64,000 bases of DNA, from positions 248,001 through 312,000 of the forward strand of contig CAHJWG010000003.1 of NCBI GenBank assembly GCA_903642215.1. The letters run 5' to 3'. Shown here one piece after another: positions 1 to 64,000 of the stretch. The notes under the pieces were generated by a model. That model did not search any database. It was not told the DNA's origin and saw only the letters and a list, made by a program, of their open reading frames with translations. Position 1 is the stretch's first letter, and every line of letters begins with the position of its first letter. This stretch comes from Sphingobacteriaceae bacterium (lineage in GTDB: Bacteria > Bacteroidota > Bacteroidia > Sphingobacteriales > Sphingobacteriaceae). The translations under genes and the position numbers were made by a program.

Positions 1-196
1 CAATCTGGTTTGTCATCGTTCCGGAAGGGCAAAATATAGCCGCTTCCATGCCGAACATCGCTGCCGCTTTGGCTTCCAGTTCGTTTATCGTTTCATCTTC
101 ACCGTAAACATCGTCGCCTACTTTTGCGCTCCACATCGCATCTAACATGCCCGGCGTTGGTTTGGTTACGGTATCACTTCTTAAATCAACAATCAT
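1..196 (-). CDS. Low-specificity L-threonine aldolase, N-terminal part (cut by window edge)
   Basis: Only the first 65 codons are inside the window; the gene reads leftwards off the edge. The translation starts [17 protein letters not shown] and continues with [18 protein letters not shown] and [10 protein letters not shown], the N-terminal pattern of PLP-dependent threonine aldolases of the beta-eliminating lyase family, which cleave L-threonine or L-allo-threonine to glycine and acetaldehyde. The PLP lysine lies outside the window. The ATG at 194-196 is the first in-frame start and fits the usual family N-terminus. The following 170 bp to the next gene hold no recognised site. Confidence 0.85.
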
Positions 197-366
197 TTTA
201 TCCTTATTTTTGCAGCTGTAAATCCGCAGTTTATTTATATTAAATTTTTTCCAAATTTGAGATAAACGTTTTACATCTGCCACAGTCTTAACAAAATTGA
301 TACGTAAAGAAAGCATAATAAAAACAGTAGTTAAAGGTTAATGCTATAATTTAAAACTTACAAACA

Positions 367-1041
367 ATGCGCTCATCTTTTTTAATTTTTTCATTTTTAC
401 TGATTGCCTTTTCGGCTTCGGCACAGCTTGGTTTAAACCAGTGGGACGATGGTTATTTTTATGATGCGAACGGCCAAAAAGTATCCGGACAGATTGTGGT
501 AAGCCCGTCCGGCAGAAGCCCGCAGGACAGCGAAGGTTTTATTTTGTTCCGAAAAGATAAAGGCGAAGAAAAAGAAAAATTAACAGCTTCGATGGTACGT
601 TCTTTCGTAGCCGGAAAAGACAGCTTTACCGTTGCGCACGCGCCGCAATCACGTGCGTGGCCGGGCAGAAGTATCGATTTTGTAAAGGTTTTGGTGAATG
701 AACCCATGAAATTATATGCTACAACCGGCGGCGGCGGCGGTATGTCGCCCGGGATTTCACCAAGTTTTGGTATCGGCGGAGGCAGTTTCGGCAGCGGTGT
801 GGGCGGCGGCTTGGGCATTAATTTAGGCGGAGGCCGTGGCGGAAAAGGCAAAAACGCTTATTTTTACGGTGATAACCCAACGGCTTTAACCGAATTAAAA
901 CGGGATGAATTTATCCCGATCATGACGGAAATAATGGCCAGCGAACCTGAAATAGTAGAAAAGATCAAGAATAAAAAATACAAATACGGCAGTATGGATC
1001 AGTTAGTGCTCGATTTTTATAAGGCAAAAGAAGCACATTAG
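367..1041 (+). CDS. Secreted glycine-rich protein of unknown function
   Basis: 224 aa. Residues 1-19 form a clear Sec signal peptide (MRSSFLIFSFLLIAFSASA, cut before Q), so the protein is exported. The mature part has a beta-rich region with a DGYFYDANGQKVSGQI stretch, a low-complexity Gly/Ser/Phe/Pro segment at about residues 119-160 and a charged alpha-helical tail (residues 165-224) rich in Lys and Glu. I do not recognise a family. It is a single gene between divergent threonine aldolase and a terminator, so context does not suggest a role. A long reverse-strand frame over the Gly-rich part is only its GC-rich shadow. Confidence 0.7.
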   Translation: MRSSFLIFSFLLIAFSASAQLGLNQWDDGYFYDANGQKVSGQIVVSPSGRSPQDSEGFILFRKDKGEEKEKLTASMVRSFVAGKDSFTVAHAPQSRAWPGRSIDFVKVLVNEPMKLYATTGGGGGMSPGISPSFGIGGGSFGSGVGGGLGINLGGGRGGKGKNAYFYGDNPTALTELKRDEFIPIMTEIMASEPEIVEKIKNKKYKYGSMDQLVLDFYKAKEAH

Positions 1042-1078
1042 AAATCATAAAAATTTAAAAGTATACGTTAATAGTACG

Positions 1079-1110
1079 ATCCTGACGCCACAAGCAGTCA
1101 GGATTTTTTA
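1079..1110 (+). terminator. Rho-independent terminator after the Gly-rich protein gene
   Basis: ATCCTGAC and GTCAGGAT form an 8-bp stem around a 10-nt loop, followed by a T run. It lies 38 bp after the stop codon at 1041. Confidence 0.8.
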
Positions 1111-1174
1111 TTTTCACGGAATTAGTAGTTAATATTGTACTTTTAAACCCTCAAATAACGCATACCGTAAACTT

Positions 1175-2035
1175 ATGATCATAATAGCAGATGGCGGATC
1201 AACCAAAACAAATTGGTGCCTGATTAACGAATTCGGAAAAAAAGTTTATTACAACACCGAAGGTTATAATCCTTTTTTTGTTGATAAGGCATATATCATC
1301 AATTCGTTGATAGAAAATTTGCCTACAGATCTTAAAAAAGATGCGATCACCGAATTGTATTATTATGGGGCGGGTTGCGATGTGCAGGATAAAATTTTGA
1401 TTGTAGAAGAAGCTATGAAAGCTGTTTTTAAATCTGCCAGCATTTTTGTCGGCCATGATTTATTAGCTTCTGCACGTGCATTACTTGGTTTAAATACTGG
1501 TTTTGCTGCTATTTTGGGCACAGGCACAAACACCTGTATTTACGATGGCAAGGATGTTACCTTCAAAATAAATTCGTTGGCTTATATTTTAGGTGATGAA
1601 GGCAGCGGCTGCTATATCGGCAAAAAATTATTGTCGGATTATATTCGTGGTTACATGCCGCAGGAAGTCCGCGATAATTTCTGGGAAACTTTTGCTTTAA
1701 CACCTGATGCTATTATCGATCAGATTTATACGCAACCTTTGCCCAACCGTTTTTGCGCCAGCTTTAGCAAGTTTGTTTACGATAACACGGCTAATATTGA
1801 ATATTCGCGCAACCTGGTAAAAACATCTTTTGATGATTTCTTTAAGAATTTAGTGAGCCATTATCCGGATTATAAAAATTACTCTTTCAATTGTATTGGT
1901 TCTGTCGGATACAATTTCCGCAACGTTTTGGAAGAAACCGCGATAGAATATGGGATGAGCATTGGCCGCATCATCCGTTCGCCGATAGATGATCTGGTAA
2001 AATACCATTTAGAGTTAGCACCGCTGGCAAAGTAA
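1175..2035 (+). CDS. BadF/BadG-type N-acetylglucosamine (amino-sugar) kinase-like ATPase
   Basis: 286 aa ASKHA-fold kinase of the BadF/BadG/BcrA/BcrD group, which includes N-acetylglucosamine kinases. The phosphate-1 loop ADGGSTKTNW (residues 5-14) is intact, with the expected Asp, Thr and Lys. The phosphate-2/adenosine region GTGTNT (115-120) and the GDEGSG motif (140-145) are also present. Expected role: ATP-dependent phosphorylation of an amino sugar in the cytoplasm; the exact sugar cannot be read from sequence. It is a near-length paralogue of the gene at 4012-4860, and the two flank the Nudix regulator and pfkA. A terminator follows directly. Confidence 0.8.
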   Translation: MIIIADGGSTKTNWCLINEFGKKVYYNTEGYNPFFVDKAYIINSLIENLPTDLKKDAITELYYYGAGCDVQDKILIVEEAMKAVFKSASIFVGHDLLASARALLGLNTGFAAILGTGTNTCIYDGKDVTFKINSLAYILGDEGSGCYIGKKLLSDYIRGYMPQEVRDNFWETFALTPDAIIDQIYTQPLPNRFCASFSKFVYDNTANIEYSRNLVKTSFDDFFKNLVSHYPDYKNYSFNCIGSVGYNFRNVLEETAIEYGMSIGRIIRSPIDDLVKYHLELAPLAK

Positions 2036-2056
2036 ATGCTTCTTTTAACACCAAAA

Positions 2057-2090
2057 AAACCTGCTTTTATTAATAGAAGCAGGTTTTTGT
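2057..2090 (+). terminator. Terminator after the BadF-type kinase gene
   Basis: AAAACCTGCTT and AAGCAGGTTTT pair into an 11-bp stem with a short AT loop and a T-rich tail. The A tract on the left means it could also act on leftward transcripts. Confidence 0.8.
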
Positions 2091-2093
2091 TTT

Positions 2094-2190
2094 AAGAGCC
2101 TATCCCCGATCCTCTCCAGAGAAAAGGGAGTAGCTGCACAAAGTTTTTTGAGTCTCTCTTTTTTGGAGAGGGAATTAGGTTGAAGCTCTT
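2094..2190. repeat. Palindromic intergenic repeat, degenerate copy 1
   Basis: About 97 bp beginning AAGAGCC and ending GAAGCTCTT, with internal CCTCTCC and GGAGAGGG blocks that pair. The same plan occurs at 23697-23790 (AAGCCTCACCC ... GGGGTGAGGCTT with CCCTCTCC/GAGAGGG). Two copies in 64 kb with matching internal order suggest a small non-autonomous palindromic element. This copy is the more diverged. Confidence 0.55.
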
Positions 2191-2217
2191 AAAAAGTATT
2201 GGTAAAAGAAGTATTGA

Positions 2218-2913
2218 TCAGCCGTTAACGGTCAGTTCATTCTGAAAGATCTTGTTGTATTTTCGGCGGTCAAAACGGTATAAAGTTGCTGCACGGTACG
2301 ATACACCTTTCTGTTTCTCGTCCAGTTCCTTTAAAAAACCATAGCTCAGCATTTTTTTTCGGAAATTACGTTTATCAAGTTTCTTATTCAAAATGGCTTC
2401 GTAAAGCGTTTGTAACTGGGTTAACGTAAACTTTTCGGGCAGCAGTTCAAAAGCAATTGGCTGGTAATGTAACCTCCGGCGCAATTTCCGGAAACTGGTT
2501 TCAAAAACTTTACCATGATCAAAAGGTAATTTCTCTAGCTCGTTAACCGGATACCAAAACGCGCTTTTTGCATAACTGCTAACTGGTTTTAGCTCTTGCT
2601 GGCCATCAATCCTTATCAAAGCATAATAAGCAACCGTAATTACCCTACCCTGCGGATGCCGGTCTACATCACCAAAAGTATGAAACTGCTCCATATGCAG
2701 ATCGCGCAAACCGGTTAACTCGTACAAAATACGTTCGGCGGCATCATCTATACTTTCATCGTTTTTTACAAAATAACCAGGCAGCGCGTGCCAGCTTTTA
2801 TAAGGCTCTTCGTTTCTTTCGATCAGTAAAATTTTGAGTTCATTAGTCTGAAAGCCAAAGATTACGCAATCAATAGAAAAAACCGAATCGAATTTTGGTA
2901 ATATTGTTTCCAA
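2218..2913 (-). CDS. Nudix-domain transcriptional regulator (NrtR/AraR-like)
   Basis: 231 aa: a Nudix domain (about residues 10-150) followed by a C-terminal winged helix (about 155-225), the architecture of NrtR-like regulators that bind a sugar or nucleotide ligand and release DNA. The Nudix box is degenerate. In GYFVKNDESIDD...RILYELTGL the normal G is Y, the RE pair is R-I and the EE pair is E-L, so hydrolysis is unlikely and a sensor role is favoured. In Bacteroidota such proteins control sugar-use operons. It is divergent from pfkA with a 111-bp shared intergenic region that contains an inverted repeat, so control of the glycolytic block is the best guess. The ligand is unknown. Confidence 0.75.
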   Translation of the reverse strand: METILPKFDSVFSIDCVIFGFQTNELKILLIERNEEPYKSWHALPGYFVKNDESIDDAAERILYELTGLRDLHMEQFHTFGDVDRHPQGRVITVAYYALIRIDGQQELKPVSSYAKSAFWYPVNELEKLPFDHGKVFETSFRKLRRRLHYQPIAFELLPEKFTLTQLQTLYEAILNKKLDKRNFRKKMLSYGFLKELDEKQKGVSYRAATLYRFDRRKYNKIFQNELTVNG

Positions 2914-2974
2914 TTTAAAAGGGTTTGCGATGTAGCTTGGCGTTTGCTCAAATTTAACAAATAAATATTACTTA

Positions 2975-2989
2975 GTGTAAACAATACAC
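2975..2989. promoter_or_regulatory. Candidate operator between Nudix regulator and pfkA
   Basis: GTGTA-AACAA-TACAC is a perfect 5-bp inverted repeat with a 5-bp centre in the divergent intergenic region. It lies directly upstream of the TATCTTCG -7-like element (2992-2999), where a repressor would block RNA polymerase. Assignment to the neighbouring Nudix regulator is inference. Confidence 0.4.
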
Positions 2990-2991
2990 CT

Positions 2992-2999
2992 TATCTTCG
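2992..2999 (+). promoter_or_regulatory. Candidate -7 element of the pfkA promoter
   Basis: TATCTTCG resembles the Bacteroidota -7 consensus TAnnTTTG and lies 26 bp before the pfkA start. I see no TTTG at the expected -33 spacing, so support is limited. Confidence 0.35.
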
Positions 3000-3024
3000 C
3001 GAAATTAAGGAACTGGTTATAAAG

Positions 3025-4005
3025 ATGTCTAAAGTAAACAAGATTGCCGTTTTAACTTCAGGGGGGGATGCGCCGGGTATGAATCCGTGCATCAGGGCTG
3101 TTGTACGCACGGGTATTTACCACGGGCTGGAAGTTGTAGGTGTTAAACAGGGCTACCAGGGTTTGATCAACAATAATATGTATGATATGAACGAACGGTC
3201 TGTAAGTAACATCCTGCATTTAGGTGGTACGATATTAAAAACAGCCCGCTGCCTGGAATTTAAAGAAGAAAGCGGCTTAGAAAGAGGATATCAAAACCTG
3301 AAAAGCAGAGGGGTTGACGGCCTGATTGTAATTGGCGGCGACGGAACTTTTACCGGTGCCGAACGGTTTTCTAATATTTATGATATACCGGTAATCGGGA
3401 TTCCGGGAACAATTGATAACGATTTATACGGATCTGATTTTACACTTGGCTTTGATACGGCAACCAATACAGTTGTAGAGGCGTTAGATAAACTGCGTGA
3501 TACTGCGGACGCACACGACCGGTTATTTTTTATAGAAGTAATGGGCCGTGATTCCGGCTGTATTGCTTTACGTGCCGGGATTGCCGGCGGTGCAGAAGCA
3601 ATTTTACTCCCAGAAAAAGAAACAGCTATTGATGAACTGATCGAAAACCTGAAATCGGGCAGCAATAAAAAAACTTCCAGTATTGTAATTGTTGCCGAAG
3701 GTGATAAAAACGGCGGTGCTTACGGTATTGCTAAAAAAGTGAAAGAACATGTGCCTTCCTATGATGTTAAAGTAACTATCCTGGGCCATTTGCAGCGCGG
3801 TGGCAGCCCAAGCAGCTTTGACCGCGTGCTGGGAAGCCGCTTAGGTTATGCCGCGGTTAATGCTTTAATTAACGGCGAAACCCGCAAAATGGTTGGTTTA
3901 AAAGGAAACACCATTCAACTGGCAGAACTTGAAGAAGCTATTTCGCATCATGAGTTTAAGCTGGAGCCTGATTTGCTGGACATGGTTGATATATTAGCTA
4001 TTTAA
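3025..4005 (+). CDS. pfkA: ATP-dependent 6-phosphofructokinase
   Basis: 326 aa, the usual length of bacterial PfkA. It phosphorylates fructose 6-phosphate to fructose 1,6-bisphosphate in glycolysis. ATP-binding GGDAPGMN (residues 13-20) and GGDGT (104-108) are present, as is the catalytic PGTIDND loop (127-133), where the Asp of TID acts as base. The Gly after GGDG (residue 107) favours ATP over pyrophosphate as donor. The allosteric-type region EGDKNGGAYGIAKKV is also seen. The stop is 6 bp from the next start (4012), so it is cotranscribed with the BadF paralogue and gapA. Confidence 0.95.
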   Translation: MSKVNKIAVLTSGGDAPGMNPCIRAVVRTGIYHGLEVVGVKQGYQGLINNNMYDMNERSVSNILHLGGTILKTARCLEFKEESGLERGYQNLKSRGVDGLIVIGGDGTFTGAERFSNIYDIPVIGIPGTIDNDLYGSDFTLGFDTATNTVVEALDKLRDTADAHDRLFFIEVMGRDSGCIALRAGIAGGAEAILLPEKETAIDELIENLKSGSNKKTSSIVIVAEGDKNGGAYGIAKKVKEHVPSYDVKVTILGHLQRGGSPSSFDRVLGSRLGYAAVNALINGETRKMVGLKGNTIQLAELEEAISHHEFKLEPDLLDMVDILAI

Positions 4006-4011
4006 CCGAAA

Positions 4012-5860
<1,849 letters not shown>

Positions 5861-5901
5861 TCAACATAAATTTTTAGGTGCTAAAAGAAGCATCATATTT
5901 T

Positions 5902-5929
5902 AAAAAGCCGGCTTATAGCCGGCTTTTTT
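5902..5929 (+). terminator. Terminator of the pfkA-gapA operon
   Basis: AAAGCCGGC-ttat-GCCGGCTTT hairpin with flanking A and T runs. A copy of the dispersed 13-base word (CTAAAAGAAGCAT, 5881-5893) sits between the gapA stop and the hairpin. Confidence 0.9.
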
Positions 5930-6194
5930 GGTTTTATCGTTTTTTAATGGTAGATCAATCCTCAAAAAAAACAGACAATTTTCAATTTAAGGCATGCGTA
6001 AAACTACGTAATCTATAAAGTGCCATTACGGATATTTACCCTGATCAAATCTAAAGTTCATCTTCTTGTTTACTGATTTATAATTGTTTACGAGTTTTAG
6101 CTTTACAATCCTTTGCTTAATAATTAATTCGGAAAAAGAAATTATTGAAGCTTTTACATTATGTTTATGCTAAACATTAAACAAAATAAAAATC
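5930..6194. other. Intergenic stretch, no gene seen
   Basis: With the terminator just before it, the gap between genes is 334 bp (5861-6194). It is AT-rich and I see no RNA gene or clear operator. It presumably carries the promoter of the four-gene signalling operon that begins at 6195. Confidence 0.5.
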
Positions 6195-6629
6195 ATGGAA
6201 ACAGAAAAAAAACCAAACTTAGAAAATCAAGAAGTAGAAAAAGAAATCATTTTTGAGCGTGGCAAAATTGAAAAAATTGGCGGGCCGATAGAATTGGAAA
6301 AGGTAAGAAAATGGACTCAAAACTATCGGAGGATGAATGACAAAGACACAACTTCTCATTTATTCGGAAGAAAAGTTATTGAAAAATTACTTGCGCAAAA
6401 GGATTGCCAAGGCATCAGGATACATTATTGTGTTGACGATATGGGCAAGAAACAATTGGTATTATCAGGCGTAGATCATTTTGGAAACAACCAATTGCCG
6501 CACGGAAAACAAGCACTGAAAACAGATGATAAACATCAGGCTTTAACAGCAACAGTAAGTAATGATGATTATGAATTAGTTGATCAATCCTGGCCTTGCC
6601 CCGGAACGCAAGGATGTTCTTCTATTTAG
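6195..6629 (+). CDS. Small protein with Cys-containing C-terminal tail, unknown function
   Basis: 144 aa, no signal peptide. The first 30 residues are highly charged (many Glu and Lys). The middle has RKWTQNYRRMND and a region around HYCVDDMGKKQLVLSGVDHFG. The protein ends SWPCPGTQGCSSI, with two Cys four residues apart. I do not recognise a named family. It lies 40 bp before a 7-TM protein gene that overlaps a NarL-type two-component system, so it may be the input, target or partner of that signalling unit. The Cys tail could bind metal or carry a redox or lipid modification; this is speculation. Confidence 0.65.
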   Translation: METEKKPNLENQEVEKEIIFERGKIEKIGGPIELEKVRKWTQNYRRMNDKDTTSHLFGRKVIEKLLAQKDCQGIRIHYCVDDMGKKQLVLSGVDHFGNNQLPHGKQALKTDDKHQALTATVSNDDYELVDQSWPCPGTQGCSSI

Positions 6630-6669
6630 TATTTAAAGCCTGATTAACAGGCAAATAACCAATTTTAAA

Positions 6670-7320
6670 ATGCTATTAATAAGTTATTTAAGTTTTGCAT
6701 CAGGATTACTACCACCGATTGCGGCAATCGTAAATTTTAAAAATCTAATACAGATTTTAAAGTTGATTGCCGCATTCCTTGCCATTACTTTTATAATTGA
6801 CTTTTTAGAATGGATTTATTTTCTCAAGTATATCTCTTTAAAACATAATTATCCATTCATAAAAAATAATTACCCGTTATTATATTTATCCATCCTATTT
6901 AGTTTTATATTTTATACTTGGATATATTTTAAGTCATTCTATAGCCTATTTCTAAAAAGATTTACACTTACAGTAGGAATCTTAGGCTTATTGATGTGTT
7001 TATTTTTCATCTTCAAATACAGCATTTGGAATTATCCAACTTGGGGAAATACCGTATTAAGTTTTTTTATGATTACGATTTGCCTGTTGTACTTTAGCCA
7101 ACTATTTACCCGGCAAGAATTTCTTCATATCGAAGAACAGCCTATGTTTTGGTTCAATTCGGGTGTTCTTATCTATTCATCGTTTAACATATTTCTTTTC
7201 ATGCTTTTTACTATGCTTAAATCTTCCAATGATTTATATGCAATTCATTTAGTTACCAACATCATTTCTAACCTGTTTTTTACCATCGGATTATCTTGCC
7301 AACCTCGGAAAATAGCCTAA
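6670..7320 (+). CDS. Seven-helix integral membrane protein, unknown function
   Basis: 216 aa, almost entirely hydrophobic. I count about seven membrane helices: near residues 4-22, 29-50, 72-92, 98-118, 127-146, 159-182 and 190-210. It carries no recognised catalytic motif. Its 3' end overlaps the sensor kinase start by 25 bp, so translation is coupled. The kinase has a single helix and almost no periplasmic part, so this protein is a reasonable candidate for its membrane sensor partner. That is inference from context. Confidence 0.65.
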   Translation: MLLISYLSFASGLLPPIAAIVNFKNLIQILKLIAAFLAITFIIDFLEWIYFLKYISLKHNYPFIKNNYPLLYLSILFSFIFYTWIYFKSFYSLFLKRFTLTVGILGLLMCLFFIFKYSIWNYPTWGNTVLSFFMITICLLYFSQLFTRQEFLHIEEQPMFWFNSGVLIYSSFNIFLFMLFTMLKSSNDLYAIHLVTNIISNLFFTIGLSCQPRKIA

Positions 7321-8087
7321 CAACCATTCTTATTGTTGGCACACTCGTAGTTGTTTTATTGATTGTTTTTTTGTTCCTCTTCGTGATTATATACCAGCGA
7401 AGGATGATCAGGAACCAGGAAGAAAAAAAGAATCTACAGATCGAAAAACAAAACGATTTGCTGCGCGCCATTTTAGAAACGCAGGAAAGCGAACGGAAAA
7501 GGTTGGCCGAAGACTTGCACGACAGCGTTGGCCAGGTTTTATCGGCTGTAAAATTAAACTTGCACCGGTTAAATAAAACATGCGCTGCTGATGAAAAGGC
7601 AGTTCCGCTGTTAAGCAATACTCGAAATTTGATTGATGAATGTATCCAGGAAATCCGTAGCATCATTCAAAATGTGCGCCCGCCGTTGCTAACCGATTTT
7701 GGTTTGGCCGAAGCATTAAATGATTTGTGCATCAAAATACAACGAACAACAGGTATTACGGTGTCTTTTGATTACGAACATAATTTACAGCGGTTTAACC
7801 CGGAAATTGAAGTTACCCTTTACCGCATCATCCAGGAACTTTTTGGCAACACTTTAAAACATGCCCAGGCAACTGCCGTACAGGTGATTTTACGGATCGA
7901 AGAAAACGGCTTGCACCTAACATTTAAAGATAATGGTTTAGGTTTTGATCTTTTGGAAACAAAAAATGGCTCCGGGTTAAAAAATATGCAAAGTCGGACA
8001 GATTTTATCCTCGGCCAAATAAAAATCACTTCACAACCCAAACAAGGCATGACTGCCGAAATAAAAGTTCCTGTCTCTTTTATTTGA
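7296..8087 (+). CDS. Sensor histidine kinase, NarX/DesK type (HisKA_3)
   Basis: 263 aa, starting at a TTG (7296-7298) inside the upstream gene. One membrane helix (about residues 9-31) is followed by a short coiled coil and the dimerisation domain with the phospho-acceptor motif ERKRLAEDLHDSVGQ. The ATPase domain has an N box (ELFGNTLKHA), DNGLGFD and GSGLKNMQSR. There is no extracellular domain, so the signal is sensed in or at the membrane or through a partner. The cognate regulator follows at once. Confidence 0.88.
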   Translation: MPTSENSLTTILIVGTLVVVLLIVFLFLFVIIYQRRMIRNQEEKKNLQIEKQNDLLRAILETQESERKRLAEDLHDSVGQVLSAVKLNLHRLNKTCAADEKAVPLLSNTRNLIDECIQEIRSIIQNVRPPLLTDFGLAEALNDLCIKIQRTTGITVSFDYEHNLQRFNPEIEVTLYRIIQELFGNTLKHAQATAVQVILRIEENGLHLTFKDNGLGFDLLETKNGSGLKNMQSRTDFILGQIKITSQPKQGMTAEIKVPVSFI

Positions 8088-8131
8088 AAATCAACCTTTT
8101 ATACATATTTTTAAGGCTTAAAAGAAGCATT

Positions 8132-8785
8132 ATGCCTGCCATAAATTTAGCAATTGCTGATGACCATAAGATTTTTAGAGAAGGTTTAAAAGCTACGCTG
8201 GAAGAATATACCGATTTAAATTTGATGATCGAAGCTGCTAATGGCATCGAACTGGTAAAACAGCTGGCCTTTAAAAGTCCGGATGTGGTTTTGATGGACA
8301 TTAAGATGCCGGAAATGGATGGCATGCAGGCTACTGCTTTTATCCATGAAAATTTTGGTAACGTAAAAGTTTTAGCGCTTTCTATGTTTAACGAAGACAA
8401 ATATATTCTCGATATGATGAAAGCCGGCGCAAGCGGTTATCTGCTTAAAAATGCCGAACCGCAGGAAATTATGGACGCTATTTTAACGGTTTATAAAAAA
8501 GGTTATTATTTTAACGAACACCTTTCCATCTCGCTGGTAAAGCAGTTTATGGAAAAAAGTACGCTTCGCGGAAAAGGGAAAGAAGATACTGAACTGAACG
8601 AACGCGAAACCGAAGTTTTAAAATTGATTTGTCAGGAAAAACAAAACACCGAAATTGCCGATAAACTTTTTTTAAGCGTGCGCACGGTAGAAGGTTACCG
8701 GACGAAACTGTTTGAAAAAACAGGTTCTAAAAACATTGTTGGATTGGTAATTTACGCGATTAAAAAGGGAATCATTGATGTATAG
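8132..8785 (+). CDS. NarL/LuxR-type response regulator
   Basis: 218 aa from the ATG at 8132. An earlier in-frame ATG at 8084 overlaps the kinase stop, but it would add 16 residues before the normal receiver start NLAIADDHKIFREGL, so 8132 is preferred. The receiver domain carries the phospho-Asp in VVLMDIKMPEMDG. The C-terminal LuxR helix-turn-helix is LNERETEVLKLICQEK followed by SVRTVEGYRTKLFEKTG. It is the output of the 7296 kinase. A copy of the 13-base word (8118-8130) lies directly before the chosen start. Confidence 0.88.
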   Translation: MPAINLAIADDHKIFREGLKATLEEYTDLNLMIEAANGIELVKQLAFKSPDVVLMDIKMPEMDGMQATAFIHENFGNVKVLALSMFNEDKYILDMMKAGASGYLLKNAEPQEIMDAILTVYKKGYYFNEHLSISLVKQFMEKSTLRGKGKEDTELNERETEVLKLICQEKQNTEIADKLFLSVRTVEGYRTKLFEKTGSKNIVGLVIYAIKKGIIDV

Positions 8786-8803
8786 CCGACGAATTTTTAG
8801 GTG

Positions 8804-8868
8804 ATAAAAGAAGTATTAAAACAAAAAGCCAGCTATTTTTAGCCGGCTTTTTTTAATGCTTCTTTTAT
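8804..8868. terminator. Bidirectional terminator wrapped in an inverted pair of the 13-base word
   Basis: Outer arms ATAAAAGAAGTAT (8804-8816) and ATGCTTCTTTTAT (8856-8868) are complementary apart from one G-T pair. They enclose an inner hairpin AAAGCC-AGCTATTTTTAGC-CGGCTTT (8824-8850) with a T run. The structure sits between the convergent response regulator and glgB, whose stop codon overlaps the right arm. Confidence 0.8.
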
Positions 8869-10973
8869 CATACTTTTTTAAGTACGCTTACACCTAACGG
8901 CGGCAAAGTTAACACGACAGATTGCGTTCTGTAATTCCAGTAGATATCTTCAGATTTTAATTCGTTGGGATTAACGGTTCCGCTTCCCCAAAAATGTAAA
9001 TCATCAGAATTAAAAATTTCTTTCCAGGTTCCGGGTTGTAAAACACCAACCCTAAAATCTGTCCTTACAACCGGTGTTAAATTTAACACTACAACCAAAT
9101 CGTTTTCCGGAGAAACTCCTTTTCGGGCATAAATTAAAACAGAATCTTCGGCGTTGTTTTCGTCAATCCACTCAAAACCTTCACCGCTAAAAGCTTTTTC
9201 ATATAAAGCCGGTTCAGATTTATATAAGTGATTTAAAGCCTTAATTAATTCTTGCATGCCTTTATGTGGTTGGTATTGCAACAAATGCCAATCTAAAGAT
9301 TGCCCGAATTCCCACTGTTCTGATTGTGCAAATTCATCGCCCATAAACAATAATTTTGTACCCGGATGTGTAAACATGTAGCTGTATAAAGCGCGCAGGT
9401 TTGCAAACTTTTGCCACTCGTCGCCCGGCATTTTATTTAGCATGGATTGCTTGCCGTAAACCACTTCATCATGTGATAACGGCAGCATAAAGTTCTCGGT
9501 AAAAGCATACAACAAACTAAAAGTAAGCTCTTTATGATGATATTTCCGGTTGATTGGGTCTTCCTTAAAATAGTTGATGGTATCGTGCATCCAGCCCATC
9601 ATCCATTTCATACCAAAACCTAAACCGCCCAGATATGTTGGTTTGCTTACGCCGCCAAAAGATGTTGATTCTTCTGCAATAGTTTGGACATCAGGATAAT
9701 GACTGTAAACCGCTTCGTTAAATTCTTTTAAAAACTGGATTGCCTCCAGGTTTTGGTTTCCTCCGTGAATATTTGGTTCCCACTCGCCAGCATTGCGCGA
9801 ATAATCCAGGTACAACATGGAAGCTACCGCGTCAACACGCAAGGCATCAACGTGATAACGATCCAGCCAAAACAAGGCATTACTGATCAGGAAAGATTTT
9901 ACTTCGTTGCGGCCATAATTAAATATGTACGATTTCCAGTCGGGATGAAAGCCTTTTTCCGGATTTTCGTGTTCGTACAAACTCGTTCCGTCGAAACGAA
10001 AAATCCCGTGTGCGTCTCCCGGAAAATGAGAAGGAACCCAATCCATAATTACACCGATTCCGGCGTGGTGAAACTCGGAAATCAGGAACATTAAATCCTG
10101 CGGAGAACCATAACGTGTGCTGGCCGCAAAATAACCCGTAAGCTGATAACCCCAGCTTGGATAATACGGATGCTCGGCCAGCGGCATAAATTCTACATGT
10201 GTAAAACCCATGTCTTTTACGTATTTAACCATTACATCCGCCATTTGCCGGTAACTTAAAAACTGATCCGGGCTTTCCGGGCTGCGCGCCCAGGAACCAA
10301 AATGTACCTCGTAAATGGAGTATGGCTTGGTTAATGCCGTATGCTCAATCCTGGTTTGCATCCAATCCTCGTCGTTCCAATCAAAATAAGTATGTGTTAT
10401 GATGGAAGCTGTGCGCGGCGGTTCTTCCCAGCGCAGTGCAAAAGGATCGCCTTTTTCCAGTTCTTCTCCGTAAAAAGATTTGATCGTGTACTTATAAGTT
10501 TCGCCGTGGCCAACATTCGGGATAAAACCTTCCCAAATTCCGGAGCCGTCCCAGCGGACAAATAACTGATGACTGTATTTATCCCAGCCGTTAAAATTAC
10601 CGGTTACACAAACAACCTGTGCATTTGGTGCCCAAACGGCAAAATAAGTTCCGGTAACGCCTTTATGTTCCAGCGTGTGCGAACCGAATAATTCATACAA
10701 TTTGTAATGTTTCCCGGCTTTAAACAAACTGATATCGAAATCAGAAAAACGGCTGAAAACTTCTACCGTATTTAGCGGCGCTGTTTCTATTTCAGCAATT
10801 TCATTTTCAGCAGTTTTAACAAACGAAGTCTCCGTATTTGCATTAACTTTTTTAACACCTTTTACCGATGCTGTTTTTACCGATACTTTTTTAGGCTTAG
10901 ATTCTTTTTTTTCTATGGGAGAAGCATCCGGGCTGACTGCCTGTGCCGCTGCAGGAATTATTTTTTTAGCCAT
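8868..10973 (-). CDS. glgB: 1,4-alpha-glucan branching enzyme (GH13)
   Basis: 701 aa. It makes alpha-1,6 branches in glycogen. A CBM48 domain lies at about residues 85-195, then the GH13 barrel. GH13 catalytic residues are visible: nucleophile D381 in RVDAV, acid/base E434 in IAEES and D502 in LSHDEVV. Residues 1-68 are an extra Lys/Ala/Thr/Val-rich tail with repeats such as SVKTASVKG. It is not part of the enzyme fold and looks disordered and basic. The gene stands alone, with no other glycogen gene next to it, convergent with the response regulator gene. Confidence 0.94.
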   Translation of the reverse strand: MAKKIIPAAAQAVSPDASPIEKKESKPKKVSVKTASVKGVKKVNANTETSFVKTAENEIAEIETAPLNTVEVFSRFSDFDISLFKAGKHYKLYELFGSHTLEHKGVTGTYFAVWAPNAQVVCVTGNFNGWDKYSHQLFVRWDGSGIWEGFIPNVGHGETYKYTIKSFYGEELEKGDPFALRWEEPPRTASIITHTYFDWNDEDWMQTRIEHTALTKPYSIYEVHFGSWARSPESPDQFLSYRQMADVMVKYVKDMGFTHVEFMPLAEHPYYPSWGYQLTGYFAASTRYGSPQDLMFLISEFHHAGIGVIMDWVPSHFPGDAHGIFRFDGTSLYEHENPEKGFHPDWKSYIFNYGRNEVKSFLISNALFWLDRYHVDALRVDAVASMLYLDYSRNAGEWEPNIHGGNQNLEAIQFLKEFNEAVYSHYPDVQTIAEESTSFGGVSKPTYLGGLGFGMKWMMGWMHDTINYFKEDPINRKYHHKELTFSLLYAFTENFMLPLSHDEVVYGKQSMLNKMPGDEWQKFANLRALYSYMFTHPGTKLLFMGDEFAQSEQWEFGQSLDWHLLQYQPHKGMQELIKALNHLYKSEPALYEKAFSGEGFEWIDENNAEDSVLIYARKGVSPENDLVVVLNLTPVVRTDFRVGVLQPGTWKEIFNSDDLHFWGSGTVNPNELKSEDIYWNYRTQSVVLTLPPLGVSVLKKV

Positions 10974-11304
10974 TATATATTAGGTTTGCTGGTTGTAATC
11001 ACGATTATAAAAACAAATCAAATTACGCTTAAAATTTGCTTACAATCTGGTGATATTAAAACAAGTTAATAACAATAAAGTTGCAAACGATATTTGTAAT
11101 AATATCTATCTTTCGCCTATAAAATTAACATCTAAAATGCGATGAAAATATTAATATGCTAAAAGAAGCATCACTTATCTAATCCTGAAATTTTGATTTT
11201 TCTGTAACAAAAATTTTAGGACGGTTGCTAATTTCTTTTTTCAATTTTGCGTATAAATATCATCATTCCAAACATTTTTATTAAAATATCGAAGGCTATC
11301 CTAT
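10974..11304. other. Divergent intergenic region between glgB and the efflux operon
   Basis: 331 bp without a gene. It contains a copy of the 13-base word (CTAAAAGAAGCAT, 11159-11171) and a promoter-like pair (see 11080). The remainder is AT-rich with no hairpin strong enough to call. Confidence 0.5.
11080..11114 (+). promoter_or_regulatory. Candidate promoter of the RND efflux operon
   Basis: GTTG (11080-11083) and TATCTTTCG (11106-11114) resemble the Bacteroidota -33 TTTG and -7 TAnnTTTG elements at a plausible spacing of about 22 bp. This would give a leader of about 180 nt before the gene at 11305. Confidence 0.35.
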
Positions 11305-12573
11305 ATGTTTAAACTCAAATTTGTTGTTGGTGTAATTGCTTTTACAGCAATCACTACAGCACTTCAAGCTCAAAATCAAACCGACACTTTAACTTTAAAA
11401 TTTCAGGAAGCAGAAAAAAGATTCCTGATAAACAATTTCAGCCTGATTGCACAAAAATATAATGTTGATGCAACGAAGGCACTCATCCAACAGGCAAAAC
11501 TTTGGGATAACCCGGCTTTAAGTACCGATCAAAACCTGTATTCTAAAGGGGCCGGCTTTTTTAACCACTCTAATGGTAACGGGCAGGTTTTCGCTCAGAT
11601 CAATCAGCTTTTCAGAACTGCCGGCAAAAGAGGCAAACAAATCAGGCTGGCGCAGGATGATGTAAACATCCAGCAGGCACAGTTTAATGATTTGCTGCGC
11701 AACCTGCATTATAATATGCTGGTGGATTTTGCGCAGCTGAACAACCTGATCGAGCAGAATAAAATTTTTCAATACGAAATTGCTTCCTCTAATAATTTAG
11801 TTAAAGGGATATCTACTGCTTATAGTGTAGGAAATTCATCTTTAAAAGATGTAGTGCGGCTGCAGGCTTTGGCGTTTGGACTGGAAAATGATTTGGTTGA
11901 GAATAACCGCCAGATTAATGAGCTGGAAAACGATTTGAAAACATTACTGGTGGTTAAAGAAACCACTTTTATTAAACCGGATATTAACCCGCAGGTGAGC
12001 AATGTTCCGTTAAATTTAAACGCTTTAACAGATAGCGCAAAAGCAAACCGCGGCGATTATCAGGCTAGCCGATTTTTGTTTGAACAAGCCGGCCACAACC
12101 TGGCGTATCAAAGGGCTTTGGCTATTCCGGATTTAACAGTTGGTATAGATTATGATCGCGCAAGTAACTATGTAGCAAACTACTATGGTTTGGCAATCAG
12201 TTTTCCGCTGCCGTTTATCAACCGGAATCAAGGCAATATCAAATCTGCAAAACTGAGTATCCTGAACCAGGAAAATGTATTAAAAAACAGTGACCTGCAG
12301 GTTAGAAACGACGTGGTAACTTCTGTTGAGCAGTATAATCTAAGTCAGCAATTGCTATCTAAAACCAACGTAGAATTTTATAACACTTACGATAAGCTTT
12401 TTGGCAGTATGGTAAAAGCTTATAAAGAAAAACAAATTGGACTGGTAGAATTTATCGACTTTTTTGATTCTTACCGCGACACCAAACTAAAAGTAATCCA
12501 ACAGCAGTACAACCTTGAAAAAGCCATTGCCGACCTCAACTTTAATGTTGGCGCTACCGTAATTAACCCATAA
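11305..12573 (+). CDS. TolC-like outer membrane factor of an RND efflux system (CzcC-like)
   Basis: 422 aa with a signal peptide (residues 1-22, ending TALQA). The mature protein is made of long amphipathic helices with heptad character, typical of the OEP/TolC family (EAEKRFLINNFSLIAQKYNVD..., then a second half repeat). It forms the outer-membrane and periplasmic channel. It is first in a same-strand set with a membrane-fusion lipoprotein (12600) and an HME-type RND pump (13779), so it is the exit duct of that tripartite pump. Confidence 0.85.
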   Translation: MFKLKFVVGVIAFTAITTALQAQNQTDTLTLKFQEAEKRFLINNFSLIAQKYNVDATKALIQQAKLWDNPALSTDQNLYSKGAGFFNHSNGNGQVFAQINQLFRTAGKRGKQIRLAQDDVNIQQAQFNDLLRNLHYNMLVDFAQLNNLIEQNKIFQYEIASSNNLVKGISTAYSVGNSSLKDVVRLQALAFGLENDLVENNRQINELENDLKTLLVVKETTFIKPDINPQVSNVPLNLNALTDSAKANRGDYQASRFLFEQAGHNLAYQRALAIPDLTVGIDYDRASNYVANYYGLAISFPLPFINRNQGNIKSAKLSILNQENVLKNSDLQVRNDVVTSVEQYNLSQQLLSKTNVEFYNTYDKLFGSMVKAYKEKQIGLVEFIDFFDSYRDTKLKVIQQQYNLEKAIADLNFNVGATVINP

Positions 12574-12599
12574 AATAACATATCCACTCCATAGAAATA

Positions 12600-13694
12600 A
12601 TGAAAAGAGAATTAATAATTAGTTTAACTGTATTGGTCTTCCTGGCATCGTGCAAACAGAAAAAGGAAGAAGCAGTGCAAAAAAAAGAAGTTTGTATTAC
12701 CGATTCTTTGGCTAAAATAATAACTATTGATACAGCCAAAACAACCAACATGCAGGATGAGCTTACTTTATCCGGCGAAGTTTCTTTTGATGATAACCGG
12801 GTAGTTAAAGTTTTCCCTTTTTCCAGCGGCCAGGTTTCGGATGTTCGTGTTTCCCTGGGAGATCATGTAAGCAAAGGCCAGGTGCTGGCTATCATGAGAA
12901 GTGCTGATGTGGCCGGAAATTACTCTGATTTATCGGCTACTAAATCCGACTTGTCTATTTCAAAACGCCAGTTAGCTCAACAGGAATACCTGTATAAAAA
13001 CGGTATCTCCAGCGAACGCGATTATACCGAAGCAAAAGAAAATTATAACAAGGCACAATCTGCAAATTCAAAAATTCAGGAACAATTATCTATTAACGGC
13101 CGTGGAAATACCAGTGCAAACGGCCAATATGTAATTAAAGCACCGGAAGGTGGCTACATTGTAGAAAAAGGAGTTACCGCAGGCAGCTATATCCGTTCTG
13201 ATAACGCAGCCAGTATGTTTACCATTTCTGATATGAAAGATGTTTGGATTTGGGCTAATGTTTTTGAAAGCGATATTTCTAAAGTAAAAAACGGTTACGC
13301 CGCCAAAGTGAGTACGCTTGCTTATCCTGGAAAGGTTTTTCCGGGAAAAGTGAACGAAATGAGTTCTGTTTTAGACCCGGACAATAAAGTAATGAAAGTA
13401 AAAATTACTTTGCCAAACCCCAATATGCTGCTTAAACCGGAAATGTTTACCTCGGTAATTATTACAAATAATGAGCCGACAGAATCGGTTACCATACCGG
13501 CATCTGCCGTTATTTTTAACGACAGCAAAAACTATGTGGTTATTTATCATAGCAAATGCAGCCTACAGGTTCGGGAAGTAAACGTAATTAAAACGGTTAA
13601 CAACGTAAGTTATATCTCTTCCGGATTAAAGCCCGGCGAAATGCTGGTATCTCAAAACCAGCTACTGTTATATGATGCCCTTACGCAGGAATAA
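12600..13694 (+). CDS. RND periplasmic adaptor lipoprotein (CzcB-like)
   Basis: 364 aa. The N-terminus ends in a lipobox (VFLASC, Cys at about residue 18), so the protein is lipid-anchored. Then come a barrel-sandwich/lipoyl half (VSDVRVSLGDHVSKGQVLAIM), a helical hairpin (SISKRQLAQQEYLYKNGIS...), the second lipoyl half and a beta-barrel with membrane-proximal domain, the order of HlyD/CzcB adaptor proteins. It links the inner-membrane pump to the TolC-like channel. Spacing to the channel gene is 26 bp. Confidence 0.85.
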   Translation: MKRELIISLTVLVFLASCKQKKEEAVQKKEVCITDSLAKIITIDTAKTTNMQDELTLSGEVSFDDNRVVKVFPFSSGQVSDVRVSLGDHVSKGQVLAIMRSADVAGNYSDLSATKSDLSISKRQLAQQEYLYKNGISSERDYTEAKENYNKAQSANSKIQEQLSINGRGNTSANGQYVIKAPEGGYIVEKGVTAGSYIRSDNAASMFTISDMKDVWIWANVFESDISKVKNGYAAKVSTLAYPGKVFPGKVNEMSSVLDPDNKVMKVKITLPNPNMLLKPEMFTSVIITNNEPTESVTIPASAVIFNDSKNYVVIYHSKCSLQVREVNVIKTVNNVSYISSGLKPGEMLVSQNQLLLYDALTQE

Positions 13695-13778
13695 TCCGCA
13701 GTAGTTTAATCAACAGCAATCAGAATTTATGTTGAAAAATTTTCAGCAGCACTTAAATTTTTAACCACTAAAAAAATA

Positions 13779-16700
13779 ATGAACAGTTTCATTAAAAATA
13801 TAATTTACTTTTCGTTAAAACACCGCTATTTCGTATTTTTTTTAACAGGAGTACTGGCTGTTTTGGGGGTATGGAGTTATTTGAACACTTCCATCGAAAC
13901 CTTTCCGGATGTAACAAATACCCAGATTATCATCATTGCGCAATGGCCCGGCCGCAGCGCAGAAGAGGTAGAAAGAATGATTACCATCCCGATGGAAACG
14001 GTGCTGAATTCTGTTCAGAAAAAAGCCAACCTTCGCACCACATCTTCTTTCGGGTTATCCTATGTCCGCATTATTTTTGATGATAACGTGGATGATGCTT
14101 TTGCCAGGCAGCAGGTTTTAAGCCGGTTACTTAATGCCGATTTGCCGGACGGGGTAAAACCGGAAGTTGAGCCTCCTTACGGCCCAACAGGTGAAATTTA
14201 CCGTTATACCCTACGCAGCAAAACCAAGAGTATTCACGAGTTAACCGAATTACAGGATTGGGTTTTAGACCGCCAGTTTAAGGCAATTCCCGGTGTGGCG
14301 GACGTTAATAGCTTCGGCGGAGAAGAAAAAGATTTTGAAATCAGTGTAAACCCTTCCCTGCTTCAAAAATATGGCTTAACTTCTTTGGATGTGTTTAACG
14401 CCATTAACCGAAGTAACATTAATGTTGGCGGCGATGTTATTGAAAAAAACAATCAAGCTTACGTGGTTAGAGGTATCGGGGTGATCAATAATATCAACGA
14501 GATCCAAAATATCATCATAAAAAACGTTAATAATGTACCGATCCTGGCACGTAATGTTGCAGATATACACGAAAGTGGCTTGCCGCGTTTAGGCCAGGTT
14601 GGCCGTGATAAAGACAACGATGCAATTGAAGGTATTGTGGTAATGCGAAAGGGCGAAAACCCGGCAGAAGTTTTGGTTAGGATCAAGGAAAAAGTCAAAG
14701 ATCTAAATGATCATATTTTACCAAAAGACACCAAAATTGATGTTTTTTATGACCGTACCAACTTGATGGATTTTGCTACACATACGGTTATCCACAACCT
14801 GATTGAAGGTATTGTGCTGGTAACTGTGATCGTGTTTTTATTCATGGCTGATTGGCGCACAACTTTAACAGTAACCATCATTATTCCGCTGGCCTTGCTT
14901 TTTGCCTTTATCTGTTTAAAGCTGAAAGGTATGAGCGCCAATTTACTTTCCATGGGTGCAGTCGATTTTGGTATTATCGTCGATGGTGCAGTGGTTATGG
15001 TGGAAGGGATTTATGTTGCCTTAGACCATAAGGCAAAAGAAGTAGGCATGGAGAAATTTAATAAGCTGGCCAAACTGGGCTTATTCAAAAATGTGGGTAC
15101 AGAAATGGGAAAAGCTATCTTCTTTTCCAAACTCATCATCCTTACCTGCTTAATGCCAATTTTTGCTTTCCAGAAAGTGGAAGGTAAAATGTTTTCTCCT
15201 TTGGCTTATACCTTGAGTTTTGCTTTGTTGGGTGCTTTAATTTTTACGTTAACGCTGGTTCCGGCTTTGTCCAGTATTTTACTCCGCAAAAACGTTCGTG
15301 AAAAACATAATCCTGTCGTATTATTTTTCGAAAACGGGATTCATAAAATGTTCAACTTCACGTATAAAAATCAGAAGCTGAGCCTGATTGTGTCTTTGAT
15401 TATTATGGCCTTAACTTTTGCTTCGGCCAAACTTTTAGGAACAGAATTTTTACCGCAGTTAAATGAAGGTGCACTTTGGGTAACAGCACAGCTGCCAATG
15501 AGTACTTCTTTAGAAAGTTCGGTAAGCACAACCAACAAAATGCGTAATATTTTGGGGTCTTTCCCGGAAGTAAAACAAACAATGTCTCAGGTTGGCCGAA
15601 CAAATGACGGGACGGATCCCAAAGGTTTCTTTAACGTACAGATTCAGGTTGATTTGCTTCCGAAAGATGATTGGAAACGGCATATCACGCAAGAAGAACT
15701 GATTGCCCAGATGGATAAGAAGCTGAGCCAGTTTCCCGGGATCATATTCAATTATTCTCAACCGATTATTGATAATGTTGCAGAAGCTGTGGCCGGTGTA
15801 CCGGCATCTATGGCTGTTAAAATTTTCGGTTCGGATTTTAAAGTTTTAGACAATAAATCCAACGAAGTAATGCGCGTTTTAAGCAAAATTAATGGTGTTG
15901 AAGATTTAGGAATATTACGGAATCTGGGTCAGCCTGAGTTTAGGATAGAGCTGGACCAAAGCAAAATGGCATTGTACGGCGTTTCTACAGGCGATGCAAA
16001 TTCGGTTATTGAAATGGCGATCGGTGGAAAAGCAGCTACTACTTTGTATCAGGGTGAAAGAAAGTTTGATATCAGGATCCGTTATCAGAAAGACTCAAGA
16101 GATACAGAGGAAAAGATTGAAAATCTGATGGTTCCAACTTTAAGCGGTTCTAAAATTGCCATTAAAGAGATTGCAGAAATTACCAAATTAACCGGGCCGG
16201 CTTTTATTTACCGGGATAATAACATGCGTTATATTGCTGTTAAATTTTCTGTCCGCGGCCGCGATTTAGGTAGTACAATTGCAGAAGCCCAGCAAAAAGT
16301 TAACCAGGCGGTAAAGCTCGACCAAGGATATTCTTTTACCTGGAACGGAGAATTTGAGAACCAAATTCGTGCCTCAAATACTTTGGCAAACGTAGTACCT
16401 ATCTGTTTACTGGTTATTTTCCTCATCCTGTTCATGACTTTTGGTAATGTAAAAGATGCTATTTTAGTTATCTTAAACGTACCTTTTGCTTTGATAGGCG
16501 GGATTTTAGCCTTACACATTACAAATACCAATTTTAGTATTTCCGCGGGTATCGGCTTTATCGCTTTATTTGGCGTTTGTATCCAAAACGGTGTGATCCT
16601 GATCTCTGTGTTCCGTAAAAATTTATTGGAAGGTTTACAAGTAGACGAGGCTATTTTAACCGGTGTTTTATCAAGGGTTCGGCCGGTTGTAATGACGGCA

Positions 16701-16916
16701 CTGATGGCTGCTATCGGTTTAATGCCAGCCGCTATTTCTACCGGTATCGGCTCTGAAACACAAAAACCTTTAGCTATCGTGGTTATTGGCGGGTTAATTA
16801 CTTCTACCATTTTAACCTTGCTTCTTTTACCGATCATTTATAAGATGGTACACAGTTTGATCCATAAAAGAGAAAACAGGAAGTTATTGCGGAAATTGGG
16901 TGCGGTGAGCGGGTAA
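13779..16916 (+). CDS. RND transporter of the heavy-metal efflux (HME) type, CzcA/CusA-like
   Basis: 1045 aa, the standard RND size with 12 membrane helices and two large periplasmic loops. The early segment ETFPDVTNTQIIIIAQWPG and the TM4 motif DFGIIVDGAVVMVEG (acidic residues spaced as in CzcA proton relays) point to the HME group, which exports divalent or monovalent metal ions by proton antiport. The specific ion cannot be decided by eye. Last gene of the operon; a strong terminator follows. Confidence 0.88.
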   Translation: MNSFIKNIIYFSLKHRYFVFFLTGVLAVLGVWSYLNTSIETFPDVTNTQIIIIAQWPGRSAEEVERMITIPMETVLNSVQKKANLRTTSSFGLSYVRIIFDDNVDDAFARQQVLSRLLNADLPDGVKPEVEPPYGPTGEIYRYTLRSKTKSIHELTELQDWVLDRQFKAIPGVADVNSFGGEEKDFEISVNPSLLQKYGLTSLDVFNAINRSNINVGGDVIEKNNQAYVVRGIGVINNINEIQNIIIKNVNNVPILARNVADIHESGLPRLGQVGRDKDNDAIEGIVVMRKGENPAEVLVRIKEKVKDLNDHILPKDTKIDVFYDRTNLMDFATHTVIHNLIEGIVLVTVIVFLFMADWRTTLTVTIIIPLALLFAFICLKLKGMSANLLSMGAVDFGIIVDGAVVMVEGIYVALDHKAKEVGMEKFNKLAKLGLFKNVGTEMGKAIFFSKLIILTCLMPIFAFQKVEGKMFSPLAYTLSFALLGALIFTLTLVPALSSILLRKNVREKHNPVVLFFENGIHKMFNFTYKNQKLSLIVSLIIMALTFASAKLLGTEFLPQLNEGALWVTAQLPMSTSLESSVSTTNKMRNILGSFPEVKQTMSQVGRTNDGTDPKGFFNVQIQVDLLPKDDWKRHITQEELIAQMDKKLSQFPGIIFNYSQPIIDNVAEAVAGVPASMAVKIFGSDFKVLDNKSNEVMRVLSKINGVEDLGILRNLGQPEFRIELDQSKMALYGVSTGDANSVIEMAIGGKAATTLYQGERKFDIRIRYQKDSRDTEEKIENLMVPTLSGSKIAIKEIAEITKLTGPAFIYRDNNMRYIAVKFSVRGRDLGSTIAEAQQKVNQAVKLDQGYSFTWNGEFENQIRASNTLANVVPICLLVIFLILFMTFGNVKDAILVILNVPFALIGGILALHITNTNFSISAGIGFIALFGVCIQNGVILISVFRKNLLEGLQVDEAILTGVLSRVRPVVMTALMAAIGLMPAAISTGIGSETQKPLAIVVIGGLITSTILTLLLLPIIYKMVHSLIHKRENRKLLRKLGAVSG

Positions 16917-16923
16917 ATTGTTT

Positions 16924-16962
16924 AAAAAAGAAGGCTGGTCAATCGACCAGCCTTCTTTTTTA
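16924..16962 (+). terminator. Terminator of the RND efflux operon
   Basis: GAAGGCTGGTC-aatc-GACCAGCCTTC is a perfect 11-bp stem with A and T runs on each side. It would also stop leftward transcription, but no leftward gene ends there. Confidence 0.92.
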
Positions 16963-17031
16963 ACTACAAATGCTTGAAGTAGATTTAAACTTCTTAATAA
17001 GATTAATTTCTAATCATATTTTAATAAGTTA

Positions 17032-18516
17032 TTATAAAGGATTTTGATCGGCGGATGTCAAACTAGTATTTGCATCAAACTCGCTTTGAGGAATTTGCCA
17101 CCTCCATCTATTGTCTGTAGCAGGTATATTTAACAAGCTCCATTGAATACCATCTCTAACTAGTGGTCTTTGATAACGTTTCAAATCGAAATATTGCACA
17201 CCAATTTCACCATATAATTCCTTCCTACGTTCAACTAAAATTTCATTTATTAAGGCATCTTTTGTAGCTGCTGTAGATATTATTGCATTAGCATCTCTTG
17301 CTTTTTGAAGAATGTACAATACACTTTTTGCTATATCTAATTGTCCTAATTGTGCATCCGCTTCCGCTTCCATTAAATACATTTCTGATGCACGCATCAT
17401 AATATAATCTCCCGATTTTGTAGCATTGTCCTGAAATTTTGTGGTAACCCATTTTTTCCAAGTTAAAGCTGTAGACTGATTTTTTGCAGCTAAAAATAAA
17501 TTCCTAACGTCAGTACTACTGAATAGACTTACAAAAGTATTATTAACATAAACATCATTATATCTAGCAGTAAAAGAAGTATTCGGAGTATTAAGAGGTT
17601 CAATATAGCCAAAAAATGAAGCATAGGATAAAGACTGTGAAGCATTAAATTGTAATCCCCACATCCATTCGTTAACAGCAACACTATTAAAGCCTGATTT
17701 GTAATCTGCAGTACTCATAAGAGGAAATCCAGATCTTGCTGCTTGCGCATCTGTTACTACTTTTGTCCATAATGTATTATCTGCCATTGCTAATATAGAA
17801 TATACTTCTGCTAGCATTCCTTGCACTACATTTTTATTGATACGGTATTTATCAACTCTTGTGGTAGGTAAATTAGCTGCTGCATATTCTAAGTCTGAGG
17901 TAACTTGTGCGTAAACATCTTTAAGAGATGAGCGTGGCTTACCTGTTGTAGCAGCAGTTGTAGGATCTAAAGATATCGGCACACCTGATGCAGAAGGGTC
18001 TTTCGCATAAGTAAACTGATATATACGTGCTAAATTGAAGTAAGCATATCCTCTCAAACCACGTGCTTCTGCAATTAAGGCTGTTTTTACTGCATCAGAT
18101 TCAGGTATAGAAGGTGTGTTTTTAATAATTGCATTAGTATTATTGATTACTTTATAAAATAAGTTCCAAATTTGTGCATTTCTAGTGGCTGTTGCAATTC
18201 TACCATAGTTGTTATCAGTCCAGTTATTTTCATATAGCCACCAGTTTGATGCATCAGAAATTAGGTCATTACCACGCATATCAAAATTAAACTGTATAGT
18301 TTTTATACCATACATGTTTTGTGCACCAGTACCTACATAATTACGCATTAAATAATAAATACCTGTCATAGCATTATCCACTCCCAGTTTGGAATTAAAG
18401 ATTAATGCGTCCGAAACACTACCATCTTGAGGTGTTACTTCGTTAAGAAAACTCTTTTTACAAGACACAAGTGAGAATACACTTATACCGATTAAAATAT
18501 ATTTTTTAAATTTCAT
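17032..18516 (-). CDS. SusD/RagB-like nutrient-binding outer membrane lipoprotein
   Basis: 494 aa. Lipobox SLVSC with Cys19, then the usual SusD N-terminal pattern KSFLNEVTPQDG. TPR-like helices include IAEARGLRGYAYFNLARIYQ, and the family C-terminus has ILVERRKELYGEIGVQYFDLKRY. It caps the SusC-type receptor encoded 22 bp upstream and captures oligosaccharide or another ligand at the cell surface. No glycoside hydrolase, peptidase or dedicated regulator is adjacent, so the substrate is unknown. The gene is visibly more AT-rich than its neighbours. Confidence 0.9.
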   Translation of the reverse strand: MKFKKYILIGISVFSLVSCKKSFLNEVTPQDGSVSDALIFNSKLGVDNAMTGIYYLMRNYVGTGAQNMYGIKTIQFNFDMRGNDLISDASNWWLYENNWTDNNYGRIATATRNAQIWNLFYKVINNTNAIIKNTPSIPESDAVKTALIAEARGLRGYAYFNLARIYQFTYAKDPSASGVPISLDPTTAATTGKPRSSLKDVYAQVTSDLEYAAANLPTTRVDKYRINKNVVQGMLAEVYSILAMADNTLWTKVVTDAQAARSGFPLMSTADYKSGFNSVAVNEWMWGLQFNASQSLSYASFFGYIEPLNTPNTSFTARYNDVYVNNTFVSLFSSTDVRNLFLAAKNQSTALTWKKWVTTKFQDNATKSGDYIMMRASEMYLMEAEADAQLGQLDIAKSVLYILQKARDANAIISTAATKDALINEILVERRKELYGEIGVQYFDLKRYQRPLVRDGIQWSLLNIPATDNRWRWQIPQSEFDANTSLTSADQNPL

Positions 18517-18538
18517 TTTTAATAGTTAAGAAGATTGT

Positions 18539-21500
18539 TTAAAAACCAAAATTAATACCAAACGATAAAGTCTTGTAAATTACAGAAGCATTATTAGTAA
18601 TACCTGCAATACCTCCACCTTCCGGATCAAGACCTTTCCTTCCAAAAAATGTTAAAGGGTTTTGATAGTCTGCAAATATTCTAGCATTATTAAATTTTAT
18701 TTTATTCAACCAAGCTTGTGGCAAGTGATATCCTAAAGTAATATTTCTAACTCTACCATAACTTGCGCTATACAGGAAACGTGTAGAGACTGAATTTCCC
18801 TGATCATCCGTTGTAGCGGTTAAACGAGGTGTTACACCGTCACCAGGATTGCTCATACTTTGCCACCTGTTTAAAATATCTGTTGTCCAGTTAGTACCAG
18901 GTGTAGTACCAATAGCTGAGTGCATTAACCCTGCATAATCTGTATCTAAAATTTTGCCTCCCAAACTAGCTGCCACAAGTATATTTAAATCAAAATTCTT
19001 ATACCTAAAATTATTAGTTATACCACCTGTCCAGTTTGGTAAAGAACTACCTTCATAATAACGGGTACCAGCACTCCAAGTTTTAGTAGTAGTTTTAGTA
19101 GTAGCACTGGTAGTAGCATTTGTTTGGTCCATGTACCACATTGGTCGGCCATCCGCAGGATCAACACCTGCGTATTCTCTTATGTAAAAATTATATAAAG
19201 GTTGACCAACAACTAAATTTGAATAAGTACCTGTAACACCACTTAAAGCAGTAACATTTGCTGGTAACTTAGTAAGTTGATTTTGTATCCAGGTTGTATT
19301 AATGGAAGTTGTCCATTGAAAAGTCTTTGTTTTAATACTCACACCTGTTAAATCAACTTCTACACCACGATTTCTTACCGCACCAACGTTATCATTAACT
19401 CCATTTAAACCGCTTGACGGTGCTAAAGGTCTGCTCAATAAAAGTTTATCTGATTTCCTGTCAAAATAAGTAACTGAACCTGATATTCTACTTTTTAACA
19501 ATTCGTAATCAAGACCTATATCTAAAGTTTTTTGTTTTTCCCATGTTAAATTAGGATTACTGGCAGTTGAAATATATGAACCACTATAACCTGCTATATT
19601 TGCTCCTGAAGTATAAACTCCAAGGTAAGGAAAATATCCGGTTAAAGCTTGATTACCTGTTGTACCATAACTGGCACGAAGTTTTAAATCAGTTATTGCA
19701 TTAACATCTGACAAAAAGCTCTCTCTATTAATATTCCATGCACCGCCTACTGAGTAAAACACACCGTACCTTACATCTTCTGCAAAACGAGTAGAACCAT
19801 CAGTACGCAATGAACCTGAAATATGATACTTATCAGAATAATCATAGTTTAACCTACCAAAATAACTCAATAATCGAAGATTATAGGAATCTGACGTAGC
19901 AGTGTATGGTGTAGAGCCATATGCTAACTCTGTAGCTCCTGGAAAGGTAAAACCTCTGGCTTCAGCTTCAACATAACTTTCATTATATCTATATGCCTCC
20001 ATACCAGCTAATGCATTAACATGATGGACTGTATTAAATGTCCTATCATAAGTAAGAGTATTAGTAAAAGTCTGAGTGCTAGCTGCATCTCTTTGCTTAT
20101 CGCTCCTGCCACCATAAGCTGCACCATCACCTACAAAAGGGTTATAATATTGATTATACTGTGTCTGATTATAATCAACAGCATATTGAGAACGAAATTT
20201 TAACCCTTCAAATATTTTGGCTTCTGCAAATCCGTTAATAGAAGTAAGAAAACGATTATAAAGGGTAGGATTTAATGATGTAGTAGCTGCAGGATTACTT
20301 GGATTAAAAATTGGTCTATATAACGTACCATTGTTACCAAAATCGTACTGTTTATTACCATTAGCGTCTAATAAATAACTTCCGTTGGTATAATTAAGTA
20401 AATATTGTGGATAAATGCTAGATACAGTTCGTATATACTGAATTACATTTGAGTAAGAAGAACCTGATTGTGCCGGATAATTTTGGGTTGAATAAGACCC
20501 ACTTGCATTAACGCCCACAGTCAACCATTTATTCATTTGATTATCCAACTTTACACGTCCGTTATATCTTTTAAAATCTGATTGTATCGCTAAACCTGCA
20601 TCATCTAAATAACCACCAGAAATAAAATATTTTGTTTTATCACTTGAACCAGAAATAGAACCTTCATAATCTTTTCTTACACTCGTTCTTAATAAATCTT
20701 TAGCCCAGTTTTCATTCCAAAGAGGTGTTAAACCAGAAATTAGTTTCCCATCAGAACCAACAGGTTGTGCAATACTGTAAGGATTATAAACCAATGTTGG
20801 TACAAGTGTTTTACTGGCATAATCTGCGGCAGAAGCAGAATTTGAGGAAGTAAGTAATGAGGGTGTAATTTGCGCTTGGTTACGGAGTCCTTCCCAAGTT
20901 AATTCATATAACTGTTGTGAAGGAACATAATCGTAATCCTTAACAGCTCGCTTAGAAAATCCTGTTGTTGCGCTAATATTTACTTTTGGAGCACCAACAC
21001 CTGTTTTAGTAGTAACTAATAGTACTCCATTAGCTGCACGAGAACCGTACAATGCCGTTGAATTTGCATCTTTTAATACGGTTATACTTTCTATATCATT
21101 TGGATTAATACTGTTGATATTACCACCATAAGGAGAACCATCCAATACAATAAATGGATCTGCTGATGCATTAATAGAGCCAACACCTCTAATACGAACA
21201 GTTGGGTTTGTACCGGGTTCACCTGTACTGTTTACAACCAATACACCACTTGCTTGTCCCTGTAATACGTTAGTAATACTACTCACCTGTAAATCTTTAA
21301 ATTTATCGTTAGTTACAGTAGAAGCAGTTCCAGTAAAAGCTTGCTTCTTAGTACTTCCATAAGCTGTAACAACAACTTCAGTTAAAGCTTTATTATTTGT
21401 AGTTAATGTTAGATTAATAACAGAATTGCTATTGGTTTGCACTATTTTTGAAGTATAACCTATATAAGTATAGGTTATAGATGTAGTACCTGTAGGAACG

Positions 21501-21691
21501 TTGAGTGTATAAGATCCTTGAGAATCCGTTTGTGTACCAATTTTTGTTCCGGTAGCTAATACTGATACTCCTGGCAACGGCTGTCCATCATCAGCCCCCG
21601 TCACCGTTCCCGTAATTTTCCTATTCTGTGCAAAGGCGTTCTGCAATGCAAATAATCCAAACAGAATAAAAATAAGTAATTTTTGCTTCAT
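18539..21691 (-). CDS. SusC/RagA-like TonB-dependent receptor
   Basis: 1050 aa. Signal peptide (residues 1-21, ending NAFA), then a carboxypeptidase-regulatory-like beta domain (about 23-100), a TonB-box-like EVVVTAYG (about 104-111), a plug with VRIRGVGSINASADPFIVLDG and VLKDANSTALYGSRAANGVLLVTTK, and a long beta-barrel ending in an aromatic residue (NFGF). It imports the ligand captured by the SusD partner using TonB energy. It is first in a two-gene minus-strand operon. Composition is AT-rich compared with flanking genes, suggesting later acquisition. Confidence 0.93.
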   Translation of the reverse strand: MKQKLLIFILFGLFALQNAFAQNRKITGTVTGADDGQPLPGVSVLATGTKIGTQTDSQGSYTLNVPTGTTSITYTYIGYTSKIVQTNSNSVINLTLTTNNKALTEVVVTAYGSTKKQAFTGTASTVTNDKFKDLQVSSITNVLQGQASGVLVVNSTGEPGTNPTVRIRGVGSINASADPFIVLDGSPYGGNINSINPNDIESITVLKDANSTALYGSRAANGVLLVTTKTGVGAPKVNISATTGFSKRAVKDYDYVPSQQLYELTWEGLRNQAQITPSLLTSSNSASAADYASKTLVPTLVYNPYSIAQPVGSDGKLISGLTPLWNENWAKDLLRTSVRKDYEGSISGSSDKTKYFISGGYLDDAGLAIQSDFKRYNGRVKLDNQMNKWLTVGVNASGSYSTQNYPAQSGSSYSNVIQYIRTVSSIYPQYLLNYTNGSYLLDANGNKQYDFGNNGTLYRPIFNPSNPAATTSLNPTLYNRFLTSINGFAEAKIFEGLKFRSQYAVDYNQTQYNQYYNPFVGDGAAYGGRSDKQRDAASTQTFTNTLTYDRTFNTVHHVNALAGMEAYRYNESYVEAEARGFTFPGATELAYGSTPYTATSDSYNLRLLSYFGRLNYDYSDKYHISGSLRTDGSTRFAEDVRYGVFYSVGGAWNINRESFLSDVNAITDLKLRASYGTTGNQALTGYFPYLGVYTSGANIAGYSGSYISTASNPNLTWEKQKTLDIGLDYELLKSRISGSVTYFDRKSDKLLLSRPLAPSSGLNGVNDNVGAVRNRGVEVDLTGVSIKTKTFQWTTSINTTWIQNQLTKLPANVTALSGVTGTYSNLVVGQPLYNFYIREYAGVDPADGRPMWYMDQTNATTSATTKTTTKTWSAGTRYYEGSSLPNWTGGITNNFRYKNFDLNILVAASLGGKILDTDYAGLMHSAIGTTPGTNWTTDILNRWQSMSNPGDGVTPRLTATTDDQGNSVSTRFLYSASYGRVRNITLGYHLPQAWLNKIKFNNARIFADYQNPLTFFGRKGLDPEGGGIAGITNNASVIYKTLSFGINFGF

Positions 21692-21913
21692 GCTTTATTT
21701 GTTTTAGTTTTTTAATCTCCAAACATAATTAATTATGAATAAATTAAAAAGTAATTAACAAATTAGCTTAAAAAATTATTTATTGATGAAAAACTAATTT
21801 TTTAGTAAATTTATTTAAAAAAGAACATGCACTTTATAGAAGCAAAAAGGCTTTTTTTAAAATTACTTGAAGAAGTAAAAGAAAACAGAGCTAAGAATTT
21901 CTAAAATAATACT

Positions 21914-23683
21914 TTACATCCTTTCCGGAACCTCAATTCCTAATAAATTCATAGATTTTTTAATCATTTGTGCAGAAACTGCTGATAATTGTAACCGAAA
22001 TACTTTCACAGTTTCTTCTTCGGCTTTTAAGATACTTTCTTCGTGGTAAAACTTGTTATAGGTTTTAGCCAGTTCGTAAACATAGTTTGCCACTACAGCC
22101 GGACTATAATTTTCGGCTGCTTCTGCTAAAAATACAGGGAATTGCTCCAACTGAATGATCAAATCTTTTTCTACTGCCGATACTGTTTTTACCGGTATAA
22201 AATTTGGATCACTTATAAAATTGCCTTTGGTTAGCACGGAGCGGATTCGGGCATAAGTATATTGGATAAACGGGCCGGTATGCCCCTGGAAATCCACAGA
22301 TTCATTCGGATTAAATAGCAAACGCTTCTTGGGCTCTACTTTTAGCAGGAAGTATTTTAGCGCGCCCATCCCAATAATATGGTATAAATCCTGCTTTTCC
22401 TCCTCCGGGAAATCTCTAGCTTTTCCTAAAATATCTGTTTGCGCTTTAGCGGTAACTTCCATTTCGGCAATCAAATCATCGGCATCAACCACCGTTCCTT
22501 CGCGCGATTTCATTTTTCCGGAAGGCAAATCAACCATGCCATACGATAAATGGTACAAACCTTCAGCCCAGGTTTTACCTAATTTTTTAAGGATTAAATA
22601 CAGCACTTTAAAATGATAATCCTGTTCGTTGCCAACTACGTTTAAAGCTTTATCGGTATGGTATTCGTCGTATTTCAACTGTGCCGTTCCTAAATCCTGT
22701 GTCATATAAACAGAAGTTCCATCGGCACGAAGCACTAATTTCTCGTCCAGTCCGTCTGCTGTTAAATCGATCCAAACCGAACCGTCTTCTTTTTTAAAGA
22801 AAACCTGTTTTTCCAACCCTTCATCAATCAAAGATTTTCCTAATAAATAAGTGTTGGATTCATAATAATACTGATCAAAATCAACGTCCAACTTTTTGTA
22901 CGTTTCCGCAAATCCTGCATAAACCCACTCGTTCATATCCATCCACAACGAAATTACCTGCGGATTGCCCTGCTCCCATTGCTGCAGCATTTCTTGCGCT
23001 TCGCGAATTAACGGTGCATTCTTTTTAGCCTGTTCTTCCGTTTCACCCTGATTTTTTAACTCTTCAACCTGCTTTTTATATTCCTGATCAAACAGCACAT
23101 AATATTTTCCAACTAAATGATCGCCTTTTAAACCGGAAGTTTCCGGCGTTTCTCCGTTACCGAACTTTTGCCAGGCCAGCATCGATTTACAAATATGGAT
23201 GCCGCGGTCGTTCACCAAATTCGCTTTGATTACTTCATAACCATTCGCTTTTAAAATTTCGGCGACTGAATAACCCAGCAAATTATTGCGTACATGGCCC
23301 AAATGCAGCGGTTTGTTTGTATTTGGAGAAGAATATTCTACCATTACTTTTTTTCCGTTGGAAGGGAAAACACCGAAGTTGGATTGATTTATCTCCTGAT
23401 AAAAAATGCGCAGCCAGTAACTGTTTTTAAGGGATAAATTCAAGAAGCCTTTAATCACGTTAAAAGATTCGATTTCTTCTACCTCGTTCACCAAAAATTT
23501 GCCGATCGCCGTTCCGGTTTGTTCGGGTGATGTCCGGGAAACTTTCGTCAGCGGGAAAACAACTAAAGTAATTTCTCCTTCAAACTCTTTTCGCGTTTGC
23601 TGCAAACCCAGGCTTTCTTTTGAAATATCGGTTGCAAATAATGTTTTTACGGCACGAACGGCAGCTTCTAAAATAAAATCCAT
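21914..23683 (-). CDS. argS: Arginyl-tRNA synthetase
   Basis: 589 aa class I synthetase. The HIGH-equivalent is HLGH in SPNTNKPLHLGHVRNNLLG. The KMSKS-equivalent is KMKSREG, the usual variant in this family. An N-terminal additional domain (residues 1-110) and a C-terminal DALR-type anticodon-binding domain (FLAEAAENYSPAVVANYVYELAKTYNKFYH) are present. It charges tRNA-Arg. It heads an area rich in arginine genes, though it is divergent from arginine deiminase. Confidence 0.96.
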   Translation of the reverse strand: MDFILEAAVRAVKTLFATDISKESLGLQQTRKEFEGEITLVVFPLTKVSRTSPEQTGTAIGKFLVNEVEEIESFNVIKGFLNLSLKNSYWLRIFYQEINQSNFGVFPSNGKKVMVEYSSPNTNKPLHLGHVRNNLLGYSVAEILKANGYEVIKANLVNDRGIHICKSMLAWQKFGNGETPETSGLKGDHLVGKYYVLFDQEYKKQVEELKNQGETEEQAKKNAPLIREAQEMLQQWEQGNPQVISLWMDMNEWVYAGFAETYKKLDVDFDQYYYESNTYLLGKSLIDEGLEKQVFFKKEDGSVWIDLTADGLDEKLVLRADGTSVYMTQDLGTAQLKYDEYHTDKALNVVGNEQDYHFKVLYLILKKLGKTWAEGLYHLSYGMVDLPSGKMKSREGTVVDADDLIAEMEVTAKAQTDILGKARDFPEEEKQDLYHIIGMGALKYFLLKVEPKKRLLFNPNESVDFQGHTGPFIQYTYARIRSVLTKGNFISDPNFIPVKTVSAVEKDLIIQLEQFPVFLAEAAENYSPAVVANYVYELAKTYNKFYHEESILKAEEETVKVFRLQLSAVSAQMIKKSMNLLGIEVPERM

Positions 23684-23696
23684 GGGCGAATTTACA

Positions 23697-23790
23697 AAGC
23701 CTCACCCTAAATCCCTCTCCAAAAGAGAGGGACTTGCAAAAGTTCGTTGCTTCGGCTCCCTCTCCTGTAGAAAGGGCTGGGGTGAGGCTT
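23697..23790. repeat. Palindromic intergenic repeat, copy 2
   Basis: About 94 bp: AAGCCTCACCC at the left pairs with GGGGTGAGGCTT at the right, and inner CCCTCTCC and GAGAGGG blocks pair as well. It matches the plan of 2094-2190. It lies in the divergent gap between argS and the arginine deiminase gene. Confidence 0.7.
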
Positions 23791-23829
23791 TCATTATTTC
23801 TGATAAATTTGCCTGTCCAAAAATGACTT

Positions 23830-25275
23830 ATGCTTTTAAAAAACGATTTTCAATTACAAGTCAGTTCAGAAATCGGTAATCTGCGCCGGGTTTTAATTCA
23901 CAGTCCGGATAAAGGCTTAGGGCAAGTTGTGCCTTCCAAAGCGCAGGATTGGCTTTTTGAAGATATTGTCCACTTGGAAACTATCCGCAAAAAAGAATAT
24001 GATTTGTACATAAAAACACTACTGTATTTTTTAGATCCTGATTTGGTAAAAGGTAAAATCAAAAATATTGATGCTAAAAATAGCACGCGCGAATTTTACA
24101 AACCCGGCAAACCCGGCTTTTATGCCTCTGATAAAGTAGTGGAACTGGAAGCTTTGCTGGGCGATATTTTGACTGATGAAATTGTTCGGCGGCAATTGGT
24201 AGCTGCGGTTTGTGCAACAGAAGGCTGCACTTATCAGCAACAGCAAATGCTGCTCAAGTTAGCGGCTAATGAGTTGTCAACTTTGTTTATTTCCGGAACG
24301 TTGCCTGATAAAAAAATCTTCTTTGCACCTGTACCGAATTTAATTTTTACACGAGATATCGGAACGGTTATCAACAACCATATTTTACTAAACAAGCCTG
24401 CCCGAAAAGCCCGCACGCGCGAAGCTTTGCTGTCAAAATATATCTTTTTTAACCATCCGTTTTTTGAGAACTACCGGCAGAATATTATTGAAGTGCCGCA
24501 ATCCGAACAGCATTTTCTGATTCCCGAAGGAGAAATTGATCAGCAAAATACACTGGAAGGCGGCGACGTAATGATGGTGAGCGAAAACCATTTATTAATC
24601 GGCTGCGGCGAACGGACAACACCGCAGGCAGCAAGCGAAGTAATCCGGATATTGTTTGAAAAAAATGTGGTACAGAAAGTTACGGTAATCAAAATCCCGC
24701 ACAAACGCGATTTTATGCATCTGGATACTGTTTTTACCCAGGTAAAAAAGAACTTGTGGGTTTTGCTTTCCTCACTTTTTAATCAGGGAAAAACTGACGA
24801 AGATTTCCTGCCAATTAATCATTTAACAGAAACCAAAAAATCTGATCAGCCGGAAATTATTCAGTTTGAAAACGGGAAAATAAATACGCCGCGCCGGTTT
24901 CAAAAATTGGAAGACCTGCTTTGCGATATCAGCGAAAACGAATTGGGCAGCAATGCAAAAACAGAATTTATTTATTCCGGCAACAATGTTTTCCCTTATG
25001 ATTCGCGCGAACAATGGACGGACGGCTGTAATTTATTAGCTTTAAAAGAGGGCGTGGTTTTAGGTTATGACCGAAATGATAAAACTTTAGCGGCCTTTAA
25101 AGCAAAAGGATTTACGGTAATTAAAGCGGCAGATTTACTCAGCAAATTTGAAAACAGCGAGCTTCTGCCAGAAAACATCAGTAACACGGTAATTACTTTT
25201 CCATCGGCAGAACTTTCAAGGGCGCGCGGCGGTTTCCATTGCATGAGTATGCCGCTTTACAGAAACGAAATTTAA
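23830..25275 (+). CDS. Arginine deiminase family protein
   Basis: 481 aa amidinotransferase-fold protein. It starts SSEIGNLRRVLIHSPDKGLG, as arginine deiminases do. Core motifs are FTRDIGTVINNH, LEGGDVMMVSENHLLIGCGERT, the catalytic His in MHLDTVFTQV and the nucleophile Cys near the end in RARGGFHCMSMPLYR. Arginine deiminase hydrolyses arginine to citrulline and ammonia. At 481 aa it is about 70 longer than classical ArcA, the extra being an insert around residues 310-370. Followed on the same strand by CtlX-like and arginine decarboxylase genes. Confidence 0.82.
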   Translation: MLLKNDFQLQVSSEIGNLRRVLIHSPDKGLGQVVPSKAQDWLFEDIVHLETIRKKEYDLYIKTLLYFLDPDLVKGKIKNIDAKNSTREFYKPGKPGFYASDKVVELEALLGDILTDEIVRRQLVAAVCATEGCTYQQQQMLLKLAANELSTLFISGTLPDKKIFFAPVPNLIFTRDIGTVINNHILLNKPARKARTREALLSKYIFFNHPFFENYRQNIIEVPQSEQHFLIPEGEIDQQNTLEGGDVMMVSENHLLIGCGERTTPQAASEVIRILFEKNVVQKVTVIKIPHKRDFMHLDTVFTQVKKNLWVLLSSLFNQGKTDEDFLPINHLTETKKSDQPEIIQFENGKINTPRRFQKLEDLLCDISENELGSNAKTEFIYSGNNVFPYDSREQWTDGCNLLALKEGVVLGYDRNDKTLAAFKAKGFTVIKAADLLSKFENSELLPENISNTVITFPSAELSRARGGFHCMSMPLYRNEI

Positions 25276-25290
25276 TGTTGGATGCTGTTT

Positions 25291-25548
25291 TTACACTGCT
25301 TTTTTCAGCACTTGCTGGTAGTATTCGTCGCCGCTCCAATCATAAATATCGCATTGCTTAACATTGTGTTTTTTCATCAGTTCGCACAATTTTGCAATAG
25401 ATTCTGCTTCATAATGCTCGGTGATGCTTACGGCTTTCCACCATTTCAACACGAAAAAACTTTTACACTTTAATAGAATAATTTGGTATAAACCTCTGTA
25501 CTTACCGGTTTGGATGATTATTTTGGTCATAAATAAATGTTTCAGCAA
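25291..25548 (-). CDS. Small protein of unknown function (79-85 aa)
   Basis: 85 aa from the first ATG; the internal start MTKIIIQTGKYRGLY (79 aa, from 25530) gives a more natural beginning. The body KWWKAVSITEHYEAESIAKLCELMKKHNVKQCDIYDWSGDEYY has mixed alpha/beta character and normal codon use, so I favour it over the opposing 63-aa frame. The stop codon TAA lies inside a copy of the 13-base word (25282-25294). No family recognised. Confidence 0.5.
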   Translation of the reverse strand: MLKHLFMTKIIIQTGKYRGLYQIILLKCKSFFVLKWWKAVSITEHYEAESIAKLCELMKKHNVKQCDIYDWSGDEYYQQVLKKAV

Positions 25549-25733
25549 AAACCTGCGTAATCAATTTCACTTAAAAACAGCTTAGTCGGCTGTTGCTATA
25601 GATTTAACACATGGAAAGAAAAAAAATTACCGGCAAAGCATAAAATACCATAATTGCATTAAGCAAGGTTAATTTTAAGATTATGATTTTTTAGATCGAT
25701 AAATCAGCTTTAAATTAAGAACTGAATAAAAAA

Positions 25734-26651
25734 ATGACTTCACAAATCTTAATGATTCGCCCCGTAAATTTTGGTTTTAACGAGCAAACGGCAGAAAGTA
25801 ATGCGTTTCAAAAATCAGGCGAACAAACTGAAGTTCAGCAAAAAGCTTTACAGGAATTTAATGCTTTCGTTGAAGTTTTGCGTGCAAACGAGGTAGATGT
25901 TTTAGTGATTGATGATACGCCGGAACCGCACACGCCGGATTCCATTTTCCCGAATAACTGGGTTTCTTTTCATGAAAACGATTCTGTTTTTTTGTATCCG
26001 ATGCAAGCCGAAAACCGCCGCTTGGAACGCAAGGTTTTTAATACGATAAAAGAAGTATTCCCGAATCTAAAAATCCACGATTTAAGTTATTTTGAACAGC
26101 AAAACCGCTTTTTGGAAGGAACCGGAAGTTTGGTTTTAGACCGGGAAAACAAACTCGCTTATGCCTGTATTTCGCCGAGAACCGATCCGGAAATTGTTAC
26201 AGAATTTTGCCGGATTTCGAATTATCAACCTGTATTGTTTCATGCAGCCGACCAAAACGGAAAAGCGATTTATCATACTAATGTTTTAATGGCTTTGGGC
26301 GATCAGTTTGCAGTAATCTGCCTGGATTCCATTCAAAATCAAACAGAAAAAACAATGGTAAAAGAAGCATTGCAGCAATCAGGCAAAGAAATTATAGAAA
26401 TTTCTTTTGAACAGATGAATGCTTTTGCCGGCAATATGCTTCAGCTTAAGAATAATTATGGAGAAAGTTTATTGGTAATGTCTGAAACGGCTTTTTTATC
26501 GCTCAATCAAACCCAAATTAAAACGCTGGAAAAATATTGCAGGCTGATTTATTCAACCTTAAACACCATCGAAACCAACGGCGGCGGAAGTGCGCGCTGC
26601 ATGATGGCCGAGGTTTTTTTGCCGGTAAAAACAGTATCGCCTCAACACTAA
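25734..26651 (+). CDS. CtlX-like citrulline utilisation hydrolase / amidinotransferase-fold protein
   Basis: 305 aa. Motifs of the DDAH/CtlX branch of the amidinotransferase fold are present: ILMIRPVNFGFNEQTA at the start, PDSIFPNNWVSFH, EGTGSLVLD, the His segment YHTNVLMALG and the Cys motif NGGGSARCMMAEVFLP near the C-terminus. CtlX proteins are linked to citrulline breakdown, which fits the preceding arginine deiminase that makes citrulline. The exact substrate is inferred, not shown. Confidence 0.72.
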   Translation: MTSQILMIRPVNFGFNEQTAESNAFQKSGEQTEVQQKALQEFNAFVEVLRANEVDVLVIDDTPEPHTPDSIFPNNWVSFHENDSVFLYPMQAENRRLERKVFNTIKEVFPNLKIHDLSYFEQQNRFLEGTGSLVLDRENKLAYACISPRTDPEIVTEFCRISNYQPVLFHAADQNGKAIYHTNVLMALGDQFAVICLDSIQNQTEKTMVKEALQQSGKEIIEISFEQMNAFAGNMLQLKNNYGESLLVMSETAFLSLNQTQIKTLEKYCRLIYSTLNTIETNGGGSARCMMAEVFLPVKTVSPQH

Positions 26652-26726
26652 AAATCATCTGCAAAAATTACGGCCGGATGGTTAAAAATCCCGTATAAAA
26701 CTACACATTTGCCAAAATTTTAATTA

Positions 26727-28121
26727 ATGCAGAGCTACGAAGAATTCCTGGATCTGAGCGTGGGTTTCCCGCAGGAAGGTTTTGAAATTATTGATGATGA
26801 ATTATATTTCCACGATTTAAATTTGATGGAAATGATTGAAACGTACGGCACGCCGTTGCGTTTTACGTATTTGCCGATGATCAGCAAAAAAATACAGCAG
26901 GCCAAGCTGCTTTTTCAATCGGCCATCGTAAAAAATAATTACCGCGGCTCGTATAAATATTGCTATTGCACCAAAAGCTCGCATTTTAAGCACATTGTAG
27001 AAGAAGCTTTAAAAAACGAAATCCACCTGGAAACTTCGTCGGCTTTTGATATGCCGATGATTGATACGCTGGAAAAAAAAGGTGCCTTAACCAAGGATAT
27101 CACGGTTATCTGCAACGGCTTTAAAACCTATCAATATAAACAGTATATCATTGATATGCTGCACGATGGCTTCCATAACATCATCCCGGTTTTAGATAAT
27201 AAAGAGGAATTTAACCTTTATGATGATGAAGTTGAACTGGATACGCCTTGCAATCTCGGCATCCGGATAGCAGCGGAGGAGCAACCGGATTCGCAGTTTT
27301 ATACGTCGCGTTTAGGTGTACGGATGGAAGATGTGATCGACTTTTATAATAGTAAAATTATAGGCAATCCGTATTTTAAAGTAAAACTGCTACACTTTTT
27401 TATTAATTCCGGGATTTCTGATACGCCGTATTACTGGAACGAGCTGGAAAAATACGTTACGCTGTATTGCAAGTTTAAAAAGATTAATCCTGATCTGGAT
27501 ACGTTGGATATCGGTGGCGGAATGCCCTTTAAAGATTCGCTGGTTTTTGATTTCGATTACGAATATATGGTGAACGAAATTGTGAGCCGAATCAAGGAAA
27601 TTTGTGCCGAAAACGATGTGGAAGAACCGGATATTATTACTGAGTTCGGGAAATACACGGTTGCCGAAGCTTCCGGAATTTTATACAAGGTTTTAGGCCG
27701 GAAACAGCAAAACGACCGCGAAAAATGGCTGATGCTTGATGGTTCTTTCATCACTAATTTACCGGATGTTTGGGCATTGAACCAGAAATATATTTTGCTG
27801 CCGGTTAATAACTGGGATACCGAATATGAACGTGTTAATCTGGGCGGAATCACGTGCGACGGTCAGGATTATTACAATCAGGAGGCACACATGAACAGTG
27901 TTTATATGCCAAAAACACGTAAAGTGCAGTATCTTGGTTTCTTTAATACCGGTGCTTACCAAGAGGTTTTAAGCGGATACGGCGGCATCCATCATTGCCT
28001 GCTGCCTTCGCCAAAGCATGTTATTATCCGCAGAAATCGGGATGAAACTTTCAATTTTGATGTGTTCGGAGAAGAACAAAACAGCAAGCAAGTACTTAAA
28101 ATTTTAGGTTATACCACCTGA
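26727..28121 (+). CDS. Arginine decarboxylase, fold-type III PLP enzyme (SpeA-like)
   Basis: 464 aa. The PLP lysine is in YCYCTKSSHF (about residue 77), followed by HLETSSAFDM, the alanine-racemase-type barrel and LDIGGGMPF. The C-terminal beta domain has VNLGGITCDGQDYYN with the expected Cys-Asp pair. Such enzymes convert arginine to agmatine for polyamine synthesis. It is shorter than E. coli SpeA (about 650 aa) and resembles the compact Bacteroidota version. Third arginine-related gene on this strand, 75 bp after the CtlX-like gene. Confidence 0.82.
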   Translation: MQSYEEFLDLSVGFPQEGFEIIDDELYFHDLNLMEMIETYGTPLRFTYLPMISKKIQQAKLLFQSAIVKNNYRGSYKYCYCTKSSHFKHIVEEALKNEIHLETSSAFDMPMIDTLEKKGALTKDITVICNGFKTYQYKQYIIDMLHDGFHNIIPVLDNKEEFNLYDDEVELDTPCNLGIRIAAEEQPDSQFYTSRLGVRMEDVIDFYNSKIIGNPYFKVKLLHFFINSGISDTPYYWNELEKYVTLYCKFKKINPDLDTLDIGGGMPFKDSLVFDFDYEYMVNEIVSRIKEICAENDVEEPDIITEFGKYTVAEASGILYKVLGRKQQNDREKWLMLDGSFITNLPDVWALNQKYILLPVNNWDTEYERVNLGGITCDGQDYYNQEAHMNSVYMPKTRKVQYLGFFNTGAYQEVLSGYGGIHHCLLPSPKHVIIRRNRDETFNFDVFGEEQNSKQVLKILGYTT

Positions 28122-28196
28122 TTATCATAATCCTGAACTCGTTTTTATAGCGCAAACTATTTCTGCATGGTTTCATTTTATCTTTAAACCGATCAA

Positions 28197-29294
28197 ATGA
28201 AACCAGCAGCAAATTATAGTTTTGAATTTTTGGCTGCTATGCGGCAACTGGGAGATTCTCAGGCAGACAGCTTAATCGCAGATGTTTTTGCTGATGATCA
28301 TCAGAAATCAACCTTCAGAACTTTACTCGATTCCCTCACTTTTAACCGGCAATTAAATCAGCCTGATGATTTTTATGCCGTAAAAGAAGTATTCCTCTCC
28401 GCAGCAAAACTACCGGATTGGGCAGATCAAAAGCAAATGGCGCAGGGCGCGGCTTTTTTTGCAGTACATGCCGCAGCTATCATGAATTTGCTCGGCCTGC
28501 TTTCCCTCCCCTATTGTTACGCTGCCGCTGATGGTGCGCGGGTATTGGATTTATCCGAACGTATCAAAAATAAACCCGAACACCGTTTAGGAGAAACCGC
28601 GGATTTTGTTTGGGATGTGATGGCACCGAACGCTTTTGAGCCGGATGGAAAAGGCCTGGCAAGTATTTTAAAAGTACGTTTGCTGCACGCAGCCATCCGT
28701 TTTTATACCGTTAAAAGCAGTAAATGGAATACCGATTGGGGTTTGCCGGTGAACCAGGAAGATATGTGCGGCACCAATCTTTCATTCTCCTTTCTGGTGA
28801 TTCGTGGTTTACGAAAATTTGGATTAACCATTAGTTATGATGATCAGCAGGCTTTTATGCACTTGTGGAACGTTATCGGTTTTTTACTGGGATTAGATGA
28901 ACGCTTACTGCCCGAAACCGGCAAAGAAGCCTTGCAGCTGGAGGAAGCCATACGGCAGCGAAATTTTAAAAGCTCGGCACACGGGCAGGCGTTAACTCGT
29001 TCGCTCACCAAATATTTTGCCGTAGTAGATGCTGCTTTCCCCGAAAAGCAAACGATGCAATTGATGCGCTATTTACTGGGCGATGAGGTTGCAGATTTAT
29101 TAGCACTTCCGCAGCAGCAGGCACCAATTTCTACGGTAAGATTTTTAAAACTGATTAGCAATTTCCAGCTGTTTCAACAAAAAAATTCCAGGTTTGCCTA
29201 TCAGCAGCAGCACGCAGAATTTAAAAAAACACGCTCTGCAGCAACTTTAAAAAACTTAAACCGCTTTAGTTTACCGCTTAGTTTAACTTCATAA
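28197..29294 (+). CDS. MpaB-family (DUF2236) oxygenase-like protein
   Basis: 365 aa, mainly alpha-helical, cytoplasmic. It shows features of the MpaB/latex-clearing-protein fold: an early Asp/Arg helix region, VRLLHAAIRFYTVKS with the His and Arg expected near a b-type haem, and NQEDMCGTNLSFSF with WNVIGFLLGLDERLLPE. Members bind haem and oxidise hydrophobic substrates, but the substrate here is unknown. It is transcribed alone. A long hairpin made of inverted 13-base words follows the stop. Confidence 0.65.
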   Translation: MKPAANYSFEFLAAMRQLGDSQADSLIADVFADDHQKSTFRTLLDSLTFNRQLNQPDDFYAVKEVFLSAAKLPDWADQKQMAQGAAFFAVHAAAIMNLLGLLSLPYCYAAADGARVLDLSERIKNKPEHRLGETADFVWDVMAPNAFEPDGKGLASILKVRLLHAAIRFYTVKSSKWNTDWGLPVNQEDMCGTNLSFSFLVIRGLRKFGLTISYDDQQAFMHLWNVIGFLLGLDERLLPETGKEALQLEEAIRQRNFKSSAHGQALTRSLTKYFAVVDAAFPEKQTMQLMRYLLGDEVADLLALPQQQAPISTVRFLKLISNFQLFQQKNSRFAYQQQHAEFKKTRSAATLKNLNRFSLPLSLTS

Positions 29295-29296
29295 AT

Positions 29297-29362
29297 TGCC
29301 TGTAAAAGAAGTATTCATTTAAACTTGATTTCAAATTATGTCGATGCTTCTTTTACAAGCAA
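29297..29362. repeat. Hairpin of inverted 13-base words after the MpaB-like gene
   Basis: TTGCCTGTAAAAGAAGTAT (29297-29315 region) and ATGCTTCTTTTACAAGCAA (29344-29362) pair over 17 of 19 positions with a ~28-nt loop. It starts directly after the stop codon, so it may act as a terminator although no T run follows. Confidence 0.7.
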
Positions 29363-29604
29363 TTAATTTTGCTTTAAACTTATTTTGCCCGATCATCAGC
29401 TTCCTTAACGGTGACTTGATCAATTGTAAAATTCTATAAATGCAAGGCGTTTCAAAAATTAAAAAAATAATCTTTTCTGAAGGAATGTTTAAGAACTTCC
29501 TGCTTACCAGCACTTTAATCAGCGTTTAAATTTAATAAAACGGAACGTATCAAATTTTAATGCGTATAACACGGATAGTAATATAGCCTAATTCCGTGGT
29601 TTAA
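29363..29604. other. AT-rich intergenic region upstream of the hybrid sensor
   Basis: With the hairpin before it, the gap between genes is 310 bp. No RNA gene, repeat or operator that I can support. The promoter of the 1418-aa sensor must lie here. Confidence 0.4.
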
Positions 29605-32600
29605 ATGCGATCCAATTATATTCAAAGTTTATTAAACAGCACAGCCGCCTGTCTGATTGTCTTTTTCATTGCTTTAGCTGTACCTTCTTACGGTCAGAAT
29701 AAAATGATGAAATTTGAGCATATAGGTGTAGCGGAAGGTATTTCGCAAATAAATATCACTTGTATTTTTCAGGATAGCCAGGGTTTTATGTGGTTTGGAA
29801 CGAGAGACGGCTTAAACCGGTACGACGGCTATAATTTTACTATATACAGGTATGATGCTCAAAATAAAAACACCATCAGCAATAACTTTATCCAGGATAT
29901 AACCGAAGATAAAAGCGGTAATATCTGGATTGCAACACAAGTTAACGGCATCAATAAATTTGATGTTAAAAAAGAACAGTTTACCCGGTTTTTGCATGAT
30001 GACCGTAATGCTAACAGTATTTCGAGTAATGCCGTAAATAAAATTTTATTTGATCAGGAAGATAACTTGTGGATAGCAACCCAAAACGGCGGCTTAGATT
30101 ACTACAATACCAAAAAGAACTCCTTTAAGCATTATTTACACTCGGGTACCGACTTAAAAAGCATTAGCGACAATAACATTATAACCGTTTTTGAAGATTC
30201 TAAACACCGGTTGTGGGTTGGCACATATACACAAGGTTTATGTTTGTTTGATAAAAAAACACAAGGTTTTACCGGGTTTTCTCATAACGACAAAAACCCG
30301 GCTACTTTGTCTGGCAATGGTGTAACTACTATTTTTGAAGATGCAGCACACCAGATGTGGATCGGCACACAAGAAAACGGGCTTAACCTGTTTAACGAAA
30401 AAAGCAAAACTTTTCGCCGGTTTTTTCACGATACAAACAACCCGACAGGTTTAGTGGGTAATCATGTGCTTAGTATCAATCAGGATAGTAACGGCAGTTT
30501 GTGGGTAAGTGCAGAAAACGGCGGCATCAGCATACTTGATAAAGGTGCCGATCATTTTGACAATTACGCTCATGATGATATTGATAACAACAGTTTAAGC
30601 GGAAATTCTATTTACGCCATCTATAAAGATAAGCTGGGCAATATGTGGCTTGGGGCATTTAGCGCAGGCATCAATCTTTTCAAAAAAAGTACGGAGAAAT
30701 TTGTGCATTACAGGCATAATACCTCGCCCAATAGTTTATCTAATAATTTCGTACTCGATTTAACCGAAGATGCAGCAGGCAATATATGGGTTGGTACAGA
30801 CGGCGGCGGTATAAATAAATTTGATCCACAAAAAGGAACTTTTACAACTTTAAAGCAGCAAAAAAACGGCAGCGGTATTGCCGGTAATTATGTAATTGAT
30901 ATTGCCGAAGACAGTAGCCGTAATTTATGGATAGGAACGTGGGCGAACGGTATTAGTGTGTTAAACGAAGCTACAAACCGGATTACCAATTATAAACATA
31001 ACCCTGCTGACCCTAATAGTTTAGGTGGTAATAATATCTACTCGATTATCCATACCAGGGATAAAAAAACCTGGATCGGTACTTTTAACGACGGGTTAAG
31101 TGTATTTGACAGCGAAACAAAAACTTTTAAATCTTATCGGTTTAATATTAACAACCCGAAAGGCCTGAGCAGCGACCGGATCTATGCTTTGTTGGAAGAT
31201 AAACATAATAATTTGTGGATTGGTACTTACGATGCCGGTATGGATTTGCTAAACCGTAAAACAAATACTTTTACTCACTTCCGGCACGATGAAAAAACCA
31301 ATAGTATCAGTAATAACTCTATAACAGATTTATTCGAGGATCATAAAGGAAATTTGTGGATCAGTACATTTTCGGGTTTAAATTTATTTAACACACAAAC
31401 TCATAAATTTAAAATTTTTCGGGAAAATGACGGTTTGCCAAGCGATCTGATTTATGCTGTTCGGGAGGATAATAAAGGCAGGATCTGGATCAGTACTAAT
31501 ATGGGGATATCTATGTACGATCCGGGCAGCAATAAATTTGAAAACTTTACAACCGAAGATGGTTTGCAGGCTTCCGAATTTAAAGCTCATTCTGCTTTAA
31601 AAAGCCGCAGCGGCGTTATGTATTTCGGTGGCGTTAATGGTTTTAATGCTTTTGATCCCGAAAAAGTAACAAAGGAAAAAGGTTTCTCCCCGGTAGTTAT
31701 CACTAATTTTCAATTGTTTAATAAACCGCTGGCAATTGCAAAAAACAGTGATGACCCATCTCCGTTAAAACAAAATATTTCCTACACCAAATCGATTGAA
31801 CTTTCTTATGATCAATCTTTCATCTCACTGGAATATTCAGCCCTCGACTTTGCTTCCGCAGATAAAAAAGAATATGCCTTTACATTAGAAAACTTCGAAA
31901 AAGACTGGAATTATGTAGGTAAGCGTAATATGGCTTCGTATACAAATCTGGCTCCGGGTGCTTACGATTTCAAAATTAAATATAAAAACAGTGCCGGTAT
32001 CTGGTCGCCTGCAACGCTCGGTTTGCATATTATAATCCATCCTCCGTTTTGGGCAACCTGGTGGTTTAGGATTATTGCCGGCTGTGGTATTGTTTGTATT
32101 GCTTACACCTGGTATAAAAGCCGTGTACGCCAAATTGAGGCTCAAAAATTTTTATTAGAGAAACAGGTAATAGAACGGACTGCAGAAGTAAACCAGCAGG
32201 CCGGAGACTTGAAAGGGCTGAACAAGGATTTACTGGCCAAGTCGGAAGAGCTGGGTTTGCTTAACAAACAATTAATCAGCCAGACCCAGGAGGCAGAAAA
32301 GGCAAACCAAGCTAAAAGTATATTCCTGGCTACCATGAGCCACGAGATTCGTACACCGATGAACGGCGTATTAGGGATGGCCTCTCTTTTAAACGAAACA
32401 AAGCTTAACCCGGAGCAGCATGAGTTTGCCCAAACCATACTGCACAGCGGCGAAGCCTTGCTGAATGTAATTAACGATATCCTCGATTTTTCTAAAATTG
32501 AATCGGGTAAAATGGAACTTGACCCTCATCCGTTCAACATCCGTACTTGTGTTGAAGAAGTATTGGATTTGCTGGCAGGAAGGGCAGCACAGGCAGGGAT

Positions 32601-33861
32601 AGATTTAATGTACCAGATTGACCACAGCCTGCCTGCCCAAATAATAGGCGATAGCATGCGTTTACGCCAGGTGCTGATTAACCTTTTAGGTAACGCTTTA
32701 AAGTTTACCCCAAAGGGCGAAGTGTTTTTAGGGCTAACAATGGCTAAACAAACAGGCGGAGACGGGTTACAACTTGATTTTGAAGTAAAAGATACCGGTA
32801 TTGGCATTCCGGAAGAAAAACTGGACCGGTTGTTTAAAGCCTTCTCGCAGGTTGATTCTTCTACTACCCGAAATTTTGGGGGAACAGGGCTTGGCCTGGT
32901 AATTTGCGAACGGCTGATTAACCTGATGGGTGGCAATATTACGGTAAGCAGTGTTTTAGGTGCCGGTACAACTTTTAATTTTACCATAAAATGCGAGATC
33001 AGCCAGGAAAATAAAAAGCCTTTTAAGGCAATAAACATGGCCGAAGCAGAAGGCTGCAAGGTGCTGGTAGTAGATGATAACGCAACCAATCGCCGGATTT
33101 TACAACTACAGTTAGAAAATTGGAAACTGAAGCCTGTGATGACGCACTCCGGTAAAGATGCACTGGAAATTTTAAATAATCGGCCTGACTTTGACCTGCT
33201 TATATCTGACATGCAAATGCCGGAAATGGACGGGCTGGAACTTACCCAGTTGATCAAGGAAAAATATAAAGCTTTGCCCGTTATCCTGCTAAGTTCTGTG
33301 GGCGATGAGACCAGGAATAAGTATCCGGATTTGTTTACCGCCGTTTTAACAAAACCCGTTAAGCAGCAGCATTTAAGCCGGGTAATCCTGTCGGCCTTGC
33401 AGCATCAGCCAAAACAAGTAGAAACAGACCGCAAGCCGGACAGTCTTCTCAACAAAAATTTCGCCATAAATTATCCTCTAAAAATTATGGTTGCAGAGGA
33501 CAATCAGATCAACCAGAAACTGATTTTGAAAGTGCTGGAAAGGCTCGGCTATGAAGCCAGCCTGGCAACAACAGGAAAAGAAGTGATTGAAATGCTGAAT
33601 GCGCAATACCATGATGTGATTTTGATGGATATGCAAATGCCGGAAATGGACGGTTTGGAAGCAACCCGACAAATTAGAAAACACAATGCCCGGCAGCCGG
33701 TAATTGTTGCCCTTACGGCAAACGCAATGGTGGAAGACCGCGAAGAATGTTTTAAGGCCGGTATGGATAATTATATTTCTAAACCAATCAAAATTGAAAA
33801 TCTGATAGCCATACTCCAGCAAATAGGAACACAGGTTTACCCGGAAACGCCAAGTATATAA
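29605..33861 (+). CDS. Hybrid two-component sensor kinase with propeller sensor and two receiver domains
   Basis: 1418 aa. Signal/anchor segment (residues 1-30), then about thirteen Reg_prop repeats of the type EDxxGNLWIGT (about 35-720) forming periplasmic propellers, a Y_Y_Y domain (about 735-815) and a membrane helix (about 818-840). After a coiled coil come HisKA with phospho-His 913 (ATMSHEIRTPMNG), HATPase_c (N box INLLGNALKF, DTGIGIP, GTGLGL), receiver 1 (Asp1202 in ISDMQMPEMDG) and receiver 2 (Asp1342 in LMDMQMPEMDG). Classical Bacteroidota HTCS proteins end in an AraC helix-turn-helix. This one does not, so its output must go to another protein. No partner gene is adjacent. Confidence 0.92.
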   Translation: MRSNYIQSLLNSTAACLIVFFIALAVPSYGQNKMMKFEHIGVAEGISQINITCIFQDSQGFMWFGTRDGLNRYDGYNFTIYRYDAQNKNTISNNFIQDITEDKSGNIWIATQVNGINKFDVKKEQFTRFLHDDRNANSISSNAVNKILFDQEDNLWIATQNGGLDYYNTKKNSFKHYLHSGTDLKSISDNNIITVFEDSKHRLWVGTYTQGLCLFDKKTQGFTGFSHNDKNPATLSGNGVTTIFEDAAHQMWIGTQENGLNLFNEKSKTFRRFFHDTNNPTGLVGNHVLSINQDSNGSLWVSAENGGISILDKGADHFDNYAHDDIDNNSLSGNSIYAIYKDKLGNMWLGAFSAGINLFKKSTEKFVHYRHNTSPNSLSNNFVLDLTEDAAGNIWVGTDGGGINKFDPQKGTFTTLKQQKNGSGIAGNYVIDIAEDSSRNLWIGTWANGISVLNEATNRITNYKHNPADPNSLGGNNIYSIIHTRDKKTWIGTFNDGLSVFDSETKTFKSYRFNINNPKGLSSDRIYALLEDKHNNLWIGTYDAGMDLLNRKTNTFTHFRHDEKTNSISNNSITDLFEDHKGNLWISTFSGLNLFNTQTHKFKIFRENDGLPSDLIYAVREDNKGRIWISTNMGISMYDPGSNKFENFTTEDGLQASEFKAHSALKSRSGVMYFGGVNGFNAFDPEKVTKEKGFSPVVITNFQLFNKPLAIAKNSDDPSPLKQNISYTKSIELSYDQSFISLEYSALDFASADKKEYAFTLENFEKDWNYVGKRNMASYTNLAPGAYDFKIKYKNSAGIWSPATLGLHIIIHPPFWATWWFRIIAGCGIVCIAYTWYKSRVRQIEAQKFLLEKQVIERTAEVNQQAGDLKGLNKDLLAKSEELGLLNKQLISQTQEAEKANQAKSIFLATMSHEIRTPMNGVLGMASLLNETKLNPEQHEFAQTILHSGEALLNVINDILDFSKIESGKMELDPHPFNIRTCVEEVLDLLAGRAAQAGIDLMYQIDHSLPAQIIGDSMRLRQVLINLLGNALKFTPKGEVFLGLTMAKQTGGDGLQLDFEVKDTGIGIPEEKLDRLFKAFSQVDSSTTRNFGGTGLGLVICERLINLMGGNITVSSVLGAGTTFNFTIKCEISQENKKPFKAINMAEAEGCKVLVVDDNATNRRILQLQLENWKLKPVMTHSGKDALEILNNRPDFDLLISDMQMPEMDGLELTQLIKEKYKALPVILLSSVGDETRNKYPDLFTAVLTKPVKQQHLSRVILSALQHQPKQVETDRKPDSLLNKNFAINYPLKIMVAEDNQINQKLILKVLERLGYEASLATTGKEVIEMLNAQYHDVILMDMQMPEMDGLEATRQIRKHNARQPVIVALTANAMVEDREECFKAGMDNYISKPIKIENLIAILQQIGTQVYPETPSI

Positions 33862-33944
33862 ATGCTTCTTTTAGCACTAAAAATTAGTGCCGATATAATT
33901 TTACCCGTAAATAAATCCCATTTTTTATGCCGTAAAAGAAGCAT
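33862..33944. repeat. Inverted pair of 13-base words between the sensor gene and ligA
   Basis: ATGCTTCTTTTAG (33862-33874) directly abuts the sensor stop codon and pairs with GTAAAAGAAGCAT (33932-33944). An inner hairpin GCACTA-aaaat-TAGTGC (33874-33890) may terminate transcription. Confidence 0.7.
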
Positions 33945-33985
33945 GGAAAACAGGCCGGATAAAACTCGAAAACTATATTTACTGA

Positions 33986-36046
<2,061 letters not shown>

Positions 36047-36080
36047 TTATTAATAAAATATTCGTTGTATAAAATATAAT

Positions 36081-37163
36081 ATGATCTCAAAATCTACTCA
36101 TATTATTATTGTAGGTGCCGGCATTGTAGGTGCCAGCCTTGCTTACCACCTGGCAAGTAAAAATGTGCGGGTTACGTTGATTGATGGTGCGCGCGGCCCT
36201 GCCCGCGATGCCACGGAGAAGTCTTTTGCCTGGATTACTGCCGGGGATGATGTAATAGAAACTCATTTCAATTTCAGACAACAAGCCATTGCCGACTGGC
36301 ACAGATTGGAAAATGAACTAAGAGGCGCATTCAAGGTTAACTGGTCGGGTGCGCTGAGTTGGTATAAAGATATGGCGGAGGCAGATCGTATTGTAAATAA
36401 ACTTAGTAGTTTTGAGTACAAGGTACGCCTGATTGATTCGCAACAAATACAACACTTAGAGCCTAATCTGAAAATTATACCCGATCAGGCGGTGTTTGCT
36501 GAGAATGAAGGCGCAATTGATGCCGTGCTTACCACGAAATTATTGGTTGCAGCCGCCGGTAATGCAGGTGCTGATATTCGATTTAATACTACTGTATTAT
36601 CTTTAATAACCAGCGGATCACGAATCAAAGGTGTGGTTACTGCAAATGGCAACTTAAATGCCGATATGGTTGTTTTAGCGATAGGAACAGGCACAGCCGC
36701 ACTATGCCAGCCAATGGGTTTGACGCTTCCAATTGATATATCACCAGCTATCTTAATGAAGTTTCGTACCCAGCAGCGGTTCGTGAACCGAATTGTTTCT
36801 AACCCGTTCATGGAAATCCGTGCTGCTTCAAATGAACTGATGCTGGCTGCAGAAGATTATATAGATGAATCAGTAGAAAATAATCCGCAGGCTATAGCCA
36901 GGCGTACATCAGAAACAATTAAAAAACACTGGCAAGGTACAGAGCAGATTGAACTTATTAATACTATGGTAGGAAAAAGACCTGTTCCTAAAGACGGACA
37001 GCCAATTATAGGACGAACACCTGATATAGACGGCTTATATCTTTCAGTTATGCATCCTGGCGTAACGCTCGCTGCTATCGCAGGCAGACTTGCTACTGAT
37101 GAAATAATTAGTGATCAGGACAATGTTTTACTATCGGCTTATCGGCCTAATAGATTTAATTGA
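36081..37163 (+). CDS. FAD-dependent oxidoreductase, DAO family
   Basis: 360 aa. The N-terminal dinucleotide-binding motif IIIVGAGIVGASLAYHLAS (about residues 9-27) ends in VTLID. A second conserved region is VVLAIGTGT and the C-terminal family motif is GKRPVPKDGQPIIGRTPDIDGLYLSVMHPGVTLA. This is the pattern of D-amino-acid dehydrogenase/glycine oxidase-type enzymes, which oxidise amines or amino acids with FAD. Substrate unknown. 34 bp downstream of ligA on the same strand; no functional link is evident. Confidence 0.82.
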   Translation: MISKSTHIIIVGAGIVGASLAYHLASKNVRVTLIDGARGPARDATEKSFAWITAGDDVIETHFNFRQQAIADWHRLENELRGAFKVNWSGALSWYKDMAEADRIVNKLSSFEYKVRLIDSQQIQHLEPNLKIIPDQAVFAENEGAIDAVLTTKLLVAAAGNAGADIRFNTTVLSLITSGSRIKGVVTANGNLNADMVVLAIGTGTAALCQPMGLTLPIDISPAILMKFRTQQRFVNRIVSNPFMEIRAASNELMLAAEDYIDESVENNPQAIARRTSETIKKHWQGTEQIELINTMVGKRPVPKDGQPIIGRTPDIDGLYLSVMHPGVTLAAIAGRLATDEIISDQDNVLLSAYRPNRFN

Positions 37164-37254
37164 TTCTGGTATAAATGCCAATAATCTTAATATTTAATTC
37201 ACATATCCTATCTAAAAACACAAAATATTATCTTAGCGGCTTCTAAAACGTATA

Positions 37255-38136
37255 ATGAAAAAATTTTATGGTACCGGAGTTGCAATAGTTACTCCGTTTC
37301 AAACTGATGGTTCTGTTGATTATCCCGCTTTGGAAAGATTAATTGAGAACCTGATTGAAAATGGCATTGATTACCTCATTTCTCTCGGTACAACCGGAGA
37401 AAGTGCAACGTTATCTTCGGCAGAAAAAAAAGAAATCTGGGCTTTTACGGCTAAAATTGTGGCTGGCCGGGTTCCTTTGATTGCAGGCATCGGCGGTAAT
37501 TATACCAATGCGGTTATCGAAATCATCAAAAACTTTGATCAACAAGGCTTTGATGCAATTCTTTCAGTTAGTCCGTATTACAATAAACCTACACAGGAAG
37601 GGATTTATCAGCATTATAAAGCGATTGCTGCGGCATCTGATTTACCGGTTATTTTATACAACGTGCCGGGCAGAACGGGCAGCAATATCTCCGCAGAAAC
37701 TACAATTAGACTGGCGCATGATTGCCCCAATATTATAGCGATAAAAGAAGCATCCGGAAATTTTGATCAGTTTAACCGGATTATGCGCGATAAACCAGAA
37801 GATTTTATGTTGATTTCCGGCGATGACCCTGTTACTTTGCCCATGATTGCTTTAGGTGCCGTTGGCGTAATATCTGTAATCGGGAATGCTGTACCGCAAT
37901 TATTTTCGGATATGGTTAGATTAGCTTTAAATGGAAAATGGGATGCAGCACGCATCATCCATTCAAAATTAATTGAATTTACCCATTTAATGTTTGCCGA
38001 CGGAAATCCGGCCGGTGTAAAAGAAGCATTAAAGATTTCGGGCATCTGCGGGAATACTTTAAGGCTGCCTTTAGTAAATGTAAATGCTAAAATTGCCGCA
38101 GAAATTAGCGAAGAGCTTGAAAAGTTAAACGCATAA
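37255..38136 (+). CDS. dapA: 4-hydroxy-tetrahydrodipicolinate synthase
   Basis: 293 aa class I aldolase, full length. It condenses pyruvate with aspartate semialdehyde in the lysine/diaminopimelate pathway. TPF near the start (VAIVTPF), the GTTGES phosphate/substrate loop, the Tyr in LYNVPGRTG and the Schiff-base Lys164 in IIAIKEASG are all present. It supplies meso-diaminopimelate, consistent with the DAP-type motif in MurE further along. Two copies of the 13-base word lie inside the gene (37741, 38017). Confidence 0.95.
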   Translation: MKKFYGTGVAIVTPFQTDGSVDYPALERLIENLIENGIDYLISLGTTGESATLSSAEKKEIWAFTAKIVAGRVPLIAGIGGNYTNAVIEIIKNFDQQGFDAILSVSPYYNKPTQEGIYQHYKAIAAASDLPVILYNVPGRTGSNISAETTIRLAHDCPNIIAIKEASGNFDQFNRIMRDKPEDFMLISGDDPVTLPMIALGAVGVISVIGNAVPQLFSDMVRLALNGKWDAARIIHSKLIEFTHLMFADGNPAGVKEALKISGICGNTLRLPLVNVNAKIAAEISEELEKLNA

Positions 38137-38162
38137 AAAAATCCAATCAATTGGATTTTTTT
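38135..38162. terminator. Terminator after dapA
   Basis: AAAAAATCCAAT-ca-ATTGGATTTTTT, a near-perfect palindrome between convergent dapA and the Hc1 gene, able to serve both strands. Confidence 0.9.
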
Positions 38163-38180
38163 ATGCTAAAAGAAGCATTA

Positions 38181-38366
38181 TTATTTTTCTGTTTCTGAGT
38201 TTTTGGTATCCTGAATTTCTAAACGTATTGCCTGCGCCAGATTTTTTAAATCCTGCATTCCTTTTCTAATCCGGGTTCCGGCTGCACTATTGCCTTTATT
38301 GTAAAACTTGTCGGCATCGGCTTCCAAACTGGTGATCAACTTTTTAATTTCGTCAAATTTTTTCAT
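38181..38366 (-). CDS. Histone H1-like protein Hc1 (Bacteroidota type)
   Basis: 61 aa. LEADADKFYNKGNSAAGTRI, then RKGMQDLKNLAQAIRLEIQD, matches the short Bacteroidota Hc1/histone H1-like family, a likely DNA-binding nucleoid protein. It forms two amphipathic helices with no membrane segment. Single gene, convergent with dapA; the shared region contains a 13-base word (38166-38178). Confidence 0.8.
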   Translation of the reverse strand: MKKFDEIKKLITSLEADADKFYNKGNSAAGTRIRKGMQDLKNLAQAIRLEIQDTKNSETEK

Positions 38367-38512
38367 TATAAATTTTAGGTTAGGCTTTGTTTTTTTTAAT
38401 TGTATAAGCTAATATATATTGTTTTTAGATAAATAGCAATTGAATCTGCTTTTTTCATTTTTTTCAACAATCAGTATAAAGTGAATTCTAAACTGTAATT
38501 TTTACTCATAAA

Positions 38513-38540
38513 AAAAGCACTGATTTAATTCAGTGCTTTT
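38513..38540 (-). terminator. Terminator after the alpha-oxoamine synthase gene
   Basis: AAAAGCACTGA-ttta-TTCAGTGCTTTT hairpin, about 20 bp past the stop of the minus-strand gene ending at 38561. Confidence 0.88.
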
Positions 38541-38560
38541 ATAAAGATTTGAGTTAATTA

Positions 38561-39802
38561 TCAGGCCAGGACAAACTTATTTTCTTTGTAATAACCAGCT
38601 TTTAATTTTTCGGAAACCTCGCTGTAAGCATCCAACGTGCGTTGCACGTCTTCTAAAGTATGCATTGCTGTTGGGATGATCCGAAGTTCGATCAACCCTT
38701 TCGGAATTACCGGATACATTACGATCGAACAAAAAATACTGTAATTTTCGCGCAGATCCATTGTTAAACTGGTTGCTTCATCTAAATCACCTTTTAAAAA
38801 TACAGGCGTAACCATCGTATTGGTAATGCCTAAATCAAAACCACGTGTACGCAAACCTTCCTGCAAAGCCATCGCTATTTTCCAGAGCTTTTCGCGTAAT
38901 TCCGGCCGGTTCATCAGCAGTTCCAGGCGTTTTCTCAAACCGATAACCATTGGCATCGGTAATGCTTTTGCAAAAGTTTGAGAACGCATATTGTAGCGTA
39001 AAAAGTTGATAATGGTTTGATTTGAAGCGACAAATGCACCAATACCAGCCATCGATTTTGCAAAAGTGCCGAAGTAAACATCTACCTCATCGATACAATT
39101 CTGTGCTTCGTGTGTACCTGCACCGGTTTTGCCCATGGTACCGAAACCATGTGCATCATCAATCAGTAAGCGAAATTTATACTGCTCTTTTAAAGCTACA
39201 ATTTCTTTAATTTTTCCCTGCGCGCCAGACATCCCGAAAACACCTTCGGTTATTACCAAAATACCGCCGCCGGTTTGTTCTGTTAATTTGGAAGCACGTT
39301 CCAGCTGTTTTTCAAAACTAACCATATCATTATGCTGATAAACGTAGCGCTTGCCCATGTGCAAACGAACTCCATCAATGATGCAGGCATGAGATTCTCC
39401 GTCATAAACAATCACATCGTTCCGATCTACCAAACTATCGATGATCGAAACCATGCCCTGGTAACCGTAATTGAGCAAAAAAGCATCTTCTTTACCTACA
39501 AAAGCAGCAAGATCTTTTTCCAGTGCTTCATGCTGACTGGAGTTTCCGGACATCATTCTGGCTCCCATCGGGTACGCCATTCCGTATTCTGCAGCAGCAT
39601 CTGCATCAGCTTTGCGTACTTCCGGATGGTTTGCCAATCCCAAATAATTATTTAAGCTCCAAACCAAGTGTTCTTTGCCTCTGAAGGTCATGTGCGGATC
39701 AATTTCTCCTTCCAGTTTCGGAAAAGAAAAATAACCGTGCGACCAGCTTTGATGCTGCCCCAGCGGACCCATATTTTTTTGTATTTTATCAAATAAATCC
39801 AA
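38561..39802 (-). CDS. Alpha-oxoamine synthase family PLP enzyme (KBL/AONS/SPT-like)
   Basis: 413 aa. Features of the family: SLNNYLGLANHPEV, GARMMSGNSSQHEALE, DGESHACIIDGVRL, the cofactor-binding LLIDDAHGFGTMG and the PLP lysine in GTFAKSMAGIGAFVAS. These enzymes condense an amino acid with an acyl-CoA or acyl-ACP. In Bacteroidota such genes serve sphingolipid or sulfonolipid base synthesis, or biotin/threonine pathways. The N-terminus MDLFDKIQKNMGPLG differs from typical BioF/KBL, so a lipid role is plausible but unproven. Single gene with its own terminator. Confidence 0.8.
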   Translation of the reverse strand: MDLFDKIQKNMGPLGQHQSWSHGYFSFPKLEGEIDPHMTFRGKEHLVWSLNNYLGLANHPEVRKADADAAAEYGMAYPMGARMMSGNSSQHEALEKDLAAFVGKEDAFLLNYGYQGMVSIIDSLVDRNDVIVYDGESHACIIDGVRLHMGKRYVYQHNDMVSFEKQLERASKLTEQTGGGILVITEGVFGMSGAQGKIKEIVALKEQYKFRLLIDDAHGFGTMGKTGAGTHEAQNCIDEVDVYFGTFAKSMAGIGAFVASNQTIINFLRYNMRSQTFAKALPMPMVIGLRKRLELLMNRPELREKLWKIAMALQEGLRTRGFDLGITNTMVTPVFLKGDLDEATSLTMDLRENYSIFCSIVMYPVIPKGLIELRIIPTAMHTLEDVQRTLDAYSEVSEKLKAGYYKENKFVLA

Positions 39803-39900
39803 AATAGTTTATTTTAAAAAGTGAATGTAACGCGGTAAAGTTAATTGTTAAACTTTTTAACAGCAAAAGAAGCACCAAACTCTCAACAAAAAGTAACAAA

Positions 39901-39930
39901 AAAGGCCTTTGCATTTACAAAGGCCTGTAA
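39901..39930 (-). terminator. Terminator at the end of the dcw cluster
   Basis: AAAGGCCTTTG-catttac-AAAGGCCT hairpin about 30 bp beyond the ftsZ stop; on the minus strand it is followed by T-rich sequence. Confidence 0.85.
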
Positions 39931-39961
39931 TAAAAATAATTTGTTGATTTATGCTAATTTA

Positions 39962-41569
39962 TTAATCCACATTATCGTGCAGAAATGAGTTATTAGGTCG
40001 AATTTCTGTTTTGCCGTCTTCATCCGCTAATAAAGAAAATCTGGAAATTTGTGTTTCTGAGGAATGTGTGTTTTGCTGTAAAGCAACTTCCTTACGTTTA
40101 TAAGCAGGTACGTTTTCCAGTTCCTGGATATTACCGCTTCTCAGCTTCATGCTTAAATCTTTTAAACGCATAATGCGCTCTCTTGATTTACGCAATTGCT
40201 CCTCGATAGATTCATCCGTTTTTTGATCGTCTGCACCTGCCTGAACTTCTGCTTTTACCGGTTCTGGCCTGCTTTGCTCCGGAATATACGTTTCAACCGG
40301 TTTGTCAAAGCTGATCTGTTCAGCAATTTTTGTACTAAAACCAGCCGGTTCTTTTTCTAAATCCTGCTTTTTCTCATCCTCATTCAGCTTGTACCTGATC
40401 GGCCCGCTCTGCTCCTCTCGTAATTCTTCTCTCTTTTGGAAACTGTTGTTCACCGGATTAACTAAGCTTTCATCCTGAACTTTTAAGAAAGGCTCTAAAC
40501 TTTCTTTGCTATTAAGAACCGTAAACTCATTTACAGCTTTTATTAAAGGTTGATTATCCGTAATCAGGTGCGATACAATTTTCTTATTACTTTGTACTTT
40601 TTCGCGTTCATCTTTTGTTTGAAAACCGGTAGCAATAATCGTTACAGAAATTTTCTCACCTAAATTTTCATCCTGGCAATTACCCCAAATCAGGTCAGCC
40701 ATTAAACCGGCTTCTTCCTGGATGTAATCTGTAATCACACTAACCTCATCCATCGTAACTTCCTTGGAACCTGAACTGATGTTTAGCAGGATATATCTTG
40801 CACCTTCAATCTCGTTATCTTTTAATAACGGAGAGGCCAAAGCACCACGTACCGCTTCGTAAGCACGATTTTCGCCGGCCGCGGCATAGCTTCCCATAAT
40901 AGAAACACCGCTGTCTTTCATTACCGTACGTACATCTTTAAAATCAACGTTGATGTAACCCGGAAGTGTAATAATTTCGGCAATACCTTTAGCAGCCGTT
41001 GTTAAAATATCATCTGCCTGTGCAAAAGCGGCACCTAAAGTAAGGTTACCAAATATCTCGCGCAGCCTGTCGTTAGAAATTACCAGGAAAGAATCTACAT
41101 ATTTACGCAGTTCTTCCATGCCTTCTTCAGCCTGCATTTTACGGCGTTTTCCTTCAAAAGAAAACGGTGTTGTAATAATGCCAACCGTTAAAATATCCAG
41201 TTCGCGGGCTGCCTGCGCAATAATCGGACTGGCACCGGTCCCGGTTCCGCCCCCCATTCCTGCTGTAATAAACAGCATTTTGGTAGTGGTACCCAGCATT
41301 TGCTTAATATCGTCAATGTTTTCTATAGCTGAGTTTTTGCCAACTTCCGGGATAGAGCCTGCGCCCATTCCTTCTGTTAAACTGGCACCTAACTGTACCT
41401 TGTTAGGGATCGGGCTTAGTTCTAAAGCCTGCGCATCCGTATTACAGATGATGAAATCAACACCGGTAATACCCTGTTTGTACATATGGTTTACTGCGTT
41501 ACCGCCGCCGCCGCCCACACCAATTACTTTGATGATGGATGACTTTTCTTTTAACATTTCAAATTGCAT
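39962..41569 (-). CDS. ftsZ: Cell division GTPase FtsZ
   Basis: 535 aa. It polymerises into the division ring. The tubulin signature GGGTGTGASP, nucleotide-binding GVGGGGGNAVNHMY and the T7 loop NVDFKDVRTVM are present. The N-terminal core ends near residue 330. A long acidic, Glu/Lys/Gln-rich linker (about 335-495) follows, longer than in E. coli (383 aa in total), then a C-terminal peptide NVPAYKRKEVAL that corresponds to the FtsA-binding tail, plus about 40 extra residues. Last gene of the dcw cluster, 115 bp after ftsA. Confidence 0.96.
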   Translation of the reverse strand: MQFEMLKEKSSIIKVIGVGGGGGNAVNHMYKQGITGVDFIICNTDAQALELSPIPNKVQLGASLTEGMGAGSIPEVGKNSAIENIDDIKQMLGTTTKMLFITAGMGGGTGTGASPIIAQAARELDILTVGIITTPFSFEGKRRKMQAEEGMEELRKYVDSFLVISNDRLREIFGNLTLGAAFAQADDILTTAAKGIAEIITLPGYINVDFKDVRTVMKDSGVSIMGSYAAAGENRAYEAVRGALASPLLKDNEIEGARYILLNISSGSKEVTMDEVSVITDYIQEEAGLMADLIWGNCQDENLGEKISVTIIATGFQTKDEREKVQSNKKIVSHLITDNQPLIKAVNEFTVLNSKESLEPFLKVQDESLVNPVNNSFQKREELREEQSGPIRYKLNEDEKKQDLEKEPAGFSTKIAEQISFDKPVETYIPEQSRPEPVKAEVQAGADDQKTDESIEEQLRKSRERIMRLKDLSMKLRSGNIQELENVPAYKRKEVALQQNTHSSETQISRFSLLADEDGKTEIRPNNSFLHDNVD

Positions 41570-41684
41570 AATGCTTGATTTTAAGCTATTTAGGTTTATT
41601 GACGACTAATTTTTTAAAAAGAACGTAATAATACGTTTTTACAAACTTAATTTTTTATTCAGTTTAATTTTGAAGATGCTGTTT

Positions 41685-43034
41685 TTACTTTAAGAAATCC
41701 TCGTCCTTAATATCATCCTTGATAAATATTTTTCCTTTTTCCAACATCCTCGAAAGCAGGCCGTGTTTCTTTTCGGATGTTGTACCTGCCGGTTTTACCT
41801 GCGCTTTTACTTCTGCAACCGGCTGCACTTCTGCATCTTCCATTTTTTGGATACCTTTTATCAGCAAACCAATACCGGTTGCATACATCGGGCTTTGCAA
41901 TTCATCAAAAATATTTTTCTGCAGCACTTCGTTCTTAGCTAAATGCTCGCTTGGATAACCGATGCGGCAATCCAATCCCGTAACGTATTCTACCAATTGC
42001 GGCAAGTGTTTCAAGGCTGCCCCACCGCCGGTAATTACAATGCCGCCGATCATTTTTTTCTCGTAACCGGATGTTTTGATCTCATAGTAAACATGTTCGA
42101 TAATCTCTTCCATCCTGGCCTGTATTACGTACGCCAGGTTTTTAACGGATATTTCCTTCGATTCCCGCCCGCGCAAACCCGGTACGCAAACAATCTCATT
42201 ATCCTTGTTTTCTTCTGCCAAAGCTGATCCGAAACGCGTTTTCAGCATCTCTGCAATGTTTCGCATTACCGAGCAGCCTTCGCGGATATCTTCTGTTACA
42301 CTATTTCCTCCAAACGGGATAACGGCCGTATGGCGTATAATCCCTTCATGAAAAATGGCTAAATCCGTTGTACCGCCGCCGATATCCACCAAAACTACTC
42401 CGGCTTCCTTTTCTTCATCCGTTAAAACTGCTTCTGACGAGGCCAGCGGTTCCAGAATCAATTCGTGGCTTTCCAGATTAGCTTTGGTTACGCATTTTAC
42501 AATGTTTTTAACGGCCGTAACCTGGCCGGAAATAATATGAAAATTTGCTTCCAAACGCACACCTGCCATCCCGATCGGATCTTTAATTCCCGGTTCGTTA
42601 TCCACCGTAAATTCCTGTGGTAAAACATGGATAATCTCTTCTCCCGGCGGCATCACCAGGTTATACATATCCTCAATCAGTTTTTCAATATCCTTACGGT
42701 TGATTTCCCGGTTCAGATCTCGCCGCGTAATCAAACCGCGGTGCTGTAAACTTTTGATATGCTGGCCGGCTATACCAACGTTTACCACACGGATTTCTAC
42801 GTTGGATTGTGCCGCTGCTATTTCAATACTTTGTGTAATCCCCTGTACGGTTTTATCAATATTAGACACCACACCGCGTGTTACGCCAGCAGATTCGGCC
42901 TTCCCGATCCCTAAAATCTCTACTGTATCGTCCTTACTTCTGCGGCCTACAATTGCGCAGATTTTTGTTGTACCAATGTCTAAACCAACTACAATTGGCG
43001 AGCTTTTGTCATGACTGATAGAAACCTTTTCCAT
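41685..43034 (-). CDS. ftsA: Cell division protein FtsA (actin-like)
   Basis: 449 aa. It tethers FtsZ to the membrane. Actin-fold motifs VVGLDIGTTKICAIVG, VVLVDIGGGTTDLAIF and GGIVITGGGAALKHL are seen; the SHS2 1C subdomain lies between. The C-terminus (KKHGLLSRMLEKGKIFIKDDI) contains an amphipathic segment suited to membrane binding. The TAA stop lies inside a copy of the 13-base word (41676-41688). Starts 2 bp after the ftsQ stop. Confidence 0.95.
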   Translation of the reverse strand: MEKVSISHDKSSPIVVGLDIGTTKICAIVGRRSKDDTVEILGIGKAESAGVTRGVVSNIDKTVQGITQSIEIAAAQSNVEIRVVNVGIAGQHIKSLQHRGLITRRDLNREINRKDIEKLIEDMYNLVMPPGEEIIHVLPQEFTVDNEPGIKDPIGMAGVRLEANFHIISGQVTAVKNIVKCVTKANLESHELILEPLASSEAVLTDEEKEAGVVLVDIGGGTTDLAIFHEGIIRHTAVIPFGGNSVTEDIREGCSVMRNIAEMLKTRFGSALAEENKDNEIVCVPGLRGRESKEISVKNLAYVIQARMEEIIEHVYYEIKTSGYEKKMIGGIVITGGGAALKHLPQLVEYVTGLDCRIGYPSEHLAKNEVLQKNIFDELQSPMYATGIGLLIKGIQKMEDAEVQPVAEVKAQVKPAGTTSEKKHGLLSRMLEKGKIFIKDDIKDEDFLK

Positions 43035-43036
43035 TT

Positions 43037-43903
43037 CTAATGTATATTTTGAATTGTGTTCTGAATGATTTGATTAGTGTCTGTTTTTACTGTTTGCTTT
43101 GGTTTAAGCAACTCAGTTTTTAGTAAAGAATCGCTTTTGATCCCTACAACTTGATTAGCATATTTAATGTTGATAACTTTATACGCGCCCCAACCAACTT
43201 TGGGTATCGCTTTTTGATAAAAAATTAACAGATTTTTAAATTTTTTATCTAATGAATCGGTATTTCCGAGCAAAATGCGCTGGTTACCTACTCTTGGAAT
43301 TAATTCTATTTCGTGATCAGCGTTGATGAATATCTGTTCAATCTGCGCGTCCCATAAAGAATCTCTGCGGATATAATCAGCCGTTTTAAATAAGGCTTTT
43401 GCTATCGCCGTATGTAAAGTATCAACCCGATTGATAAAAATTTCATCAATGTTTCCGGTCGCAACCAAAACCGGTGCCGTAAAATTAACCGAAAGCGGGA
43501 TTTTTAATCCGTACTGATCAACATAAAAATCCTGTGCAAAACGATTCATTACGCGCAAAATAGGTTGCCGCTGGCGGATTTCTACATTAATTACGCCGTC
43601 CATATCTGCAAAAACTTTGGCAAATTCTATAAACGGATTAGCCTGCAACGTTTTTTCAAGCTGCTGTATATTAATATCTTCCAGTTTTTTACCAACCAAA
43701 GTATTACTGCCCACATGCAAAATAGAGTTTACTTCCTGCCGGTCAACAAAATAATCGTTACCCGGAATATAAACTTTTACTTCCCGGCACAGCATGGATG
43801 CTCTTTTTATGCCGATAAAACTCATCAGCGCGAACAAGCCGCCCAGGCATATTACCCAGATCATACCAAATAAAACTGGTTGCCAAATCCGTTTTTTAAA
43901 CAT
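43037..43903 (-). CDS. ftsQ: Cell division protein FtsQ/DivIB-like
   Basis: 288 aa. Short cytoplasmic start, one membrane helix (about residues 8-30), then a POTRA-like domain (VYIPGNDYFVDRQEVNSIL ...) and the FtsQ domain. Sequence is weakly conserved, but length, topology and position between murC and ftsA identify it. It links the FtsL/FtsB complex with the ring. Overlaps murC by 8 bp. The Gln/Thr/Asn-rich tail is dispensable-looking. Confidence 0.88.
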   Translation of the reverse strand: MFKKRIWQPVLFGMIWVICLGGLFALMSFIGIKRASMLCREVKVYIPGNDYFVDRQEVNSILHVGSNTLVGKKLEDINIQQLEKTLQANPFIEFAKVFADMDGVINVEIRQRQPILRVMNRFAQDFYVDQYGLKIPLSVNFTAPVLVATGNIDEIFINRVDTLHTAIAKALFKTADYIRRDSLWDAQIEQIFINADHEIELIPRVGNQRILLGNTDSLDKKFKNLLIFYQKAIPKVGWGAYKVINIKYANQVVGIKSDSLLKTELLKPKQTVKTDTNQIIQNTIQNIH

Positions 43904-45251
43904 TGGTTAAAGCTGCTTTTAAAGGTTCAACCATCTGGTCAATATCGCCTGCGCCAACTGTTAACAGCAATTCCGGCTGGTTTTGCTGCACGTAATCCAA
44001 TGCTTCTTTTACCGTATATTTTTTATGGTTTGGATTGGATGGCATCCGTTCCAAAATCATTTCTGCGGAAACACCTTCGATTGGTAATTCTCTTGCCGGA
44101 TAAATATCCAGCATAATTAAATCATCAGCTTTGGCTAAAACCTCGGCAAAATTAGCTGCAAAATCACGTGTGCGCGTAAACAAATGCGGCTGGAAAATCA
44201 CGGTTAATTTTTTCTGCGGATAAAGTTCTTTGACGGATTGAATACAAGCCCGAAGTTCTTCCGGGTGATGCGCATAATCATCAATATAAACAGTTTTATC
44301 TGTGTTGACGATATATTCAAACCGCCGCTTTATGCCCAAAAAAGATTTCAGCGCAGCTTTAATTTCCTGCGGATCAACCTCTAAAAATAAAGCTGTTTGT
44401 ATCGCCGCAACTGCATTTTCGACGTTATGAATACCAGCGATTCCTAACTGAATATCTTTGATTTCGATCGTTTTATTCTTAAAATCGAAATAATAGTTGC
44501 CGTTTTTTATGTTGATATTTTCTGCTGCAATAGCTGCATTTCCTTCAACAGAATAAGTAATTCCATCCAAAGGCAAACCATTTTTGACTATCAGTTTACC
44601 ATCGTTTTTAAGTTGAGAAGCAAATTGTTGGAAGGACTGAATCATGCTGTTTTTATCACCATAAATATCCAAATGGTCGGCATCCATGGAAGTAACCACC
44701 GCAATATCAGGATGAAGTGTTAAGAAGGAACGGTCATATTCATCCGCCTCAACCACCATTATTTCATTGCTGCCGAACAAAACATTAGTTTGATAATTGG
44801 TTGCAATGCCGCCCAAAAAAGCCGAACAATCATTGCCCGAAGCACGCAAAATATGTGCAATCATGCTGGAAGTGGTGGTTTTTCCATGCGTACCGGCAAC
44901 GGCAATGGTAAACATACCTTTGCTGATGATGCCCAAAACTTCCGAACGTTTTTTCAACACAAATTTTTTATCCTGAAAAAAACTCAGGATTAATGCATTT
45001 GCAGGAACTGCAGGCGTATAAATAATCAGCGTGCCTTCTTCCGGCTCGTTAAAATCAAACGGAATATAATCGATTTCATCATGATAAGCCACCTCGATAT
45101 TTTCCTGCTCTAAAGCAGTTGTGAGCGATGTTTGCGTTTTATCGTAACCGGCAACCAAACAGCCGCGATGATTGAAATACCGTGCCAAACCGCTCATGCC
45201 GATTCCGCCGATGCCAATCAAATACACCCATTTTATGCTGTTCAATTCCAT
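43896..45251 (-). CDS. murC: UDP-N-acetylmuramate--L-alanine ligase
   Basis: Start chosen at 45249-45251 (MELNSIKWVYLIGIGGIGMSG), 4 bp past the murG stop. An upstream ATG at 45314 would add 21 residues and overlap murG by 59 bp, so it is less likely. About 451 aa. It adds L-Ala to UDP-MurNAc. N-terminal GIGGIGMSG, ATP loop GTHGKTTTSSM, central VEADEYDRSF and a C-terminal DDYAHHPEE segment are all typical. Two copies of the 13-base word fall in the gene (44000, 44644). Confidence 0.95.
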   Translation of the reverse strand: MELNSIKWVYLIGIGGIGMSGLARYFNHRGCLVAGYDKTQTSLTTALEQENIEVAYHDEIDYIPFDFNEPEEGTLIIYTPAVPANALILSFFQDKKFVLKKRSEVLGIISKGMFTIAVAGTHGKTTTSSMIAHILRASGNDCSAFLGGIATNYQTNVLFGSNEIMVVEADEYDRSFLTLHPDIAVVTSMDADHLDIYGDKNSMIQSFQQFASQLKNDGKLIVKNGLPLDGITYSVEGNAAIAAENINIKNGNYYFDFKNKTIEIKDIQLGIAGIHNVENAVAAIQTALFLEVDPQEIKAALKSFLGIKRRFEYIVNTDKTVYIDDYAHHPEELRACIQSVKELYPQKKLTVIFQPHLFTRTRDFAANFAEVLAKADDLIMLDIYPARELPIEGVSAEMILERMPSNPNHKKYTVKEALDYVQQNQPELLLTVGAGDIDQMVEPLKAALTNV

Positions 45252-45255
45252 GTTT

Positions 45256-46380
45256 TTATGCTGTAAAAACAGCATTGGTTTTATTTTCTGTGATTTTAAA
45301 TACTTCTTTTGCAATGTTTAAATCAGCATCAGGCATCGCCAGTTTACCAATTTGCACACCTAATTTTTGCTGCTGATTTTCGTCCTGCAACAAATTCAAT
45401 GCTGTTTTTACCAGTGTTTTTTCAGCATCCGTATCCCGAACCAAAACCGCCGCTTGCTGATTAACCAAAGCCAGCGCATTTTTAGTTTGATGATCTTCGG
45501 CCACGTTTGGCGAAGGCACCAGGATAATTGGTTTTTTAACTACGCACAGCTCAGCAATCGTTCCGGCTCCGGCACGCGAAATAATCACATCTGCCGCAGC
45601 ATAAGCCAAATCCATCCGGTTCAAAAACTCTAAAACAATTATATTTGAGTTGATACTTTCACCTAACTTCTCTAAAATTCCTTTATAATAATATTTTCCG
45701 GTCTGCCAGATCAACTGTACATCGGCCGCAATCAAATCCTCCAAACCGGCCAGCATACATTTATTTAAAGTGCCTGCGCCTAAACTTCCGCCGGTAACCA
45801 GAATTGTTTTTTTGGAGGGAGAAAGTTTGAAAAAGTCAAATGCTTCCTGTCGTTTTCCATCAATTTCTACCGAACTTCTGCGGATTGGATTTCCGGTTTT
45901 GATAATTCGATCAGCAGGAAAAAACTGCTCCATCCCATCAAAAGCCACACAAATGGTACGTGCTTTTTTTGCCAGCCATTTATTGGTAATGCCTGCGTAA
46001 GAGTTTTGTTCCTGAATTAAAATTGGCAGATTTTTAACGGAAGCAGCGTACAAAAGCGGACCGGAAGCGTAACCGCCAACGCCCACTACGGCATTAGGTT
46101 TAAAGTTTTTAATAATGGATTTTGCTTTGCTTACGCTGCTTAACACTTTAAACGGCAACGACAGGTTTTTCAGGATGGAACCACGCTGAAAACCCGCGAT
46201 ATCCAAACCTTCAATCTGATAACCTGCCGCCGGAACTTTTTCCATTTCCATCCGGCCGTTTGCGCCAACAAAAAGAATAGCAGTATCAGGCTGCAGCTTT
46301 TTCAGCGCATCAGCAATAGCTACCGCTGGGAAGATATGCCCTCCAGTTCCGCCGCCGCTAATGATGATTCTTTTTGCCAT
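45256..46380 (-). CDS. murG: UDP-GlcNAc:undecaprenyl-PP-MurNAc-pentapeptide GlcNAc transferase
   Basis: 374 aa GT-B glycosyltransferase. It makes lipid II from lipid I at the inner face of the membrane. IISGGGTGGHIFPAVAIADAL at the start, GVGGYASGP, TGGSLGA and RAGAGTIAEL are family hallmarks. A 13-base word lies in the gene (45399-45411), and its last codons sit in another (45263-45275) just before the murC start. Confidence 0.96.
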   Translation of the reverse strand: MAKRIIISGGGTGGHIFPAVAIADALKKLQPDTAILFVGANGRMEMEKVPAAGYQIEGLDIAGFQRGSILKNLSLPFKVLSSVSKAKSIIKNFKPNAVVGVGGYASGPLLYAASVKNLPILIQEQNSYAGITNKWLAKKARTICVAFDGMEQFFPADRIIKTGNPIRRSSVEIDGKRQEAFDFFKLSPSKKTILVTGGSLGAGTLNKCMLAGLEDLIAADVQLIWQTGKYYYKGILEKLGESINSNIIVLEFLNRMDLAYAAADVIISRAGAGTIAELCVVKKPIILVPSPNVAEDHQTKNALALVNQQAAVLVRDTDAEKTLVKTALNLLQDENQQQKLGVQIGKLAMPDADLNIAKEVFKITENKTNAVFTA

Positions 46381-46467
46381 TTACTTTTATAGTTTTTAAT
46401 TTTGCTATCAGCTTTCAGCCTTCAGTCCTTGCAAGAGCTGATTACTGATCGCTGACGGCTCTCAGCT

Positions 46468-47634
46468 TCACGCTGCTATTTCTTTTTCCCTGATCTCGCC
46501 CACTACCACTTTGCGATTGTCTTCGTATTCATCAATATGCCTGCTCACGGATAAAATTATCCCGAAAGCCACACTGGTAAATAAAATTGATGTTCCGCCC
46601 ATGCTTACTAACGGTAAAGGCACACCTGTAACCGGGCCCAAACCAACAGCCACAGCCATGTTTGCAAAAGCTTGTATCGTTAAACTAAAACTCAAACCCG
46701 CCGCCAGTAACGCACCGAAAGCTTTTGGTGCTTTGGTTACGATTTTAATACAGCGATATAGTAAAAACAGGTAAATGATCACCAGCGAAAAACCGCCGAT
46801 CAAACCATATTCTTCAATAATAGTAGCATAAATAAAATCTGAATAAGGGTGCGGCAAGTAGTTTCGTTCTACACTATTGCCCGGGCCTTTACCAAAAACG
46901 CCGCCGGTTGCAATCGCAATTTTAGCATGATTGGCCTGAAATGATTTATCAGGATCAACTTTCTCAGGATGCCTGAATGTTTCAATACGAGTCAAATACA
47001 TATGGCGTCTCGGACCCAAAAAAAGTATCCCTAATAACAACACAAATCCTGCTAAACATACTACTGAAATCTGTTTTACGCTGATTCTACCTATTATCAA
47101 TAATAGAATACTCACACCAAAAAGCATCAGACCGGTTGATAAATTTGCCCATGCAATCAAAACAAAAACAACGCAAACCGAACCCATAATCGGCATAAAA
47201 GATTCTTTTACATTTTTGATGTTTTCCTGTTTGCGCGACAAGCTTCTGGCCAAGAATGTAATTAAGGAGAGTTTAGCTAAATCCGAAGTTTGGAAAGTTA
47301 AACCGGTTCCGGGAATGGCAATCCAGCGGCTGGCATCATTTATATGGTTACCAAAAAGAAGTGTATATAGTAATAGCGGTATCGTTACGATCATCAGGAT
47401 TTTAGAAATCCCCATGTAATAACGGTAATCCAACTTATGGGAAACAAACATCAGTGCCAATCCACCAAAAATCATGGCCATGTGCTTAATCAAAATCGAT
47501 TCTGCACCAACGCCGCGTTTATAAGCCAGCGTTCCGGTTGAACTGTAAACGGCTAATGCCGAAATTACCGACAGCAAAATGACGATTAACCAGATCCAGC
47601 GATCTCCTTTGGTTTGACTAAGTATTCTGTGCAT
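46468..47634 (-). CDS. ftsW: Septal peptidoglycan polymerase FtsW (SEDS family)
   Basis: 388 aa with about ten membrane helices. SEDS motifs are present: the N-terminal SALAVYSSTGTLAYK region, KSFQANHAKIAIATGGVFGKGPGNS in the large loop and the C-terminal PVTGVPLPLVSMGGTS. It polymerises glycan strands at the septum with the FtsI-type PBP encoded upstream. The 87 bp to murG contain only a degenerate repeated tract. The position in the cluster distinguishes it from RodA. Confidence 0.92.
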   Translation of the reverse strand: MHRILSQTKGDRWIWLIVILLSVISALAVYSSTGTLAYKRGVGAESILIKHMAMIFGGLALMFVSHKLDYRYYMGISKILMIVTIPLLLYTLLFGNHINDASRWIAIPGTGLTFQTSDLAKLSLITFLARSLSRKQENIKNVKESFMPIMGSVCVVFVLIAWANLSTGLMLFGVSILLLIIGRISVKQISVVCLAGFVLLLGILFLGPRRHMYLTRIETFRHPEKVDPDKSFQANHAKIAIATGGVFGKGPGNSVERNYLPHPYSDFIYATIIEEYGLIGGFSLVIIYLFLLYRCIKIVTKAPKAFGALLAAGLSFSLTIQAFANMAVAVGLGPVTGVPLPLVSMGGTSILFTSVAFGIILSVSRHIDEYEDNRKVVVGEIREKEIAA

Positions 47635-47640
47635 ATATTA

Positions 47641-47669
47641 GTTAATGGTTAATGGTTAATGGTTAATGG
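47641..47669. repeat. Short tandem repeat (TTAATGG units)
   Basis: Four consecutive copies of a 7-bp unit TTAATGG lie between murD and ftsW, six bases upstream of the ftsW start codon. The tract could vary in copy number and alter ftsW translation or coupling. Confidence 0.8.
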
Positions 47670-47705
47670 CCAATGAAACCACCAACTATTATCTATCAAC
47701 TTCTT

Positions 47706-49085
47706 CTACAATTCTCTCACCGCTGCTTTAAATTGCTGGCCGCGGTCTTCATAATTTTTAAATAAATCAAAACTGGCGCAGGCCGGAGAAAGTAAAACCG
47801 TATCTCCTTTTTTTGCCAGGTGATAGGCCAATTGAACCGCTTCCTGTGCCGAAAACGCGTTAACCATCATGTCCACATCGTCTTCAAAAGCTTCGCGGAT
47901 CCGTTTATTATCTTTACCTAAACACACAATCGCTTTCACTTTCTGCTTCACTAGTTCTGTCAGCATCGAATAATCGTTTCCTTTATCTACACCGCCTAAA
48001 ATCAGCACCACATCGGTATTCATACTTTCCAAAGCATACCAGGTAGAGTTTACATTGGTTGCTTTAGAATCGTTTATAAAACGGATACCCGCAATGTTAC
48101 CCGCATGTTCTAACCGATGCTCTATATTTTTGAAATCAGCCATGCTTTCACGGATGGTTTCGTTGCGCAACTCTAACACTTTGGCTGTAATTCCCGAAGC
48201 CATACTGTTGTAAATGTTGTGTTTACCCTGTAAAGCCAATTCGTTGATGTTCATGCTCAAGTCTCCTTTATCGGTTAAAAAAAACAGTTCGTCTTCATCT
48301 AAATATGCACCTTGTTTTACTTTTTTCTGAATGGAAAAAGGTAGTTGCCGGGCTTCAATTTTTCGTTTGCTCACGCCCTTCACCGTTTCTTCATCATCGG
48401 CACAATAAATCAAATAATCGGCACCGGTTTGATTTTGGATGATGCGGAACTTGGAATCAGCATAATTCTCCATTTTATATTCGTAACGGTCTAAATGATC
48501 CGGGGTGATGTTCAGCAAAACGGCAATATCAGCCTTAAACTGATACATATCATCCAGCATAAAACTGCTGATTTCCAGCACGTAATGATCATATTTTTCG
48601 GCAGCCACCTGGTAAGCAAAACTTTTACCGATGTTACCTGCCAAACCAACGTTTAATCCGGCATTTTTTAGCAGATGATAAGTTAAGCTGGCTGTAGTCG
48701 TTTTTCCGTTGGAACCAGTAATGCAAATCATTTTTGCATCCGTATATCTTCCGGCAAATTCAATTTCAGAAATTACAGGAATACCTTTGGCTTTTAGCTT
48801 TTTGATGATCGGTGCTTTCTCCGGAATGCCCGGACTTTTTACCACTTCATCAGCCTGCAAAATAATTTCCTCGGAATGCCGGTTTTCTTCAAAATCAATA
48901 TTCCAATCCTGCAGTTGCAGCTTGTACTTTTCGTTCATCTGCCCGAAATCAGAAACGAACACTTTAAACCCCTGCTTCCGCGCCAGAAAAGCTGCTCCAA
49001 CACCACTTTCACCCGCACCCAGAATACACAAAAACTGTCCGTTTCCGGCCATTGCTAATTCTGTTTTATTATTTTCTGTTTCCAA
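47706..49085 (-). CDS. murD: UDP-N-acetylmuramoylalanine--D-glutamate ligase
   Basis: 459 aa. LCILGAGESGVGAAFLA at the N-terminus, the ATP loop ITGSNGKTTTASL, and NDSKATN with GGVDKGNDY are classical MurD features. It adds D-Glu to UDP-MurNAc-Ala. An alternative start at residue 13 (MAGNGQFL) is closer to other MurD proteins and would also be acceptable. 36 bp after mraY. Confidence 0.95.
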   Translation of the reverse strand: METENNKTELAMAGNGQFLCILGAGESGVGAAFLARKQGFKVFVSDFGQMNEKYKLQLQDWNIDFEENRHSEEIILQADEVVKSPGIPEKAPIIKKLKAKGIPVISEIEFAGRYTDAKMICITGSNGKTTTASLTYHLLKNAGLNVGLAGNIGKSFAYQVAAEKYDHYVLEISSFMLDDMYQFKADIAVLLNITPDHLDRYEYKMENYADSKFRIIQNQTGADYLIYCADDEETVKGVSKRKIEARQLPFSIQKKVKQGAYLDEDELFFLTDKGDLSMNINELALQGKHNIYNSMASGITAKVLELRNETIRESMADFKNIEHRLEHAGNIAGIRFINDSKATNVNSTWYALESMNTDVVLILGGVDKGNDYSMLTELVKQKVKAIVCLGKDNKRIREAFEDDVDMMVNAFSAQEAVQLAYHLAKKGDTVLLSPACASFDLFKNYEDRGQQFKAAVREL

Positions 49086-49121
49086 AGCCTGTTATATAAA
49101 AGTTTACTAATGCTTCTTTTA

Positions 49122-50363
49122 CTACCTTAATTTTAATGTGACCATCGTTACAATGGCCAGAAATATACCGATAATCCAAAACCGCGTTACAATTTTAGAT
49201 TCGTGATAACCTTTTTTCTGAAAATGATGATGCAGCGGCGACATTAAAAATATTCGCCGGCCTTCGCCATATTTCTTTTTGGTGAATTTAAACCAGCTCA
49301 CTTGCAAAATCACTGAAACCAGTTCGATCAAAAAAATACCGCATAAAAGAGGTATCAGCAATTCCTTGCGAATCATGATGGCGAAAGCAGCGATAATTCC
49401 GCCAATAGCCAAACTGCCGGTATCGCCCATAAAAATTTGCGCCGGATAAGAATTGTACCACAAAAAACCAACGCAGGCACCCACAAAAGCACCGGCAAAA
49501 ATTACCAGTTCGCCGGAGTTTGGGATGTAAACGATATTCAGATAATCAGCAATTACCGTGTTGCCCGAAACGTAAGCCAGCACGGCAAGTGTTATCCCGA
49601 TAATGGCCGAAATCCCCGTTGCCAAACCATCAATCCCATCCGTAATATTGGCGCCGTTGGAAACTGCGGTGATGATAAAAATGGTAAAAAGCATAAACAC
49701 AATCAGCGAATAATGCTCGTAACCCGGACCAATAAACTTGATCACTTTAGCATAATCAAACTCGTTATGCTTGTAAAAAGGCACGTTGGTTTTGGTAGAT
49801 TTAATGTCCTGCGTATAAATCCACTTGTTGTTTTGCTGATGAACTTCTACCGGCACATCGTATTTTACCGGAAGCGTAACGGTTTGGCGGATCACGATTT
49901 CCGGACTGAAATACATCGTCCAGCCAATAATGATGGATAAACCAACCTGGCCAACAATTTTAAAACGGCCGGCTAAGCCTTCTTTGTTCTTTTTAAAAAC
50001 CTTGATATAATCATCCAGGAAACCAACAATTCCCATCCAGATCGTGGTAATAATCATTAAAATAATGTAGATGTTATCCAGTTTGGCCAGCAGTAAAGTC
50101 GGGATCAAAATTCCCATCAAAATCATGATACCACCCATGGTTGGCGTGCCTTGTTTTTGCATTTGGCCTTCCAAACCCAAATTTCTTACGGTTTCGCCAA
50201 CTTGTTTTTTCTGTAAATATTTGATAATCCTGCCGCCAAAAACAGTCGTAATAATGAGCGATAAAATAACCGACATAGCGGTACGGAACGAGATGTACTG
50301 GAATACCCCAACACCCGGAATATTGTGGTTTTTGTAGAGATAAGTAAATAAATAGTACAGCAT
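49122..50363 (-). CDS. mraY: Phospho-MurNAc-pentapeptide transferase
   Basis: 413 aa, about ten membrane helices. It makes lipid [26 protein letters not shown] (the Mg-binding DD pair), [10 protein letters not shown] and the [12 protein letters not shown] motif are present. A periplasmic loop (about residues 175-225) is longer than in E. coli, as is usual in Bacteroidota. Its TAG stop is followed immediately by the TAA of a 13-base word (49110-49122). Overlaps murE by one base. Confidence 0.96.
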
Positions 50364-51823
50364 CAGCTCATCAGTTTAAATTGTTCGGCTAAAATCTGTT
50401 TATCATCAAAAGGATATTTCACTCCTTTTATTTCCTGGTATTTTTCGTGCCCTTTTCCGGCAAGTAAAATAATATCATCGGGCTGTGCTAAATGGCATGC
50501 TGCTTTTATCGCCTCTTTTCTATCGGCAATGGCAAATGCTTTACGGTGCTGATCCGGCGTGATACCAGCTTCCATATCCCGGATAATCTGATCCGGTTCT
50601 TCCGAACGCGGATTATCTGAAGTTAAAATCACTTTATCGCTCCAGTCGCAGGCAACGCTGGCCATCACTGGGCGTTTGGTTTTATCACGGTCTCCGCCGC
50701 AGCCAATCACCGTAATCACCTGTTCGCTGCCTTTACGAATGTCTTTAATCGTACTCAAAACATTTTGCACCGCATCCGGTGTGTGTGCATAATCCACAAT
50801 CCCGATTACTTTTTTAGAAGAAATAAGATAGTCAAACCGGCCTTCTGCACCGGATAACCGGCTTAAAACGGTTAATACTTTTTCCTGATCCTGATTTAAT
50901 AAAACGGCAGCAGCGTAAACTGCCAACAAATTATAAGCGTTGAAACTGCCAACCAGTTTAAACCAAACTTCGTGATGATCAATATTCAGCAGCAAACCGC
51001 CAAACTGGTTTTCGATAATTCGGGCTTTAAAATCTGCCATGCTTTTTAAAGCATAAGTTTTTTGCTGCGCTTTGGTATTTTGCAGCATCACCAAACCGTT
51101 TCGGTCGTCTAAATTTGTTAGTGCAAAAGCAGTATCCGGCAACTCATCAAAAAATGTTTTTTTAGCTTTCAGATACTCGTCAAAAGTTTTGTGAAAATCG
51201 AGATGATCGTGCGTGAGGTTAGAAAATATTCCGCCGGTAAAATTTAAACCGGTGATCCGATGCTGTACAATGGCGTGCGAACTCACTTCCATAAAAGCAA
51301 AATCACAGCCTAATTCTACCATTTCATGCAGCAATTGGTTTAAAGCAATTGGATCCGGTGTGGTATGTGTAGCCGGGATAACTTCATTATTAATCCGATT
51401 TTCTACGGTGGAAAGCATGCCGCATTTATAACCTAAATCCCTGAAAAGTTTAAAAAGCAGGGTTACCACCGTGGTTTTACCATTGGTACCGGTGATGCCA
51501 ACCAGTTTTAATTTGCCGGAAGGATGATCGTAGAAGTTTGCCGCGGCAAAACCTAACGCAGCCGCGGCATTTTCTACTTGTATATAGGAGATATTTGGGA
51601 CTTGATTTTCCGGAATAGTTTCGCAGATAATAGCTGCCGCACCGGCCGTAATTGCTTGATCGATAAACTGATGTCCGTCAGCCAGCGTTCCGCGAACGGC
51701 GAAAAACAAACTTCCGGCAACTACCTTTCGGGAATCAAAAACGAGCGCAGTAATTCCCTGTTCCGGTGCTTTTAACAAAGCCGGATCGGTAATTCCTGCA
51801 CATATATCTTTCAATAATTTCAT
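50363..51823 (-). CDS. murE: UDP-MurNAc-L-Ala-D-Glu--meso-diaminopimelate ligase
   Basis: 486 aa. ATP loop [23 protein letters not shown], and the substrate-selecting DNPR motif ([10 protein letters not shown]), which indicates meso-DAP rather than lysine as third residue. It is consistent with dapA at 37.3 kb. Starts within the ftsI stop region (4-bp overlap). No murF follows, unlike many dcw clusters. Confidence 0.95.
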
Positions 51824-53919
51824 TCCAGTTCGAGTACAATTTTTGAGCCTTTCGGGATCATGCTGCCGGCATCAACTGATTGCTTTACAACTGCCCCGCT
51901 GCCAATTACGGCAACTTTATAACCTGCATTTCCCATGATGAACAAAGCATCGCGCAAACCCATCCCTAACGCAGAAGGCACTGCTCCTTTTTTTGCAGAT
52001 GCTTCTTTTATGCCATCAAAACCTTCATTGCTATCGCTGTCGGTTTCTGTATTTTTTGTGTAAAGTGATTTTAACCCGAGTTTACTGTAAACTTCCTGCG
52101 TGGCTTTTTGCTGTCCGTTTTTTGCTTTAGGCGAAGCAGAATTTGCAGCAACATGAATGAGCGGCTGCGACTGGTTCATCTCCAGATCACTTGAATATAC
52201 TTTGTCTGCAATTTCCCTGAAAACCGGGCCGGAAACCGAAGCACCGTAATAATCACCTTTTGGGTCATTGATCACTACGATCATAGAATATTTAGGCTTA
52301 TCTGCCGGAAAATAACCTACAAAAGAAGCTTGATACTGGCGTTTGCCCCTGTAGCCTTTGTTTGCATCTGCAACCTGAGCCGTACCTGTTTTTCCGGCAA
52401 TTTTATATAATGGATTACGAACAAATTTTTTGCCACTGCCCTCCAAAACTACACCTTCAAGCATATTTTTGATCTTGCCTAAAGTAACATCAGAACAGAT
52501 TTTATCCTTAATTACCCTTGCTTCAAACTGCTCAATCGGGTTACCTAAACGCCTAATTTCTTTTACAAAAATCGGCGCAATATATTTTCCGTTGTTAGCA
52601 ACGGCATTATAAAACGATAACATTTTTAAAGGTGTCAGCTGCATTTCATATCCATAAGCCATCTGCGGCAAAGTCATGTTTTTATTCCAACTTTTATTTT
52701 CAGGATTTTTAATAACCGGCTGTGCTTCACCCGGAATTTGCAAAACTAATCTTTCATTTAAATGCCAGGCATATAAGTGATCGGTGAACTGAGATTGATT
52801 TTCGTGATAACTACTGTTAACAAGGTATGAAACTGCTGCATTTGATGATTCTTCAAAAGCCCTTTTTACCGTAACCACGCCAATACTTCCATGAGAATCT
52901 TTAATAATATGGCCGGGAATTTTATAAGTTCCGGTATTTACCAAAGTGCTGGTATCTACTTTATGATCTTCCAGCAAAGCCATATAAGAAGCCAATTTGA
53001 AGGTAGAACCGGGATCCTGGTTACCGGCAATGGCATAATTAAATTTTTCCTGGTAAACGCCGGTAGATACTTTTGTAAAATTAGCAACCGCCCGAACTTC
53101 GCCGGTTGCAACTTCCATCAAAATAACCGCGCCGTGGTCTGCATCACTTTTGATGAGTTGCTTTTCTAAAGCATTTTGCGCTACATCCTGGAAATTGACA
53201 TCCAGCGTGGAAATTATATCTGCGCCTTCTTTCGGGGCGATTTCAAAATCATCATTTACCGGTTTCCAAACGCCACCGGCAATACGCTGCATCAATCTTT
53301 TACCGGATTCTCCATTGATATAAGAAGTATAAGCACCTTCTAAACCTACCCCGTTAGAAACGTTTTCATTTTTGTAACCAATGGTTCTGGCTGCCAGCGA
53401 ACGGTACGGTAAAATCCTTTTATTTTTTTGAAGTACGATCAACCCTCCGCCATATTTGCCCATATTAAAAATCGGGAACTTTTTGATCTGCTTTAAATCC
53501 TGAAAGGAAACTTTACGTTTGATGAGTAAATATCTCGAACTATCCCGGCGGCCGTTGCGCAGATAACGGGAATAATCACGGGAGGATTTATCGCTAAAAA
53601 AAGCAGAAAGTTTCATCGCCAGCGAATCTACTTTACCATAAAAAACTTTATCATCGGTGATGGCACCATCCACCATATCCATGTGTAATTCGTACTCCGG
53701 AACAGATGTTGCCAGCATACTTCCATCCAAAGCAAAAATATTTCCACGGGCAGCTTCCACATTTACATAGCGGATAGAAAGGCTGTCCTGCATAGCTATC
53801 CACTTTTTACCCTGTAAAAACTGCACGCGGCATAATTGTACCATTACTGCTGCAGCCAGCAATACAATCAGCCCGAATGCGAGGTAAACTCGGAGCAGTA
53901 TGTTGGTTCTAATGCTCAT
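51820..53919 (-). CDS. ftsI: Division transpeptidase FtsI/PBP3 with C-terminal PASTA domain
   Basis: 699 aa class B PBP. One N-terminal membrane helix (about residues 8-28), pedestal domain, then transpeptidase motifs STFK (SxxK, DPGSTFKLASY), SSN (EESSNAAVS) and KTG (AGKTGTAQV). Residues about 650-699 form a PASTA domain (GLRDALFIMGNAGYKV ... GSKIVLELE), uncommon in Proteobacteria but usual in Bacteroidota FtsI. Cross-links septal peptidoglycan. Overlaps the FtsL-like gene by 11 bp. Confidence 0.95.
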   Translation of the reverse strand: MSIRTNILLRVYLAFGLIVLLAAAVMVQLCRVQFLQGKKWIAMQDSLSIRYVNVEAARGNIFALDGSMLATSVPEYELHMDMVDGAITDDKVFYGKVDSLAMKLSAFFSDKSSRDYSRYLRNGRRDSSRYLLIKRKVSFQDLKQIKKFPIFNMGKYGGGLIVLQKNKRILPYRSLAARTIGYKNENVSNGVGLEGAYTSYINGESGKRLMQRIAGGVWKPVNDDFEIAPKEGADIISTLDVNFQDVAQNALEKQLIKSDADHGAVILMEVATGEVRAVANFTKVSTGVYQEKFNYAIAGNQDPGSTFKLASYMALLEDHKVDTSTLVNTGTYKIPGHIIKDSHGSIGVVTVKRAFEESSNAAVSYLVNSSYHENQSQFTDHLYAWHLNERLVLQIPGEAQPVIKNPENKSWNKNMTLPQMAYGYEMQLTPLKMLSFYNAVANNGKYIAPIFVKEIRRLGNPIEQFEARVIKDKICSDVTLGKIKNMLEGVVLEGSGKKFVRNPLYKIAGKTGTAQVADANKGYRGKRQYQASFVGYFPADKPKYSMIVVINDPKGDYYGASVSGPVFREIADKVYSSDLEMNQSQPLIHVAANSASPKAKNGQQKATQEVYSKLGLKSLYTKNTETDSDSNEGFDGIKEASAKKGAVPSALGMGLRDALFIMGNAGYKVAVIGSGAVVKQSVDAGSMIPKGSKIVLELE

Positions 53920-54319
53920 CTTCTGTTATCGTAAGTTTTTGCGGAGGTTCTACAGAAGTTTTTAGCCCTAAAGTATCTGTTTTTTTTTCTACTTCTGTCA
54001 GCGTACTTCTGTAGGATAATTCAGCTTTTGTGGTTTTATAATCCCAGGTAAGTTCTTTTACCTGTTTGGATAATTTATCAATATCGCGGATGTTGTTTTC
54101 TGCCATGTGCCGGTTGGCAATATAAATCATCCCCAAAAACGCAACAAAAAATAAAAAAGGCAGCATCCGGGTAGCAGCTTCCGTAGAAACTACTCCTTTT
54201 TGAAGCAGCAAAGTGAAAAAATTCTCTGGAAGTTTACCAGCCGGCGGCTTCTCCTCCACAATCAGTTCCTTCTCAATCTCCTCTTCTTCCAGAATTTCTG
54301 CCCTTAAACGATTTGTCAT
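53909..54319 (-). CDS. ftsL: FtsL-like cell division protein
   Basis: 136 aa. Acidic cytoplasmic tail (EEEEIEKELIVEEKPP), a single membrane helix (about residues 49-66) and a periplasmic coiled-coil (DKLSKQVKELTWDYKTTKAELSYRST). Sequence alone is too weak for certainty, but topology, size and position between rsmH and ftsI match FtsL, which with FtsB and FtsQ activates FtsW-FtsI. Overlaps rsmH by 4 bp. Confidence 0.85.
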   Translation of the reverse strand: MTNRLRAEILEEEEIEKELIVEEKPPAGKLPENFFTLLLQKGVVSTEAATRMLPFLFFVAFLGMIYIANRHMAENNIRDIDKLSKQVKELTWDYKTTKAELSYRSTLTEVEKKTDTLGLKTSVEPPQKLTITEDEH

Positions 54320-55218
54320 CTTTTTACAGCTATTCTTAATTTAGCACTACGTGCACGGTTATTAATTTTTATTTCTTCTTCCGATGCGTTAATTGCACCC
54401 CTGCTTACCGCATCAAAAGGTTTTTGATCGTTACCAAAAAAATCTTTTTCTACTTCTCCGCGAAATTTTCCTTTAGAAATAAAATTCTTTACCAAACGGT
54501 CTTCCAGGGAATGATAAGACATTACTACCAGCCTTCCGCCGGAAATCAAAACTTCTGCCGATTGCAGCAAAAATTCCTGCAAAGCTTCCAGTTCCTGGTT
54601 TACTTCAATCCGTAATGCCTGGAAAACTTGTGCCAGATATTTATTTTCTTTTCCTTTCGGAGTTAAATATTGGATGGCATTTTTAAGCTCTGCAATTGTT
54701 CCGATCGGTTGATTCAGCCGCGCCGTTACTACTGTTTTTGCCAGTGTTTTTGCATTTTGTAATTCGCCGTACATTCCAAAAATTCGATGCAAATCTTCTT
54801 CACTATATGAATTGATGATTTTCTTGGCCGTTAAATCGCCGCTTTTATTCATCCGCATATCCAGATCGGCATCAAAACGAACCGAAAACCCTCTTTCAGC
54901 CTGATCAAACTGATGTGAAGAAACGCCCAGATCTGCCAAAATCCCGTTAACCGGAACCGCATCGTGCAAACGGCAATAATTTTTTAAATACCGGAAGTTC
55001 TGTTCTACAAAGGTGAAGCGTTGATCATTTAATACATTTTTCTGCGCATCCTCGTCCTGGTCAAAAGCGATTAAACGGCCATTCTTCCCCAACTTATTAA
55101 TAATTTGCCGGGAATGGCCGCCGCCGCCAAAAGTTACATCCACGTATGTGCCTTCCGGCTTAATAGCCAGCGCAGCAATACATTCCTGCAGCATTACGGG
55201 TGTATGATAGTTACTCAT
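54316..55218 (-). CDS. rsmH: 16S rRNA (cytosine-1402-N4) methyltransferase
   Basis: 300 aa. HTPVMLQECIAAL, the SAM-binding VDVTFGGGGHS, GILADLGVSSHQFD, and the late YHSLEDRLVKNF motif are typical of RsmH (MraW). It methylates 16S rRNA in the decoding centre. Start overlaps the mraZ end by 8 bp. Confidence 0.95.
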   Translation of the reverse strand: MSNYHTPVMLQECIAALAIKPEGTYVDVTFGGGGHSRQIINKLGKNGRLIAFDQDEDAQKNVLNDQRFTFVEQNFRYLKNYCRLHDAVPVNGILADLGVSSHQFDQAERGFSVRFDADLDMRMNKSGDLTAKKIINSYSEEDLHRIFGMYGELQNAKTLAKTVVTARLNQPIGTIAELKNAIQYLTPKGKENKYLAQVFQALRIEVNQELEALQEFLLQSAEVLISGGRLVVMSYHSLEDRLVKNFISKGKFRGEVEKDFFGNDQKPFDAVSRGAINASEEEIKINNRARSAKLRIAVKR

Positions 55219-55675
55219 TATTTCTTTTTGCCTGATTTCCCATTACTTCTTCGGCCAGCCTGGCAAAATTTTCCGGCTCGTTATCCAATTGTTCTTCGTA
55301 AGCACTTTTTGCCCAAACTTCTATTTTATTTAGGTTTCCTGTTAACACAACATCAGTTCCGATACCTGCATAATCAAGTAAAGCTTTCGGGAAAAGTATC
55401 CTCCCGGCAGCATCCGGTATTATTTCTGTTTCTCCTCTTTTAAAATATCGTACAAAATCACGATTCTTTTTTTCATACTGATTAAGCTTGCTCAACTCAT
55501 CCATAATCAAATCCCACTCTTTGCGCGGATAAATAACCAGATGTTTTTCAAAACCACGATTAATAACAAGGCCTTCTCTTTCAGCTTCCGGAAGCTGTTT
55601 CTTGAGGTTTACCGGGATCATCATTCTCCCTTTGGCATCAAGCTTACATTCAAATTCACCTAAAAAATGTGGCAT
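55211..55675 (-). CDS. mraZ: Transcriptional regulator MraZ
   Basis: 154 aa with two AbrB-like SpoVT folds: LGEFECKLDAKGRMMIPVNL (first) and AAGRILFPKALLDYAG (second). MraZ forms oligomeric rings that bind tandem repeats in front of the dcw cluster and control it. Here three matching repeats lie 46-69 bp upstream of the start. First gene of the cluster. Confidence 0.95.
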   Translation of the reverse strand: MPHFLGEFECKLDAKGRMMIPVNLKKQLPEAEREGLVINRGFEKHLVIYPRKEWDLIMDELSKLNQYEKKNRDFVRYFKRGETEIIPDAAGRILFPKALLDYAGIGTDVVLTGNLNKIEVWAKSAYEEQLDNEPENFARLAEEVMGNQAKRNNE

Positions 55676-55720
55676 TGCCCCAGTATGGGTAATATTTAAT
55701 GAGTAAAAGTAATTATTTTA

Positions 55721-55744
55721 CCACCTTTTACCACAAATCCCCAC
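55721..55744 (-). promoter_or_regulatory. MraZ operator: three GTGG repeats at 10-bp spacing
   Basis: On the minus strand GTGG occurs at 55744-55741, 55734-55731 and 55724-55721, each followed by a G/T and an A/T-rich spacer, with an exact 10-bp period. MraZ boxes in other bacteria are tandem TGGG- or GTGG-type repeats with this period, so an autoregulatory site is very likely. Confidence 0.75.
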
Positions 55745-55819
55745 TAAAAGTTTTCAACAATCTTTTTTTTGATTTTTTTGGGGTTGAACAAGCATTAGCA
55801 ATACTGTTTTTATGGCATA

Positions 55820-55845
55820 AAAAAGCCCGGCACTTTTGGCCGGGC
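55820..55845 (-). terminator. Terminator between the DUF6526-like gene and mraZ
   Basis: AAAGCCCGGC-acttttg-GCCGGGC hairpin; on the minus strand it is followed by a run of Ts. It ends the transcript of the gene at 55936-56373 before the dcw promoter. A 13-base word variant ATACTGTTTTTAT lies next to it (55801-55813). Confidence 0.85.
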
Positions 55846-55935
55846 ATAATTGCTTCTTCTGTAAGTTGGAAGATTTTTACTTTTCGGGATTGATAAATCC
55901 TAAGCTTTAAACTTAGAATTTGAAATTGATCCGGA

Positions 55936-56373
55936 TTATAACCTCATATTATCTGCCTGCCAGTTCTTAATTGATTTTTTGATATCGTCGCCTTTTAAAT
56001 TGTCCTTCAAAGCACGCTCCAGCAGATCTTTAAATTCGTTATCATCGGCAAATCGTAAAGCAGCAATTTGTCCGAATGATAATTTGCTTTCCAAATCGCC
56101 CGTACTTTTTCCATACAATTCAAAATAGCGTAAACGAAATTCGAGCCTGACGATTCGATCCTGATTTCCTAACGCATAATGTTGCCTCAGCATCATAGCG
56201 AGGTACAAAATGCAAAAAGAAAGAAGGCTAAACATAAGCCATTCGATTTTTCGGTTTTCATCTCTGAAAGAATTTATCAATCCAAAAACAACCATCAATA
56301 AAACCAATGGCAGGAAAATAAAATGATGCGGAACATAATAACGAATGTGATTTTTGTAATTCTGCTTTTTCAT
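55936..56373 (-). CDS. DUF6526-like membrane protein
   Basis: 145 aa. Basic N-terminus (MKKQNYKNHIRYYVPHH), two membrane helices (about residues 17-35 and 45-62) and a cytoplasmic helical part with RIVRLEFRLRYFELYGK and LSFGQIAALRFADDNEF. It matches my memory of the DUF6526 family of Bacteroidota, whose function is unknown. Single gene upstream of the dcw cluster. Confidence 0.65.
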   Translation of the reverse strand: MKKQNYKNHIRYYVPHHFIFLPLVLLMVVFGLINSFRDENRKIEWLMFSLLSFCILYLAMMLRQHYALGNQDRIVRLEFRLRYFELYGKSTGDLESKLSFGQIAALRFADDNEFKDLLERALKDNLKGDDIKKSIKNWQADNMRL

Positions 56374-56774
56374 TATAAAAGATTATAATTTGATATTAAT
56401 TTGTTTTAAAAATCCACATTACATCTTGAGTGAGCTTTTTAAGATCGACGTTTCGACAAGGAATTGTTAATCTGAAATCCGTTAGCCGGAACAAAAGCTA
56501 AAGATACATTTAATTGCTGATGCTTCTTTTACCTTACAAAAATTGGTATTGCATCATTTTAAATTAATTAACTATCAAACGCCTGCCATTTTTTAGGTGG
56601 TAAAAGAAGCACAGAAAAGTTGAGTAGATTTTAAACATGCTTTTTTTGTGGAAATCTTTTTATAATCACCGGAAAAAGTTAAAGGTTTTATGCAAATGGA
56701 GGTTGATATTGAAGCTAATTAAAGTTTTGTCCTTCCCCACTTACATAAAACCTTTTACAAGCAGTTCTTCTAAA
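56374..56774. other. Intergenic region with an inverted pair of 13-base words
   Basis: 401 bp without a credible gene. ATGCTTCTTTTACC (56520-56533) and GGTAAAAGAAGCAC (56599-56612) pair across about 65 nt. The 68-aa plus-strand frame at 56637-56843 is probably chance, because it runs into the 3' end of the opposing SDR gene. Confidence 0.6.
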
Positions 56775-57494
56775 CTAAGGGTTCAGTTTACTATAATATT
56801 CGGCAATAGTTTCGTTGTTTGCTGCTGCCCTTGTTTCACTTGAGCCGAATGTCAATTCAATTTTACCTTCTTTTAATTGTTTAAATATGGCTTCCACAAA
56901 ATCACTAACAGTAGGAAGATCATTGTGAACGCCATGCCCGCCAAGGTCTGTGTTCAATGCCGGCGGTATAATTTCGATAACTTCGGTATTTGTTGATTTT
57001 AACTGGTGCCTCAGCGATAATGTGAATGAACGCAGGAATGCTTTTGTACCACAATAAACAGGTACTTTTGAAAACGGAACAAAAGCCAAGCCCGAAGTAA
57101 CATTCATAATTGTATCCAACTTCAGGTTTAAAAACAGTTTTGTTAGATGGATTGGTGCTGTGATATTAATCGCAATTTCATCATTTGATTTTTTGTAAAA
57201 GTCATCATCAGAAACACTCATCCAATTTTGGATACCCGCATTATTAACCAATACATTCAAATCCGGGTGATTTTTTGCAATCCAATTAAAAAGTTCAATG
57301 CGTTCCTGTTCATTTGACAAGTCAGATACCTTTGTTATCACCGAAGGAAACTGAGTTGCAACCTCTTTTAATACAGATTCCCTTCTTCCGCAAACGATAA
57401 CGGTATTATCTTCATTAATAAACCTTTCTGTTAACCCTAAACCGATACCACTTGCGCCGCCGGTAATCAGTATTTTGTTCTTTGCTATTTTCAT
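56775..57494 (-). CDS. Short-chain dehydrogenase/reductase
   Basis: 239 aa classical SDR. The cofactor motif TGGASGIGLG (about residues 11-20), NNAG at about 87-90, a catalytic Ser in VTSGLAFVPFSK and the YxxxK pair in YCGTKAF are all present. It resembles the DltE-like branch. It reduces or oxidises an unknown carbonyl or alcohol with NAD(P). The AraC-type gene upstream on the same strand (75-bp gap) may control or accompany it. Confidence 0.85.
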   Translation of the reverse strand: MKIAKNKILITGGASGIGLGLTERFINEDNTVIVCGRRESVLKEVATQFPSVITKVSDLSNEQERIELFNWIAKNHPDLNVLVNNAGIQNWMSVSDDDFYKKSNDEIAINITAPIHLTKLFLNLKLDTIMNVTSGLAFVPFSKVPVYCGTKAFLRSFTLSLRHQLKSTNTEVIEIIPPALNTDLGGHGVHNDLPTVSDFVEAIFKQLKEGKIELTFGSSETRAAANNETIAEYYSKLNP

Positions 57495-57568
57495 TTATTT
57501 AAAATTTATAATGCAAAGTTAAAAAGGCATAACGGTTGTTCTTTGGTGAATAACACAGAACTTTAAAA

Positions 57569-57928
57569 TCAATTATTTTTCAAATTCTCTTTTCTATACT
57601 GGCTCGGGGTTTGGTTAACGTAGGATTTAAAAAATTTGGTAAAATTAGATGGATCATAAGTTAACAGTAAAGCAATTTCCGTAATACTTTTTGTATGTTG
57701 TTCCAACAAAGATTTTGCTATTTCGATGATTTTATGTTCGTAAAAATAGCAGGCTGACTTTCCGGTTGACAATTTAACAGTATTACTTAAATGAGTTGGA
57801 TGGATGTGCAAGAGTTCTGCTATTTCATTAATTTCTTTTATCTCATTCGCCCGGCCTTCCACTATATCAGTTAAGTGATTATCCAAAGCTGTAAAATATT
57901 TGTTTGTTATTTCTTCTTGTCTTGTCAT
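57569..57928 (-). CDS. AraC-type helix-turn-helix protein (DNA-binding domain only)
   Basis: 119 aa. The C-terminal 90 residues form the AraC double helix-turn-helix (EIAELLHIHPTHLSNTVK, then SITEIALLLTYDPSNFTKFFKSYVNQTPSQYRKE). The N-terminal 25 residues are too short for a ligand domain. Such compact AraC proteins act as stand-alone regulators. It probably works with the SDR gene 75 bp downstream. Confidence 0.85.
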   Translation of the reverse strand: MTRQEEITNKYFTALDNHLTDIVEGRANEIKEINEIAELLHIHPTHLSNTVKLSTGKSACYFYEHKIIEIAKSLLEQHTKSITEIALLLTYDPSNFTKFFKSYVNQTPSQYRKENLKNN

Positions 57929-58036
57929 TTTAATTAGTTTGTATTAGAGAATTGCCGCTAATGACTTGGAATTTTGTATTAGGAATAAGCAAACGTCAGC
58001 TTCATCCATAATTGAAAGTTTGGCAGCAAAAGTAAA

Positions 58037-58178
58037 ACAGCCCAAAGTTAAATTTAAATCTTAATGTTGATACTGTTTTTACCGGCTAAAAAATTTTCCT
58101 TCTGCCGGAACTGAAGCAAAATAATAAAATAAAAGATGACGTTTAATTCGTCAGCCGGTTTTTTGCCAAACCAATGTT
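58037..58178 (-). repeat. Cassette repeat A (attC-like), left half decayed
   Basis: Right half is intact: CTGAAG..., then the arm GGTTTTTTGCCAAACC and the core ATGTT (ends 58178). The left arm GGCTTGGCGAAG is not recognisable. At the repeat tip the word is ATACTGTTTTTAC (58070-58082) where most copies have ATGCTTCTTTTAC. It ends the array on the left and is probably its oldest site. Confidence 0.75.
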
Positions 58179-58357
58179 ACAAGTAGTTTATTTCCTAAAA
58201 CTTCAGATATAAAATTTAAGCTTTTCAACTTGTCGCTTTTAGGCAAAATATGCTTTGAATATTTAAGTTGCCAATTCGGAAATGTCAATTGTTTTTCGTC
58301 ACTAAGTTCAGCAAGTCTTGCAATTATTTTTGCACAAAGTTCGGCAGATTTGATTTG
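58151..58357 (-). pseudogene. Cassette 1: remnant of a gene, no start codon
   Basis: Cassette 1 spans 58176-58547. On the minus strand an open frame of about 68 codons with normal-looking protein sequence (SAELCAKIIARLAELSDEK ... FPNWQLKYSKHILPKSDKLK) follows a stop at 58358 and has no ATG. It ends at TGA inside repeat A. The upstream half of the cassette is non-coding and holds inverted words ATGCTGTATTCAC (58410-58422) and ATAAAAACAGCAT (58455-58467). Cassette ends GTTACAAGTAGTTTA and TAAATTACTTGCAAC are complementary at 13 of 15 positions. Confidence 0.5.
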
Positions 58358-58544
58358 TTACCAAAACTTTACTTGTCGCTTTTTATTAAACTTAAAAATC
58401 GCATGAACAATGCTGTATTCACCCGATAAAAATTTGACTTACGATTTTACACCGATAAAAACAGCATTGAAAAAGTCAGCGAAGCTTTTGGCGTTTATCA
58501 GATTCAGCTCAATGTTCAGCACTTAGTTCGGTTAAATTACTTGC

Positions 58545-58731
58545 AACGTTCAAGGCTTGGCGAAGAACTGGAATTTGAAACTCGTCCGCCGAAACCAAAG
58601 CTAAATTTATAAACAAATGCTGATGCTTCTTTTACAAGCTAAATTTTATTCCTTCCGCTGAAACTGAAGCAAAATAGCAAAATAGAAGTTGATGTTTATT
58701 TCGTCCGCCAGTTTTTTGCCAAACCAATGTT
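58545..58731 (-). repeat. Cassette repeat B (attC-like)
   Basis: 187 bp from AACGTT to AATGTT. The arms GGCTTGGCGAAGAACTGG and CCAGTTTTTTGCCAAACC pair with a few mismatches and a 3-nt bulge. The tip word is ATGCTTCTTTTAC (58623-58635). Confidence 0.88.
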
Positions 58732-59082
58732 ATATGTAGTTTAATTTTTTACTCGCAAAATTAAACTTTGCTTTTTTGTAAACCAGTCCGCAAGCCAAAC
58801 TTTACTGAGCAATATTAAGTTTGAAATTTCCAAGTCGAACGTTTTATTTGTGCAAAAGTTGTAATCATTTTTTTTACAAACTTTGCTTTTTTGATTGAAA
58901 AAGAAGTAAGCAAACAATGCTGTTTTTACCAGGTAAAAATTAGTGCGCCGAAAGTCCGCCAAAAAAGTTTGCTTAAAACAGCATATTAAAAAGTCGGCAA
59001 AAATTAAAAGTCAAACTTGCAATTGTTAAAAGTTCAGCTTGCAAGTCAGTCGGCGAAATGCAGGTCTTAAGTTACACATAAC
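58729..59082 (-). other. Cassette 2: non-coding cassette
   Basis: Bounded by GTTATATGTAGT (58729) and GTTACACATAAC (ends 59082), near-complements. It shares long stretches with cassette 5, and the end AGTCGGCGAAATGCAGGTCTTAA is also shared with cassette 7. It holds the word ATGCTGTTTTTAC (58917-58929) and a partial partner AAAACAGCAT (58976-58985) that can form a hairpin. The 73-aa minus-strand frame at 58741-58962 is not convincing: it is rich in Phe/Lys/Asn and crosses the hairpin arm. Confidence 0.65.
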
Positions 59083-59259
59083 GGAAAGGGCTTGGCGAAG
59101 AACTGGAAATAGAAACTCGTCAGCCGAAACCAAAGTTAAATTTATAAACAAATGCTGATGCTTCTTTTACAAGCTAAATTTTATTCCTTCCGCTGAAACT
59201 GAAGCAAAATAGCAAAATAAAAGTTGAATAACTTCCGTCAGCCAGTTTTTTGCCAAACT
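59080..59259 (-). repeat. Cassette repeat C (attC-like), cut by the IS element
   Basis: Left core ATAACGG and arm GGGCTTGGCGAAGAACTGG are intact, with the tip word ATGCTTCTTTTAC at 59158-59170. The right arm stops at GCCAAAC (59259), where the IS3-family element begins, so the recombination core of this copy is lost. Confidence 0.85.
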
Positions 59260-59315
59260 GTAACCCTCCCTCTTTTCGGACAGATATTTAAAGGACTAAT
59301 TTATTCCAATTTATA

Positions 59316-60110
59316 TTAAGGTTGTTTAATTTGTTTAAAATGATTTGGTGTTAATCCGCCTAATGCTTCATGCGGCCTTTTGTAGTTGTAATCTTCCATC
59401 CATTCATCAGCTAATTGCTGTACCTGGCCAATATCCTCAAATAAATAAGCGTCCAGGATATTTTCTCTAAAAGTTCGGTTGAACCTTTCGATGTAACCAT
59501 TCTGCATCGGTTTTCCGGGCTGGGTATGTCTGATCGTAATTCCTTTCTGCGCGCACCAATCCCTGAATTCTTTACTGACAAATTCTGGCCCGTTATCTAC
59601 TCTGATACATACCGGTTTACCTTGTTCTTTGATAGCATATTCCAATATTTGTGTTACCCTGGCTGCAGGCATACTGTAAGCGGCTTCTACGGTAATAGCC
59701 TGCCGGTTATAATCATCGATAACCTTCAGCGTCCTGAACTTTCTTTTGTTCACCAGCACATCACTCATAAAATCTACAGACCACATTTCACCTGACTGCC
59801 CTGGTACTGCAAGCGGTACTTTTATCCTGGCTGGCACACGTCTTTTTGTTTTTTTACGCCTATTCATACCCAGCAACAAGTAAACCCGGCGAACCCGTTT
59901 ATAATTCCACAAAAAGCCCTGCTGACGGATTCGGCTGTAATACAGATCCTGGCCTTCGGTCGGATGTCTGTCAGCCAGCCAGTTTAACTTATCAATCGTC
60001 TCGGAATCATCTCTGATGTTCTTATAATAAAACATGGATTTAGGTAGCTTTACTACCCGGCAAGCCCTGCTAATACTTACCTGACGGAATTCCAACAGAT
60101 AGGTAACCAT
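59316..60110 (-). CDS. IS3-family transposase OrfB (DDE integrase core)
   Basis: 264 aa from the internal ATG; the active protein is probably the OrfAB fusion made by frameshifting. HTH_21-type start (SISRACRVVKLPKSMFYYKN), then the rve core with catalytic Asp in MWSVDFMSD, Asp in CIRVDNGPEFVSK and Glu in NGYIERFNRTFREN. It cuts and joins the element's ends. The reading frame upstream of the ATG stays open through VLKPYQRKD back to the slip site. Confidence 0.93.
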   Translation of the reverse strand: MVTYLLEFRQVSISRACRVVKLPKSMFYYKNIRDDSETIDKLNWLADRHPTEGQDLYYSRIRQQGFLWNYKRVRRVYLLLGMNRRKKTKRRVPARIKVPLAVPGQSGEMWSVDFMSDVLVNKRKFRTLKVIDDYNRQAITVEAAYSMPAARVTQILEYAIKEQGKPVCIRVDNGPEFVSKEFRDWCAQKGITIRHTQPGKPMQNGYIERFNRTFRENILDAYLFEDIGQVQQLADEWMEDYNYKRPHEALGGLTPNHFKQIKQP

Positions 60111-60130
60111 ATCCTTGCGCTGGTAGGGCT

Positions 60131-60397
60131 TTAGAACTTTTTTGCCAAGACATCCTTTAACAAACTATGATCTAAAGCCAGCTCTGCATACATGTGCTTC
60201 AGCTTACGATTTTCTTCTTCCAGCTCTTTCAACCGTTTCAGTTCCTGGCTGTCCATGCCGGCATATTTCTTTCGCCAGTTATAAAAAGTGGATTTGTGGA
60301 TGCCCAGTTCCCGGCAAATCTGTGCATGATCCCGACCGCCTTCGTACTCCTTGAGTGCTTTTACGATCTGTGCTTCGCTAATAATTGATTTCTTCAT
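60131..60397 (-). CDS. IS3-family transposase OrfA (helix-turn-helix)
   Basis: 88 aa. SEAQIVKALKEYEGGRDHAQICRELGIHKSTFYNWRKKYAG is the HTH_Tnp_1 domain that recognises the ends. It is followed by a leucine-zipper-like coiled coil (LKRLKELEEENRKLKHMYAEL). It ends LAKKF at a stop three nucleotides after the slip site. Confidence 0.93.
   Translation of the reverse strand: MKKSIISEAQIVKALKEYEGGRDHAQICRELGIHKSTFYNWRKKYAGMDSQELKRLKELEEENRKLKHMYAELALDHSLLKDVLAKKF
60137..60143 (-). other. Programmed -1 frameshift heptamer A-AAA-AAG
   Basis: On the minus strand GCA-AAA-AAG-TTC-TAA ends OrfA. Slipping back one base on AAAAAAG gives GTT-CTA-AAG and continues in frame into OrfB. This is the standard way IS3-family elements make OrfAB. 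Confidence 0.88.
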
Positions 60398-60457
60398 ATT
60401 CCGACTGTTAAATTTAAAGACTTTTCGCCTTTCAAATAGTCCGATTTTTAGGAGGGG

Positions 60458-60532
60458 TTACACCTCAAAATTTACTTCTTGGTCTGGTGTTATTTTGCCT
60501 GTTCGAACTGAATAATAATTCCTCTTTATCAT
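60458..60532 (-). pseudogene. Cassette 3: gene start truncated by the IS element
   Basis: The minus-strand ATG at 60532 is 45 bp from the cassette core GTTATGCCC (60577-60569). It encodes MIKRNYYSVRTGKITPDQ plus five residues and then runs into the IS end, stopping after one more codon. The YYSVRTGK start resembles the beginning of some HEPN/AbiJ-type Bacteroidota proteins as I remember them, but 23 residues are too few to be sure. The rest of the gene and the left half of its repeat are missing. Confidence 0.55.
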
Positions 60533-60574
60533 TGTCTATTATCGTCCTGTTTGTGTCGTTCTAAAATTGGGCAT

Positions 60575-60761
60575 AACGGACAAGGCTTGGCGAAGAACTG
60601 GTATTTGAAACTCGTCAGCCAAAACCAAAGTTAAATTTATAATCAAATGCCAAAGCTTCTTTTATCAGCTAAATTTTGTTCCGTCCGATGAAATTGAAGC
60701 AAAATAGCAAATTAAAAGCTGATGTTTATTCCGTCCGCCAGTTTTTTGCCAAACCCATGTT
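60575..60761 (-). repeat. Cassette repeat D (attC-like)
   Basis: 187 bp from AACGGACAAGGCTTGG to CCAAACCCATGTT. The tip word is altered to AAGCTTCTTTTAT. It follows (minus strand) the VapBC cassette. Confidence 0.87.
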
Positions 60762-60771
60762 ATGGGTAGTG

Positions 60772-61182
60772 CTACTTCTTCGCTAAAGTTGTCCAATCTT
60801 CAATAACAATATTATCAAGCCTGCTTAGATGCGCAGTATTATTTGTTACTATAATCATTTCATTTGCAACTGCTGTAGAGCCAATCAAAATATCGAAATC
60901 GTCAATTAGCAACCCTTGCTTTCTTAATTTTGCTTTTTCTTTTGCATAAATATCCAATGAGTTGTAAATAGGAATAATTGCAAATTTTGGTATAAATGCT
61001 TCTACAACTATTCGCATAGCTTCAATGGTCTTACTATTTTCAATTCCATATTTTAATTCAGCAACTGTAATTTCAGAAATGAAACAATTTTGTTCGCCTA
61101 CTTCTGCAATTTTCTTATTTAGCTCATACTGTCCTTTTATGAAAAATATGCAAATGTTTGTGTCAAGCAAATATTTCTTCAA
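60772..61182 (-). CDS. vapC: VapC-type PIN-domain toxin
   Basis: 136 aa PIN-domain ribonuclease. Acidic metal-binding residues are visible at D7 (LLDTNI), E42 (VAELKYG) and D97 (IDDFDILIGSTA), with the VTNNTAHLSRL motif following. VapC toxins cut tRNA or rRNA. It overlaps the antitoxin gene by 4 bp, and its TAG stop is 11 bp from the cassette core, so the pair fills cassette 4 (60759-61499). Stand-alone toxin-antitoxin pairs are typical cargo of chromosomal integron cassettes, where they may stabilise the array. Confidence 0.88.
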   Translation of the reverse strand: MKKYLLDTNICIFFIKGQYELNKKIAEVGEQNCFISEITVAELKYGIENSKTIEAMRIVVEAFIPKFAIIPIYNSLDIYAKEKAKLRKQGLLIDDFDILIGSTAVANEMIIVTNNTAHLSRLDNIVIEDWTTLAKK

Positions 61183-61424
61183 AGTATTTCAGTGTTACGG
61201 TTAAAAACTCTTGAAGCTCTAAGTTCTGCGATGATTTCTTCTGCGGTTTCGTCAGATTTGTATGCGCCAAAAAGAGATTCTAGGGACATATTTGGAGTTG
61301 TTTCCATTTCTTTCAAAGATTGCGAAAGTTTTGAAATAAGGTCAAGCTTGCTGTCTGAGTTAAGATTTTTTAAAAACCCGAAGTAATAGTCAGCAAGGCT
61401 AATATGTTGAGTTGAGGAATTCAT
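61179..61424 (-). CDS. vapB: VapB-type antitoxin
   Basis: 81 aa, directly before and overlapping vapC. The N-terminal half (LADYYFGFLKNLNSDSKLDLISKLSQSL) is a helical, dimerisation-like region, and the C-terminal part (EEIIAELRASRVFNRNTEIL) is the sort of tail that wraps into a PIN active site. Sequence alone would not name it; the operon with vapC does. Start is 75 bp inside the cassette. Confidence 0.75.
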   Translation of the reverse strand: MNSSTQHISLADYYFGFLKNLNSDSKLDLISKLSQSLKEMETTPNMSLESLFGAYKSDETAEEIIAELRASRVFNRNTEIL

Positions 61425-61496
61425 ATAAATATTTTTCCTAAGTTACAGTGTTTCGCATAAGTTTTCAAATACAGCGGTTGGAAAAGTATTACACAC

Positions 61497-61683
61497 AACA
61501 GAAAAGGCTTGGCGAAGAACTGGAATTTGAAATCCTTCCGCCGAAACCACCGTTAAATTTATAATAAAAAGTTGATGCTTCTTTTACCAGCTAAACTTTG
61601 TTCCGTCCGCTAAAACTGAAGCAAAATAGTAAAACAAAAGTTGACGTTTATTCCGTCAGCCAGTTTTTTGCCAAACCAATGTT
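61497..61683 (-). repeat. Cassette repeat E (attC-like)
   Basis: 187 bp, AACAGAAAAGGCTTGG to CCAAACCAATGTT, tip word ATGCTTCTTTTAC (61575-61587). Arms as in copy B. Confidence 0.88.
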
Positions 61684-61997
61684 AACTGTAGCTTAATTTT
61701 TAAGCACAAAACAAGACTTTGCGTTTTTACCAAGTTAGTCCGTCCAACCAAACTTTGCTGAACAATATTAAACGTTAGACTTCCAAGTCGAGCGTTTTAA
61801 TTGCGCAAAATTGAAAGTTTCGATTTCACAAACTTTGCTTTTTTGGTTGTAAAAATAAGTCAGCAAATAATACTGTTTTCACCAGATAAAAATTAGTCTG
61901 AAAAAAATTCCGCCGAAAAATTCAGTCAAGTTTACATTTGTGAAAATTTCAGCTTGCAAGTCAGTCGGCGAAATGGAGGTTTTAAGTTACAGTTAAC
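61681..61997 (-). other. Cassette 5: non-coding cassette related to cassette 2
   Basis: Bounded by GTTAACTGTAGC and GTTACAGTTAAC; the first ten bases of one end are the exact complement of the other. Internal blocks such as ACTTCCAAGTCGA, CAAACTTTGCTTTTTTGRTTG and AGCTTGCAAGTCAGTCGGCG are shared with cassette 2. It holds a variant word ATACTGTTTTCAC near 61868. No start-to-stop frame of useful length. It may encode an RNA or be a decayed gene family. Confidence 0.65.
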
Positions 61998-62182
61998 GTT
62001 CAAGGCTTGGCGAAGAACTGGAAATAGAAATCCTTCCGCCGGAACCAAAGCTAAATTAATGTTCAAATGTTGATGCTTCTTTTACCAGCTAAATTTATGT
62101 TCCTTCTGCTGAAACTGAAGCAAAATAACAAAACATAAGTTGATATTTATTCCGTCAGCCAGTTTTTTGCCAAACCAATGTT
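61995..62182 (-). repeat. Cassette repeat F (attC-like)
   Basis: 188 bp, AACGTTCAAGGCTTGG to CCAAACCAATGTT, tip word ATGCTTCTTTTAC (62073-62085). Confidence 0.88.
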
Positions 62183-62198
62183 GGTGGCAGTTTTTCTG

Positions 62199-62684
62199 TC
62201 AAGCTGGATTATTCAATCTAAATATTTTTTCAACTTTTGTTTGGTCAATACTTTGTACAGCCTTGTTCAATTTTTCCTTGTCAATAGTGTCGGAAAAATA
62301 AAATGTATAGACTTCAAGATTTTTCATTTGTTCTTGTGTGTGTGAATAATCTTCAATGCCAAATTGCTCGGTTAACATGTCGTCAAATATGTCAAAAAGC
62401 TCGGAATCTTCAATTCGTAAAATTGGTATTCCAATTTCAGTATAAAAAAGCGTTACATGAGGAATTGTATGTTTTACTTTAAAGTTAGGGAAAATCAGTT
62501 TGTAAAATGTATCAGCTCTTTCATTTTCAATAACTAAATTTAATTTTTTGAGCTGGTGGAGCGTTGTTTCAAAATCGTTTTCGTTATCAAAGTTAACAGC
62601 AACAAAATCTCGAATGTTTATATAGTAGTCTTGTCCTTTGTGGTCGTACAAATAGTCAAGAATATGTTTTTGCTTGTCTGTCAT
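62199..62684 (-). CDS. Cassette 6 gene: unknown protein with winged-helix-like start
   Basis: 161 aa. The first 60 residues (QKHILDYLYDHKGQDYYINIRDFV ... TTLHQLKKLNLVIEN) look like a small winged helix. The remainder is alpha/beta with acidic patches (EDSELFDIFDDMLTEQFGIEDY). No family recognised. It fills cassette 6 (62180-62713): its ATG lies 29 bp inside one end and its stop 9 bp before the other boundary tract, the tight packing expected of a mobile cassette. Confidence 0.7.
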   Translation of the reverse strand: MTDKQKHILDYLYDHKGQDYYINIRDFVAVNFDNENDFETTLHQLKKLNLVIENERADTFYKLIFPNFKVKHTIPHVTLFYTEIGIPILRIEDSELFDIFDDMLTEQFGIEDYSHTQEQMKNLEVYTFYFSDTIDKEKLNKAVQSIDQTKVEKIFRLNNPA

Positions 62685-62710
62685 GCAAGGTCTACGTTGA
62701 AATTGCCACC

Positions 62711-62897
62711 AACGTTGAAGGCTTGGCGAAGAACTGGAATTTGAAACTCGTCAGCCCGAACCAAAGTTAAATTTATAATCAAAAGCTGATGCTCCTTTTA
62801 TCAGCTAAATTTTATTTCGTCTGCCGAAACTGGAGCAAAATAGCAAAACAAAAGCCGATGTTTAATTCGTCCGCCAGTTTTTTGCCAAACCAATGTT
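62711..62897 (-). repeat. Cassette repeat G (attC-like)
   Basis: 187 bp, AACGTTGAAGGCTTGG to CCAAACCAATGTT. The tip hairpin is perfect here: AGCTGAT-gctccttttt-like loop-ATCAGCT (62788-62810 region). The 13-base word is changed by one base to ATGCTCCTTTTAT. Confidence 0.88.
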
Positions 62898-63243
62898 GGC
62901 TGTAGTTTATTTTAAAAGTGTAAAATACAGATTTGCAACTTTTAAAATTTATCATTTGTCCGCTGAAAACAGTTCGAACAACCCAAGTTTGCGGATTAAA
63001 AAATCCGGCAATAATTTTTGTCTGCGAAAAAGATAAAAAGTTCGTTTTGTCTTTGTAAGAATTTCAAGTCGTGTTTAGGATTTAAAAATTCAACTTGCAA
63101 TGCTGTTTTTACCAACTATAATTTTGTCTAACGAATTTATCCGATAAAAACAGCATTGGAAAAGTTGGCGCAAGTTTAGAAACAGTTTTGTCAAAAGTTT
63201 TGCAAATCAGTCGGCGAAATGCAAGTCTTAAATTACAGCCAAC
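62895..63243 (-). other. Cassette 7: non-coding cassette with an internal hairpin
   Basis: Bounded by GTTGGCTGTAGTTTA and TAAATTACAGCCAAC (14 of 15 complementary). It contains ATGCTGTTTTTAC (63100-63112) and ATAAAAACAGCAT (63144-63156), flanked by CA and TG, giving a 15-bp stem and a 31-nt loop. The end GTCGGCGAAATGCAAGTCTTAA is shared with cassettes 2 and 5. A 67-aa frame at 63109-63312 crosses into the repeat and is rejected. Confidence 0.65.
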
Positions 63244-63429
63244 GTTCAAGGCTTGGCGAAGAACTGATATTTGAAACCCGTCAGCCAAAACCAAAGTTAA
63301 ATTAATATTCAAATGATGATGCTCTGTTTTTATCTGCTAAATTTTGTTCCTTCCGCTGAAACTGAAGCAAAATAGTAAAACAAAAGCTGATGTTTATTCC
63401 GTCAGCCAGTTTTTTGCCAAACCAATGTT
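63241..63429 (-). repeat. Cassette repeat H (attC-like)
   Basis: 189 bp, AACGTTCAAGGCTTGG to CCAAACCAATGTT. The tip reads ATGCTCTGTTTTTAT, a blend of the two forms of the 13-base word. Confidence 0.88.
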
Positions 63430-63439
63430 GGCGGTAGTT

Positions 63440-63967
63440 TTATTTTCTTTCAATGTTTACAATCTTAAATTCTTCAAGTATCAACAAAAAACATTTCACT
63501 AACTCGCAAAATCTCAAGCTATCATTTTTACCATTTTTGTATTGATATTGAATCATTACATCTACTCTATGTCCAACTGGCTCTAATAATGTAAGTGCAA
63601 TTAAAGAGATCTTTGGTTCTGTGTCAAAATAATGCTTGAATTTGTTATTAAGAAGTCGTAACTCTTTAAGACTTGAATATTTTTCTTCAAGTTTCAATTT
63701 ATCAAATGTCCCTTTACGGCTTTTATAAATAGATTCAAGTATGGAATACATATCCTTAGTCAATGTTTTTATTGTTGGAACTATTTTATTAAAAGCTGTT
63801 TCGCATTCAGGAGAAATCCAACTAAGTTTTTTGTCAACTACTGTTTTTGGCACAAATTCGTTGTCACTGTCGCCGATTTGAACATTATATAGTAAATTAA
63901 TTTTATTTAAAACGTCTTCAATGTCATGTGTCAAATAATAAGGTTGATTGAGATCGTAAATGTTCAT
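63440..63967 (-). CDS. Cassette 8 gene: unknown protein
   Basis: 175 aa, soluble, mostly helical, Lys/Leu-rich. DLNQPYYLTHDIEDVLNKIN begins it; a central LRLLNNKFKHYFDTEPK has the look of a HEPN-like N..KH segment but lacks the full RxxxxH motif. No family recognised. The ATG is 29 bp from the cassette core and the stop is 11 bp from the other core. The same start spacing occurs in cassette 6, which suggests a common arrangement for expression. Confidence 0.7.
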   Translation of the reverse strand: MNIYDLNQPYYLTHDIEDVLNKINLLYNVQIGDSDNEFVPKTVVDKKLSWISPECETAFNKIVPTIKTLTKDMYSILESIYKSRKGTFDKLKLEEKYSSLKELRLLNNKFKHYFDTEPKISLIALTLLEPVGHRVDVMIQYQYKNGKNDSLRFCELVKCFLLILEEFKIVNIERK

Positions 63968-63981
63968 GAACTATGCTGTCC

Positions 63982-64000
63982 AAAATTACCGCCAACGTTG
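63982..64000 (-). repeat. Start of cassette repeat I (attC-like), cut by window edge
   Basis: AAAATTACCGCCAACGTTG: the cassette-8 end tract followed by the first bases of another repeat. It shows that the array continues past the right edge. Confidence 0.75.

What the first reader, a model, noticed from the sequence alone, without database searches (positions are those of the whole stretch)
58037..64000. Integron-like cassette array in a Bacteroidota chromosome, with unusually long attC-like sites
Seen: nine copies (two partial) of a 187-189 bp imperfect palindrome, spaced by eight cassettes of about 320-740 bp. All intact genes lie on the minus strand, each filling its cassette, with the repeat after the stop codon. 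The repeat arms pair with a 3-nt bulge, like the extrahelical bases of attC. Known: integron cassettes are gene plus attC, and chromosomal arrays carry toxin-antitoxin pairs and orphan genes in one orientation. Inference: this is an integron or a cluster of attC-like sites lacking a nearby integrase, with a repeat type longer than usual attC sites (about 57-141 bp) and a core (GTTRNNN) that departs from GTTRRRY. Orientation places any integrase to the right of 64 kb.
Basis: partly seen in the sequence, partly recalled or inferred. Interest (0 to 1): 0.92.

Follow-up and report, generated by a model that had tools for sequence, protein, structure and literature searches.

The report
Integrons without the integron integrase domain
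Bacteria of the class Bacteroidia carry rows of small gene cassettes, separated by sites predicted to fold into hairpins, beside a recombinase that lacks the domain defining integron integrases, and this pair likely works as a second kind of integron that would choose its DNA strand by G-T wobble pairs.

Summary
The repeat array is real: six intact sites, one cut by an IS element and two partial ones in the window; 46 blastn matches in the genome. It is an integron-like cassette array, but not one run by a known IntI. Each cassette's first bases are the reverse complement of its own last bases (6.47 of 7 in 30 cassettes; shuffles 3.60, maximum 4.5), an integron hallmark. Another contig starts such an array directly after a tyrosine recombinase. 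That enzyme is XerA-like and lacks about 43 residues at the I2 insert of integron integrases, held in print to be needed for cassette capture. Homologues occur in 136 of 295 genomes of the class; canonical IntI in 1 of 295. Arrays follow the enzyme in many Bacteroidota (17 of 75 named loci; 30 modules downstream, 3 upstream). Their attC-like sites keep attC-like geometry but mostly lack the extrahelical bases that I2 docks; near those positions they carry A.C mispairs, which are G.T wobbles on the other strand, making that strand's hairpin more stable (45 of 50). I infer an integron-like system with its own strand-choice code. Recombination itself is untested; many close homologues show no array.

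The parts
58042..58178 (-). partial attC-like site, distal end of the array
   Evidence: blastn match C3:306042-306178; motif end at 58178
58179..58544 (-). ORF-less cassette; ends complementary in 6 of 7 bases
58545..58731 (-). attC-like site
   Evidence: L032:2545-2731
58732..59079 (-). ORF-less cassette of the recurring ~350 bp family; ends complementary 6 of 7
59080..59265 (-). attC-like site, outer end lost at the IS element
   Evidence: row begins GGTTAC instead of AAC
59316..60397 (-). IS3-family transposase ORFs inserted in the array
   Evidence: Pfam rve/rve_3 and HTH_Tnp_1
60575..60761 (-). attC-like site
60762..61496 (-). toxin-antitoxin cassette: VapC-like PIN toxin 60772-61182 and small ORF 61179-61424 (partner by position only); same cassette, 88% over its full length, near the recombinase in G001
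   Evidence: (VapC 129 bits, cut-off 140); ends complementary in 5 of 7 only
61497..61683 (-). attC-like site
61684..61994 (-). ORF-less cassette of the recurring family, ends complementary 7 of 7
61995..62182 (-). attC-like site
62183..62710 (-). cassette with 161-aa gene of unknown family (62199-62684), ends complementary 7 of 7
62711..62897 (-). attC-like site
62898..63240 (-). ORF-less cassette, ends complementary 7 of 7
63241..63429 (-). attC-like site
63430..63993 (-). cassette with 175-aa gene of unknown family (63440-63967), ends complementary 7 of 7
63994..64000 (-). start of the next attC-like site, continuing beyond the window on C3
   Evidence: C3:311983-312186

Best explanation
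The window holds the distal part of an integron-like cassette array that is likely built and shuffled by a XerA-like tyrosine recombinase lacking the integron-specific I2 insert. SHOWN: arrays of cassettes whose two ends are reverse complements of each other, with sites and genes in one orientation; a recombinase gene whose 3' end points at the first cassette on contig C15; the same enzyme family followed by the same kind of module in many Bacteroidota; sites with attC-like spacers and a long stem, with few extrahelical bases but fixed A.C mispairs. INFERRED: the recombinase joins the platform site after its own gene (attI-like, G|TT) to a folded single strand of the cassette site; because A.C on the gene-sense strand is G.T on the other strand, that bottom strand would fold better and be the one used, which would keep captured genes in one orientation. 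The extra N-terminal module would help to hold the folded DNA (speculative).
For: End complementarity: 30 cassettes (the IS-broken one not counted), mean 6.47 of 7, 20 perfect, 26 with at least 6; 10,000 shuffles mean 3.60, sd 0.24, maximum 4.5; ends facing each other across a site match 3.36 (25 pairs). Recombinase directly before such sites on C15, in G001 and in other genera. Strict modules: 30 downstream in 430 kb, 3 upstream in 553 kb (75 of 80 named loci); none in window 1-55000 on either strand, none in 5 shuffles; none in 12 loci of canonical IntI. I2 region missing. Mobility: two coding cassettes shared over their full length between G000 and G001 (88% of 741 nt, 78% of 698 nt), for the first similarity falls at the next GTT; exact duplicate of cassette plus site in G012 beginning at the G of GTT. 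Fold: in 22 sites chosen by their flanking cassettes alone, without any stem or spacer rule, the best 10-pair stem has at least 8 pairs in 19 and the 3' spacer is 2-4 nt longer in 19. A.C at base 8 of the cassette ends in 30 of 30 (own) and 21 of 22 (other genera), at stem position 12 in 80 of 81 and 15 of 22, under a selection blind to them; other strand more stable in 45 of 50 and 80 of 81 arm pairs; single-base bulges in 20 of 23 canonical sites versus 12 of 50 here and 2 of 81 in the own genus, bottom strand.
Against: No recombination event was observed; strand use is argued from predicted stability alone. A.C outnumbers C.A 70 to 8, though both give G.T on the bottom strand, so the mispair may be read as a motif rather than as a strand code. 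On the top strand the program puts one-base bulges into 73 of 81 own-genus sites. Many homologues show no module: 16 of 20 looked at in the class sample (17 best-scoring ones not seen before plus 3 from single-contig genomes; 3 of the 16 on stretches under 3.2 kb), among them ten at 53-59% identity on long stretches; the Chryseobacterium plasmid copy has no chain. G299 carries a different repeat array beside its enzyme that does not fit the module. C3 and C15 are separate contigs, and the two full cassettes on C15 have no genes. The C9 array runs into a chromosomal flank with no tyrosine recombinase found on C9. Three modules lie upstream of the enzyme (L132, L142, L143). A canonical IntI does occur in the family (G029, two copies).
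Confidence: 0.77

Rival explanations
1. The sites are recombined as ordinary double-stranded DNA, Xer/dif-like: the enzyme is a Xer relative without I2, and the palindromes are paired binding sites of a symmetric dimer.
For: XerA is the best NCBIfam model (190 bits, below its cut-off of 220); I2, said to confer single-strand recombination, is missing; the A.C bias over C.A could be direct base reading.
Against: Stems keep pairing while sequences are unrelated between genera, also at positions 10, 11 and 13-16 that were not used for selection (34-42 of 50 Watson-Crick) and in sites chosen without a stem rule; stems average 15-18 pairs with asymmetric spacers like attC, and sites reach 190 bp, longer than two binding arms need; mispairs favour one folded strand.
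Confidence: 0.15
2. A canonical integron whose IntI is missing from this incomplete genome; the Xer-like enzyme nearby is a bystander and the array is a CALIN.
For: Genome 92% complete in 68 contigs; CALINs are common (PMC9024848, passages).
Against: Canonical IntI in 1 of 295 genomes of the class while the I2-less enzyme with modules behind it recurs in unrelated genera; sites lack the extrahelical bases that canonical sites in sister classes have.
Confidence: 0.04
3. The palindromes are transposable repeats (MITE-like) scattered between genes.
For: Repeats are palindromic and a few solitary copies lie elsewhere (C3:148071, C4, C5).
Against: The two ends of each cassette match each other as inverted copies, the two sides of a repeat do not (3.36 of 7); the duplicated unit is cassette plus site.
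Confidence: 0.03

Closest known systems
Integrons (IntI, attI, attC cassettes)
   Same: One-orientation cassettes, cassette boundary at G|TT, cassette start complementary to its own R'' end, platform next to the recombinase gene, short 5' and longer 3' central spacer, C before GTT (49 of 50 here; G on the bottom strand in most attC sites, PMC2727003 passage), toxin-antitoxin and unknown genes in cassettes.
   Different: Recombinase outside the IntI clade and without the I2 insert; its gene points at the array with its 3' end; extra N-terminal module; core not RYYYAAC/GTTRRRY; complementarity of cassette ends 7 nt plus a fixed A.C mispair; few extrahelical bases.
XerA / archaeal Xer recombinases
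   Different: Below the XerA cut-off (190 against 220 bits); has an N-terminal module and sits by cassette arrays.
CALIN (cluster of attC sites lacking an integrase)
   Same: The stretch in this window, taken alone, has sites and no integrase.
   Different: The same genome holds the recombinase beside the same kind of site.
Integron-like subgroup of tyrosine recombinases (PMC8138268, passages)
   Same: That paper notes that the insertion is not fully conserved in this subgroup.
   Different: No cassette arrays without the insertion are described in the passages seen.

Membership tests
Integron | Integrase of the IntI family with the additional (I2) domain | tested here: not met
   TIGR02249 184 bits in two pieces, cut-off 265; residues 184-247 of VchIntIA face 274-294 here; DR-to-HxLRH gap 58 against 100-102 in five canonical IntIs; IntI is a separate clade
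Integron | Tandem cassettes, gene plus attC, in one orientation | tested here: met
   four of eight cassettes in the window are ORF-less
Integron | Start of a cassette complementary to its own R'' end (boundary G|TT) | tested here: met
   boundaries
Integron | Core boxes RYYYAAC / GTTRRRY | tested here: not met
   Only AAC/GTT, C before GTT and GTTRNNNGYAA-like starts are kept
Integron | attC fold with unpaired central spacer between R and L boxes | tested here: met
   Rule-free set: 19 of 22 sites with a stem of at least 8 of 10 pairs, 19 of 22 with a 3' spacer 2-4 nt longer; canonical sites by the same fold as the 50-site set 2-3/6 nt in 18 of 23. The 50-site set was selected with 3 and 5-7 nt, so it is no independent test
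Integron | Extrahelical bases in the L stem | tested here: not met
   Canonical (23 sites, four loci): 5'-arm bulges at stem positions 7 (14), 11 (7), 15 (12); here (50 sites) mostly 1x1 mispairs, at 7 and 12/14, few bulges
Integron | attI site next to the integrase gene | tested here: inconclusive
   In 20 arrays printed the first cassette starts roughly 30-280 bp after the gene; the sequence before it is alike in G000 and G001 (about 40 bp), with only a short GCGTATA in G012 and G005
Integron | Excision and integration of cassettes by the integrase, bottom strand folded | not testable with these tools
   Only indirect: shared and duplicated cassettes, fold energies
XerA (NF040815) | Score over the curated cut-off | tested here: not met
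   190.1 against 220 bits
MITE-like repeats | Matching flanks on the two sides of the repeat | tested here: not met
   Tested as inverted matches only: they lie across the cassette, not across the repeat; direct duplications were looked at by eye
CALIN | Two or more attC sites with no integrase nearby | tested here: inconclusive
   C3 ends inside the array at 315744; C15 carries the recombinase; contigs not joined
HARP domain (N-terminal module) | Significant sequence or fold match | tested here: inconclusive
   Foldseek top rows 4o66 but E 0.79; Pfam HARP 0.015 in 1 of 22, DUF5710 best 1.3e-5 in 9 of 22

The most novel reading that the evidence does not exclude
A second lineage of integrons, typical of Bacteroidia, in which a XerA-type recombinase without I2 captures cassettes through folded single strands, and in which strand choice is written as G.T wobble pairs (A.C on the gene-sense strand) close to the helical positions where canonical attC sites carry their extrahelical bases. 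Enzyme and site differ together: no I2, few extrahelical bases. Either a living relative of the state before I2 was gained, or a convergent invention.
Probability: 0.6. Interest if true: 0.93.

Novelty: new variant of a known kind. Interest (0 to 1): 0.88.

Why it matters
The origin of integrons is framed as the gain of the I2 helix by a Xer-like ancestor: I2 is said to be needed for cassette capture, to confer single-strand recombination and to occur in no other protein, and intermediates are said to be lacking (PMC7790495, introduction and passages read). A cassette platform with attC-like folded sites but no I2, and with few of the bases that I2 docks, gives a natural system in which to test whether I2 is needed at all, how strand choice can be encoded otherwise, and why a standard finder that requires an IntI-specific profile (PMC9668308, passage) reported only one complete integron in Bacteroidetes, in Salinibacter (PMC9024848, passage). 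It would also put a reservoir of unseen gene cassettes in a common class of bacteria.

Tried and rejected
Rejected: MITE or transposon repeats. Known RNA family: none in Rfam at E 0.1 in window 55000-64000. Canonical IntI in this genome: none over cut-off. Defence genes in seven cassette proteins: none in PADLOC. attC-like sites unusual by length: no (one doubtful 237-nt case in L111 with no good stem). Covariation within the genus: too conserved to inform (20 pairs, 1 with a double change). Whole-site fold energies are unremarkable against shuffles for the one own site folded on both strands (z -1.2 and -1.4) and mixed elsewhere (one of two sites clearly better than shuffles in each of L096, L098 and L099). 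N-terminal module as a HARP domain: only a lead. Canonical IntIs of G029: no repeats or canonical sites found in 19 kb around each. The chain search gave a few chance chains in AT-rich stretches (L034, L106, L109), so the later strict module search was used for counts; five of the 80 named loci (L154, L157, L163, L165, L170), with under 240 bases after the enzyme, were left out of it. Own-genus sites picked on the wrong strand by the first pattern were dropped before later counts (93 unique to 81). The top strand of own-genus sites shows one-base bulges in 73 of 81; I read these as the program's way round the A.C mispairs. The canonical set (23 sites) was picked from repeats of four loci by a pattern that includes the base next to AAC/GTT, so that base cannot be compared on it. 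The label 'AACG' in my note 6 was read on the bottom strand and is corrected. My first count of shared cassettes cut one cassette short and missed a second shared coding cassette; one search replaces it. Literature: nine searches; as far as titles, starts of abstracts and the passages opened show, none describes cassette arrays with an I2-less recombinase or wobble-coded attC strand choice. Preprints and most subscription papers are not held, so this is no proof of absence in print.
Full report
What is there. The window is G000:C3:248001-312000 of a 3.84-Mb, 68-contig genome. Between 58042 and 64000 lie nine copies of an imperfect palindrome (six intact, 187-189 bp; one cut by an IS element; two partial), separating eight units. 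The contig goes on for 3.7 kb with more copies and ends inside the array. Contigs C9, C14 and C15 carry further copies; 46 blastn matches in all. Genes in the cassettes run on the minus strand here: a VapC-like PIN toxin with a small partner ORF and two genes of no known family; on C3 beyond the window and on C9 there are DUF6934, DUF4160, an HTH/Gp49 pair, an ABM-domain protein and DUF3885. Four of the eight cassettes in the window have no convincing gene.

Why cassettes and not repeats. In 30 cassettes of the own genome (the one broken by the IS left out) the seven bases after the starting GTT match the reverse complement of the seven bases before the closing AAC in 6.47 positions on average (20 perfect, 26 with six or more). 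When the ends are dealt out anew the mean is 3.60 (sd 0.24, maximum 4.5 in 10,000 shuffles), and across the palindrome it is 3.36 in 25 pairs. This is how integron cassettes look, because the first bases of a cassette complete the site of that same cassette when it is a circle.

The recombinase. On C15 a 367-aa tyrosine recombinase (L035:1945-3048) ends about 230 bp before the first cassette start (L035:3279); the sites there have the orientation in which, on the other contigs, genes read away from it. The two full cassettes on C15 hold no gene of their own; in G012, G005 and G034 the cassette genes do read away from the enzyme. It scores 190 bits for XerA (cut-off 220) and 184 bits for integron integrase (cut-off 265) in two pieces; aligned to the Vibrio cholerae integrase (PDB 2a3v) it has 19 residues where that has 62, that is, it lacks the stretch with the I2 helix. 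The gap between the KGKKDR-like and HxLRH motifs is 56-67 residues in the homologues where the motif pair was found, against 100-102 in five canonical IntIs where it was. In a tree of 82 proteins the 16 canonical IntIs form one clade (SH-aLRT 100) and none of the 24 array-linked proteins falls inside it (quick method); the order of the deep branches is not resolved. The predicted model (mean pLDDT 82.7) has 2a3v as best Foldseek hit, then XerA. An N-terminal beta-beta-alpha-beta-beta-alpha module (residues about 17-75) precedes the core; by eye three copies stand in tandem in G005, G034 and G029. Its relation to known domains is open.

How widespread. The own enzyme finds homologues at E 1e-50 or better in 136 of 295 genomes of the class, while the canonical integrase model passes its cut-off in 1 of 295. 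Among 60 relatives one more genome (G029) has it. In a phylum-wide sample canonical IntI passes in 84 of 296 genomes, of which one (G094) is marked as of this class. So canonical integrons are common in sister classes and rare in this one. Carriers include Winogradskyella ursingii, Seonamhaeicola aphaedonensis, Algibacter onchidii, Rufibacter, Algoriphagus ornithinivorans and Flavobacterium aciduliphilum; one of the 17 is labelled Spirochaetota (L169), the others Bacteroidota. Against this: of 20 homologues from the class sample (the 17 best-scoring not seen before and 3 from single-contig genomes) only four had modules (three of the other 16 lie on stretches under 3.2 kb), and a Chryseobacterium plasmid copy showed no chain. 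G299 has a tandem set of about 250-nt palindromic repeats beside its enzyme that does not fit the definition, yet one of its genes is a DUF6934 protein like one on C9. The family is therefore wider than this site type, or many platforms are empty.

Mobility. Of 31 own cassettes 24 find no match in the array stretches fetched from the two same-genus genomes (G001 54 kb, G002 46 kb). Seven match in G001: five belong to the ORF-less family, two carry genes and match over their full length, the toxin-antitoxin cassette of this window (88% of 741 nt) and the DUF6934 cassette of C9 (78% of 698 nt). The toxin-antitoxin cassette lies near the recombinase in G001 and near the distal end here; similarity falls from 0.92 to 0.56 at the next GTT. 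In G012 a cassette with its site is present twice; the two copies agree in 0 bases to the left of GTT and in 526 to the right. These are traces of units moving as cassettes; no event was seen directly.

The sites. Within the genus the site is 81% conserved (71 sequences), so covariation says little. Between genera the sequences are unrelated and mostly 59-190 bp long. To avoid circularity I took 22 sites that lie between two recognised cassettes, with no rule on stem or spacer: in 19 the best 10-pair stem has at least 8 Watson-Crick pairs, and in 19 the 3' spacer is 2-4 nt longer than the 5' one. In the larger set of 50 modules, selected on 3 and 5-7 nt and on the first eight pairs, pairing at positions 10, 11 and 13-16, not used in selection, is Watson-Crick in 34-42 of 50. 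The same fold procedure on 23 canonical sites from four loci of sister classes returned the textbook picture: spacers of 2-3 and 6 nt (18 of 23) and single extrahelical bases on the 5' arm at stem positions 7, 11 and 15 (14, 7 and 12 sites). The I2-less sites have few such bulges; instead they have 1x1 mispairs, mostly at 7 and 12 (or 14 where the program starts the stem two pairs earlier; my reading). Single-base bulges on the bottom strand occur in 20 of 23 canonical sites, in 12 of 50 here and in 2 of 81 of the own genus (73 of 81 on the top strand of the own genus).

The mispairs are of one kind. On the gene-sense strand A.C and C.A mispairs number 78 and G.T and T.G 14 in 50 sites x up to 16 positions, although the selection accepted G.T and penalised A.C in the first eight. 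With a selection blind to them, base 8 of the cassette ends is A.C in 21 of 22 modules and in 30 of 30 own cassettes, and stem position 12 is A.C in 15 of 22 and in 80 of 81 own-genus sites. A.C on one strand is T.G on the other, a wobble pair that folds. Accordingly the other (bottom) strand is the more stable in 45 of 50 arm pairs, 43 of 50 whole sites and 80 of 81 own-genus arm pairs, while the canonical sites show no such difference (-13.9 and -13.8 kcal/mol).

How it likely works. In canonical integrons the bottom strand of attC is used, and strand choice is mostly due to the first extrahelical base (PMC2727003, abstract and passages), which the I2 helix docks (PMC7790495, introduction). 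Deleting the extrahelical bases there lowers bottom-strand recombination 6.2-fold and raises that of the top strand about 50-fold (PMC2727003, passage). Here the enzyme lacks I2 and the sites lack most extrahelical bases; near those positions lie pairs that fold on the bottom strand only. I infer that the recombinase acts on the folded bottom strand and that the wobble pairs do the work of strand choice, so that genes enter in the sense that the platform reads. The excess of A.C over C.A (70 to 8) shows that orientation matters too, which a pure stability code does not need; direct reading of the wobble by the protein is a fair addition. Whether this is the state before I2 or a parallel invention cannot be told from the unresolved deep branches.

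What is not shown. Recombination, strand use, the platform site (alike only within the genus), expression, and the physical link of C3 to C15. The tests that would decide are given under next steps. The finding should be called integron-like: it fails defining tests of integrons (the IntI domain, the core boxes, the extrahelical bases) and passes those on cassette layout, end complementarity and spacer geometry.

Noticed in passing
window 59259-60463 (approx.): IS3-family element with ends like TGTAACCCTCC / GGAGGGGTTACA (by eye) inserted at the tip of an attC-like site; the outer end of that site and part of the next cassette are gone.
   Followed up: partly
window 56469-56532: A 64-nt stretch 69-78% like the inner part of the attC-like sites, about 1.5 kb outside the array: probably a decayed site.
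   Followed up: no
window 53909-55675: The array lies about 2.4 kb from a dcw-type cell-wall cluster (MraZ by Pfam; RsmH-like and FtsL-like by position and reading, not by a call).
   Followed up: no
L032/L033/L035/L214/L105, ~350 bp cassettes: A recurring ORF-less cassette family, 66-86% alike (one further ORF-less pair 94%), in both G000 and G001, with internal palindromes; may carry a promoter or RNA (compare gene-less promoter cassettes, PMC11014356, start of abstract in a listing only).
   Followed up: partly
L035:3225-3280 and L089:6510-6570: Before the first cassette a conserved stretch with TACTTTTG / TAGATTTG, like the Bacteroidota -7 promoter element (recalled, from no call): a candidate cassette promoter.
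   Followed up: no
L257:1213-8464 (G299): A different palindromic repeat array (~250 nt units) beside a homologous recombinase; may be a further site type.
   Followed up: partly
L210 and L211 (G029): Two canonical IntI genes without detectable cassette arrays in a genome that also holds the I2-less enzyme.
   Followed up: partly
L169 (MAG labelled Spirochaetota): One I2-less recombinase with a module outside Bacteroidota: transfer or mis-binning.
   Followed up: no
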